From a candidate division WOR-3 bacterium (GTDB lineage: Bacteria; Hydrothermota; Tepidihabitantia; Tepidihabitantales; DTDR01), in assembly GCA_039801725.1 (NCBI GenBank), contig JBDRVE010000013.1, positions 1 through 40,561 on the forward strand: DNA of 40,561 nt. The letters are read 5' to 3'. Position 1 is the stretch's first letter. Each line of letters opens with the position of its first letter. The position numbers and the translations under genes were made by a program. The notes below the pieces were generated by a model. It worked only from the letters and a program-made list of their open reading frames with translations, searched no databases and was not told the DNA's origin. This document shows positions 1 to 40,561 of this stretch, piece by piece.

Positions 1-216
1 ATTGAAACTTAGAATACTTTCCTCAATTAGTTTTGAGAAGTCGCTTGTTTTTAGCCTACCTATAAGGGATTGAAACATATAATATTCTCGGGTTTCAGCG
101 TAAGTTGCGTAATTTCAAGTTTTTAGCCTACCTATAAGGGATTGAAACCCTCTCTCAGCCCGAATAACTAACTCATTAGAAATCCAGTTTTTAGCCTACC
201 TATAAGGGATTGAAAA
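1..216 (+). CRISPR. CRISPR array, leader-distal end
   Basis: Three full repeats of 30 bases lie at 47-76, 119-148 and 187-216, and the last 8 bases of another repeat lie at 1-8. The repeat begins GTTTTTAGCCTACC and ends AAGGGATTGAAAC. The spacers at 9-46, 77-118 and 149-186 are 38, 42 and 38 bases and share no sequence. The last repeat changes its final C to A, and degenerate terminal repeats usually mark the end farthest from the leader, so the leader and older part of the locus lie to the left, outside the window. The ATTGAAAC end is typical of type I and III repeats. No cas gene is visible in the window. Confidence 0.95.
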
Positions 217-665
217 GGGTTTTTCAATTGGTTTATAAAAATTAAAATATAAAAGATGGAAAAAAACCAAATTTTAAAAGAGGGAATCTAATATAATAAA
301 TGGTTAATCTATTAATGTGGAATTTGGTAGTTAAACTTTTGAGGGATTTTTTGAAAATGCCAAATTATGTTTGCCTAACCTTGAAAATTAATAAGAAAAT
401 TAGGAAATAATAAGAAGAGGATTTCTTCAAGGAGGGGTAGGATACGGGGTAGGTCCTCAATGCCAGAACATTGGAATGATTATTAACAGTAATAATAATG
501 TTTTTATTAGCGGTAATAACAAGGTTTTTATTAATGTTAATGTCTATGCTTTTATTAATATCTTTAATAATAAATTTATTTTTTATAACCTCGCAGGACT
601 TAAATCACAATAGATGGTATTGCTCCCCTACTTATATCCCCACCAAAAATAAAAGTAATGATATT
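217..665. other. AT-rich intergenic region after the CRISPR array
   Basis: No supportable gene is seen. Around 415-613 one plus-strand frame stays open for about 65 codons and would encode a Gly- then Asn-rich peptide (GGVGYGVG, later INSNNNVFISGNN), but it has no start codon near the strong AAGGAGG at about 430. It may be a decayed gene end. The rest is A/T-rich sequence with no clear promoter or hairpin. Confidence 0.5.
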
Positions 666-1391
666 TTAAAATAACCTTTGGCAAGTTTCGCAAAAGTAGG
701 TTCTTCTTTTGGTCTTTCCTAAATATTTGATGTTGATTCTTGTTTGACAATTTGGACAAAATTTCTTTCCGTAGATAACTAATTTCTCTTTCAATCTTAA
801 ATTTTTCTTTCTAACAAGGTAAAAATCATAGGAGAAGGATAAACTTTCTTGAATTAGTTTGTCAATATCTTCGCTGGGAATATTTTTCCCAATACTTAAA
901 GGATGGATTTTCGCTCTAAAAAGGGCTTCGTTTTTTATGATATTACCAATGCCAGCAAAAATATTTTGGTTTAAAAGAAGGTCACAGATAAAGTCGTCAG
1001 AATTTTTAACCATCTCCTTGGTTTTCAACTTGTCAAACTCTTTGCTCATAATATCAATGGTTGGGTCATACCGAAAATTATCTTTTTCTATAATCTTTAC
1101 TGAGGTGTTGTAAAAGTTTAATACCGTATCTTTAAATTTGAGTGATAGCCTTTCTTTTTTTCCTTTTCTCTTCTGGTTTATTCTAAAAGAACCGTACATT
1201 AGGAAATGGATTACGAGATAAAAGGAATCAAATTCTAAAATTAAATATTTTCCCATAGATTTCACATCTAACACCTTTTTGCCAATTAAGAGTTCCTTTT
1301 TCTCTTTGGTATTGCCACTAACCATAATCGGAATTTTCCCTTTAAGAAAAGATAATTTTTCTTTGATTAAATAGACACCGGGTCCTTCCAT
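666..1391 (-). CDS. Fpg/Nei-family DNA glycosylase
   Basis: A 241-residue base-excision repair glycosylase that would remove oxidised bases and nick the abasic site. Family landmarks are visible: SMGKYLIL with the DNA-binding lysine, GIGNIIKNEALFRAKIHP (the helix-two-turn-helix region with the conserved Asn), and a C-terminal zinc finger CxxC...CxxC ending RRTYFCETCQ, whose Arg inserts into DNA. The N terminus reads MEGPG, so the usual catalytic proline directly after Met is absent while the neighbouring Glu remains; I recall a Bacteroidetes clade of short proteins starting MEGPS that looks similar. No in-frame Pro codon precedes the ATG. It overlaps the upstream uvsE by 25 bases, forming a two-gene repair operon. 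Confidence 0.85.
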   Translation of the reverse strand: MEGPGVYLIKEKLSFLKGKIPIMVSGNTKEKKELLIGKKVLDVKSMGKYLILEFDSFYLVIHFLMYGSFRINQKRKGKKERLSLKFKDTVLNFYNTSVKIIEKDNFRYDPTIDIMSKEFDKLKTKEMVKNSDDFICDLLLNQNIFAGIGNIIKNEALFRAKIHPLSIGKNIPSEDIDKLIQESLSFSYDFYLVRKKNLRLKEKLVIYGKKFCPNCQTRINIKYLGKTKRRTYFCETCQRLF

Positions 1392-2281
1392 AACCCCTTT
1401 CTTTTAAGAAAATTAATAGCTCTGATTGCGCTAACCTCTTTGTCTTTTATTTCTAACATAATATCAAAATCAGAATCAATCTTAATAATTTCTTCTAAAA
1501 AGATGGCGAAGTTCTTTAAGTTTATCCTTTGGGTATGCCTGCCTAACTTGGTAAGCCCTTTTTGAGAACTATAATCAATAATCGGCGGACCATCCTCGGG
1601 TCGCCAGGTTTTTATCACATCCCGTAGAATTTCGCCAAACCTTTCCCCACAATTATTTAAACGATAATGGAAATAATCAGCAACAATCGGTATCCCTAAT
1701 CTTTCACTCAGGTATAAACAATCCTTTAAGGTATATAACCGCTCATCATTCTCAATAACTAATCTCTCTTTTAAAGATGAAGGAAGTTTGTTATAATTTT
1801 TGATAAATCTCTCTATTGCCGATTTTTTGTCTCCATAAGCACCACCAATATGAATCTGAATTTTGGCATCCCTTTTTGTATCTAAACTTTCAAGTAGTTT
1901 TAAATGGTAAAGGAGTTCTTTTATGCTTCTTTTGACTATCTCATTATCAGGAGAGTTTAAAACCACAAATTGGTCAGGGTGCATACCAACTCGGATGTTA
2001 TACTCTTTAATCTTTTTACCAATTTCGGTTAGAATATCTTTAAAAATCAACTCCCACTTTATCCTGTTCACTGGATGGGAAGCAAAAGGAATCGTATCCG
2101 AAGAGATTCTGAAAAAATAAATCTGATTTTTAAAGTTAAAATCAAGAATTTCTAATAGACATTTTAAATTGTTTTCCACTTTTTCTATAAATAGACTCTT
2201 GCTAAAAGAGGAAAGACGAAAAGTTTTATCCGGACGACACTTTAAAGTCCGATTGATACAAGGATAACCAATCCTAATCAT
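1367..2281 (-). CDS. uvsE: UV-damage endonuclease UvsE (UVDE)
   Basis: A TIM-barrel endonuclease that nicks 5' of UV photoproducts and starts alternative excision repair. The family signature IRIGYPCINRTLKCR is at the N terminus, followed by metal-site segments RVGMHPDQFVVLNSP, IQIHIGGAYGDK, LVIENDERLYT, PIVADYFHYRLN and DIMLEIKDKE. I start at the ATG at 2281 (304 residues) because family members begin about here; a TTG at 2341 and an ATG at 2320 are in frame upstream, and a GAGGAG lies 13 bases before the latter, so a 13-residue longer form is possible. It is cotranscribed with the downstream glycosylase, which overlaps its end. Confidence 0.9.
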   Translation of the reverse strand: MIRIGYPCINRTLKCRPDKTFRLSSFSKSLFIEKVENNLKCLLEILDFNFKNQIYFFRISSDTIPFASHPVNRIKWELIFKDILTEIGKKIKEYNIRVGMHPDQFVVLNSPDNEIVKRSIKELLYHLKLLESLDTKRDAKIQIHIGGAYGDKKSAIERFIKNYNKLPSSLKERLVIENDERLYTLKDCLYLSERLGIPIVADYFHYRLNNCGERFGEILRDVIKTWRPEDGPPIIDYSSQKGLTKLGRHTQRINLKNFAIFLEEIIKIDSDFDIMLEIKDKEVSAIRAINFLKRKGLWKDPVSI

Positions 2282-2491
2282 CAATAAATTTAATTTTAAT
2301 AAAAATTGAGAAAAAATCATCTTATTATTTAAACTCCTCAAAGGCTCCTAAGAAAGAGTTAAAGAGTCACATAAACCAGTGAGGAGATTATCTTATAATC
2401 CTTTGATATTTATTATTTTAGATTATTTTATTTCCACCCGATTATTGCCCTATATCGCTGATAACTATGTTTTAGCCATTTAAAATTTCCC

Positions 2492-2520
2492 TTGCCATTT
2501 GCCTTTTTTTGTGCTATATT
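2492..2520 (+). promoter_or_regulatory. sigma70-like promoter for the accessory island
   Basis: TTGCCA at 2492-2497 and TATATT at 2515-2520 are separated by 17 bases. It points toward the island. If used for the gene at 2969 it gives a leader of about 440 bases. Confidence 0.5.
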
Positions 2521-2859
2521 TATATATAGTAATATATATAGTAATAGAATAGAAGAGAGAAGAATTAAAAAGTGTGAAATATAATAATTATGAAACTTTA
2601 AAAAAGTTAGTAAAATTTAATATCTATTTTTTTCATTCCGGGTTCTTCCCAAAGTTCAGGTCTTCCAGTTGTAATTACGAAACTTCGATTACCACTTTAA
2701 AATCTCTAATTCCTTGTGCTGGATTAATAAACAGTTTTTGGTTTGTGAAAGGGGCTTTTAAGACTCTCTTGGGATATCTTAACAACCTTCTGATTATTCC
2801 TGGAATAAATCTCTCCTAAGAGGTCTTTTTAAAAAATAGAAAAAAAGATATTTAATTAA

Positions 2860-2946
2860 GTGGTAAAAATTAATTTAGCAGAAACTTTTAAAGTTAAAAT
2901 ACCAACCAAGTTGATTTTATCAATTCCAAACATTTTTAGCAAATAA
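2860..2946 (+). pseudogene. Remnant of CxYC-family N terminus
   Basis: A GTG-started 28-codon frame contains INLAETFKVKIPTKLILSIPN, which resembles the start of the intact CxYC protein at 4805 (NNLTKTFKVKLSSSLKCFN). The DNA also matches closely: AACTTTTAAAGTTAAA occurs in both places. The conserved Cys part is missing. I infer a truncated duplicate. Confidence 0.4.
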
Positions 2947-2968
2947 ATTAGAAAGGAGGTTAAGAGGT

Positions 2969-3652
2969 ATGGAGGTAAGAAAACCAGAGAAACAAGAGAT
3001 AGGAAAATTTTTTGATCTTCTTAAAGAGAGAGGTTTATTGGGTGATGGAAGCAGACGTTGCTATCTTGGTTATGACTTTGGCATTCTTAGTCATGTTAGT
3101 TATGATTTTAGTTTAGCATTAATTCCGGATTTTGATAAATATCCAAAAGAAATTCTTATTGGTAGTGATGTATTGGTAGAAATGGGGGGCATTTATGTAA
3201 AGATGAATAAGGTAAGCTTTTTTGTTCCGAAGGAGTTTATTGTAAAGGTATACGAATTCTGGAATAAGTTTGGTCTTTATTACCTATACTTAATGGTCTA
3301 TTTTTCAGCAGAAGCAAGCATAATAATGGGGAAGAAATTAAAGGATACGATAAAGGATACAATAATATATAAATCATTAGGTGTGGATTTGAAGGAATTA
3401 GCCCTTTCGGATGTAGAATACCAATTATTTAAAGTCTTTGGAGGTCTTTTAGTGAAGTTTCTAAATTATTTGGATAAAAAAGGAGAAATTGATTGGATAA
3501 TGAGATTCCTTTATAAGCAGTTTGGTAACGGTTTATCTTTTGAGAATTTCAAATACATTTTTTTAGATGATAAGGATTATTATAAAATTGCTGATAGGAG
3601 AGAGGTGATCAAAGTCGTTTATCCTCTATTAAAAGTGAATGGTTATTGGTAA
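2969..3652 (+). CDS. Hypothetical protein, first gene of the accessory island
   Basis: A 227-residue soluble protein I do not recognise. It has a very good Shine-Dalgarno (AAAGGAGGT, about 8 bases before the ATG), which supports this start. The sequence looks mixed alpha/beta: an N-terminal charged helix (EVRKPEKQEIGKFFDLLKERG), a beta-rich middle with YLGYDFGILSHVSYDF, then helices. A repeated KDTIKDTI is at about residues 124-131. Its last 14 bases overlap the next gene, so translation is probably coupled. Its place upstream of copy A of the MoxR/VWA module suggests it belongs to the same system, but no function can be given. Confidence 0.7.
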   Translation: MEVRKPEKQEIGKFFDLLKERGLLGDGSRRCYLGYDFGILSHVSYDFSLALIPDFDKYPKEILIGSDVLVEMGGIYVKMNKVSFFVPKEFIVKVYEFWNKFGLYYLYLMVYFSAEASIIMGKKLKDTIKDTIIYKSLGVDLKELALSDVEYQLFKVFGGLLVKFLNYLDKKGEIDWIMRFLYKQFGNGLSFENFKYIFLDDKDYYKIADRREVIKVVYPLLKVNGYW

Positions 3653-3875
3653 GTTAAAAATGGAAGAGATCAAAGATATGACAAGTTATTTTCTAAATTT
3701 TTTTCAGTTTAAGGTGAAGAGATATATTATTGAGGAGGTTGATGTTATTAAAGGTTATGTTGTTTATTGGTTGGATTATTTAGGTGTTAAAAGGAGGTAT
3801 AAGTGTCGTTTGGATGATGTTAAGAAGGTTTGGTTTAGTGAGGATGGCAAGTTTTTAGAAGAGTTTTTAAGATAG
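3639..3875 (+). CDS. Small hypothetical protein
   Basis: A 78-residue protein with no family I recognise. The ATG at 3639 lies inside the end of the preceding gene; an ATG at 3660 is an alternative start. The middle, VDVIKGYVVYWLDYLGVKRRYKCRLDDVKKVWF, looks like two or three beta strands followed by a helix. From here to about 4620 the coding strand is conspicuously rich in G and T and poor in C compared with flanking genes. Confidence 0.55.
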   Translation: MVIGKLKMEEIKDMTSYFLNFFQFKVKRYIIEEVDVIKGYVVYWLDYLGVKRRYKCRLDDVKKVWFSEDGKFLEEFLR

Positions 3876-3894
3876 AAGAGAGAAGGTTAGTAAA

Positions 3895-4275
3895 ATGAAA
3901 ACAAAGTTAGAAAAGAAAACAAAGATAGAAAAAAGAAAAAAGTTAAAGGAGAGAGAAATTAGGGATGAGAGGGCGTATTCTTTTGTGGAGAAGTTAGATA
4001 CGGAGTGTTATAATAGTGTTTCTACTTGGCATAATCCTAAGTTTGGTGGTAAGCATTCGGTTGATAAGGTGTTGGTTTATGTAGTGAAGCTTCAGGATCG
4101 TTTTTTAGTTGCTGTTCGTTGTTTTTATTGTAGGGATTTAATGGCTTCTTGTGAGATTATTGGGGATAATCTTTCTGGTGTTGATTGGGAACGGGTTATT
4201 GATAAGGTGAGGGAGTGTTGGAGGTTTTTTAAGGTTAAGGATAAATTAGCATTCTTTAAACAGAATTTAGTTTAA
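3895..4275 (+). CDS. CxYC-family protein, copy A1
   Basis: A 126-residue protein with a very basic first 22 residues (alternating Lys/Glu) and a core shared with the gene at 4805 and the broken copy at 10295. The shared core is a beta stretch VLVYVVKLQDRFLVAV, then RCFYCRDLMASC (Cys 76, 79 and 86), then a helix starting VDWERVIDKV. The Cys cluster could bind zinc, but only three Cys are close together, so a fourth ligand would have to come from elsewhere or from a dimer. A GAAGG lies about 9 bases before the ATG. Its stop is one base from the next start (4277), so the two are translationally coupled. I know of no named family. Confidence 0.7.
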   Translation: MKTKLEKKTKIEKRKKLKEREIRDERAYSFVEKLDTECYNSVSTWHNPKFGGKHSVDKVLVYVVKLQDRFLVAVRCFYCRDLMASCEIIGDNLSGVDWERVIDKVRECWRFFKVKDKLAFFKQNLV

Positions 4276-4276
4276 G

Positions 4277-4627
4277 ATGGAAAAATTTAAGGGAAAAGTG
4301 TGTAGAGAGGATGTAAAAAGGGTGTGGAGTACTTTGAAGACTAAGAAGGAGAAGGTGAGGTTTTTATTTAAAAATCCTTTGAAGTTAGAGGATATTCCGA
4401 AGGATATTTTAGATGAGATAATGGCGGATGTAGATTTAAGGTTAGCGTTATTGGATGGTTATGATTTTAAGGATAATGATGTAGAGTTTTTAGCTGAGTA
4501 TATTGTTAAGGGTCAGATTGGTGATTATTTATCTTCTCAGATTTTATCTAGCAAGATAAGTGATGAGGCGAAGGTAGAGTTTAAGGTTTTGTTGTTGTTA
4601 AGGAGTAGAAATGCAAGTACAGATTAG
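4277..4627 (+). CDS. Small helical protein with EIMADVDLRLAL motif, copy A
   Basis: A 116-residue protein predicted to be mostly helical. Residues 47-58 (EIMADVDLRLAL) are identical to those of the protein at 10623, and similarity continues on both sides (LEDIPKDILDE versus LSEIPEKILEE; EYIVKGQIGDYLSSQIL versus KYFIRGNVGAITCRKLI). In both modules it precedes the MoxR-type ATPase, so I infer an adaptor or substrate-recognition subunit for the ATPase/VWA pair. It starts one base after the preceding stop. It lacks the last 20 or so residues seen in copy B. Base composition is G/T-rich like its upstream neighbours. Confidence 0.7.
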   Translation: MEKFKGKVCREDVKRVWSTLKTKKEKVRFLFKNPLKLEDIPKDILDEIMADVDLRLALLDGYDFKDNDVEFLAEYIVKGQIGDYLSSQILSSKISDEAKVEFKVLLLLRSRNASTD

Positions 4628-4703
4628 GAAAAACAATGAGGTTAAGGTTATCTATCGCGTCATAGAATTTCTTCCGGTTCTTTCGATAACATCGGAGTGA
4701 TTC

Positions 4704-4781
4704 ATGAAAAGAGGAATTATTACTTCCGATAATAATTATCAAAGCAAATCTCCCAAAAGAAAAATTTTTAAAATAGAATAA
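4704..4781 (+). CDS. Possible 25-residue peptide
   Basis: An ATG preceded by CGGAGTGATTC (a usable Shine-Dalgarno) opens 25 codons ending FKIE. The frame overlaps a hairpin, AATTATTA at 4715-4722 pairing with TAATAATT at 4730-4737. It may simply be decayed sequence: the TTAAAATAGAATAAA near its end also occurs at the end of the copy B adaptor gene (about 11014), so this gap may hold the lost C terminus of copy A. Confidence 0.2.
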   Translation: MKRGIITSDNNYQSKSPKRKIFKIE

Positions 4782-4804
4782 AGGATTTTAAGAATTTTTA
4801 TCAG

Positions 4805-5194
4805 ATGTTTAAAAATAATTTAACAAAAACTTTTAAAGTTAAATTATCATCTTCGTTAAAGTGTTTTAATACAATATGTTTAAAAAAGATGAAAGAGAAG
4901 ATAATAAAAAAAGATGCCTCAATTTCCATTTCCGAATTGGAAGTTATCGTTTCGCAAATATCGAATTCTTATGCCGAAATAAGTGTCAGGTGTCCTTATT
5001 GTCATAATTTAATCTGTTCTTTCGGTTTGAGAGGTTATTCCTTAGAGGTTGAGGAATCTGCTCCTAAAATAGATTGGCAAAAAGTAATTGAGGTTTGCCG
5101 AACCGAGTATATAAAACAAAGATTTAATAAGATGATTTTTGATTATCCATTTATTAAAACCCAGGTTTCAGTATCCGAAAAATCGAAAGTTTAA
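4805..5194 (+). CDS. CxYC-family protein, copy A2
   Basis: A 129-residue paralogue of the protein at 3895. The core LEVIVSQISNSYAEIS, then VRCPYCHNLIC (Cys 63, 66 and 71), then IDWQKVIEVCR lines up with copy A1. The N-terminal 40 residues (KTFKVKLSSSLK, then Lys-rich) differ from A1 and match the remnant at 2860. There is no clear Shine-Dalgarno before the ATG at 4805; an ATG at 4889 is an alternative. The C terminus overlaps the spurious early part of the next frame but not its probable start at 5211. Function unknown; a small zinc-binding module is the simplest guess. Confidence 0.65.
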   Translation: MFKNNLTKTFKVKLSSSLKCFNTICLKKMKEKIIKKDASISISELEVIVSQISNSYAEISVRCPYCHNLICSFGLRGYSLEVEESAPKIDWQKVIEVCRTEYIKQRFNKMIFDYPFIKTQVSVSEKSKV

Positions 5195-5210
5195 AAAAGG
5201 GAATTTAAAA

Positions 5211-5525
5211 ATGAAAGACCTTTTGAGATTTCTGGTTCTTTTAATAAGGGTTATCTACAAAATTACCGCAGGTATAATTTTAGGAGTTTTCTTTATTCTT
5301 TTTATTCTTATCAAAACTGCTATTCGCTTAGCCGAAGAAAGGGAAAGGACAAGAGCACGAGAGTTGGATATTTTAGAAAGAGCCTTAGAAGACCCAAGAT
5401 TTGACGACGAAGAGAGAAGAGCAATTTTTGAAAGATATCTTGATTTGAAATACGGAGAAAGATTTGGTAGAAGAAGAGAAAGATATTTCGGCTCTTCCGA
5501 TGTTTTTAGAAGAAAGAAAATATAA
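5211..5525 (+). CDS. Small membrane protein with charged cytoplasmic helix
   Basis: A 104-residue protein. Residues from about 3 to 38 form one long or two short hydrophobic segments (LLRFLVLLIRVIYK, then AGIILGVFFILFILI), followed by a highly charged helical tail rich in Glu and Arg (AEERERTRARELDILERALED). I choose the ATG at 5211, with AAGGG 9 bases upstream, over the in-frame ATG at 5139, which lies inside the previous gene. The tail could dock the downstream ATPase or VWA protein at the membrane; that is inference. No family recognised. Confidence 0.6.
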   Translation: MKDLLRFLVLLIRVIYKITAGIILGVFFILFILIKTAIRLAEERERTRARELDILERALEDPRFDDEERRAIFERYLDLKYGERFGRRRERYFGSSDVFRRKKI

Positions 5526-5552
5526 AGAACCAAGATCTGAGTTAAAAAGATT

Positions 5553-6608
5553 ATGAAATTACCAAACTTTACTACTCAACAAGTAATTAAAATTTTAAAA
5601 ACAATGGTGAAAGCGCTTCTTGAGGACCCTAATCGTGTCCTTCCTGCGGTGATGATTTTAGGAAAACCAGGAATTGGGAAAACTTCTATTGTTAGGGAGA
5701 TTGGAAAAGAATTTCGGATGGAAGTATTAACTTTCTTATTGTCTTTAAGAGACCCTTCGGATTTATTTGGCTCTAAAATTCCCGAGAAAATTGGCGACGA
5801 TTGGGTGACAAAACTTTCTGTACCACAGGTAATTTCCGAGGCAACTCTTGCTTATAAGAGGACAGGAAATCCGGTGATAATTCTATTTGATGAGTTTAAT
5901 CACGCTACCCCTATGGTGTTAAAAGGATTGTTTCAACTCTTATTAGAAAGAAGGATGGAAAGTTTTACTCTTCCGCCATCGTTAATTATCTTATGCGGTA
6001 ATCGGGATTATGAGAATTTAGGTTGGTCAATGGAAGAGTTTCCAATGGCATTTTGGGACAGAGTTTTAAAATTAGAAATGGTGTTTTCTTTAGATGAGTG
6101 GATAGATTGGGCACTTAGAAATGGTATGGATGAGAGGATTATTGGTTTTGTAAAATGGAAACCGGAGATTATCTTTATGGAAACGGATGGATTTGTGATA
6201 ACTCCAAGAACCTTGGAAAGGGCTTCTAATTTGTTGAAAGTAGTTCGGGAGGATATATGGATTTTAAGGACTGTGTTAGGAGATGCTGGATTCAGCGCAT
6301 TCCAGACTTGGCTAGTTGTTGTTGCTAAAATTAACTTTTTTGATGTTCTTAATAACCCATTTAAGATACAGAGGTTATCTCCTCAAGAGGTATTGGCGTT
6401 TACTGTCTCGTTGGCTTCCTACCTGAGGAATACTGATGAGAAGGGATTTCAAAAATGTCTTGTAGCATTTGAAAATTTACCAGAAGAGTATAAAGTGTTT
6501 ATTCTTCATAGTTGTCCAAAATTCATAGAATGGATAATGGAAAAACATCCTAAGGAATTTAGATTAATAATTGAGCAGTTTGGAAGATTATTAAGGATAG
6601 ATATCTAA
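5553..6608 (+). CDS. MoxR-type AAA+ ATPase, copy A
   Basis: A 351-residue ATPase of the MoxR/AAA_5 class, which works as a ring-shaped chaperone for VWA-domain partners. Visible elements are Walker A GKPGIGKTS (37-45), Walker B VIILFDE (108-114), sensor 1 Asn150 in ILCGNRDY, an arginine finger at Arg170 (FWDR), and sensor 2 in ITPRTLERA (216-224). The C-terminal 120 residues form the expected lid plus a family-specific helical part. It is clearly paralogous to the ATPase at 11044 (for example ENLGWSMEEFPMAFWDR versus EGLGWSIEEFPKAFLDR). The VWA/metallopeptidase gene follows after 48 bases, the usual genetic pairing for this class. Confidence 0.92.
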   Translation: MKLPNFTTQQVIKILKTMVKALLEDPNRVLPAVMILGKPGIGKTSIVREIGKEFRMEVLTFLLSLRDPSDLFGSKIPEKIGDDWVTKLSVPQVISEATLAYKRTGNPVIILFDEFNHATPMVLKGLFQLLLERRMESFTLPPSLIILCGNRDYENLGWSMEEFPMAFWDRVLKLEMVFSLDEWIDWALRNGMDERIIGFVKWKPEIIFMETDGFVITPRTLERASNLLKVVREDIWILRTVLGDAGFSAFQTWLVVVAKINFFDVLNNPFKIQRLSPQEVLAFTVSLASYLRNTDEKGFQKCLVAFENLPEEYKVFILHSCPKFIEWIMEKHPKEFRLIIEQFGRLLRIDI

Positions 6609-6656
6609 ATAATCAAGAATGAGTTCCCAAAGGATAAATAAGGTCTTTAAGAGATT

Positions 6657-7862
6657 ATGGACGAGGAGATAAAAAAGTTAGTCTTTGATTTAACTTGTTC
6701 GTTTCCGGAACTAATTTTTCCGTTAAGATTGATAGAAATCCATTGGGAAGAGAAATGGGATATTCCAACAGTTTTGGCTAAGACCGATGGAAAGAAAATA
6801 TTTCTGAGTCCCGAACTTAAAAAATTTCCTACCTCTGTCCAAGAGGGAGTGATTCTTCATGAAATATTTCATATCTTATTGGCTCATATCCCTCGAATGA
6901 AGAAAAGAGATCCGATAATTTGGAATTTAGCGAGCGATGCGGTTGTTAATAAGATTGTGAGTGAGTTTATAAATTTTTATGTTAAAGGTATGGTGACTTT
7001 TAGAGATTTACAGGAGGTTAATCCAACAATCAGTGAAGAAGATTCTGTCGAAATAGTTTATTACAAATTAACTGAGAAACCTTTTTTCTTAGGTTGGGGT
7101 AGAAGAGAGCGAAATCAGCAAAGAAAAATCCTTAAATCTTTTGATAAATTGGTTCCTAATCCCTATCTTACAAAAGAGGATGAGTATAAAGCAGAGGTTG
7201 CATTAGAAAATGTAATTGAAGGAATGAAGAACCGAGGTAAAGATCCAGGAATTTTGGAAGAGATTCTTATTTTAAGAAGAAGGAAAAGAAGATTACCGAG
7301 GAAAGAATTAGGTGAAATTTTAAAGAGAGGGATGATAGTTGAAGATTATTCTCAGGAGTTAGATATAAGAAGGTGGCATGATTGGCAAACCTTTGGAATT
7401 TTTTATCCTCGACCGATTTGTAGTGTAAAAAGACCAGTCATCGTTGTGATAGATTCTTCCGGTTCCACTTCTCCTTGGTGGAAATCCTTCTTGGAAGAAG
7501 TGGTCGCAATTACGAGAGATAAGACGGATGTATATTTGATTCAAATCGATGCAAAGATTCAGGATATCAAAAAGATAACCACCGTTCCAAAAGAGTTGAA
7601 GTTGAAAGGAGGTGGTGGAACAGATTTCAAGGAGTTTTTCGAGTTTGAATGGCTTAAGAAGATAAGAATGACAAGAAGAGAATTAAGGAATTCTCTTATT
7701 TTCTTCTTTACTGATTTGGTTGCCTATGGAGTTCCTGAAATTTGTCCAAAAGAAATTGACAGAAAGAAATTTTATTGGGTTTTGATAAATAAGGTTAAGA
7801 TTCCTTGGGGCAAAGAAATTCCTTGGTATGAATTAGGAAGAGAAGATTACGAGGATGATTAA
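6657..7862 (+). CDS. Metallopeptidase-like plus VWA-domain protein (DUF2201-like), copy A
   Basis: A 401-residue two-domain protein. The N-terminal part has a zinc-peptidase helix VILHEIFHILLAH (His68, Glu69, His72) with a likely third ligand Asp94 in LASDAVVN. The C-terminal part is a VWA-like domain with a complete MIDAS: DSSGS (Asp266, Ser268, Ser270), Thr322 in GGGGTDF and Asp353 in FFTDL. This arrangement fits the COG3864/DUF2201 predicted metal-dependent peptidases found beside MoxR ATPases. A basic linker (RRRKRRLPRKELGE, about 207-220) joins the domains. It probably assembles with the adjacent ATPase; the substrate is unknown. A second copy is at 12078. Confidence 0.9.
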   Translation: MDEEIKKLVFDLTCSFPELIFPLRLIEIHWEEKWDIPTVLAKTDGKKIFLSPELKKFPTSVQEGVILHEIFHILLAHIPRMKKRDPIIWNLASDAVVNKIVSEFINFYVKGMVTFRDLQEVNPTISEEDSVEIVYYKLTEKPFFLGWGRRERNQQRKILKSFDKLVPNPYLTKEDEYKAEVALENVIEGMKNRGKDPGILEEILILRRRKRRLPRKELGEILKRGMIVEDYSQELDIRRWHDWQTFGIFYPRPICSVKRPVIVVIDSSGSTSPWWKSFLEEVVAITRDKTDVYLIQIDAKIQDIKKITTVPKELKLKGGGGTDFKEFFEFEWLKKIRMTRRELRNSLIFFFTDLVAYGVPEICPKEIDRKKFYWVLINKVKIPWGKEIPWYELGREDYEDD

Positions 7863-7960
7863 TTATTAAATGGAAAAAAGTAATGCTTAAGAAGAAAAGA
7901 GTATGGATAAAATCCGGTAAACTATCAAAAAGTTTAAGATGATTTAGGAATTTTGATAAA

Positions 7961-8253
7961 ATGAAAAAGTGTCCAAAGGTAGAGGGTTTTTATGGCTTAC
8001 TTTCTCAAGTCTTAAGTAACCGAGTCCGAATAACAAAATAAATGAATTCTTCGCAGATATTATTAAATAAATTTCTGATTATCTTGCTGAGAAAGATTTT
8101 GAGATTTTTGAAAGGAAAATTTTAGAGTCGATAAAAATGGTAATCCAATCGGATATCTTTTCTCTTTACTTTGATAATACTTGGACAGTTTTTCAGATAA
8201 AAATTAGAGATCCTTTAACTAAAAATATCATCTTTCAGTTGCGGTTATTTTAA
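7961..8253 (+). pseudogene. Decayed coding sequence after module A
   Basis: An ATG at 7961 opens GFYGLLSQVLSNRVRITK and stops at 8041. One frame over, from 8020 to the stop at 8251, the sequence reads NEFFADIIK, stop, then ISDYLAEKDFEIFERKILES through to FQIKIRDPLTKNIIFQLRLF. The latter looks like real protein. One frameshift near 8020-8040 and the stop at 8068 separate the parts. The strand pattern near the end resembles the neighbouring protein at 8302 (VYINIALRKEYKYFEFPLP), so it may be a broken relative of it. The similarity is weak. Confidence 0.45.
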
Positions 8254-8301
8254 ATAATTTTATCTTTTTGATATTTATTGTGGTTTTTAAAAAAAGATTT
8301 T

Positions 8302-8667
8302 ATGAATATGCCTAATAAACAGATAAAGAAAAAGAAAAAAGAGGTGGATTTACTTTCAAAGAAAAAGTTAATTCTTGAGGAGTTTGAGAAAGAGTTAAAG
8401 GAAAGGTTTGAGAAAGATTATCCTTCCATAGAGGTATTTTTTACCTTGGGAGAAGTTTATATTAATATTGCTTTAAGGAAGGAATATAAATATTTTGAAT
8501 TCCCGTTACCAATATCTATTTTAGAGAAATATGCAAAAGAGGAAGAGAATTTTAAGGGATTTAAGGAGAGGGTTTATCAGTTAATAAAAGGTTTTTGGGA
8601 AATACGATTCGACAAGAAATTTGTAAGAGATTTTTATGTTCTTTTAAAAGTTCTTGGAAAGATTTAG
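8302..8667 (+). CDS. Hypothetical protein after module A
   Basis: A 121-residue protein from the ATG at 8302; a TTG at 8278 would add 8 residues, and neither start has a clear Shine-Dalgarno. The N terminus is a Lys/Glu-rich coiled-coil-like helix (IKKKKKEVDLLSKKKLILEEFEKELK), followed by a beta segment EVYINIALRKEYKYFEFPLPI and a helical end. The segment IALRKEYKYFEFPLP resembles IAVAERKYQYVSFSFPS in the protein at 14021 downstream of module B, which hints that the two modules once carried matching downstream genes. No function recognised. Confidence 0.55.
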   Translation: MNMPNKQIKKKKKEVDLLSKKKLILEEFEKELKERFEKDYPSIEVFFTLGEVYINIALRKEYKYFEFPLPISILEKYAKEEENFKGFKERVYQLIKGFWEIRFDKKFVRDFYVLLKVLGKI

Positions 8668-8675
8668 GAGCGAAT

Positions 8676-8741
8676 ATGAGATATGAAAAAACTTTTAGAA
8701 TGGTTAAAGGGGGTTTAAAAATTAGAGAAGAAAATGTTTGA
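8676..8741 (+). CDS. 21-residue ORF, possible remnant of the 13293 family
   Basis: An AGGAG lies 5 bases before an ATG opening 21 codons (MRYEKTFRMVKGGLKIREEN). Its first residues match MRYEKIVIIDTGGDLYFR of the protein that follows module B. The stop overlaps the ATG of the next gene (8734), so translation could be coupled. It may be a truncated paralogue kept as a leader peptide. Judged by length alone it could also be chance. Confidence 0.35.
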   Translation: MRYEKTFRMVKGGLKIREENV

Positions 8742-9177
8742 AAAAAAGAAATTTGCGAAGTCTTTTATAAAGAAGGAGCATCTTCCAGAGATTATTTATT
8801 TTAGAAGAATGATAATTAAGAATTGGAGAATATATTGTAGAGTGTCAAAAAATTTAAAGATGGGTTTCATAAAGAAGGAAAAGGTTTTAGCAATGATGGA
8901 TTTTGTGAATTCCTTTGATTTAAGAGATATTTGTTTAACTTTAATAGAATTAAATATGCCAAAAAATTTAGAGGTAGTGTTCAGCAAAGTTATTAAAGGT
9001 TCTGTGATTAGTTGGACTGATTTTTTTACTTTGGATGATATAAATGAAATGAATAAAAAGGAATTTGAAACATTCTTGTTTTCTCACTTTGGGAAGTGGT
9101 TGTTAGAAAAATATGTTTTTTATAATGAAGAGGAGATTTTGTGGAATTTTATTTTAAAGTATAATAAAATTCTATAA
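8734..9177 (+). CDS. Hypothetical helical protein
   Basis: A 147-residue protein with a basic N terminus (about 45 residues rich in Lys/Arg and aromatic residues) and a helical, acidic C-terminal half (WTDFFTLDDINEMNKKEFETFLF). No motif or family recognised. Its start overlaps the preceding short frame by 8 bases. It is the last intact gene of the module A group before the 380-base gap that holds the orphan CRISPR-like repeat. Confidence 0.55.
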   Translation: MFEKKKFAKSFIKKEHLPEIIYFRRMIIKNWRIYCRVSKNLKMGFIKKEKVLAMMDFVNSFDLRDICLTLIELNMPKNLEVVFSKVIKGSVISWTDFFTLDDINEMNKKEFETFLFSHFGKWLLEKYVFYNEEEILWNFILKYNKIL

Positions 9178-9219
9178 AAGAATTAATACTTTTTAGTTAT
9201 TGGGAGGAGATTTTTATCG

Positions 9220-9303
9220 ATGTTAGATAATGTAAAAAGTATGAAGGTTCAACAAAAGGGGCGAAAATGGAGTTTGATATTGATTTTCAATATTTTTTGT
9301 TAA
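9220..9303 (+). CDS. Possible 27-residue microprotein
   Basis: GGGAGGAG about 9 bases before an ATG is one of the better ribosome sites in the island. The frame encodes 27 residues: a polar basic half (KSMKVQQKGRKW) and a hydrophobic tail (SLILIFNIF). The rest of the 9178-9564 gap is AT-rich with one orphan CRISPR-like repeat at 9380. No relatives are known to me. Confidence 0.25.
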   Translation: MLDNVKSMKVQQKGRKWSLILIFNIFC

Positions 9304-9379
9304 AATTAATAATTGTTAATGTAACAATTTTATGCTCTTTGAGAATTCGGAAAGATAAAAGAAATCAAGTCTGATATGG

Positions 9380-9407
9380 GTTTTAGTTTGTTATTAGGGA
9401 TTGAAAC
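9380..9407 (+). repeat. Orphan CRISPR-like repeat
   Basis: A 28-base element begins GTTTTAG and ends AGGGATTGAAAC, the same two ends as the array repeat at 1-216, but its middle (TTTGTTATT) differs. No second copy lies within spacer distance on either side. It may be a decayed repeat of a related array or a site that mimics one. Confidence 0.5.
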
Positions 9408-9564
9408 TATATAATAATTTTGCGTTTCTCTTATGGAATTAAAAGGAAAAGTATTAAAAAATAAAATTAATATCCTTTCTCGGTTTAGGAGGGAAAAATA
9501 TGGTTCCTTACAAGCAAAAAATTTTTGGTAACCATTTAAATAGAATGAAGAAAGGGTGTGTATT

Positions 9565-9843
9565 ATGTTTAGTTTTAGAAACAGAAAGACATTTTCGGTA
9601 GGAGAGATTAGAAATTTATTAGAGAAAGATGGTAAAGTGGTCTTGAGAAAGGAGAATCCGGCAAAAGGGATAGTGGAGTTTTGGCATTGGAGGTACGATG
9701 GAAAGTATGTAAGGGGTGAGTATTCTTATACCAAAGGTTCAAGTGGTTACATTGTGCATCTATATAAAAGGCAGTTACCTTTAAGCAGCGCGGTGCAGGA
9801 GATAAAGAGTAAAGTCTCATCAGGTTGGGAGTTGATTTGGTGA
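9565..9843 (+). CDS. Small hypothetical protein
   Basis: A 92-residue protein from the ATG at 9565, with AAAGGG about 8 bases upstream; a GTG at 9556 is in frame but less convincing. It starts with a basic helix (RNRKTFSVGEIRNLLEKDGKV), continues with what look like beta strands rich in aromatic residues (GIVEFWHWRYDGKYVRGEYSYTKG), and ends with a helix and WELIW. It resembles a small stand-alone domain. No family recognised. Confidence 0.55.
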   Translation: MFSFRNRKTFSVGEIRNLLEKDGKVVLRKENPAKGIVEFWHWRYDGKYVRGEYSYTKGSSGYIVHLYKRQLPLSSAVQEIKSKVSSGWELIW

Positions 9844-10021
9844 TTCATAATTATCGACAAAGGAAAATTTTAATTAAAGATAAGGAGTAAAAATAGAATA
9901 GAGAAGATATTTTAATTTTGAGACGCTTGTTGCCTTTTAATGAAGGATTTGGATGACGGTGAATGGAAGAGTAAAGGAAATTATTTAATTATTTATCATC
10001 TTATGAGAATCAAAATTTCGC

Positions 10022-10049
10022 TTGACATTTTGTCAAATTAACTTATATT
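10022..10049 (+). promoter_or_regulatory. Promoter with palindromic -35 region, upstream of module B
   Basis: TTGACA at 10022-10027 and TATATT at 10044-10049 with a 16-base spacer. The -35 box is one arm of a perfect inverted repeat, TTGACA-TTT-TGTCAA (10022-10036), so a dimeric regulator could cover it. It would drive the membrane ORF at 10066 and then the module B genes. The upstream stretch 9844-10021 contains only a doubtful 33-codon frame at 9940-10041. Confidence 0.6.
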
Positions 10050-10065
10050 ATATATAAAAAACTTG

Positions 10066-10275
10066 GTGAAAGTTAAGGAATTAATATTTTTGGTTCTTCC
10101 GGTGGAAAGATTGCTGCAAGTAAATAAAAGAAAGTTCTTAGAGTGTAAAGCATCGATGCTGTTTTGGATATTAGTAATTTTCCCATTAGTATTTTTAGAA
10201 TTTTTATTACAAAAGAATGGTATCTTCTTATCCCTTTTCCTTAGCATTATTTTAGCACAATTTCGAAATTTATGA
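10066..10275 (+). CDS. Small membrane protein upstream of module B
   Basis: A 69-residue frame with a GTG start at 10066 (a TTG at 10063 adds one residue) placed some 10 bases after the predicted transcription start. Two hydrophobic segments are visible, MLFWILVIFPLVFLEFLL and FLSLFLSIILAQF, with a short polar loop between. No ATG or strong ribosome site is present, so I am unsure that it is translated. It sits where module A has its own membrane protein, before the ATPase. Confidence 0.4.
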   Translation: MKVKELIFLVLPVERLLQVNKRKFLECKASMLFWILVIFPLVFLEFLLQKNGIFLSLFLSIILAQFRNL

Positions 10276-10294
10276 ATTTAAGGAGTTTAGTATT

Positions 10295-10632
10295 ATGTTT
10301 AAAAGTTAAAGAAGAAAGTGGAATGTAATAATGTGCTGTGTATTTTTGGCAAAGAGAATGGAAGATTAATAAGTTAGGTGTTAGTATTGGAGGTATCCAT
10401 CAGAAACACTGAGATTAAGTATTCGCTACTCTTATTGTCAAAATCTTATAGTTTCTTGTGGGGCGGTGGTAATTCAAAAAATTATTGGAAAATGGATTGG
10501 AACTATTTAATAAATATCGTGAGATACATTCTCGCTGTTCTTTCTCAGACCAAAAAGGTTGGTTTTTTAATCATCGAAAGATTAAAAAGTAGAGTAAATA
10601 TAGAAAAGAGAAGGAAAATTTTTTGGTTATAA
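10295..10632 (+). pseudogene. Frameshifted CxYC-family gene, copy B
   Basis: Three frames together spell a third CxYC protein. Near 10295 an ATG with AGGAG upstream gives MFKS then a stop, like MFKN of the gene at 4805. From 10381 one frame reads LVLEVSIRNTEIK. The next frame then reads RYSYCQNLIVSC at about 10422-10457, matching RCPYCHNLIC and RCFYCRDLMASC. The first frame resumes with MDWNYLINIVRYI, matching IDWQKVIEVCR. A one-base shift after NTEIK and a compensating shift after the Cys segment explain this. The first frame stays open across all of it, so a protein without the Cys cluster could still be made. The first core Cys is also changed to Tyr. Confidence 0.65.
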
Positions 10633-11021
10633 AAAAAGATAAGTTAATCAATTGGGAAGAATGGAAAAAATGGAGTAAAAAGAAGAAAGAGGGATTTCTT
10701 CACCGTTTAAAATTTAATTCTCTGAGTGAAATTCCCGAAAAAATTTTAGAAGAGATAATGGCCGATGTTGATTTAAGATTGGCACTGATAGAGTCTCATC
10801 ACATTCCTAAAAGGGATTTTAAAATAGTAAAAAAATATTTTATTAGAGGCAATGTTGGTGCTATTACTTGTCGTAAGTTAATTGCTGCTTTTGATAAAAA
10901 AGAACGAGATGAGTTAAGAATTATTCTCTTTCTATCTCGACCCGATTTATACAAAATTGCTGAAAAAGAGTGTAAAAAGTTAGATAAAATAATGTTAAAT
11001 TATAAAAATAAATTAAAATAG
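10623..11021 (+). CDS. Small helical protein with EIMADVDLRLAL motif, copy B
   Basis: A 132-residue paralogue of the protein at 4277. Residues 44-55 are EIMADVDLRLAL, identical to copy A, and the flanks align over about 80 residues. It has an extra C-terminal Lys-rich helix (YKIAEKECKKLDKIMLNYKNK). The only available start upstream of the motif is the TTG at 10623, which overlaps the end of the broken CxYC gene. The ATPase gene follows after 22 bases. The fixed position beside the ATPase in both modules suggests a third subunit of an ATPase-VWA complex. Confidence 0.7.
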   Translation: MVIKKDKLINWEEWKKWSKKKKEGFLHRLKFNSLSEIPEKILEEIMADVDLRLALIESHHIPKRDFKIVKKYFIRGNVGAITCRKLIAAFDKKERDELRIILFLSRPDLYKIAEKECKKLDKIMLNYKNKLK

Positions 11022-11043
11022 AATAAAAGAAGTTTAAATATCA

Positions 11044-12075
11044 ATGGAAGTATTTACTCAAATTAATACAACTCAATATAAAAAATTATTAAAGTTTTGT
11101 TTACAATATCCCGATTGGTCTTTAATGGTGGTGGGCAAGGCGGGAATTGGTAAAACGCAAATCGCAAAAGAGATAGCCACGGAGGCTAATGCGGGTTTAG
11201 TAGAAATTTATCTCTCAATAAGAGAGCCCTTTGATTTAATCGGAGCAATTTTCCCCGTTAAAACCGAAAAAGGAATGGTTTCAGTAAGGGCTATTTCGGA
11301 AATTATGAAAAGGGCTTGGGATGAATATAATAAGAAACAGAGAGTGGTCCTATTATTTGATGAATTTACCCATGCAAATAAAAATGTCTTGAAGTCTCTG
11401 TACCAATTGCTTTTAGAAAGAAAAATAGAAGACCAAGAACTACCACCTAACACTTTAACAATTCTTATTGGAAATTTAGACTACGAAGGTTTAGGTTGGA
11501 GTATTGAGGAGTTTCCTAAAGCCTTTCTTGATAGGTGTATCCGCGTAGAACTAACCTTCTCTTTTGATGAATTTTTCGATTACGCAATAAAAAGAGATTT
11601 CCATCCTTCCATTTTAGGATTTATAAAATGGAAACCAGAGATGGTAGAAAAATTAACTCCCCGAACCTTAGAAAGATGCTCTAACACCTTAAAGATTATA
11701 GAGAATTTAAATCTCAACGAAAAAGAAAAGAGAGAGATGGAAAATCTGTTGTTAAAAGTGATAATGGGTGAGGCTGTTTACGGTACTTACAAAATTTGGA
11801 AGGAGACTTCTGCGGTGAATGTTTTTTATATCCTTGATAATTTTGATAAGGTTAAGTTGAGTGAAGAGCAATTTATTGCCTTTGTAATCCAACTTGCTTA
11901 TCTTCTCAAAGATAAATCCTACTGGGATAAAGTAGCAAAGATAATTTACAAATTTCCTCAAGAATTGCTTCTCTTTCTTTTACAAAGCAATGAGGAATTT
12001 AAATGTTATGTGATGGATAAATTACCCGAACGAAAGAAAATTTTTAAAGTATTTAAAGAGATATTGGATAAATAA
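11044..12075 (+). CDS. MoxR-type AAA+ ATPase, copy B
   Basis: A 343-residue paralogue of the ATPase at 5553. Walker A is GKAGIGKTQ (31-39), Walker B VVLLFDE (101-107), sensor 1 Asn144 in LIGNLDY, the arginine finger Arg164 in FLDR, and sensor 2 in LTPRTLERC. All catalytic parts are intact, so both copies should be active. Compared with copy A the N terminus is 6 residues shorter. The downstream metallopeptidase/VWA gene starts 2 bases after the stop, so the two are coupled more tightly than in module A. Confidence 0.92.
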   Translation: MEVFTQINTTQYKKLLKFCLQYPDWSLMVVGKAGIGKTQIAKEIATEANAGLVEIYLSIREPFDLIGAIFPVKTEKGMVSVRAISEIMKRAWDEYNKKQRVVLLFDEFTHANKNVLKSLYQLLLERKIEDQELPPNTLTILIGNLDYEGLGWSIEEFPKAFLDRCIRVELTFSFDEFFDYAIKRDFHPSILGFIKWKPEMVEKLTPRTLERCSNTLKIIENLNLNEKEKREMENLLLKVIMGEAVYGTYKIWKETSAVNVFYILDNFDKVKLSEEQFIAFVIQLAYLLKDKSYWDKVAKIIYKFPQELLLFLLQSNEEFKCYVMDKLPERKKIFKVFKEILDK

Positions 12076-12077
12076 AA

Positions 12078-13286
12078 ATGGATAAGAATATTGAAAAAAA
12101 ATTAAGAAAACTTAAAGTTAATGCCATTTCCCTTTTTCCAGATGTAGGGTATACTTTTCTTTTCGTAAAGTTTAAAATTGATCCCAATATTCCCTATCCG
12201 GCTTTAACTAACGGAAAAGAGGTAAAGATTCACCCTGATCTTTTTTTCTCTCTCTTTAATGATAAAGAGCAATTATTTATATTTTTCCACGAACTTCTGC
12301 ATATTCTCTTACTTCATTGTTATCGAATAGAACGCCGCCAATTAGAAATATGGAATTTAGCCGCTGATGCGGTAGTAAATAATATTTTAAAAAGAGATTT
12401 TGGTATGGAAGTTCCTAAATCAGCAATTACTATTGAATGGTTAAATACGCTTTTCCGAGCAGGAATAAAAGAAGAAGATGGAACGGAGGTGATTTATCAC
12501 AAATTAGAGGAAAAAATCAAAGATAAGAAAGAAAAGGAAGGTTGGGTCTATGATATGGTTAAGGGAAAACTATTTATTGATATTGAAAAGAGTGAGAAAA
12601 ATGAACAAGATATGGTCGAAATAATACCGGCCATCTTAGAAAAACTCGTGGAAGTCTTGAGAAGAAGAGGTAAGGAGCCTGGTTCTTTAGCATTAGAGTT
12701 AGAAAGAATTAAAGTTAAGAGAAAACTCCCCCGGCGAGAAGTAGCAGAGGTAGTAAAACGGACCTTCGGTGATGCTGCCCTCTCTCTTTTAAATCCAAAG
12801 AGATATTATCTTTATGAAGAATACGGTGTATTTATACCTCTTTATGAGGCAGAAGAAGAAAGAAAGTTGATCCTCGTAATTGATTCCAGCGGCAGCACCT
12901 CTCCTTGGTGGCGAGATTTTTTTAAAGAAGTTTTCGCAATAGTGGCTGAAAAAGTAAAAGTGCTATTAATTCAAATAGATGCAAAAATCCAAAGCATTGA
13001 ATGGTTGGAAGAGGTTCCTCCATCTTTGGTATTGAAGGGTGGCGGAGGGACAGATTTTAAGAAATTTTTTGAATTCCAATGGATAAAGAAAGCCAAGATT
13101 TCATATAGGGAATTAAAGAAGGCATTGATTTTCTTTTTTACTGATTTGGATGCTGACGGTGTTCCTGAGAAGCCTCCTGTCCAGATTAATCCCCAAAATT
13201 TTTATTGGGTGCTAATAAAACCAAAAAAGATTCCTTGGGGTAAAAAGATAGATTGGTGGTTATTAAAGGAAGAAAGAAATTCCTAA
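12078..13286 (+). CDS. Metallopeptidase-like plus VWA-domain protein (DUF2201-like), copy B
   Basis: A 402-residue paralogue of the protein at 6657. It has the zinc helix FFHELLHILLLH (His71, Glu72, His75), Asp98 in LAADAVVN, the MIDAS residues Asp269, Ser271 and Ser273 in DSSGS, GGGGTDF, and FFTDLDADG. The closing segment IPWGKKIDWW matches IPWGKEIPWY in copy A. The linker between domains diverges most. The HExxH motif and MIDAS are intact in both copies, arguing for retained function and perhaps different partners. The following gene begins 7 bases downstream. Confidence 0.9.
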   Translation: MDKNIEKKLRKLKVNAISLFPDVGYTFLFVKFKIDPNIPYPALTNGKEVKIHPDLFFSLFNDKEQLFIFFHELLHILLLHCYRIERRQLEIWNLAADAVVNNILKRDFGMEVPKSAITIEWLNTLFRAGIKEEDGTEVIYHKLEEKIKDKKEKEGWVYDMVKGKLFIDIEKSEKNEQDMVEIIPAILEKLVEVLRRRGKEPGSLALELERIKVKRKLPRREVAEVVKRTFGDAALSLLNPKRYYLYEEYGVFIPLYEAEEERKLILVIDSSGSTSPWWRDFFKEVFAIVAEKVKVLLIQIDAKIQSIEWLEEVPPSLVLKGGGGTDFKKFFEFQWIKKAKISYRELKKALIFFFTDLDADGVPEKPPVQINPQNFYWVLIKPKKIPWGKKIDWWLLKEERNS

Positions 13287-13292
13287 AAAGAA

Positions 13293-14006
13293 ATGAGATA
13301 CGAAAAGATAGTTATTATTGATACTGGGGGAGATTTGTATTTTAGATTAAAAGATAGCGCTGGCTGGACCGCCGGCGAATTAAAATTTTGTCACGGTGAT
13401 AATTACCGATTCTATTCGTTAGAAGAAACATTAAACTTCCTTAATGACTGTTCAGGAATATTGGTTTATGACGGGGAAAAATGTTATTTAAAGGTTAACA
13501 AATTAAAACAAAAATTTCCTCTTATCAACATAAAATTAACCAATTTTCCTTTAGAAATATACTATAAAGGGAAAAAGGGAGATTTATTTGCTCTTTTTGA
13601 TGAGGCGGATGATAATTGCGAAGTTTATAGCGAGATCGATGAATCGGGAATTGAATATTTTAAGATTAAAGTTAATGCCTCAAGAAAAAAGATAGACTTT
13701 CTCAAAATGAAGAGGTTTTGCTATATCAAAAGAAATAAAAATTATTCTGACTATTGGTGTTTTGAATGGCGTTCTACCAGCAATAACTTTATAAGTATTG
13801 AAAAATTTAAAATATTTTGGGACTGGCTAAAAGAAAAGAGCGAAAGGAATGAATTAATATTAAGTGTTTCCGATGATAATTCGACAGTTAACATTAAGTC
13901 TTTTCATTCCTTTAAAATACCGATAGAGGTTTTCTTTTTGATAAAAGAAAAAGGTGATTTGAATGTTCTGAGATTATTAGATTATTTTTCTGAGGAGGAT
14001 ATATAA
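13293..14006 (+). CDS. Hypothetical protein with internally duplicated domain
   Basis: A 237-residue protein of unknown function that appears to be two copies of a domain of about 110 residues. Residues 85-98 (FPLEIYYKGKKGDL) and 209-223 (IPIEVFFLIKEKGDL) match, and both are preceded by a helix-like segment (SLEETLNFL at 42-50; SIEKFKIFWDWL at 168-179) and paired strands. The C-terminal IPIEV element recurs in the next protein. It directly follows the copy B VWA gene and is likely in the same operon, so it is a candidate partner or substrate. A possible remnant of a paralogue is at 8676 after module A. Confidence 0.65.
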   Translation: MRYEKIVIIDTGGDLYFRLKDSAGWTAGELKFCHGDNYRFYSLEETLNFLNDCSGILVYDGEKCYLKVNKLKQKFPLINIKLTNFPLEIYYKGKKGDLFALFDEADDNCEVYSEIDESGIEYFKIKVNASRKKIDFLKMKRFCYIKRNKNYSDYWCFEWRSTSNNFISIEKFKIFWDWLKEKSERNELILSVSDDNSTVNIKSFHSFKIPIEVFFLIKEKGDLNVLRLLDYFSEEDI

Positions 14007-14020
14007 AAGAAAGGAGAATT

Positions 14021-14689
14021 ATGGTAAGATGGCGATACGAAATAAAAAAAGATAAGTATAAAAATAAAATTAGTGAGGTAGCCTTTATTGCCGTCGCCGA
14101 ACGGAAGTATCAATACGTTTCCTTTTCTTTTCCATCTAACTTAAACTTTCAGGTAACCGAAGAACTTGCCCAAATAAAAAAAAGGATTGGTTTCTATTGC
14201 CATAATTTTAAGTTTGGAGTATTTTATAATCAAAGGGCAAAAGATGTTAAACTTATAAATATCAAAAATTTGAAACTTTCTATATCAGTTCCTTTGATTT
14301 CCTTTCTCTCTTTTTCTGATTTTAAAAAATTGGTTGAAGAAGAGAATGTCTGGACTTTGAAATTTGTAGCGGAGAAGAAAAAAGGAAAAATTCATTTTCT
14401 TTTAGATGATTTAAAGGTTAATATAATGATTGGTAATTTAGATAAATATCAAAATTTAAAGGCATCTTTTGTAAAAAGAGCGGAAGATAATTTTTTAATG
14501 ATTCTTTTTGGTCATAATTATTTTTCTCTAAAGGATTATAAACCACTGATAAAAAAATTTAATTATATCAGGATTGGTAAGCTAGGAAAGGAGATTATTC
14601 TGAGAATTCCGTTCGAAATTCCTTTTATGACCGAAGAAACTAACCTATTAGAATTTATCCGATCAGCAAAAAAAAACAAAAAGTTTTAA
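14021..14689 (+). CDS. Hypothetical protein related to its upstream neighbour
   Basis: A 222-residue protein with a good ribosome site (AAAGGAG before the ATG). Like its neighbour it seems bipartite: LSISVPLISFLSFSDF (86-101) and LRIPFEIPFMTEE (194-206) close two halves of similar length and resemble the FPLEIYY and IPIEVFF elements of the protein at 13293. Strands dominate (VAFIAVAERKYQYVSFSFP). No catalytic motif is evident. I infer that it comes from the same duplicated-domain family. Confidence 0.6.
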   Translation: MVRWRYEIKKDKYKNKISEVAFIAVAERKYQYVSFSFPSNLNFQVTEELAQIKKRIGFYCHNFKFGVFYNQRAKDVKLINIKNLKLSISVPLISFLSFSDFKKLVEEENVWTLKFVAEKKKGKIHFLLDDLKVNIMIGNLDKYQNLKASFVKRAEDNFLMILFGHNYFSLKDYKPLIKKFNYIRIGKLGKEIILRIPFEIPFMTEETNLLEFIRSAKKNKKF

Positions 14690-14718
14690 AATTTTAAGTT
14701 GATTGGTATTGGTTAGCG

Positions 14719-15555
14719 ATGTTAAATAATTTGAAACATTATAAAGATAAGATGTGGAAAATTAAGAGAAGGGAGAATACCTTTATATTAAAAAGAAATA
14801 ACAAATTGATAACAATATCTTTCGGAAAAGAAAGTCCAATCTATTTTTGTGAAGATAGAGCAATTTTGTCAAGATTGCCAGGTGTTTATTTTCCTCATCT
14901 TAAAAGAAGTGTAGTGATTGTTCCTTCTTATAATTATACCTCTGAAATAACCCACTTAATTGATGGAATTTGGTTTTCTAAAATCAAAATAGAAGAAAGA
15001 GAATTAAAGAAAATAAGAAAATTATTGAGGAGTCCTATGGCGATAAAAATTAACATATCCTTTGACCTGATTAAAAGAGGTGAAGTTGCTAGTTACTATG
15101 ATAATGAAAAGGAAAGTATTGATAAATCGCTAACAAAAGCAAACGCTTCTTTTGATTTATTTATAAAACTGAATAAAGATGAAGTAAAGGAACATTGGAA
15201 TCTTTTAGAAAATATGGATGCCTCAGAGGTAATCTTTAACCGAAATAGGCGGATAATAAGATATTCTAATGATGATAAGTATGCCTTTGAACTTAAGGAA
15301 TTAGCATTAGAAGAACTATCTCTTTTCAAACCTAAAACGGAGGTAAAAGTAAAGTTTATCAATTTGGTACCTGAGACTATCTATACAGTAAATATTAAGA
15401 AAGAAGCAATTTGGTTAGAAGTAAAAGGAGATATTTATTTGGCTGATAAAGAGAAATGGAGATGGATTGCATCAAAAATTCGGAACGAAAAAGATGTAGA
15501 GATATTTAATCTGTTAGGCTACCTAGAAAAAGTTTATAGAATTTTCGATTATTAA
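14719..15555 (+). CDS. Hypothetical protein, third of the tandem set
   Basis: A 278-residue protein, last gene of the island. There is no strong ribosome site; the ATG at 14719 or the one at 14752 could be used. The element PMAIKINISFDLIKRGEV (106-123) resembles IPIEVFFLIKEKGDL in the protein at 13293 and follows a basic helix (ELKKIRKLLRS). The C-terminal part ends with DIYLADKEKWRWIASKI and a helix. The match to its neighbours is weaker than between the first two. Function unknown. Confidence 0.6.
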   Translation: MLNNLKHYKDKMWKIKRRENTFILKRNNKLITISFGKESPIYFCEDRAILSRLPGVYFPHLKRSVVIVPSYNYTSEITHLIDGIWFSKIKIEERELKKIRKLLRSPMAIKINISFDLIKRGEVASYYDNEKESIDKSLTKANASFDLFIKLNKDEVKEHWNLLENMDASEVIFNRNRRIIRYSNDDKYAFELKELALEELSLFKPKTEVKVKFINLVPETIYTVNIKKEAIWLEVKGDIYLADKEKWRWIASKIRNEKDVEIFNLLGYLEKVYRIFDY

Positions 15556-15662
15556 ATAAACTAAAAGAAGTTATTATCTTCCAAAGGATTTCATAAAAGA
15601 AAAATTGGTGTTTAAAGGAGGAATAATCAATCTTGCTTTAAGTTTATTCATAGAATGGAGAA

Positions 15663-15757
15663 GTTTTTTAGCCTACCTATTATGAGGGATTGAAACTCAA
15701 TGCCATTTTCATAGTTAAGAAAAGAAAAAATGATTTGGAATTATTAACCTACCTATA
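15663..15757 (+). CRISPR. Decayed CRISPR repeat-spacer-repeat remnant
   Basis: Positions 15663-15696 read GTTTTTTAGCCTACC, then TATTATGAGGGATTGAAAC: the array repeat of 1-216 with one extra T and a 3-4 base insertion in the middle. A second, truncated copy (TTAACCTACCTATA) lies at about 15744-15757. Aligning both to the repeat gives a spacer of about 43 bases, similar to the 38-42 bases of the real array. The orientation is the same as the left array. Confidence 0.7.
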
Positions 15758-15895
15758 TTTAGAAAAAAGATATAAAAATTGTAAATAATAATGAACGAAT
15801 TGCCAACTTTAATACTTTTTATTATTATCCTCTTAAACCCTTTTTAATTAATATCTGTAAGAAAATAAAGGATTAATTAAAGGATGGTATAGTAG

Positions 15896-15923
15896 ATAGT
15901 CATAGGGATATCCCTATGACTAT
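15896..15923. repeat. 28-base perfect palindrome
   Basis: The arm AGTCATAGGGAT is followed without a loop by its exact complement, and two more bases match on each side. The absence of a loop and of a following T-tract argues against an ordinary terminator and for a dimer-binding or recombination-type site. The adjoining TATAGTAGATAG (15888-15899) occurs inverted at 38988-38999. Confidence 0.8.
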
Positions 15924-16000
15924 ATAAGTCTTTGATTCATAAGAACTTATAAGTATATACCCCCTCCCCCTATACCTTTGCCTTCTAAATCATTTATTTG

Positions 16001-17269
16001 TTAATTTCCTCTTCGGTGATTTAAGAAAGTTATTATAAATTGGGCAACTAAAAAATAGATGATGATTTCAAATAAGAGCCGATATCTTGCTTCAGCAACA
16101 ACACCAGTGGAAAATATTAAAGGTAATATAATTAATAACTCTAATAAAGGTTTATCTTTTATAACTATTTTCACAAAGTAAATTAGAAGAAAAATTAAGA
16201 AGATAGATGAATATATTAGAAGAAAAATACCAAAAAAGCCAATTTTTATCAACCGTTCGAAAAGAAAAGTTTTTATCCCTTCTATTATCTTCCCTTTTAA
16301 AATAGAAGAGAAAACTTCTTGTTGGATAGGTTTTTCTATCTCTTTATTTAAATAGATTAATAAGGGTTTAAAAGAAATTGGTGATATTAATGTGTTAAAA
16401 GAAAAAAGGATATGAGAAGAGAGCAAATGTAAGGGTGCTTTTTTCAGTTCTTTTAAAGATATATCCCTAATTGCCTGCCAATACTCCTTTTTGGTATACT
16501 TATCTTTTAACCTCTCTTTTAAATCTCTATTCATTAACTCCCTTGCCTTTTGATAACTTATTTCTTCTTTTAAAGATTTAGCAACCGGTAGATAATAAGA
16601 AAAGAAATTGATATAAGGTAAAGTAGAAAAAGTAAAGTAGTTTATCTTTTTATAAATAAGAAAGGACCAAGGAAGAGTAAAAAGATAAGGAATAATAAAA
16701 AAGATAAACGCCTTTTTTAAGTTCCTTTTTATAAAGAAATAGATTGCTAAAAAGGGTGGCAAAAGAAGACCAACTGGTTTAATATAAGACAGAAGGGAAA
16801 ATAATATTAGTGAGATGGTATTTTTATTATTCTTTAAAAATAGGTATGCCAAAAAAAGAGTTATCCCAAAGAATAAATCGGTAATTGGAAAAAGGGAATA
16901 AAAATTTACTTGTGGTGATAAGATAAAGAAAAGGGCAAAGAGATAAAAACTTTCTTTATCGCAATATTTTTTTATGATTAATAAGAAAATTATTGATAAG
17001 ATAAGATAGAAGATAAAACCAATATAAGGTTTTGGAATAATAAGATAAAAGAAGGATAATAAAAATGGAAAAAAGGGTGGTCTTTTTGTATCAAAATTTC
17101 CTTCCCTTTCGTAATTAAAAGATAAAGCAAGGTTTTGGGCAAGTTCGTAATACTCCTTCGCATCGCTTATCGCCTCTAAAATTGCCTTTTCATTAGATAA
17201 TAAAGGAATAAGAAAAAGAAAGCGGATTAAAAGAAGTAGGAAAAATAAAAGAAAATCCCTTTTGAGCAT
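16001..17269 (-). CDS. GT-C membrane glycosyltransferase (PMT/ArnT-like)
   Basis: A 422-residue integral membrane protein with about ten hydrophobic segments. The first periplasmic loop carries SDAKEYYELAQNLA, and the next segment begins TKRPPFFPFLLSFFYLI; an acidic residue followed by Tyr-Tyr and the RPP-FPFLL element are typical of GT-C enzymes of the PMT_2 type, which transfer sugars from polyprenyl-phosphate carriers. The acceptor cannot be told. Its start is next to the end of the upstream nuclease gene (one base between), so the two are an operon. Confidence 0.75.
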   Translation of the reverse strand: MLKRDFLLFFLLLLIRFLFLIPLLSNEKAILEAISDAKEYYELAQNLALSFNYEREGNFDTKRPPFFPFLLSFFYLIIPKPYIGFIFYLILSIIFLLIIKKYCDKESFYLFALFFILSPQVNFYSLFPITDLFFGITLFLAYLFLKNNKNTISLILFSLLSYIKPVGLLLPPFLAIYFFIKRNLKKAFIFFIIPYLFTLPWSFLIYKKINYFTFSTLPYINFFSYYLPVAKSLKEEISYQKARELMNRDLKERLKDKYTKKEYWQAIRDISLKELKKAPLHLLSSHILFSFNTLISPISFKPLLIYLNKEIEKPIQQEVFSSILKGKIIEGIKTFLFERLIKIGFFGIFLLIYSSIFLIFLLIYFVKIVIKDKPLLELLIILPLIFSTGVVAEARYRLLFEIIIYFLVAQFIITFLNHRRGN

Positions 17270-17270
17270 T

Positions 17271-17810
17271 TTAAATCGCTAATTTCTCTTTTAAAACTTT
17301 CAAATTATATATATCTTCTTTATTATATTCTAATAAAATTTCTAAGGCTTTTTTATCACCCAACTTATATTTTTGCCAGAGTTTCACCGCAGTAAACCCA
17401 TTTATATCTTTTATTTTCCTCTCAATACCTAATTTCTTTTCTACCTGTTTTAAACCACCATAAAGGTTTCTCTTATGGCATTCCTTCATTAGGTCTTTGT
17501 GGATACAATATTTTTCTATATCAATATTAAATTTCTTTTTGATAAATTTTAAATCAAAATCAGTGCCATTATAAGTATAAAGGATTTTTATTCTTTTTAT
17601 TATCCTAATTAATCTCTTAGGATTTATCTCGTTTTCAACCAATTGGATAAATTCAAAATTCCTACCTTTATCTATCCCAAAACCAATTACTGTCAATTCT
17701 CCTTTTTCTGGCTCTAAATGGGTTGTTTCAATATCTAAATAGCCTTCATATTTTTTAAAAAATAGGATATTAAATAATTTATAGATTTTATCTAAAATCC
17801 TCTTCACCAA
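17271..17810 (-). CDS. RNase H-like 3'-5' exonuclease (YprB/RNase_H_2-like)
   Basis: A 179-residue DEDD-fold nuclease. The first motif is YLDIETTHL (Asp26, Glu28), the second lies in TYNGTDFDLKFI, and the third is YNKEDIYNLKVL near the end; GGLKQVEKKLGIER is characteristic of the COG3359 predicted exonucleases. It is a stand-alone domain without the TPR or helicase parts seen in some relatives. The start is TTG at 17810 or GTG at 17807. It is divergent from hydG and precedes the glycosyltransferase; the link between the two is not obvious. Confidence 0.8.
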   Translation of the reverse strand: MVKRILDKIYKLFNILFFKKYEGYLDIETTHLEPEKGELTVIGFGIDKGRNFEFIQLVENEINPKRLIRIIKRIKILYTYNGTDFDLKFIKKKFNIDIEKYCIHKDLMKECHKRNLYGGLKQVEKKLGIERKIKDINGFTAVKLWQKYKLGDKKALEILLEYNKEDIYNLKVLKEKLAI

Positions 17811-17858
17811 TTAATTTTGCCAATTTTTATCTTTTTCGCAATAATTTAAAAGATATTA

Positions 17859-17887
17859 TTGATTTTATTGTAAATAAGAATTATAAT
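17859..17887 (+). promoter_or_regulatory. hydG promoter, predicted leaderless
   Basis: TTGATT at 17859-17864 and a perfect TATAAT at 17882-17887 with a 17-base spacer. Only 7 bases separate the -10 box from the ATG at 17895, so transcription should begin at or next to the start codon. Confidence 0.75.
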
Positions 17888-17894
17888 TTATCCA

Positions 17895-19286
17895 ATGAGT
17901 GTGATTAAAGATATTTGCGACGAAGAAAAAATTTTTGAAATTTTAGAAAAGACCAAAAACCCTGATAAGAAAACTATTGAATTAATCTTTGATAGGGCAA
18001 AAGAGAAGAAAGGGCTCTCCTTAGAAGAGGTTGGTTATTTAACCAATTTGAAAGATAAAGAACTTATTGATGAACTTTTTAAGATTGCCGGAAAGATAAA
18101 AGAAGAGATTTATGGTGAAAGATTGGTTTTCTTTGCTCCTTTATATATTTCTGATTTCTGTGTTAATGATTGTGAGTATTGTAATTTCCATATTAGAAAT
18201 CCAATGAAAAGAAGAAAGTTAAGTTTAGATGAGATAAAAGAAGAGACAGAAAGAATAATTGAGATGGGTCATAAAAGAATATTATTGGAATGTGGTGAGG
18301 ACCCAGTGAATAATCCAATAGATTATATCGTTTCCGCAATTGAAACAATTTATTCGGTAAAAACTGAAAAGGGAAATATCAGAAGAATAAATGTAAATAT
18401 TTCAGCCACAACCAAAGAGAATTATAAGAAATTAAAGCAGGCAAAAATTGGTACTTATCAATTATTTCAAGAAACCTATCATTATGAAACTTATAAGAAA
18501 TTACATAAAGGACCAAAAGGTGATTATGAGAGGCAGATTACCGCTCATATTAGAGCCTTTGAGGCAGGAATTGATGATTTAGGAATTGGAGTCCTTTTTG
18601 GACTTTATGACTGGCGGTTTGAAGTTTTATCTTTGGTTTCCCATGCCCAATTTATGGATAAATATTTAGGTGTTGGTCCCCATACAATTTCTGTTCCCCG
18701 ATTTAGAAAGGCACCCACCGTAACTTATCAGCCAGAGTATCCGGTTTCTGATGAAGACTTTTTAAAGATTATTGCGATTTTAAGAGTTGCCGTACCTTAT
18801 ACGGGAATGATTTTGTCAACCAGGGAAAGACCCGAAATAAGAAGAGTTGCTTTTAAATTGGGTATTTCCCAAACTTCGGCAGGCTCAAAAACCTCTCCTG
18901 GTGGTTATAGAAATTTTTCTAAGGAAGAAGCCCAGTTTGAAATATATGATTTAAGAACCTTGGAAGAAGTCATTAATGATATTTTAAAAGATAAATTAAT
19001 TCCCAGTTTCTGTACTGCTTGTTATCGGGTTGGTAGAACCGGTGAAGATTTTATGAATCTTGCCAAACCTGGTGAAATTAATAAATTTTGCCGACCTAAT
19101 GGAATTTTAACTTTCGTAGAATATTTAGAAGATTTTGCTAAAATTAACGGTAAAAAAGAGATTTATAAAAAGGGATACGAAGTCGTGGAATATTATCTCA
19201 ATCAGATTGATAACGAAAATATCAAAAAAGAGACAATAAAAAGAATAGAAAGAATAAAAAAGGGAGAAAGAGATTTGTATTTCTAA
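17895..19286 (+). CDS. hydG: [FeFe]-hydrogenase maturase HydG
   Basis: A 463-residue radical SAM enzyme that cleaves tyrosine to give the CO and CN ligands of the H-cluster and delivers an Fe(CO)2CN-cysteine synthon. The SAM cluster motif is CVNDCEYC (Cys 89, 93 and 96). The C-terminal extension that tells HydG from ThiH is present: FCTACYRVGRTGEDFM, then FCRPN (Cys 373, 376 and 399), which holds the auxiliary cluster with the dangler iron. Length is normal. hydE follows after 3 bases. HydF and the hydrogenase itself are not in the window. Confidence 0.95.
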   Translation: MSVIKDICDEEKIFEILEKTKNPDKKTIELIFDRAKEKKGLSLEEVGYLTNLKDKELIDELFKIAGKIKEEIYGERLVFFAPLYISDFCVNDCEYCNFHIRNPMKRRKLSLDEIKEETERIIEMGHKRILLECGEDPVNNPIDYIVSAIETIYSVKTEKGNIRRINVNISATTKENYKKLKQAKIGTYQLFQETYHYETYKKLHKGPKGDYERQITAHIRAFEAGIDDLGIGVLFGLYDWRFEVLSLVSHAQFMDKYLGVGPHTISVPRFRKAPTVTYQPEYPVSDEDFLKIIAILRVAVPYTGMILSTRERPEIRRVAFKLGISQTSAGSKTSPGGYRNFSKEEAQFEIYDLRTLEEVINDILKDKLIPSFCTACYRVGRTGEDFMNLAKPGEINKFCRPNGILTFVEYLEDFAKINGKKEIYKKGYEVVEYYLNQIDNENIKKETIKRIERIKKGERDLYF

Positions 19287-19289
19287 AAT

Positions 19290-20468
19290 ATGTGTTATGC
19301 GATTCCGGGAAAAGTTATTGAGATAGAAGATAATATTTGTAAGATTGAATATTTTGGTATTATTAAAAAAGTAAGAAATGATTTTTATGATTTAAAGATT
19401 GGCGATTATGTTTATGCCCAAGGTGGTTTTGTGATCCAAAAAATTCCTGAAGAGGAAGCAAGAGAGACATTGAAGATTTGGGAAGAATTTTTTTATAAAT
19501 TAAAAGAAGTTGATTTAAGGGTTACCTATCCTTCAAAAGATTTATACAAGATTGCAAATAGAATTCGTCAAGAATATCACGATAATTCTTGTTGTATTCA
19601 CGGAATAATTGAATTTTCAAATTATTGTCGCAATAACTGTCTTTATTGTGGTTTAAGAAAAGATAATAAAAAGTTAAAAAGATACCGAATGGAACCTGAC
19701 GAGATAATAAATTTAGCCTTTTATGCTATTAACAAACTTAATTTTAAGGCATTGGTTTTTCAATCGGGTGAAGATTTATATTATGATATAGATAAATTAT
19801 CTTATATTGTAAAAAGAATAATGGAAGGAAGCCCTTGTCTTTTAATATTAAGTATTGGCGAGAGGGAAATTGAGATTTATAAAAGACTTTACGAACTTGG
19901 TGCCCGTGCTATTCTTTTGAGGTTTGAAACAAGTAATAAGAAGGTTTATGAAAAAATGAGACCCGGTCATAAATTAGAAGATCGGGTTAATTTAATAAGA
20001 GAGTTAAAAGAGATTGGTTATTTAATAATGACTGGTTTTTTGATTGGTTTGCCCGGAGAGGAAGAAGGTGATATTTTAAATAACCTTGCTTTAACTAATG
20101 AACTTGGTGCTGAGATGTTTTCTTTTGGTCCTTTTATTCCCCATCCCGATACACCTTTAAAAGACTTTTTGCCACCACCAATGGAAAAGGTTTTAGATAC
20201 AATTGCTCAAGCAAGGATTCTTTATCCAAATAGTAAAATTTTAGTTACTACTGCTATGCAGACATTAGATAAAAAAGATGGATTAAAAAAAGGTTTATTA
20301 GCCGGTGCCAACTCTTTGATGATTAATTTAACACCGAAGGAATATGCTTATTTATATGAAATTTATCCTAATCGGGATGGTGTTGGTGAAGATATTAATC
20401 AAAAAATAAAAGAGATAATTGCTCTTCTTCACGAACTTGGTCGGGCACCAGCCGATATCGGTTTGTAA
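19290..20468 (+). CDS. hydE: HypC-HydE fusion: hydrogenase maturase with HypC-type N-terminal domain
   Basis: A 392-residue fusion. Residues 1-68 read as a complete HypC/HupF domain: MCYAIPGKVIEI, then GDYVYAQGGFVIQKI, then EEEARETLKIWEEF. In [NiFe]-hydrogenase assembly HypC binds Fe(CN)2CO through Cys2 and a His; here Cys2 is kept and the His position (VLVHVGFA in E. coli) is Gln44. Residues from about 75 onward are HydE, the radical SAM enzyme that converts the HydG product for H-cluster assembly, with cluster motif CRNNCLYC (Cys 113, 117 and 120), FQSGEDLYY, GHKLEDRVNLI and FIPHPDTPL. Placement 3 bases after hydG agrees with the HydE call. Confidence 0.92.
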   Translation: MCYAIPGKVIEIEDNICKIEYFGIIKKVRNDFYDLKIGDYVYAQGGFVIQKIPEEEARETLKIWEEFFYKLKEVDLRVTYPSKDLYKIANRIRQEYHDNSCCIHGIIEFSNYCRNNCLYCGLRKDNKKLKRYRMEPDEIINLAFYAINKLNFKALVFQSGEDLYYDIDKLSYIVKRIMEGSPCLLILSIGEREIEIYKRLYELGARAILLRFETSNKKVYEKMRPGHKLEDRVNLIRELKEIGYLIMTGFLIGLPGEEEGDILNNLALTNELGAEMFSFGPFIPHPDTPLKDFLPPPMEKVLDTIAQARILYPNSKILVTTAMQTLDKKDGLKKGLLAGANSLMINLTPKEYAYLYEIYPNRDGVGEDINQKIKEIIALLHELGRAPADIGL

Positions 20469-20488
20469 GAACCCTAAATTAATATAAA

Positions 20489-20516
20489 TTGACAAATAAT
20501 TTTTATTAATTATTAT
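20489..20516 (+). promoter_or_regulatory. mgtE promoter, near-leaderless
   Basis: TTGACA at 20489-20494 and TATTAT at 20511-20516 with a 16-base spacer. The ATG at 20525 comes 8 bases after the -10 box, leaving a leader of about 0-3 bases and no room for a Shine-Dalgarno. Confidence 0.7.
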
Positions 20517-20524
20517 TTTTCTTT

Positions 20525-21868
20525 ATGTTAAAAGAACTTTTGAAACCGGAAATTGAAGAGGCAATAAGAAATAAAGACTGGCGGGCGCTAAAAGAATTGA
20601 TTTCAATGTGGCCTGCTCCAGATATTGCTGATCTTTTGGAAAGTTTAGAAGAAGAAGAGAGATTGATTCTTTTTAGACTTCTGCCTACCGAATTAGCAGC
20701 AGAGGTTTTTGTTGAATTAGAAAGGAATGTCCAAACCCATCTGGTTAAGAATTTATCTAATGAAAAAATGAAGGAAATTCTTTTAGAAGTTCCGCCCGAT
20801 GACCGAACCGAGATATTTGAAGAATTGCCTGGCGAAGTGGTTTCCCAATTAATCAGTCTTTTACCTCCGGAGGAAAGAAAAGAGGCTTTAGATTTGCTTG
20901 GCTATCCGAAGGATTCGGTAGGGCGTTTAATGACCCCCGACTATGTGAAAGTTAAAGAGCATTGGACAGTGAAATATAGTTTAGAACATATTAGAAAATT
21001 TGGCAAAGATGCTGAAACAATAAATATTCTATATGTAGTTGATGATGAAGGCAGATTGATCGGAGAGGTTCATTTAAGGCGGTTAGTATTGGCTGAACCT
21101 TTACAGAGGATTTCGGAAATTATGGAAAGGGACTACGTAGCAATAAATGTGTACGAAGACCAAGAAAAGGCAGCAAAAATGATGCGAAGATACGATTTGA
21201 TTGCCTTACCAGTTGTTGACAAAAGAAATATTCTATTGGGAATTGTGACTGTTGACGATATCTTAGATGTATACGAAGAAGAAGCAACTGAAGATTTGCA
21301 CAAAAGAGCAGGTGTTATTCCTTTAAAATTTAGTTATACGGCAACACCGACAGTTTCCCTTTTTAAAAAAAGGATTGTTTGGCTTTCTCTTTTAGCGGTT
21401 GCTGGATTTTTATCTAGTTCAATCATTGCTTCTTTTGAAAACCTTTTAAGCAAGATTATTGCTTTAAGTTTTTTTATTCCGGTTTTGATCGATACCGGTG
21501 GTAATACCAGTTCCCAATCAGCCACTTTGATAGTGAGGGCAATTGCCTTAGGCGAATTGGATTTAAAAAAATGGTGGCAGATTGTAAGAAAAGAACTTTT
21601 AGTAGGTCTCCTTTTAGGTTGTGGTTTATTTCTCTTATTATTTGGCTATAGTTTTTTATTGCGAAAAGATATAAGGATTAGTTTTGTTGTTGGCTTAACT
21701 GTCTTGATAATTTGTGTTTGGGCAAATTTGATTGGCACCATTTTGCCAATAATTTTAACTAAATTAAAACAAGACCCAGCAGTAATTAGTAGCCCGGTAT
21801 TAACCACAATTTTAGATTTTACTGGTTTAGCAATCTATTTTGCTATTGCTTATTTTATTCTCCGATAA
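20525..21868 (+). CDS. mgtE: Magnesium transporter MgtE
   Basis: A 447-residue Mg2+ channel of full family length. The superhelical N domain spans about residues 1-130 (DIADLLESLEEEERLILFRLLP, FEELPGEVVSQLISLLPPEER). Two CBS domains follow to about 255, beginning YPKDSVGRLMTPDYV and ending VDDILDVYEEEA. The membrane part has five hydrophobic segments, with the family signature PVLIDTGGNTSSQSATLIVRA in the second. The cytosolic domains sense Mg2+ and close the pore when it is high. The next gene begins about 14 bases downstream. Confidence 0.95.
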   Translation: MLKELLKPEIEEAIRNKDWRALKELISMWPAPDIADLLESLEEEERLILFRLLPTELAAEVFVELERNVQTHLVKNLSNEKMKEILLEVPPDDRTEIFEELPGEVVSQLISLLPPEERKEALDLLGYPKDSVGRLMTPDYVKVKEHWTVKYSLEHIRKFGKDAETINILYVVDDEGRLIGEVHLRRLVLAEPLQRISEIMERDYVAINVYEDQEKAAKMMRRYDLIALPVVDKRNILLGIVTVDDILDVYEEEATEDLHKRAGVIPLKFSYTATPTVSLFKKRIVWLSLLAVAGFLSSSIIASFENLLSKIIALSFFIPVLIDTGGNTSSQSATLIVRAIALGELDLKKWWQIVRKELLVGLLLGCGLFLLLFGYSFLLRKDIRISFVVGLTVLIICVWANLIGTILPIILTKLKQDPAVISSPVLTTILDFTGLAIYFAIAYFILR

Positions 21869-21882
21869 AGCCAATTGTGCGT

Positions 21883-22626
21883 ATGGTTAGTTTTCTTTTG
21901 TTAGTAGGTTTAACTCTATCCACTCAGATAGATGGATTAATAAAAGGTTATGGTTTAAATAGAAATAATATAAGTATTGTTATCTATTCTATCGATAATC
22001 AAAAAGTTCTTTACTCTTGTAATGAAGATAAACCTCTTATACCAGCCTCCAATTTAAAACTTTTAATCAGTAGTTACCTTTTAGAAAACTGGAATAAAAA
22101 ATTTTTGGGTTATTTAAAAAGATATAAAAAAGGTAAGATATATTATAAAAAACGAATTTTATTAGAATTAAATAGTAAAAGTAATAACCAATTAGCCGAT
22201 TTCCTTTTTTATTTAATTGGAAGATATCAACAAAAAAGCAGTGAAAAAATTATTAAAAAATTTCTCGAAGAGAAGAAAATACCTACTGGTAATTTAAAAA
22301 TTTTTGATGGTAGCGGTTATTCAAAAAAAAATCGGTTAACCACTAACACTCTGATTAATCTTCTGATTTATCTTTATTTCTCTCCTTACCAAAAAGAGTT
22401 TTTAAACAGTTTGGCAGTGAGTGGCAAGAAAGGAACTTTAAAAAAGAGATTATTAAATTATAAAAATCAAATATTTGCCAAAACAGGCTATTTGAGAAAT
22501 GTTTGTTCCTTAAGTGGTTATTATTTTAAAAAAGATAAAAAGTATATTTTTTCTATAATAATTAATGACAAAATTATACCGGAAAATTATTGGAAATTTC
22601 TCGATGAGTTTTTTGCCCTCCTATAA
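21883..22626 (+). CDS. Compact PBP4-like D-Ala-D-Ala carboxypeptidase (S13)
   Basis: A 247-residue periplasmic serine peptidase that trims or cleaves peptidoglycan cross-links. A short signal peptide (MVSFLLLVGLTLSTQ) is followed by ASNLKLL (SxxK with the nucleophile), DGSGYSKKN (SxN-type motif, about residue 145) and AKTGYLRN (KTG). The protein is about half the length of E. coli PBP4 and lacks the large inserted domains, so it is a minimal transpeptidase fold. Start: ATG at 21883, or GTG at 21877. Its last 53 bases overlap the 3' end of rimO on the other strand. Confidence 0.85.
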   Translation: MVSFLLLVGLTLSTQIDGLIKGYGLNRNNISIVIYSIDNQKVLYSCNEDKPLIPASNLKLLISSYLLENWNKKFLGYLKRYKKGKIYYKKRILLELNSKSNNQLADFLFYLIGRYQQKSSEKIIKKFLEEKKIPTGNLKIFDGSGYSKKNRLTTNTLINLLIYLYFSPYQKEFLNSLAVSGKKGTLKKRLLNYKNQIFAKTGYLRNVCSLSGYYFKKDKKYIFSIIINDKIIPENYWKFLDEFFALL

Positions 22627-23902
22627 TTCTTCCTACTAAATCGTACCCCTTTCTTTTAAAAATTTCACATTCGCTAAATTCACCGATTTTTATATTATTA
22701 TTTTCTAAAATAATATTACCATCAATTTCAGGAGCTTGGAAATAAGCTCGACCGAAGTTATGATTTTCTACAAGGACTTTAAATTTTTTGTTTATTAAAG
22801 AGTCAAGAAAATCAAAAGTTATCCTTTGCTGAGTCTCCATAATTTTTTGGTATCGTTCCTTTTTAATCTTTTCATTTATCTGGGTTCCCAATTCATAAGC
22901 CGAGGTATTTGGTTCGGGAGAATAAATAAAACAACCAAGATATTCAAATTTGAAATCTTTAATAAAGGAAAGGAGCTCTAAAAAATCCTTTTCTTCTTCA
23001 TGAGGAAAACCTACCATTACTGTCGTTCTCAATACCAAATTAGGAATTTTTCTTATTTTTTCCAAAAGTTTAATTAAATCTTTTTTGGTATAAGGACGGT
23101 TCATTAATCTTAAAATTTTATCAGAAATATGTTGAATAGGAATATCAAGATACTTTACAATTTTTTCTTCATTTCTTATAAGACTGATTAATTCATCATC
23201 ATAATGGGCAGGATGGGTATAAAGAATTCTTAACCATTCTAAATTTCTAATCTTTACCAATTCCTTTAATAATTTTGCTAATGATGGTTTATTATAAATA
23301 TCGGCACCGTAGAAAGTTGTATCTTGAGCAATTAAAATAATCTCTTTTATTCCCAAATCTACCAGTTCTTTTACTTCTTTTTTTATCTCTTCAATTTCTC
23401 TTGATTGATATCTACCACGAATTTTCGGAATGAGACAATAGGAACAGTAGTTATTACATCCCTCAGCGATTTTTACATAGGCGTAGGGAGTAACGATTAT
23501 TCTGGGCAAGGTTTTAATTAAAATTTGTTTATTTGGTGATAGATAATATTTTTCTTTTTTCTTTATTAAAGAAAACATCTTGTTTAATCCGCCGAGACCG
23601 ATAAAATAATCAACTTCGGGATATCTCTCTACCAATTTTTCTTTCTCCCGCTCTACTAAGCAACCAAAAACAATTATCTTTTTGATAATCTTTCTTTTCT
23701 TTAAGTTAATTAATTTTTTAATCCATTTTTCACATTCTTTAACACCCTTTTTTATAAAAGCACAGGTTGTTAAAATAACAATATCGCTCTTTTTTAAGTC
23801 GATGGTAATAAAATAGCCTCTTTTTAAAAAAGAATAGATAATTTTTTCACAATCAACTTGATTTTTGGGACAGCCCAAAAAGATTAAGGAAAATTTTTTC
23901 AA
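22574..23902 (-). CDS. rimO: Ribosomal protein S12 methylthiotransferase RimO
   Basis: A 442-residue radical SAM enzyme that methylthiolates the conserved Asp of ribosomal protein S12. The order is N-terminal UPF0004 domain (LGCPKNQVDCEK, TCAFI, FGCLVER: three cluster Cys), radical SAM domain with CNNYCSYC, IAQDTTFYG (a signature of RimO rather than MiaB), and a C-terminal TRAM domain (VLVENHNFGRAYFQAPEID). Length is normal. Its start overlaps the stop of the upstream thioesterase by 4 bases, so it is the last gene of a three-gene minus-strand operon. Confidence 0.95.
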   Translation of the reverse strand: MKKFSLIFLGCPKNQVDCEKIIYSFLKRGYFITIDLKKSDIVILTTCAFIKKGVKECEKWIKKLINLKKRKIIKKIIVFGCLVEREKEKLVERYPEVDYFIGLGGLNKMFSLIKKKEKYYLSPNKQILIKTLPRIIVTPYAYVKIAEGCNNYCSYCLIPKIRGRYQSREIEEIKKEVKELVDLGIKEIILIAQDTTFYGADIYNKPSLAKLLKELVKIRNLEWLRILYTHPAHYDDELISLIRNEEKIVKYLDIPIQHISDKILRLMNRPYTKKDLIKLLEKIRKIPNLVLRTTVMVGFPHEEEKDFLELLSFIKDFKFEYLGCFIYSPEPNTSAYELGTQINEKIKKERYQKIMETQQRITFDFLDSLINKKFKVLVENHNFGRAYFQAPEIDGNIILENNNIKIGEFSECEIFKRKGYDLVGRIIGGQKTHREISNNFPV

Positions 23903-24291
23903 GAGATTAGATACATTTTTGCCTGGGCATAAGCAATAAGATTTTTCTCTTCATCAAAAACTTGGCTTTCCCCAATTATTAATTGGTGATGGATTTTTAT
24001 AATTGTGCCATAGGCAAAATACTTTTTATTTAAAACCATTGGTTTTTTATAACGGACTTGTAATTCAGCAGTCACCGCATTATATCCTTTTTTGCGACAA
24101 GCCCAGGCAATCATTTCATCAAGTAAAGTTGCTACTATCCCACCGTGAGTTATGTTCTGATAGCCTTCGTATTCTTTTTTAGGAATAAATTCAGTCTTTA
24201 CACCATTTTCGGTTTCAACAATTTTTAATTGGAAACCAATAGGATTTTTATCGCCACAGGCAAAACAATAATTACTTGATTTGATAAGCAT
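23899..24291 (-). CDS. PaaI-type hotdog thioesterase
   Basis: A 130-residue single hotdog domain, probably hydrolysing acyl-CoA or aromatic acyl-CoA thioesters. The PaaI/YbgC-group motif HGGIVATLLDEMIAWA (about 49-64) contains the conserved His-Gly-Gly and the catalytic acidic residue on the central helix. An N-terminal CFACGDKNPIGFQLK is often seen in this subgroup and may bind a metal. It overlaps lolA by one base and rimO by 4 bases. The natural substrate cannot be assigned. Confidence 0.85.
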   Translation of the reverse strand: MLIKSSNYCFACGDKNPIGFQLKIVETENGVKTEFIPKKEYEGYQNITHGGIVATLLDEMIAWACRKKGYNAVTAELQVRYKKPMVLNKKYFAYGTIIKIHHQLIIGESQVFDEEKNLIAYAQAKMYLIS

Positions 24292-24839
24292 TATTTTTTA
24301 ATAAAAAGTGTGTCCGCTAATACTTTGTTTAATTTTTGAGAAAACAGATAAATTTCCAATTTTTTCTTTTTCCATTGGTAATCAATCTTATCAATCATAA
24401 GTTCCTTTTTTCTTATCCGTAAATTTAATCGATAGTCTTTAAAAGGAAACTCTAAAAGATAATATTTTTTATCTTTTTCTTTTATTATGGGAAAAAGGGT
24501 ATCCTGAGTAAAGGTAAAGAAGATTAAGAAAGGATTAAATTCTTTGATTGATAATTTTTGGTAAAGAGAATCTTTTTGGTAATAGAAATAGATGCTTTCT
24601 TTATCACTGATAACCAGCCAATCTTCTGGTTCGGTTATTTCTAATCTTAAATAATAGGGTTTTTTGATATAAAATTTTCCTCGATACTCTACACAGACAC
24701 CGCTTTCTTCATCACATTCTCTTTGTAAAAATTGACCGGAGAGAGTTTTTAAATTAAGGTAGAAATTTTTTATCTTTTCCCACAAGACTTTTTCGTTTTT
24801 TAAACCCGTTAATAAAAGAAAAACAAGGAAATATTTCAT
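24291..24839 (-). CDS. LolA-like outer-membrane lipoprotein carrier
   Basis: A 182-residue periplasmic protein. The first 13 residues (MKYFLVFLLLTGL) look like a short signal peptide. The LolA pattern follows: a helix with LKTLSGQFLQRE, the strand pair VEYRGKFYIKKPYYLRLEIT, VISDKESIYFYYQKDSLYQKL, and a closing beta sheet (IDKIDYQWKKKKLEIYLF). It would carry lipoproteins to the outer membrane, which implies a diderm envelope. First gene of the lolA-thioesterase-rimO operon, with a strong promoter at its start codon. Confidence 0.8.
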   Translation of the reverse strand: MKYFLVFLLLTGLKNEKVLWEKIKNFYLNLKTLSGQFLQRECDEESGVCVEYRGKFYIKKPYYLRLEITEPEDWLVISDKESIYFYYQKDSLYQKLSIKEFNPFLIFFTFTQDTLFPIIKEKDKKYYLLEFPFKDYRLNLRIRKKELMIDKIDYQWKKKKLEIYLFSQKLNKVLADTLFIKK

Positions 24840-24844
24840 AGTTT

Positions 24845-24873
24845 ATTATAATAAATTAATTAACAAAAGTCAA
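24845..24873 (-). promoter_or_regulatory. lolA operon promoter, leaderless
   Basis: Read on the minus strand: TTGACT (24873-24868), a 17-base spacer, then TATAAT (24850-24845), with 5 bases to the ATG at 24839. Near-consensus, and leaves no 5' leader. It is back to back with the promoter at 24878. Confidence 0.8.
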
Positions 24874-24877
24874 ATTA

Positions 24878-24906
24878 TTGACAAATTAAAAAAATTTAGT
24901 TATTAA
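24878..24906 (+). promoter_or_regulatory. Glycosyltransferase gene promoter, leaderless
   Basis: TTGACA at 24878-24883, a 17-base spacer, TATTAA at 24901-24906, and the ATG 6 bases later. Its -35 lies 4 bases from the -35 of the divergent lolA promoter, so the two could be controlled together. Confidence 0.75.
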
Positions 24907-24912
24907 TATTTA

Positions 24913-26016
24913 ATGAAAATTTTATTTTTCACTTCCCAAACTGGCGGAGGTCACATCACAGTAGCAAAAGCCTTAGCAGAAGAATTGAAAGAAAAATATA
25001 ATATTGAATCCTATCTTCCTGATTTCTTTTTAGAGGCGACCAAAAAACCCTTTGCTAATTTTCCCAAGAACTACTCAAAAATAACAAAAAATTTCCCCTT
25101 TTTTTGGGGCTTTTTATGGTATTTTACTTATCCCAAATGGTGGTATAATTATCTTAATAAACTCGTTGAATTTTTTACTCCCACTTATTTAAAAGATTTT
25201 TTTGAGAAATATCCAGATATTGAAGCAATCATTTCCGTTCATCCTCTTTTAAATCATTTCCCCTTTCTCTGTGCTAAAAAATTTTATAAAAATATTAAAT
25301 TTATTATTGTTGGTATTGAATTTTTAAAATATCATACCAGTTGGTTTCAAAAGGATGCCGATTTGATAATTTATCCTTTTACCTCGCCTTATTTTAAAAA
25401 TTCTTCTCAAGTAGATAATCTACCTGATTATTTTGGTATTCCTTTAAGAAAAGAATTTGATATTAGTTATAATAAAGAGAAATTGAAAGAAAAATACCAA
25501 ATTGAGAAGAATAAAAAAGTAATTCTAATTTTAGGAGGCAGTGAAGGGTGGGGAAAAATTAATAAGATTGTTAAGGAAATTTATTCTAAAAAAGACTATT
25601 ATTTAATTTGTGTTTGTGGTCGAAATTTAGAACTTTTCAACTATTTAAAAGAAAATTTTGTGGATCCAAAAAGAATAAAAATTTTCTCTTATGTAGAGAA
25701 AATTGCGGAACTTTTTGCGGTTAGTGATGTAGCAATTTTGAAAGCGGGAGCTATCTCTCTGGCCGAGGCGATTGCTTCTCAAGTGCCAATAATAATTTAC
25801 CATTATCTTTATGGTCAAGAATTAGGCAATCTTCAATTTGTAATTAAAAATAAATTAGGATTTTATTTGCCAAATATTAAAGAGTTGCTTTTTTGTTTGG
25901 ATAAAATTCTTTCAACCGATTTAGGAGAAAAAATTAAAGAAAATTTAAGAAAATTTAAAAATATTAATGGTCGAGAAAGAATTGCTAAATTCATTGTTGA
26001 TTTTTTGAAAAGTTAA
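24913..26016 (+). CDS. GT28-family glycosyltransferase (MGDG synthase/MurG-like)
   Basis: A 367-residue two-Rossmann-domain transferase. The N terminus, FFTSQTGGGHITVAKALAEEL, is the acceptor-side glycine loop of the MGDG-synthase group, followed by SVHPLLNHFPF. The donor half begins at about 204 with VILILGGSEGWGKI and contains SDVAILKAGAISLAEAIASQVPIIIY, the nucleotide-sugar site. This fits a glycolipid synthase (sugar onto diacylglycerol). MurG is less likely because its other motifs are missing. The 3' end overlaps the convergent kinase gene by 4 bases. Confidence 0.8.
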   Translation: MKILFFTSQTGGGHITVAKALAEELKEKYNIESYLPDFFLEATKKPFANFPKNYSKITKNFPFFWGFLWYFTYPKWWYNYLNKLVEFFTPTYLKDFFEKYPDIEAIISVHPLLNHFPFLCAKKFYKNIKFIIVGIEFLKYHTSWFQKDADLIIYPFTSPYFKNSSQVDNLPDYFGIPLRKEFDISYNKEKLKEKYQIEKNKKVILILGGSEGWGKINKIVKEIYSKKDYYLICVCGRNLELFNYLKENFVDPKRIKIFSYVEKIAELFAVSDVAILKAGAISLAEAIASQVPIIIYHYLYGQELGNLQFVIKNKLGFYLPNIKELLFCLDKILSTDLGEKIKENLRKFKNINGRERIAKFIVDFLKS

Positions 26017-27866
26017 AAGGAAGAGATGGTTTTTATTAGTTCTTCAGTTGTGTAAGGTTTTTTTAATAGAATTATGTTATGATTAATTGATTGAGGGAGT
26101 TCCGTTATAAAAGAAGAATAAAATATTTTTATACTTGGTGCAAGATTAAATATTTTTTGCAATTCTTTTATGTCTTCTTCTAAATTCTCTGGTTTAGAAT
26201 CATAGAAAAAACCAACAAGAGATTCTTTCTTCTCTTTAAGTTGATGATAAATTTCTATTGCCTTTTCCCAGTTTTCAGCCCAATAAACCTCGTAATAAAA
26301 AAGATTGAGAATTTCTTTCACAATTTCTATTAATTTATTATTCGTGCCAACCAAAATAATTTTTTTCTTAAAGGAAGAAGATTTTTCTTTTAAAATTGGC
26401 AGATAAATCTGGAAACGAGTATATTTATTCTCTTCACTTTCGACTTCAATTTTTCCATTATGGTTCTTGATTATTTCGGAAACGATTTTTAAACCAATGC
26501 CCATTTGTCCTTTTGTCGAATGAAAGGATTGGAAAATTTTGTTTAATTCTTCTTTTTTGATTCCTTTACCATTATCGGTAAAAGAAATTTTTACATATTC
26601 TTGATCTTTTTCTTTCACCCGTTCACTAGTGATTTCAATTTTTATCTTTTCTTCTTTTTTCGCTTCCCATGAATTTTTTAACAAATTTGTAAAAAGAATT
26701 TCTAATTGCTTTTCGTAACCATAAATTGTTAAATCCTTTGGTATACTTATATCAACGATAAGTTCTTCTTTTTTCTCAAAAGAGTTTATTGCTTTTTCAA
26801 TAAGTGATTTTAAGGAGATAGTTTTTTTAATAGGCTCATCCCTTATTTTTAATAAAGAAGTAATAAGTGCCTTACTTTTTATAACAAATTTTTCTCCCTC
26901 TTCCAAAAGTTCATAAATCTTTGGGAGGTTATTCTTTTCTAAATAATCTTTAATAAGATAATAGTTATTTAAAAGATTTCCTAAAATATTATTAAAATCA
27001 TGAACAAAATTAGTTTGGTAAATAAAAAAGTTAGCGAATTTATCATCTTTCAATCTTTTTTCTTCAATTAATTTTTTTATTCTTTCATCTTTCCTTTTGA
27101 TTGCTTTTTTAAGAAGTTCCCGGTACTCTTTTTCCAAAGTGATATTTTTGATTCCTCCTTGATAGCCAATAATTTCGCCTTGAAGATTTTTTCTCACAGT
27201 GGCGAATAATAAACAATTTAAAACCTTTCCCTCTTTGTTTTTCAGTTTCACTTCGTAATCTTCTACATATCCTTTTTTTTCAATATTCTTTTTGAACTCT
27301 TCCCGGTCTTTTGGATTATAATATAATTCCACAGCATTAATCTTTTTAAACTCTTCTTTTGTATAACCAAAGAGAATACTCATTGCCTTATTCACCCTTA
27401 TAAACCTGCCGTCAGTAGTAGTTATATAAAGTGGTACTGGTACATTTTCGAAAATATCATAATATCTCTTGTAATATTCTTTTATTATTTTGTTTTTCTC
27501 AATTTCTTTCGTTATATCAATGGCAAACTCTATCCGGAGATATTTTCCGTTTTCCAATTTAAAAAATTGGTCAATACATTTATAATAGCGATTATTTCTC
27601 AAATTTCTATGTATCCAGATGTAAGGTTCATTAGGATTTTTATAAAGATACTTATTAGAACAGAAAGGACAAGGAGAAGAAAGACCTTGAAATAATTTAT
27701 AACAAATATTTTCTTCTTTTTCTTTACCTAATAACTCCCTTAATTTTTTATTCATATAAAGAATTTGATAACTCTCCGGATCTACTATATATACTGCCTC
27801 GGAAAAATTATCCAAGACTTTGAAAAAATTTTGTAAAGATAAATTGAAGAAGATCTTTGTGTCCAA
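26013..27866 (-). CDS. PAS-domain sensor histidine kinase with degenerate receiver
   Basis: A 617-residue cytoplasmic kinase with no membrane segment. Order: PAS 1 (about 10-125, with a CPFC that might hold a cofactor or metal), PAS 2 (about 135-250, LYITTTDGRFIRVNKAMSILFGYT), a coiled-coil linker, an H-box FVHDFNNILG, then a HATPase domain with NLLKNSWEA, DNGKGI and GQMGIGLKIV. The last 115 residues look like a receiver that kept the Lys (LLKKPY) and one Asp but lost the N-terminal acidic pair (ILVGTNN). The start is TTG at 27866 behind GAGGAGGAG. No response regulator lies beside it, so its partner is elsewhere. Confidence 0.88.
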   Translation of the reverse strand: MDTKIFFNLSLQNFFKVLDNFSEAVYIVDPESYQILYMNKKLRELLGKEKEENICYKLFQGLSSPCPFCSNKYLYKNPNEPYIWIHRNLRNNRYYKCIDQFFKLENGKYLRIEFAIDITKEIEKNKIIKEYYKRYYDIFENVPVPLYITTTDGRFIRVNKAMSILFGYTKEEFKKINAVELYYNPKDREEFKKNIEKKGYVEDYEVKLKNKEGKVLNCLLFATVRKNLQGEIIGYQGGIKNITLEKEYRELLKKAIKRKDERIKKLIEEKRLKDDKFANFFIYQTNFVHDFNNILGNLLNNYYLIKDYLEKNNLPKIYELLEEGEKFVIKSKALITSLLKIRDEPIKKTISLKSLIEKAINSFEKKEELIVDISIPKDLTIYGYEKQLEILFTNLLKNSWEAKKEEKIKIEITSERVKEKDQEYVKISFTDNGKGIKKEELNKIFQSFHSTKGQMGIGLKIVSEIIKNHNGKIEVESEENKYTRFQIYLPILKEKSSSFKKKIILVGTNNKLIEIVKEILNLFYYEVYWAENWEKAIEIYHQLKEKKESLVGFFYDSKPENLEEDIKELQKIFNLAPSIKIFYSSFITELPQSINHNIILLKKPYTTEELIKTISSF

Positions 27867-28037
27867 AAACTCCTCCTCTTTCTCTTTTTAAAGATTTGCA
27901 AAAAGCTTGCCAAAATTAATTTTAAAAATATTTCTTAAATAATATAATTTCAATGACTTATCATTTGTTTTTATATTTAATAATAAGATTTAATGATAAT
28001 CTATTAATGTGACAAGAAAAATTTGTCGCATTTAATT

Positions 28038-28065
28038 TTGACTTTAAAAGAAAATTGTTTATAAT
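28038..28065 (+). promoter_or_regulatory. Promoter of the 28-38.8 kb gene run, leaderless
   Basis: TTGACT at 28038-28043 and TATAAT at 28060-28065 (16-base spacer), with the ATG at 28074 after 8 bases. An imperfect inverted repeat, GTGACA with TTGTCGC, lies just upstream at about 28010-28029. Confidence 0.7.
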
Positions 28066-28073
28066 TAATAATA

Positions 28074-29123
28074 ATGACAATTTTTCTTTCTTTGCTTATT
28101 TTTTCTCAATCCTTGTGGGATGTGAGTTACGATTATTACTATTTTTATAATAATGATACCTTTTATTTAAATTTTGGGTATAAAATTCCTTATAGTAATC
28201 TAATTTTCTTTTATGAAAAAGGAAGAACCTATTTTTCCCGATTTCTAATTCAATTAATATTTGGCGATATAATTTTCGAAAAAATTGATACTGTTATTTT
28301 AAATAATTATGAAGAAACAGTTAGTAATAAAATAAAAACCGGTGAGATAAATTTAGTAATTTTTACCAAAGATTTAAGTAAAGAATTAAAAATTTTAATA
28401 AAAGATTTGAATTCTGAAAGAGAGTATCGAGATAAATTGGTGATTGATTTTACTAAACCTAATCTTTTTATTCATTGTAACCACATAAAGAATGTTCGTT
28501 TATCCGTAAGCGATTCTTTAATTTTCAAAATTTTTCCTTACCGAATAACAGAAGAGATTTATTATGAAATTGTTAATCCTGAAGGTCGAATTATTAAAAA
28601 AGATAAAATATCCGATAATTTCTTAAAAATTTTTTTCTCTGACTTAACGCTTTTTTCTCAAAGTGGTAATTACCAAATTGAATTTTTTAATAAAAAGGTG
28701 GAAAAAAATTTCTCCTTTTATTTAGATTTACCCTTTTATCTTTCCGATAAAGATTATTTTAAAAAGGTTTCTTATTTAATTTATGTTGCCACTCCCAAAG
28801 AAATGGAGGAATTAAAAAAGGTAAAAAGAGAAGAACGGGAAATAAAATGGCGAGAGTTTTGGAAAAATAAAAATATTTCCGAAGAGGAATATTTTTTAAA
28901 AATTGAATATTGTGAAAAAAATTTCGGACGTGGCGACAAAGGAGCTTTCTCTGATCGAGCACGAATCTATTTTCAATATGGCGAGCCAGATTATGTAGAG
29001 AACTTTCCTTATGAAATTGATAAAAAACCATATATCAAATGGTATTATTATCGTTATAATAAAGAATTTATCTTTGTTGATTTAAGGGGATTTGGTGAGT
29101 ATATTCTAGTGAGTGAAAAATGA
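28074..29123 (+). CDS. GWxTD-domain protein 1
   Basis: A 349-residue probably exported protein (N-terminal hydrophobic stretch MTIFLSLLIFSQSLW). The C-terminal third is a GWxTD domain: YLIYVATPKEMEELKKVK, WREFWKNK, then DRARIYFQYGEPDYVENF and KWYYYRYNKEFIFVDL. The family is widespread in FCB-group bacteria and its function is unknown. The usual Trp-Thr-Asp triad is altered. The middle (about 130-230) is beta-rich. The next gene starts 4 bases before this stop, so the pair is translated together. Confidence 0.85.
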   Translation: MTIFLSLLIFSQSLWDVSYDYYYFYNNDTFYLNFGYKIPYSNLIFFYEKGRTYFSRFLIQLIFGDIIFEKIDTVILNNYEETVSNKIKTGEINLVIFTKDLSKELKILIKDLNSEREYRDKLVIDFTKPNLFIHCNHIKNVRLSVSDSLIFKIFPYRITEEIYYEIVNPEGRIIKKDKISDNFLKIFFSDLTLFSQSGNYQIEFFNKKVEKNFSFYLDLPFYLSDKDYFKKVSYLIYVATPKEMEELKKVKREEREIKWREFWKNKNISEEEYFLKIEYCEKNFGRGDKGAFSDRARIYFQYGEPDYVENFPYEIDKKPYIKWYYYRYNKEFIFVDLRGFGEYILVSEK

Positions 29124-30352
29124 TTGCCTTATTATTCTTCTTTAATTTTTTTGCTTTAGATTACAGTATTTTTTGGGCTGAAGATACTTTTTCTTTTGTT
29201 GAATTCTATTACTCTTTGCCTCTTTTTTCTCTTTCACCGGAAAAAATTGTCAATGATACCGCCTTTTTTTCTTACTCAATAAATTTTTCAATAAGAGGAA
29301 AAATAACAAAAAAAGAGAAACTGGAGAAAAAGATTTTTTTACCCAATTATTCCTATTTCCAAAATTTAAACAAGATATATATTGACGGATTTGGTCTTTA
29401 TTTGCCATTCGGAAATTATTTTTATCAGATTGAATTTTTAGGAAACAAGTATCAAGATTCTTTAAAAATAAAAGATTTTCAAAACAAAACAGGTATCTCT
29501 TCACTTCTTTATCTTATCAGTTGTGGAAAAGAAGAAAAAAATGGTAATTTTTATCGGAATGGTTATTATTACACCCCTAATCCGGAAAGAATTTATAACT
29601 TAGATAAAGATTCAATTGCCTATCTCTATTTTGAACTTTATAACTTGGTGAAAGATACGATTTTCATTGGTTACCAAATTTTTGATGAAGAAGGCAGATT
29701 GGAAAAGGATTTTTCCTTAATGAAAATCGTAAAGGATAACAAAAATTTAGCAAAGGCGATTGGTATCCCTTTAAAAAGTTTAAGTAGCGGAAGAAAAACC
29801 TTGTCTCTCTTTTTAACCGATGGGAAAGAAAAGATTGAAGAAGAAAAAAAAGATTTTTATCTTATCAGCGAAAAAGAAACAGCCCTTCTTTTAAGAGATT
29901 CTCTTTTTATTATCAAAGAATCACTTTTTTACCTTTTAGAAAGAAATAAAAAAGAGAAAGAGAAATACAGAAAGATGAGTCTATTGGGAAAAAAGAAATA
30001 TTTAGATAATTATTTTCGAGTTTTTAATTTAGATACTCTAAGAGCAAGAATTGATTACGTAAACCTTCATTATTCTTATATGAAAAAAAAGGGAGTAGAA
30101 ACTGACCGAGGAAGAGTGTATTTAAAATATGGGGAGCCAGAAAAGAAGGAGATAGAGATTTTCGGAATAGATATTCGTCCTTACGAATATTGGTATTATT
30201 CCCAAACCAACTATTTCTATCTTTTTATGGATATTCACGGTGATGGTAATTATCTTTTACTTTATACTAACGATCCCAAAGAGAGTATTTATCCCAATTA
30301 TGAAAAATATTTAAACTATGAAATAATGGAGAAACTGGGAATAAAGAGGTGA
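29120..30352 (+). CDS. GWxTD-domain protein 2
   Basis: A 410-residue paralogue of its upstream neighbour. The N terminus (MIALLFFFNFFALDY) is a likely signal peptide; a beta-rich region fills about 20-240; the GWxTD domain lies at the end (YRKMSLLGKKKYLDNYFRVF, DRGRVYLKYGEPEKKEIEIF, YEYWYYSQTNYFYLFMD). Such pairs are typical of this family, suggesting a complex at the envelope. It overlaps both neighbours by 4 bases. Confidence 0.85.
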   Translation: MIALLFFFNFFALDYSIFWAEDTFSFVEFYYSLPLFSLSPEKIVNDTAFFSYSINFSIRGKITKKEKLEKKIFLPNYSYFQNLNKIYIDGFGLYLPFGNYFYQIEFLGNKYQDSLKIKDFQNKTGISSLLYLISCGKEEKNGNFYRNGYYYTPNPERIYNLDKDSIAYLYFELYNLVKDTIFIGYQIFDEEGRLEKDFSLMKIVKDNKNLAKAIGIPLKSLSSGRKTLSLFLTDGKEKIEEEKKDFYLISEKETALLLRDSLFIIKESLFYLLERNKKEKEKYRKMSLLGKKKYLDNYFRVFNLDTLRARIDYVNLHYSYMKKKGVETDRGRVYLKYGEPEKKEIEIFGIDIRPYEYWYYSQTNYFYLFMDIHGDGNYLLLYTNDPKESIYPNYEKYLNYEIMEKLGIKR

Positions 30353-30981
30353 GCAAAATTTTAGTAGAAGTTCATCGATTTTATGATGTTTTGTGTAATC
30401 CTGTTAGCGAAATGGAGATTAAGGAAGGGGATTTCGTTTTGATAAAATTAAAATTTGGAGAAGAACTTGGAAAAGTGAAAAATTTTTCGGAAGATGAAGA
30501 GGAGGTTAAGGGAGTAATTTTAAAGAAGGCTGACCATAAAGATATTTTAAAATACTTTCAAGTAAAAGAGAAAGAAAAGGAATATTATAAAAGATTTGTT
30601 AATTTTATTTTTGAAAAAGGAATTATTAATCTCACTCCCCTTGCTGTTCATTATTCTTTTGATGAAAAAAGATTAATTTGTTATGCTATTAGTAATAAAA
30701 AGATGGACCTTACCAGTTTTCAGAAAGAGTTTGGGAAAATAATTGGTAAAAAAACTTTTTTTATTTTGCTTCCACCGCGGGAAGCAATGGCGAAAATAGG
30801 TGGTTACGGTCCCTGCGGCCGGAAATTATGTTGTGCTACCTTTTTAAAAGAACCGTTACATGTGGAGTTAAGAACTGTAAGAATTCAAGGTTTGGAAGAA
30901 AAGAGAGAAAAGATTACAGGTTTTTGTGGCCGACTTTTATGTTGTTTAGAATATGAAAGGGAAAGATACGAAAAACAATAA
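30349..30981 (+). CDS. ricT: PSP1-domain protein, RicT-like
   Basis: A 210-residue protein of the PSP1/YaaT family. In Bacillus RicT works with RicA and RicF on RNase Y and mRNA decay and carries Fe-S clusters. The Cys-rich signature is intact: GYGPCGRKLCCATF and GFCGRLLCCLEYE. The N-terminal part (EIKEGDFVLIKLKFGEELGKV) is the small barrel of the family. It starts with GTG at 30349, overlapping the GWxTD gene by 4 bases. It is somewhat shorter than the Bacillus protein, lacking the C-terminal tail. Confidence 0.88.
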   Translation: MSKILVEVHRFYDVLCNPVSEMEIKEGDFVLIKLKFGEELGKVKNFSEDEEEVKGVILKKADHKDILKYFQVKEKEKEYYKRFVNFIFEKGIINLTPLAVHYSFDEKRLICYAISNKKMDLTSFQKEFGKIIGKKTFFILLPPREAMAKIGGYGPCGRKLCCATFLKEPLHVELRTVRIQGLEEKREKITGFCGRLLCCLEYERERYEKQ

Positions 30982-32218
30982 TTTAAAAATAATTGCCCAA
31001 CGAGAAGGAGTAAGTTTTAAAAAATTAATAGAAAAGATAAAAAAGGGCGAAGTAGTAATCTTAAAAAACAAGAAACACGAAATTATTGGCTGTGCAGTGG
31101 GAAAAGGATTAACGACAAAAGTTAATGCTAATATTGGTACTTCTCCAGAAATTTGTGATATTCAAATGGAATTAAAAAAATTAAAGGTTGCTGAAGAAGC
31201 CGGAGCGGATACTATTATGGATCTTTCTACCGGAGGTGATTTAGATGAAATTAGGAAAACGCTTATTGCTAATACCCGAATCCCAATAGGTAGTGTGCCT
31301 ATTTATCAACTGCCTTACGAAGCCAAAAAAATGAATAAATCTTTTGTTGAACTAAAAGAAAAGGATTTTTTAAAGGTTATTGAAAAACATTTTGTTGACG
31401 GTATTGATTTTGCTACTATCCATTGTGGAATAAACAAAAAAATCTTAAAGGTTTTACATAAAAAAAAGAGAATTTGTGGCGTTGTTTCGCGAGGTGGTTC
31501 ATTAGTAATTGAATGGATGAAATATAATAATAAAGAGAATCCTTTATATGAATATTTTGATGAGATTTTGGCGATGGCAAAGGAGTACGATGTATGTTTA
31601 TCTTTGGGTGATGGTTTAAGACCGGGTTCAATTTTGGATGCTACCGATGAACCACAGATCTTTGAGTTGTTAGTTTTGGGCGAATTACAGGAACGGGCGA
31701 GAGAAAAGGGGGTAAAGGTAATGATTGAAGGTCCTGGTCATATCCCCCTCAACCATATTTACCTAAATATCCTTTTAGAAAAAATTATTTGTAACAATGC
31801 TCCTTTTTATGTTCTCGGTCCTTTGGTGAGCGATATTGGACTTCCTTACGACCATTTTGTTGCTGGTATTGGCGGTGCCTTAGCTGCCTATTATGGTGCC
31901 GATTTTCTTTGTTATGTAACTCCTTCGGAACATTTAGGTTTGCCCACGATCGAAGATGTGAGAGAAGGAGTTATTGTTACGAAATTGGCTGCCCATATTG
32001 CTGATGTTGCCAAAGGAATAAAAAAGGCAATAGAATGGGATAAAGAACTTTCACTTGCTCGAGCAAGATTAGATTTTGAAAAGATGGTTAATTTAGCCAT
32101 CAATCCTGAAAAAGCAAAAGAGATTTATGAACGTTATGGTGTAAAAAAAGATTTTTGTACCATGTGTGGAGAATTTTGTGCTTTAAAGAAATCAAGAGAA
32201 ATATTTAAAAAGGAGTGA
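30953..32218 (+). CDS. thiC: Phosphomethylpyrimidine synthase ThiC
   Basis: A 421-residue radical SAM enzyme that rearranges aminoimidazole ribotide to the thiamin pyrimidine HMP-P. Core motifs include ADTIMDLSTGGDLDEIR, TIHCGI, SRGGSLVIEWM, SLGDGLRPGSI, EGPGHIPL and GPLVSDIGLPYDH. It is of the short type without the N-terminal extension of E. coli ThiC. The C-terminal cluster motif reads CTMCGEFC, a CX2CX3C, one residue shorter than the CX2CX4C I know. A ThiC paralogue such as the benzimidazole synthase BzaF should be considered. It overlaps ricT by 29 bases. Confidence 0.9.
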   Translation: MKGKDTKNNNLKIIAQREGVSFKKLIEKIKKGEVVILKNKKHEIIGCAVGKGLTTKVNANIGTSPEICDIQMELKKLKVAEEAGADTIMDLSTGGDLDEIRKTLIANTRIPIGSVPIYQLPYEAKKMNKSFVELKEKDFLKVIEKHFVDGIDFATIHCGINKKILKVLHKKKRICGVVSRGGSLVIEWMKYNNKENPLYEYFDEILAMAKEYDVCLSLGDGLRPGSILDATDEPQIFELLVLGELQERAREKGVKVMIEGPGHIPLNHIYLNILLEKIICNNAPFYVLGPLVSDIGLPYDHFVAGIGGALAAYYGADFLCYVTPSEHLGLPTIEDVREGVIVTKLAAHIADVAKGIKKAIEWDKELSLARARLDFEKMVNLAINPEKAKEIYERYGVKKDFCTMCGEFCALKKSREIFKKE

Positions 32219-32220
32219 AA

Positions 32221-33339
32221 ATGAAGAAATATCTCCTTTTAACGGTTGGTCCTGTTTATGTTCCTCAGAATTTATTAAAAAAAGCAAGCGAAGATTTAAT
32301 TTATCACCGAGAAGAGAAATTTCATAATTTACTTTCTTCAATAATTTCCCAATTACAAAAAATATTATTCACCAAAGAAAAGATATTCATTTTTACTGCT
32401 TCCGGAACAGGAGCAATGGAGGCTGCCGTTAGTAATCTCACACCAAAAATGGGGAAAGCCTTGGTGGTTTCTTGTGGTCGGTTTGGTGAGAGGTGGCGTG
32501 AGATTCTTCGTTCCTTTGGTTATTATGTTGAAATGTTACGAAGCGAACCGGGAAAACCGGTGCCCCCTGAAGAGGTCGAAAGAAAAGTAAAATTGGATGA
32601 TACGATAAAATATATCTTCACTACTTTAACGGATACCTCTACCGGTGTAAAGCAAGATATAAAAAATTTTGGTCGTATTGCTCGGGAGAATAATCGGATT
32701 TTGATTGTGGATGGGATTTGTGGTATTGGTGCCGATGAGTTTTATTTTGATGAATTTTATTGCGATATTCTTTGTGGTGCCAGTCAAAAGGCTTTAGGCG
32801 GAATTCCAGGAATTTCTTTTCTTTCTGTTAACGAAAGAGCCTGGGAGATTATTAAAAAGTCAAATACCTCCCGTTATTACTTTGATTTGATAAGTTATGA
32901 AAAATTTTTAAATAAAAAAGAAACCCCTTTCACACCTGCTATTAATACCCTTTATGTTTTTGATAGTTGTTTAAGGAAGATAAATAAATTGGGAATAAAA
33001 AAATATTGGCAAAGGCACGAGTTTAATGCTAATCTCGTGAGGAAGATTTTATTAAAAAATAATTTGGAACTTTTCTCTCAATCACCCAGCAATGCTTTAA
33101 CTATCATCAAAATGAAAGAAGGTATAGATAGTACCCAAATAATTAGAGAAATCAAAGAGAAAAAAGGGATTCTTTTTTCTAATGGTCAAGGAGAATGGAA
33201 AGGTAAAATTATCCGTTTTTCCCATATGGGATTTATTGATAGCAAAATTTTGAGAAAAGCCGCCCAAGTGCTTATTAGAGAAATAAAGAAATATGAAAAG
33301 AAAATTTTCAAGGTTGAAGGCACTATTAAAAAGTTATAG
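32221..33339 (+). CDS. Class V aminotransferase (serine/alanine-glyoxylate type)
   Basis: A 372-residue PLP enzyme of fold type I. Landmarks are LLTVGPVYVP at the N terminus, the phosphate-binding TASGTGAMEAAVSNL, VDGICGIGADEF (Asp stacking on the cofactor), and the Schiff-base lysine in GASQKALGGIPG. The subgroup includes serine-pyruvate, alanine-glyoxylate and phosphoserine-like aminotransferases; the substrate cannot be fixed. I start at 32221 because AGGAG lies just upstream; 32215 would add two residues. It overlaps thiC and larE is embedded at its end (47-base overlap). Confidence 0.88.
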   Translation: MKKYLLLTVGPVYVPQNLLKKASEDLIYHREEKFHNLLSSIISQLQKILFTKEKIFIFTASGTGAMEAAVSNLTPKMGKALVVSCGRFGERWREILRSFGYYVEMLRSEPGKPVPPEEVERKVKLDDTIKYIFTTLTDTSTGVKQDIKNFGRIARENNRILIVDGICGIGADEFYFDEFYCDILCGASQKALGGIPGISFLSVNERAWEIIKKSNTSRYYFDLISYEKFLNKKETPFTPAINTLYVFDSCLRKINKLGIKKYWQRHEFNANLVRKILLKNNLELFSQSPSNALTIIKMKEGIDSTQIIREIKEKKGILFSNGQGEWKGKIIRFSHMGFIDSKILRKAAQVLIREIKKYEKKIFKVEGTIKKL

Positions 33340-34099
33340 AAAAGCAATTGTTGCTTTTTCTGGAGGTGTAGATTCTTCGCTTTTATTATTTTTAGCAATA
33401 AAGATATTAAAAAAAAATAATGTTTTTCCGGTAATTTTTGTTTCGCCGACATATCCTTTAATCCATCTAAAAAGAGCAATCATTTTTTTAAATAATTTAG
33501 GTGTTGAGGGAATTTTTGTTTTTACTGAAGAGTTAGAAGAAAAAAGATTTGTCCAAAATTCACCCGAAAGATGCTATTATTGTAAAAAGGAGGCTTATAA
33601 AAAACTTCTCTTATTAAAAAAATTTTTTGAAGTTAGTAAAATCATTGAGGGGACTAACTATTCCGATTTAAAAGATTTTCGTCCTGGTCTTAAAGCCTTA
33701 AAGGAGTTAAATATTGAAAGTCCCTTTTGGAAATTAAAGATAAAAAAAGAGGAGATAAGAAAAATGGCAAAGAGGTTAAAGATTCCTAATTATGATACTC
33801 CCAGTTCGCCTTGTCTTGCATCACGCATTACCTATTATCAAATAATTAATGAAGAGAAACTATCACAAATAGAGAGGGGAGAGGATGTTTTAAGGAAGAT
33901 AGGATTAAAAGATTTTCGTTTAAGAATGATTGATGATAAGGCAAAGATTGAATTAAAAGATGAAAAAGATTATTTTAAAATAATCAGAAATCGTAAAAAG
34001 ATTGTTGATGATTTAAAAAGAATCGGTTTCAGAGAAATTTTTTTAGATTTGAGCGGTTATCGACCAATGGGACTCCAATGGATTATGAGAAACTTTTAA
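33293..34099 (+). CDS. larE: ATP-dependent sulfur transferase LarE
   Basis: A 268-residue PP-loop enzyme that adds sulfur to the nicotinate-derived precursor of the nickel-pincer nucleotide. The PP-loop is AFSGGVDSSLLL (21-32). Cys174 in SSPCLASRI is at the place of the sacrificial sulfur-donor Cys of the Lactobacillus enzyme. A further pair, CYYC (94 and 97), suggests the variant in which three Cys hold an Fe-S cluster so the enzyme can turn over; that is inference. It overlaps the aminotransferase by 47 bases and larB by 22. Confidence 0.92.
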   Translation: MKRKFSRLKALLKSYRKAIVAFSGGVDSSLLLFLAIKILKKNNVFPVIFVSPTYPLIHLKRAIIFLNNLGVEGIFVFTEELEEKRFVQNSPERCYYCKKEAYKKLLLLKKFFEVSKIIEGTNYSDLKDFRPGLKALKELNIESPFWKLKIKKEEIRKMAKRLKIPNYDTPSSPCLASRITYYQIINEEKLSQIERGEDVLRKIGLKDFRLRMIDDKAKIELKDEKDYFKIIRNRKKIVDDLKRIGFREIFLDLSGYRPMGLQWIMRNF

Positions 34100-34815
34100 A
34101 AGAAGTTAGGGATAAAAAAATTTCGGTTAAAAAAGCCCTTGAAATATTAAAAAATTTGCCTTTTATTGATAGAAAAACTTTTAAGATTGACACCCATCGG
34201 AATTTAAGAAAGGGTGTTGGTGAAATAGTTTTTGGCGAGAATAAACCAATAGAAGAATTGAAAAAGATTATTCAAGAATATCAAAGAATTAAAGAAGATT
34301 GCATAATTACCCGTTTAGAAAAAGGGAAGGCAGAGGTTTTAAAGAAAGAATTTAAAGAAGGTATTTATTATGAAAACGCAAGGATATTTGCCTTATTATC
34401 TAAAAAAAGAAAGAAAAAAAAGGGTGAAATTTTGATTATTACCGCTGGCACTTCTGATATTCCCGTTGCCGAAGAGGCAAAGGTAACTTGTGAAATTTTA
34501 GGAAATAAAGTCGTGACAATTTATGATGTTGGTGTGGCGGGTATCCATCGTCTCCTTAATTACTATAACCGTTTAAGGAAAGCAAGAGTAATAATTGTTG
34601 TTGCTGGTATGGAAGGTGCTTTGGCAAGCATTGTTGGTGGGCTTACCGATAAACCGGTGATTGCGGTCCCCACTTCGGTTGGTTATGGTGCCAATTTTTT
34701 TGGTTTAGCACCTTTATTAACAATGTTAAATACCTGTGCGCCAGGGGTATGTGTAGTAAATATCAATAATGGTTTTGGTGCCGGTTATTTAGCCCATTTA
34801 ATTAATAATTTATGA
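34078..34815 (+). CDS. larB: Nickel-pincer cofactor biosynthesis protein LarB
   Basis: A 245-residue carboxylase/hydrolase that converts nicotinate adenine dinucleotide to the dicarboxylated mononucleotide, first step of the pathway. The C-terminal half is PurE-like: ITAGTSDIPVAEEAKVTCEILG, DVGVAGIHRLL, VVAGMEGALASIVGGL and PVIAVPTSVGYGA. The N-terminal half has FKIDTHRNLRKGVGEIVFGE, typical of LarB. Length is normal. It overlaps larE by 22 bases and larC by 4, so the three are made together. Confidence 0.95.
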   Translation: MDYEKLLKEVRDKKISVKKALEILKNLPFIDRKTFKIDTHRNLRKGVGEIVFGENKPIEELKKIIQEYQRIKEDCIITRLEKGKAEVLKKEFKEGIYYENARIFALLSKKRKKKKGEILIITAGTSDIPVAEEAKVTCEILGNKVVTIYDVGVAGIHRLLNYYNRLRKARVIIVVAGMEGALASIVGGLTDKPVIAVPTSVGYGANFFGLAPLLTMLNTCAPGVCVVNINNGFGAGYLAHLINNL

Positions 34816-35927
34816 AAATTCTCTATTTTGATATTCTTACCGGAATAAGTGGCGATATGGTTCTTTCTTCTCTTCTAAATCTTTTAAAAGAAGAAGAAAT
34901 AAATTATTTCAAGAAAGAATTTAGCCTTTTAGGATTACCAATAAAATTTGAAATTAAAAAAATAAAAAAAAGAGAGGTTTCTGCTTATCAAATAAGATTA
35001 CTTAAACAAAATAAAGAGAGATTTCAACCAAGAGATTTTATAAAGGTAATTGAAAATTCAAAATTGAAAGAAGAAGTAAAAGAACTCTCTTTAAAAATTC
35101 TGGATTCCTTAATTAAAGCCGAGAGCAAAATCCATGGTGAAGAAAAAAGATATGCCCATTTTCACGAACTTGGGGATTATGATACTTTATTGGATATCTG
35201 TGGCACAAGTATATTAATCAATATATTAAAACCAAAAAAGATTTATGCCGGTTCCGTAGTATTAGGAAAGAAAAAGGCATTTGCTACCTTAGAGATTTTA
35301 AAAGGAATACCGGTTTACGAACTTAATTATGATTACGAACTGACCACACCCACAGGTGCCGCAATTATCAAAAATCTGTGCGATGATTTTATTCCTTTAC
35401 CTTTGATGAAAATTTATAAAATTGGTTATGGTGCTGGTTATTTTGATTTAGAGATACCTAATATTTTAAGGGTTATTTATGGTGAGTTAATAGAAAAACA
35501 AGATAGGATTATCTTATTAGAGACAAATTTAGACCATTTACCACCCTTTATCTTTGAAAACTTATTTGATTTATTATTTAAAAATGGTGCCTTAGATGTT
35601 TTTATTACACCAATCTTTATGAAAAAGATGCGACCTGCTTATAAACTTTCTTGTTTAATAGAAGAGAAAGACAAAGATAAGATTATGAAAATAATCTTTT
35701 CCGAAACCGAAACCTTAGGAATTAGATATTATCCAGTTTTTCGGGATATCTTAAAAAGGGAGATTAAAGAGATAAAAACAAAATATGGAAAGATAAGAAT
35801 AAAGGAAGCAGAAATTGAAGGTAAAATAATTAAAAATTGGGAATACGAAGATATAAAAAGGATTGCCCAGAAAAGAAAGATACCATTAATTCAAATCTAT
35901 AAAGAACTTTCATCCTATCTTAAATAA
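34812..35927 (+). CDS. larC: Nickel insertase LarC
   Basis: A 371-residue CTP-dependent nickel insertase finishing the nickel-pincer nucleotide. The start LYFDILTGISGDMVLSSLL, the metal-binding YAHFHELGDYDTLLDI, and TTPTGAAIIKNL mark the LarC1 part; the C-terminal LarC2 part begins at about 235 (ETNLDHLPPFIFENLFDLL). Both parts are in a single frame, without the programmed frameshift seen in Lactobacillus. The MATE gene starts at the base where this stop ends. LarA, the usual client enzyme, is absent from the window. Confidence 0.95.
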   Translation: MKILYFDILTGISGDMVLSSLLNLLKEEEINYFKKEFSLLGLPIKFEIKKIKKREVSAYQIRLLKQNKERFQPRDFIKVIENSKLKEEVKELSLKILDSLIKAESKIHGEEKRYAHFHELGDYDTLLDICGTSILINILKPKKIYAGSVVLGKKKAFATLEILKGIPVYELNYDYELTTPTGAAIIKNLCDDFIPLPLMKIYKIGYGAGYFDLEIPNILRVIYGELIEKQDRIILLETNLDHLPPFIFENLFDLLFKNGALDVFITPIFMKKMRPAYKLSCLIEEKDKDKIMKIIFSETETLGIRYYPVFRDILKREIKEIKTKYGKIRIKEAEIEGKIIKNWEYEDIKRIAQKRKIPLIQIYKELSSYLK

Positions 35928-37261
35928 TGGATTTAGTCAACCAGTTAGCAGTGAATTCAAGAAAGACAATCTTCAGTTTAGTTTATCCGGTAATCTTAGA
36001 AAATATCTTTCAAACAATAGTCCTTTTCTTTAATATGGTGATGTTAAGCCATTTAGGAACAACTGATTTGGCAGCAGCCGGTCTTGCCAATACAATTATC
36101 TTTGCCATTATTAATATCTTTTTGGGTTTTCAAATTGGTGCCACTTCTTTAATTGCCCAAGCAGTCGGTGCCAAAGATTTCCAGAAGGCAAAGGAACTTC
36201 TAAATTTTGTAATCTTCTTTGCCTTTCTTTTTGGTCTTTTAATTACCTTTATTTTATATCCTTTAAGAAGAAATTTAATGATTTTAATGGGAGCCGAAAA
36301 AGAAGTGGCAATAAAGGGAAGTGAATACCTTAATTTTATTATCCTTTTCCTTCTCTTTAGAATGATATTCTTAATCAATAATGGAATTTTAAGAGGATAT
36401 GGTGATACAAAAACACCAATGTTAATCTCTTTAACCTTCCAAATATTAACAATCATCCTTAACTATTTTTTAATATTTGGTATTCTCTTTTTCCCCTCTT
36501 TAGGAATTAAAGGTGCTGGTTTAGGAACGGGAATTGGTGGTTTAGTATCAGCAATTTTATCATTAATTGTAATAAGAATTAAAATCAAAGAAAAAGCAAA
36601 GAAAATATTAAATCTATCTTATTTTAAAGAGTTTATCAAAATAAGTTTGCCGGCGGCAAATGAGCAACTTTTATTAAATCTTGGTTTTCTCATCTTTATA
36701 AGAATTGTTGCCAGTTTAGGAACAATCTCTTTGGCATCCCATCAGATTGCCGTAAGAATAGAATCCCTTTCCTTTATGCCTGGCAGTGCCTTTGGTGTTG
36801 TGGCAACTACTTTGGCTGGCCAAGCCTTTGGTGCCAAAAGAAAGGATTTGGTTGATTTTGCTATCAAAAAAACCTCTTTTTATTCTTTATTAATTATGTC
36901 CGCAATCGGTCTTTTATTTTTCTTTTTTCCGCAAAATTTAGTAGCAATTTTTAATCCCGAAGAGTCAGTAAGAAGATTTGCTATTAATTTAGTAAGAATT
37001 GGTGCCTTTGAGCAACCCCAATTGGCATTATACTTTGTTTATGCTGGTGGTTTAAGAGGAATAGGTGATACTTTCAGTCCGATGATTGTCGCCTTACTCT
37101 CTACTTTCTTGATTAGGATTGGTTTAATCTATTTTTTAGCAATCTCTTTAAAATTGGGCATTTTAGGTGTCTGGTATGGTACAGTGATTGATTGGACAAT
37201 TCGGGCATATTTACTTTTTCTATTTTATAAGAGAAAAAAATTAAATAAACAATTTAACTAA
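35927..37261 (+). CDS. MATE-family efflux transporter
   Basis: A 444-residue membrane protein with about twelve hydrophobic segments. Family motifs include PVILENIFQTIVLFFNMVMLSHLG in helix 1, QIGATSLIAQAVGAKD, GDTKTPMLI and, in the second half, the matching GVVATTLAGQAFGAKR and GIGDTFSPMIV. It exports organic cations or drugs with Na+ or H+ exchange. It is the NorM/DinF type without extra domains. Its position directly after larC looks like a simple operon extension rather than a functional link. Confidence 0.92.
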   Translation: MDLVNQLAVNSRKTIFSLVYPVILENIFQTIVLFFNMVMLSHLGTTDLAAAGLANTIIFAIINIFLGFQIGATSLIAQAVGAKDFQKAKELLNFVIFFAFLFGLLITFILYPLRRNLMILMGAEKEVAIKGSEYLNFIILFLLFRMIFLINNGILRGYGDTKTPMLISLTFQILTIILNYFLIFGILFFPSLGIKGAGLGTGIGGLVSAILSLIVIRIKIKEKAKKILNLSYFKEFIKISLPAANEQLLLNLGFLIFIRIVASLGTISLASHQIAVRIESLSFMPGSAFGVVATTLAGQAFGAKRKDLVDFAIKKTSFYSLLIMSAIGLLFFFFPQNLVAIFNPEESVRRFAINLVRIGAFEQPQLALYFVYAGGLRGIGDTFSPMIVALLSTFLIRIGLIYFLAISLKLGILGVWYGTVIDWTIRAYLLFLFYKRKKLNKQFN

Positions 37262-37278
37262 AAAGATTGTCTAATTAA

Positions 37279-37782
37279 ATGAAGAAAAGAGAAGAAGAGT
37301 TTAATGAGATAGTAAAGATGTATTACCAAAGGATTTATAATCTATCAAAAAAAATCTTAAAAGATAACGAGAAAGCCTTTGATGCTACCCAAGAGATTTT
37401 TATCAAAGCCTATAAAAATCTTAATAAGTTTCAAGGCCGTTCAACAATTTTTACTTGGTTATATCGAATTGCTGTTAATCATTGTTTATATCTTTTAAGA
37501 AAAGAGAAAAGCAAAGAGAAAGAAGAAGAGATAGAATGGGAAAAAATTCCTTCACCAATTGATATTGAAAAAGAATATGAGAATAAAAGATTAAAAGAAC
37601 TGATTGAAAAATATTTGGATAAGCTGGCACCTTTAGAAAAGACCGTTTTCTTACTTTACCATAATGACGGCTTAAAAATCAAAGAGATTTGCGAAGTGTT
37701 GAAATTAAAAGAAGGGACAATCAAATCATCCCTTTTTAATGCCCATAAAAAATTAGCAAGATTTTTAGAAGGGAAAATATGA
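37279..37782 (+). CDS. ECF-type RNA polymerase sigma factor
   Basis: A 167-residue sigma factor with only regions 2 and 4. Region 2 is YYQRIYNLSKKILKDNEKAFDATQEIFIKAYKNL with the following STIFTWLYRIAVN; region 4 is LAPLEKTVFLLYHNDGLKIKEICEVLKLKEGTIKSSLFNAHKKL. The linker is short and charged. The anti-sigma gene starts 4 bases before this stop and the Spy-like envelope protein follows, which points to envelope stress as the signal. The factor probably activates its own operon, but I did not find a bipartite ECF promoter upstream. Confidence 0.92.
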   Translation: MKKREEEFNEIVKMYYQRIYNLSKKILKDNEKAFDATQEIFIKAYKNLNKFQGRSTIFTWLYRIAVNHCLYLLRKEKSKEKEEEIEWEKIPSPIDIEKEYENKRLKELIEKYLDKLAPLEKTVFLLYHNDGLKIKEICEVLKLKEGTIKSSLFNAHKKLARFLEGKI

Positions 37783-38315
37783 AATGCGACCGTGAAAAAA
37801 TTTTCAATTACCTATCAGACTTGTTGCCAGAGGAAGAGAAGAGAATAATTAAAGAACATTTAATAAGTTGTCCGATTTGTCAGCAATATCAAAAAGAGTT
37901 TCTCTTAATAAAAGAGGAACTTACCCAAAAAGAATCTCCTCCTGATTTTTCTTTCTTTTATGAAAAATTACAGGAAAGAATAAAAAAGAGAAGAAAAAGA
38001 CTTATTATTTTGGTACCTACTTTTGCCACCTTCTTTATCTTAATATTTTTCCTTTTCCTTCTTATTTTAAAAGAAAAAAGAACCGAAATAGAAGAATACG
38101 TATTAGAAGAAAATTATGAAACAATAATTTACAATCTTTCTTCTGAGGAAAAAGAAGCGATTCTAAAAGATTTAAGCAAAGAGATAAAAGAAGAAGATTT
38201 AATTTTATTAGAAGAGAGATTAGTAGAAGAGAAAGAATATTACGATTTAATATTTAATTTAGAAAATGAAGAACTGGAATATTTAATAAAAAATCTAAAT
38301 AAAAAGGGAGGTTAA
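37779..38315 (+). CDS. Zinc-finger anti-sigma factor, one membrane segment
   Basis: A 178-residue inner-membrane protein. The N-terminal cytoplasmic part has the ZAS motif KEHLISCPICQQY (His, then Cys-x-x-Cys) that holds the sigma factor. A basic stretch KKRRKRL precedes a single membrane segment (LIILVPTFATFFILIFFLFLLIL, about 75-97). The periplasmic part is acidic and helical and would sense the signal, perhaps through the next gene product. It overlaps the sigma gene by 4 bases. Confidence 0.88.
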   Translation: MKCDREKIFNYLSDLLPEEEKRIIKEHLISCPICQQYQKEFLLIKEELTQKESPPDFSFFYEKLQERIKKRRKRLIILVPTFATFFILIFFLFLLILKEKRTEIEEYVLEENYETIIYNLSSEEKEAILKDLSKEIKEEDLILLEERLVEEKEYYDLIFNLENEELEYLIKNLNKKGG

Positions 38316-38316
38316 A

Positions 38317-38817
38317 ATGAAAGAAAAAAGTATCAAGAAAATTTTTTTAATTCTTCCTTTATTAGTTTTTGCTCTCTCTTATTCTCAACCCTGTCCTTGT
38401 GAAAAGCATAACCCACCACCCGAAGACCCCAAGCCACTTGAAACATTAGAAAATTTAAGGATGTGGCGATTAACCGAAGAACTTAATCTTACCGAAGAAC
38501 AAGCAAGCAAAATCTTTCCCAAGTTAAAGAGAATAAGAGAATTGAAAGAGAAGAGAAAAGAAGAAAGAGATAAAGAGATTGAAAAACTTTCCGAACTTCT
38601 GGCAAAGAAGGCAAAAGGAGACGAGATAAAAAAACAGGTTGAACTAATAAGAAATAACGATAAAAAACACCAAAACGAATGCGAAAAAATCCAAGACGAA
38701 ATATTTGCGATTTTAACACCCGAACAACAAGCAAAATATCTACTTTTTCACATTGGTTTTGAAGGCAAGATAAAGAAAATGCTTCGTAAACTGAAAGGCT
38801 GGAAAAGAGGCTTTTAA
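38317..38817 (+). CDS. Spy/CpxP-like periplasmic protein
   Basis: A 166-residue secreted helical protein. The signal peptide is the first 23 residues (KKIFLILPLLVFALSYS), then CPCEKHNPPPEDPKP and an all-helical LTxxQ-type body: EELNLTEEQASKIFPKLKRI, a long Lys/Glu helix, and FAILTPEQQAKYL. Spy/CpxP-type proteins are chaperones or metal/stress sensors acting with regulators in the same operon. The CPC after the signal might allow lipidation or metal binding. Last gene of the run; a terminator follows after about 75 bases. Confidence 0.8.
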   Translation: MKEKSIKKIFLILPLLVFALSYSQPCPCEKHNPPPEDPKPLETLENLRMWRLTEELNLTEEQASKIFPKLKRIRELKEKRKEERDKEIEKLSELLAKKAKGDEIKKQVELIRNNDKKHQNECEKIQDEIFAILTPEQQAKYLLFHIGFEGKIKKMLRKLKGWKRGF

Positions 38818-38893
38818 AAATATGTCAATATTAAAACAATAAAAGCACCAAATTTATAAGCCTTTGATTTTCAATTACTTAAATTAATTTTCC

Positions 38894-38920
38894 AGTTTCC
38901 TGTATGGAAACTTTTTATTT
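38894..38920 (+). terminator. Rho-independent-type terminator of the stress operon
   Basis: AGTTTCC (38894-38900), loop TGTAT, GGAAACT (38906-38912), then TTTTATTT. A 7-bp stem with a T-rich tail after the last gene of the run. Confidence 0.7.
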
Positions 38921-39091
38921 TATAAAAATTTCTTATAAGTTATTGATATTAAATTACTTAAATAATTTTGGTAATGTGGATAGGGGGCTATCTACTATAT
39001 AGCCTTGGAGACTGCCTTAGGATCAATCTTTTTAGGTATTTTTTACAAATATTCAAACATTAATTAAGAAAGATTTTTACCTTTAAACTTA

Positions 39092-39120
39092 TTGATTTTT
39101 ATTTAAATATCTTATAAAAT
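39092..39120 (+). promoter_or_regulatory. Promoter of the secreted-protein gene
   Basis: TTGATT at 39092-39097, a 17-base spacer and TAAAAT at 39115-39120. Unlike the leaderless promoters, it leaves a leader of about 23 bases that contains a full AAGGAGG at 39139-39145 before the ATG at 39150. Confidence 0.55.
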
Positions 39121-39149
39121 AGATAAATGAAAATAATCAAGGAGGTTTT

Positions 39150-40166
39150 ATGAAAAAGATAACTTTATTTTCTATTATATTTATTTCTTTTTCTTTTGCT
39201 TATTATGATATTCTTTATCCCAATAGTTATCCGGGTTTAGATACTTTAAAATGGTGTAATATTGAACCTTATGGTGGTGGTTATACTGGCAGTGGTAAAT
39301 ATTTTGGTTATGGTGTCAAATTAACTCCCAATTATTATCCGGCGATTATTAATGGTGTTTATCATCGAGTATTTAGACTTTATCATCCGGCGATGCATAT
39401 TAGGATTGTGGATGATGATGGTAGTGGTGGCGCACCGCAGACTACCTTATTTTTCTTTGATACCTTAGCAACAAGTTATACCTTATCTTTTGTCTATCAT
39501 CCAGTGCCGCCAAATTGCACTATTTGGGATGGTAGTTTCTATCTTTTTATCTTAAATGGTTATGATACAACTTATGGTCTTAATTGGTTAAGGGATTCAA
39601 GTTTAAATGCTCCTTCGGGTATTCATTGGCGTCATCAACAAGGGGTTGGTTATTCTTTATTCTCACCAGCAAGTGATATGCAGATGTGCGCGATTGTTGA
39701 ATATCACGATGTTTCATTAGATTCAATCGCTGGATTACCTGATACCTGCTATCTTGATTCTATCTATCCGATTGATATCTGGACAAAAGAATGGGGTGGG
39801 TTTTTTGAAAGAGAGGTTCCGATAGTTTTTAAACTAAATGAGATACCAGTGGAAACTACTTATTTGACTCTGCCACCAAATAGCCGAATAAGAACAAGAA
39901 TATTCTGGCGAGTAAACCTGCCAACTGGAAACTATCTCGCAAAAATATATACTGTTTTGAGAAGTGATACAAGAAAGATAAATGATACAATAAGATTAAA
40001 TATTACAATAACTCGCGCGGTTGGTATTAAAGAAAAGGAGAAAGAGGTTAGTTTAAAGATTTATAATATTTTGGGAAAAAGAATAAATAACTCTATCTCT
40101 TTAAGAAAGGGAATTTACTTTATTAAAGAAGAGAAGAAGATAAGAAAGAAGGTGATAATAAAATAA
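39150..40166 (+). CDS. Secreted protein with C-terminal sorting domain
   Basis: A 338-residue exported protein. A signal peptide (MKKITLFSIIFISFSFA) is followed by an aromatic-rich beta domain of about 170 residues (GGGYTGSGKYFGYGVKLTP, DDDGSGGAPQTTLFFFDTL), then a CARDB/Ig-like part (LDSIAGLPDTCYLDSIYPI, TYLTLPPNSRIRTRIFW), and a C-terminal segment VSLKIYNILGKRI, then LRKGIYFIK and a basic tail. That last segment is the type IX-like sorting domain common in FCB bacteria and WOR-3. It should be displayed or released at the cell surface. Alone between a promoter and a minus-strand gene. Confidence 0.8.
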   Translation: MKKITLFSIIFISFSFAYYDILYPNSYPGLDTLKWCNIEPYGGGYTGSGKYFGYGVKLTPNYYPAIINGVYHRVFRLYHPAMHIRIVDDDGSGGAPQTTLFFFDTLATSYTLSFVYHPVPPNCTIWDGSFYLFILNGYDTTYGLNWLRDSSLNAPSGIHWRHQQGVGYSLFSPASDMQMCAIVEYHDVSLDSIAGLPDTCYLDSIYPIDIWTKEWGGFFEREVPIVFKLNEIPVETTYLTLPPNSRIRTRIFWRVNLPTGNYLAKIYTVLRSDTRKINDTIRLNITITRAVGIKEKEKEVSLKIYNILGKRINNSISLRKGIYFIKEEKKIRKKVIIK

Positions 40167-40368
40167 TTAAGTATCTTCTTTCTCATTATCTTTGCTTTTC
40201 CATTTTTCCATTATTCTTTTTGCGTCCTCATCTAATTTTTTGATTAAACGGTTGGTGCTTCTTTCAAGATAAATAAATAAATAGATACCCGATAATATCA
40301 ATATTACTATCAATATTATAAAAATAATTTATTATAAAAATAATTTCTATTGGAGATAATCTCTTCAT
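40167..40368 (-). pseudogene. Small membrane protein gene broken by a 16-bp tandem duplication
   Basis: On the minus strand an ATG at 40368 reads MKRLSPIEIIFII and is then out of frame with a sequence that reads LIVILILSGIYLFIYLERS through KKLDEDAKRIMEKWKSKDN to a stop at 40167. The break lies exactly at a 16-base direct repeat (40314-40329 and 40330-40345). Removing one copy joins the two parts into a 61-residue protein with one membrane helix and a charged tail. Function unknown. Confidence 0.7.
40314..40345. repeat. Perfect 16-bp tandem duplication
   Basis: TATTATAAAAATAATT occurs twice with no gap. Sixteen is not a multiple of three, so it shifts the frame of the small minus-strand gene it lies in. 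Confidence 0.95.
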
Positions 40369-40369
40369 T

Positions 40370-40561
40370 TTATTTGTGGGCGACCAGTTCTGCCAGATAC
40401 TTTAATATTTCGGTATGCCTTTTATCCATTTATTCAATTATCCTTTCCAATCTTAAATTTTCTTCATTCATTATCTCTTGCGTTCTTTTTCATTATTTCT
40501 TCCAATCTTCTATTTCCCTCTTCAATTATTAATTTTGCTCGCATATCTTCGGTGTGGATTA
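40370..40561 (-). pseudogene. Decayed coiled-coil gene at the window edge
   Basis: Minus-strand frames read MRAKLIIEEGNRRLEEIMKKN (40544 to a stop at 40464), then in another frame NEENLRLERIIE and a stop, then MDKRHTEILKYLAELVAHK with a stop at 40370, one base before the next ATG. Together they look like one charged helical protein broken by at least one frameshift and one stop. It may continue beyond the window. The pairing with the membrane gene downstream suggests a former operon. Confidence 0.4.

Follow-up and report, generated by a model that had tools for sequence, protein, structure and literature searches.

A protein in which a HypC domain is joined to a HydE-like radical-SAM domain very probably forms, together with HydG, an alternative maturation route for [NiFe]-hydrogenases that replaces HypD, HypE and HypF. 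At the pathway level this route would be a new wiring of protein families that are themselves known. The fusion gene was found in a 40,561-nucleotide stretch of DNA from a candidate division WOR-3 bacterium (contig JBDRVE010000013.1 of assembly GCA_039801725.1), referred to below as the window.

The hypC-hydE gene occupies positions 19290..20468 of the forward strand and encodes 392 amino acids. It starts 3 bases after the stop codon of hydG (17895..19286, forward strand). Residues 1-64 (19290..19481, forward strand) match the HupF_HypC family PF01455 with an E-value of 7.7e-18 and 64.9 bits, for a cut-off of 28.5, and the HypC model TIGR00074 gives 55.3 bits for a cut-off of 48. Taken alone, this part also matches the Thermococcus HypC structures 2z1c and 3vyr. 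The HydE-like domain spans residues 80-384 (19527..20441, forward strand), where the NCBIfam HydE model TIGR03956 scores 249.5 bits, slightly below its equivalog cut-off of 254.6. Three other fusions of the phylum (G099, G100 and G065) are also below this cut-off and one (G102) is above it. The PylB and BioB models were far behind the HydE model, with 146 and 91 bits respectively. Pfam places Radical_SAM at residues 107-264 and BATS at residues 282-365, both above cut-off. Thus the profile matches and the reading frame positions agree with the original prediction, made from the letters and reading frames of the window, that a HypC domain is fused to the N terminus of HydE 3 bases past hydG; its assignment of residues 1-68 to HypC is borne out over residues 1-64. 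It had also read Cys2 as kept and the partner histidine as Gln44, and both residues are as claimed: Cys2, the cysteine that carries Fe in HypC, has its codon at 19293..19295 of the forward strand, and Gln44, which aligns with a histidine invariant in standalone HypC, has its codon at 19419..19421 of the same strand.

The fusion was modelled with AlphaFold2 from an alignment of 38 fusions, all of which matched both Pfam domains, and the model reached a pLDDT of 93.5 and a pTM of 0.92. A Foldseek search with this model returned Thermotoga maritima HydE (3cix) as the top solved match (E-value 7e-33, 42% identity), and the CX3CX2C motif of the SAM cluster, formed by Cys113, Cys117 and Cys120, is invariant. 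The neighbouring HydG, a radical-SAM tyrosine lyase that would supply the ligands CO and CN, scores 536 bits with TIGR03955 (cut-off 312), has the HydG structure 4wcx as its best PDB match (E-value 6e-153), and carries both a CX3CX2C motif from residue 89 and a C-terminal CX2CX22C motif from residue 373. A genome-wide profile search revealed neither a second HypC nor a second HydE elsewhere in the genome of the window. An assembly joint between the two parts was rejected, as the same architecture is present in two congeneric genomes, at 91% identity, and in at least about 50 other species.

A profile search of 147 genomes of the phylum found the fusion in five: three belong to one genus, one (G102) to another family of the same order, and one (G065) to another family of the class. 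All five, the genome of the window included, have HydG and [NiFe] large subunits, the latter encoded on other contigs in the case of the window. These enzymes are group-3c-like (L088, L034) and group-3b-like (L089, L035), and their large subunits carry the L1 and L2 ligand-cysteine motifs, keeping RICGxC and DPCxxC. HypB is present in G099. HypD, HydF and the [FeFe]-hydrogenase HydA were each found in none of the five genomes, nor was a true HypF or a true HypE. The HypF candidates were rejected because only the acylphosphatase end of HypF was matched, in open frames of 92-101 amino acids where listed, and G102 had none. The HypE candidates, at about 100-117 bits for a cut-off of 252 (none in G065), were set aside as a sub-cutoff paralogue which also occurs in many genomes that have a true HypE. 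For HypE, HypF and HydA, these absences cover the five WOR-3 genomes. By contrast, HypD was detected in 102 of the 147 genomes of the phylum and [NiFe] subunits in 119, and among the 20 genomes with an unfused HydE, HydF was matched in 18 and an [FeFe]-hydrogenase in nearly all.

The original prediction had called for a search of protein databases for PF01455 followed by the HydE radical-SAM domain. A wider scan, with one genome per species, yielded at least about 50 further fusions in many bacterial phyla and in archaea. Among the matches listed were Omnitrophota, Planctomycetota, Elusimicrobia, Margulisbacteria, Saganbacteria, Nitrospirae, Gammaproteobacteria, Atribacteria, Methylomirabilis and CPR lineages, as well as the DPANN archaea Nanoarchaeota and Micrarchaeota. 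HypD and HydF were then scored in 50 further genomes, 49 with the fusion and one with an unfused relative (L143). HypD was above cut-off in none of the 50; a candidate in G148 was a fragment of 33 positions with 18.9 bits, below cut-off, and was discarded. Nearly all of these genomes are metagenome-assembled, and any single absence could be a gap, but 55 joint absences are not one.

The prediction made from the window had the HypC domain dock the product of HydG for HydE, toward the H-cluster of [FeFe]-hydrogenase. HydE and HydG are indeed the known H-cluster maturases, and HydG genes are interchangeable between NiFe and FeFe settings. However, with neither HydF nor [FeFe]-hydrogenase in any of the five WOR-3 genomes, a role in H-cluster maturation is strongly disfavoured and was rejected on gene content: the genome of the window has [NiFe]-hydrogenases, without HypD, HypF or a true HypE, and the operons that hold the fusion elsewhere are [NiFe] operons. 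In the further set, HydF was above cut-off in just 7 of 50 genomes, and at five of these seven HydF loci a second, unfused HydE adjoins HydF; it seems that two HydE proteins are kept where both hydrogenase types are matured. We regard this destination as scarcely credible. What stands of the earlier reading is a built-in Fe-CO/CN carrier that links two assembly lines, which fits the evidence; its direction, toward an H-cluster, does not.

Across many phyla of bacteria and archaea, the fusion is commonly part of group 3b [NiFe] operons, with a common order of beta, gamma, small and large subunit, HycI-type protease, HypA, HypC-HydE and HydG. A large subunit was found in 28 of 51 loci, many of them on short contigs, and a large subunit, protease or HypA in 35 of the 51, again with many short contigs. 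The HypA encoded in these operons is usually only 80-94 amino acids long, the MHE start being kept and the CxxC zinc domain gone (loci L109, L112, L114, L116, L127, L129, L130, L132, L133, L138 and L035); judging by its sequence, this short form is a putative minimal nickel chaperone. In several Omnitrophota, a gene for the Rex redox regulator lies between the fusion and hydG (L132:11338-11970 and L108:11311-11949). No homologue of HypD, HypE or HypF was seen within these fusion loci. This bears on the idea that HydG and the fusion supply CO only, cyanide still coming from carbamoyl phosphate through divergent HypD, HypE and HypF that escaped detection. In its favour, where the CO comes from in anaerobic [NiFe] maturation is an unanswered question (PMC12134894), and the large subunits appear ordinary. 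Yet HypD is missing from all 55 genomes and true HypE and HypF from all five WOR-3 genomes, while the same profiles match most relatives, and the operons lack any homologue of the three; a CO-only contribution is thus very unlikely.

Phylogeny separates the HydE domains according to their use. In the HydE tree, 54 NiFe-linked sequences are split from 27 unfused, FeFe-type HydE by a branch with 100/100 support, and the companion HydE proteins encoded in the same genomes as fusions fall on the FeFe side. The three fusion-bearing WOR-3 lineages occupy three separate places within the NiFe-linked clade, which suggests repeated lateral transfer. In the HydG tree, NiFe and FeFe uses are intermixed, with at least five forced changes of association. 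The HydE part, therefore, tracks the destination, and HydG was ruled out as the specificity factor.

The two kinds of HydE also differ in single residues, given here in the numbering of T. maritima HydE (TmHydE); two of these, T134 and R155, probably act at the substrate site of that enzyme, and the open-access literature yielded no paper on these HydE residues. T134 was found in one of the 54 members of the NiFe-linked clade versus 27 of 27 FeFe-type HydE, and R155 in none of 54 versus 27 of 27. T134 is replaced mostly by Phe or Ile, R155 by Gly or Ala, D154 by Arg and R54 by His, and the cluster cysteines, R159, E161, R180, M224, M291, Y303 and Y306 are kept. On the HypC side, Cys2 is present in 52 of 52 fused domains, a count partly preselected as one scan pattern contained Cys2, and in all five WOR-3 fusions, whose detection by profile involved no such preselection. 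The conserved HypC histidine (E. coli H51) is found in none of the 52 fusions, 46 of which have Gln, versus 51 of 51 canonical HypC.

An altered HydE active site, in a family whose relatives PylB, BioB and HmdB perform other chemistry, could also mean that HydG and HypC-HydE build an Fe-CO/CN cofactor for some other enzyme, the [NiFe] subunits being inactive or matured otherwise. But the operon linkage with [NiFe] subunits, protease and HypA holds across phyla, the known role of a HypC domain is on the large subunit, and the metal-ligand cysteines of the large subunits are intact, so that we give this possibility very little credence.

If HydG and HypC-HydE do serve [NiFe]-hydrogenases, as we favour, two known hand-overs would be coupled in the fusion. 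Starting from tyrosine, HydG makes [Fe(Cys)(CN)(CO)2], which passes directly to HydE; there it is reduced and dimerised for use by HydF (PMC12752695). HybG, a member of the HypC family, holds Fe(CN)2CO on Cys2 and brings it to the large subunit (PMC8692609). In the proposed route, which accounts for these parts most economically, the unit would pass from HydG to the HydE domain, then to Cys2 of HypC, then to the apo large subunit. HydG would cleave tyrosine and assemble a mononuclear Fe-CO/CN unit, which would then move to the HydE-like domain to be processed or freed there; it need not be dimerised, HydF and an H-cluster both being absent. The HypC domain, as carrier and large-subunit chaperone, would hold the Fe unit on Cys2 and dock on the apo large subunit, leading to insertion. 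HypA and HypB would add nickel next, and the HycI-type protease would trim the C terminus. The fusion itself, the pattern of co-occurring and missing genes, the linkage in operons, the distinct HydE clade and the changed residues are observed; the chemistry, including the flow of substrate, the carrier role of Cys2 in these proteins and the ligand set delivered, is what we infer from them.

The ligands do not match at first sight: two CO and one CN are present in the product known for HydG, versus one CO and two CN in the known [NiFe] site. One must therefore assume that ligands are exchanged, that HydG has another endpoint here, or that the site itself differs. Since two tyrosine turnovers give two CO and two CN, either ligand outcome is possible in principle. 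Either ligands would be exchanged while the unit is on the altered HydE domain, or the [NiFe] site would carry Fe(CO)2(CN). In the latter case a HydG-type unit would be inserted with its ligands as they are, and the site, in place of the usual Fe(CN)2(CO), would hold a unit wholly derived from tyrosine via radical-SAM enzymes. We consider this form of the route doubtful, though conceivable; if true, it would add a new [NiFe] cofactor to a new route.

By the features tested, the fusion system belongs to neither the Hyp nor the Hyd pathway, and is partly like each. With the Hyp pathway (HypABCDEF, HypX) it shares the target enzyme, a HypC-type Cys2 carrier, HypA and a HycI-type protease in the operons, and HypB in G099. 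It differs in being without HypD, HypE and HypF, in that the Fe-CO/CN chemistry is here assigned to radical-SAM enzymes and tyrosine rather than to carbamoyl phosphate, in having HypC fused and devoid of the histidine, and in a HypA that is often short and lacks the Zn domain. With the Hyd pathway (HydE, HydF, HydG) it shares HydG and an adjacent radical-SAM partner of HydE fold, but the fusion genomes are mostly without HydF and, for the five WOR-3 genomes, without HydA, and the HydE of the fusion belongs to a separate clade, has T134 and R155 replaced, and is directed to a [NiFe] enzyme. The HypCD scaffold complex likewise has the Fe(CN)2CO unit hosted by Cys2 of HypC and an Fe-S partner, except that in the fusion the partner is a radical-SAM barrel of the same chain and not HypD. 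The [Fe]-hydrogenase (Hmd) pathway, with HcgA-G and HmdB, also uses a HydE/PylB-like radical-SAM enzyme for an Fe-CO cofactor; however, this cofactor has no CN ligands and depends on a different gene set, and the HmdB model TIGR03957 scores just 79 bits on the fusion for a cut-off of 321.

In the open-access literature, most subscription journals being outside it, we found no description of a HypC-HydE fusion or of HydG-dependent [NiFe] maturation. A 2025 review states that six Hyp proteins are necessary, ranks the origin of CO under anaerobic conditions as the most urgent open question, and leaves HydG unmentioned (PMC12134894). A 2019 paper on Saganbacteria and Margulisbacteria reported group 3b hydrogenases, and the words HydE, HydG and maturation never occur in its text. 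Here, a [NiFe] enzyme is paired with HydG, which makes CO and CN from tyrosine, in a widespread arrangement that seems to dispense with HypD, HypE and HypF. This would mean that parts are shared between the assembly lines of [NiFe]- and [FeFe]-hydrogenases. It would also change predictions made from metagenome-assembled genomes, as HydE and HydG would no longer imply an [FeFe]-hydrogenase, nor missing Hyp proteins an inactive [NiFe] enzyme, and it would provide a compact set of maturation proteins for use in heterologous hosts.

Some loci depart from the common arrangement. A Parcubacteria genome (G192) encodes HydG together with a HydE that belongs to the NiFe-linked clade but is not fused (L143:9935-12380). 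A group 3b [NiFe] operon lies at a distance of about 6 kb, and neither HypD nor HydF was found in this genome. It may perhaps use the same route without fusion; the presence of an unfused HydE of this clade in at least one CPR genome indicates that the fusion is not essential. In a Woesearchaeota locus (L152:10001-10207), a standalone HypC has Gln where the His would be; it is encoded near a group 3b [NiFe] operon and may represent the system in unfused form. The HydE domain is identical, and the hydrogenase neighbours nearly so, in a Falkowbacteria (L118) and a WOR-1 (L119) metagenome-assembled genome, and the Falkowbacteria contig is probably misbinned. Finally, in the window itself, three adjacent reading frames at 33293-35927, judged by eye, resemble the nickel-pincer cofactor genes larE (33293-34099), larB (34078-34815) and larC (34812-35927), the last in one unbroken frame.
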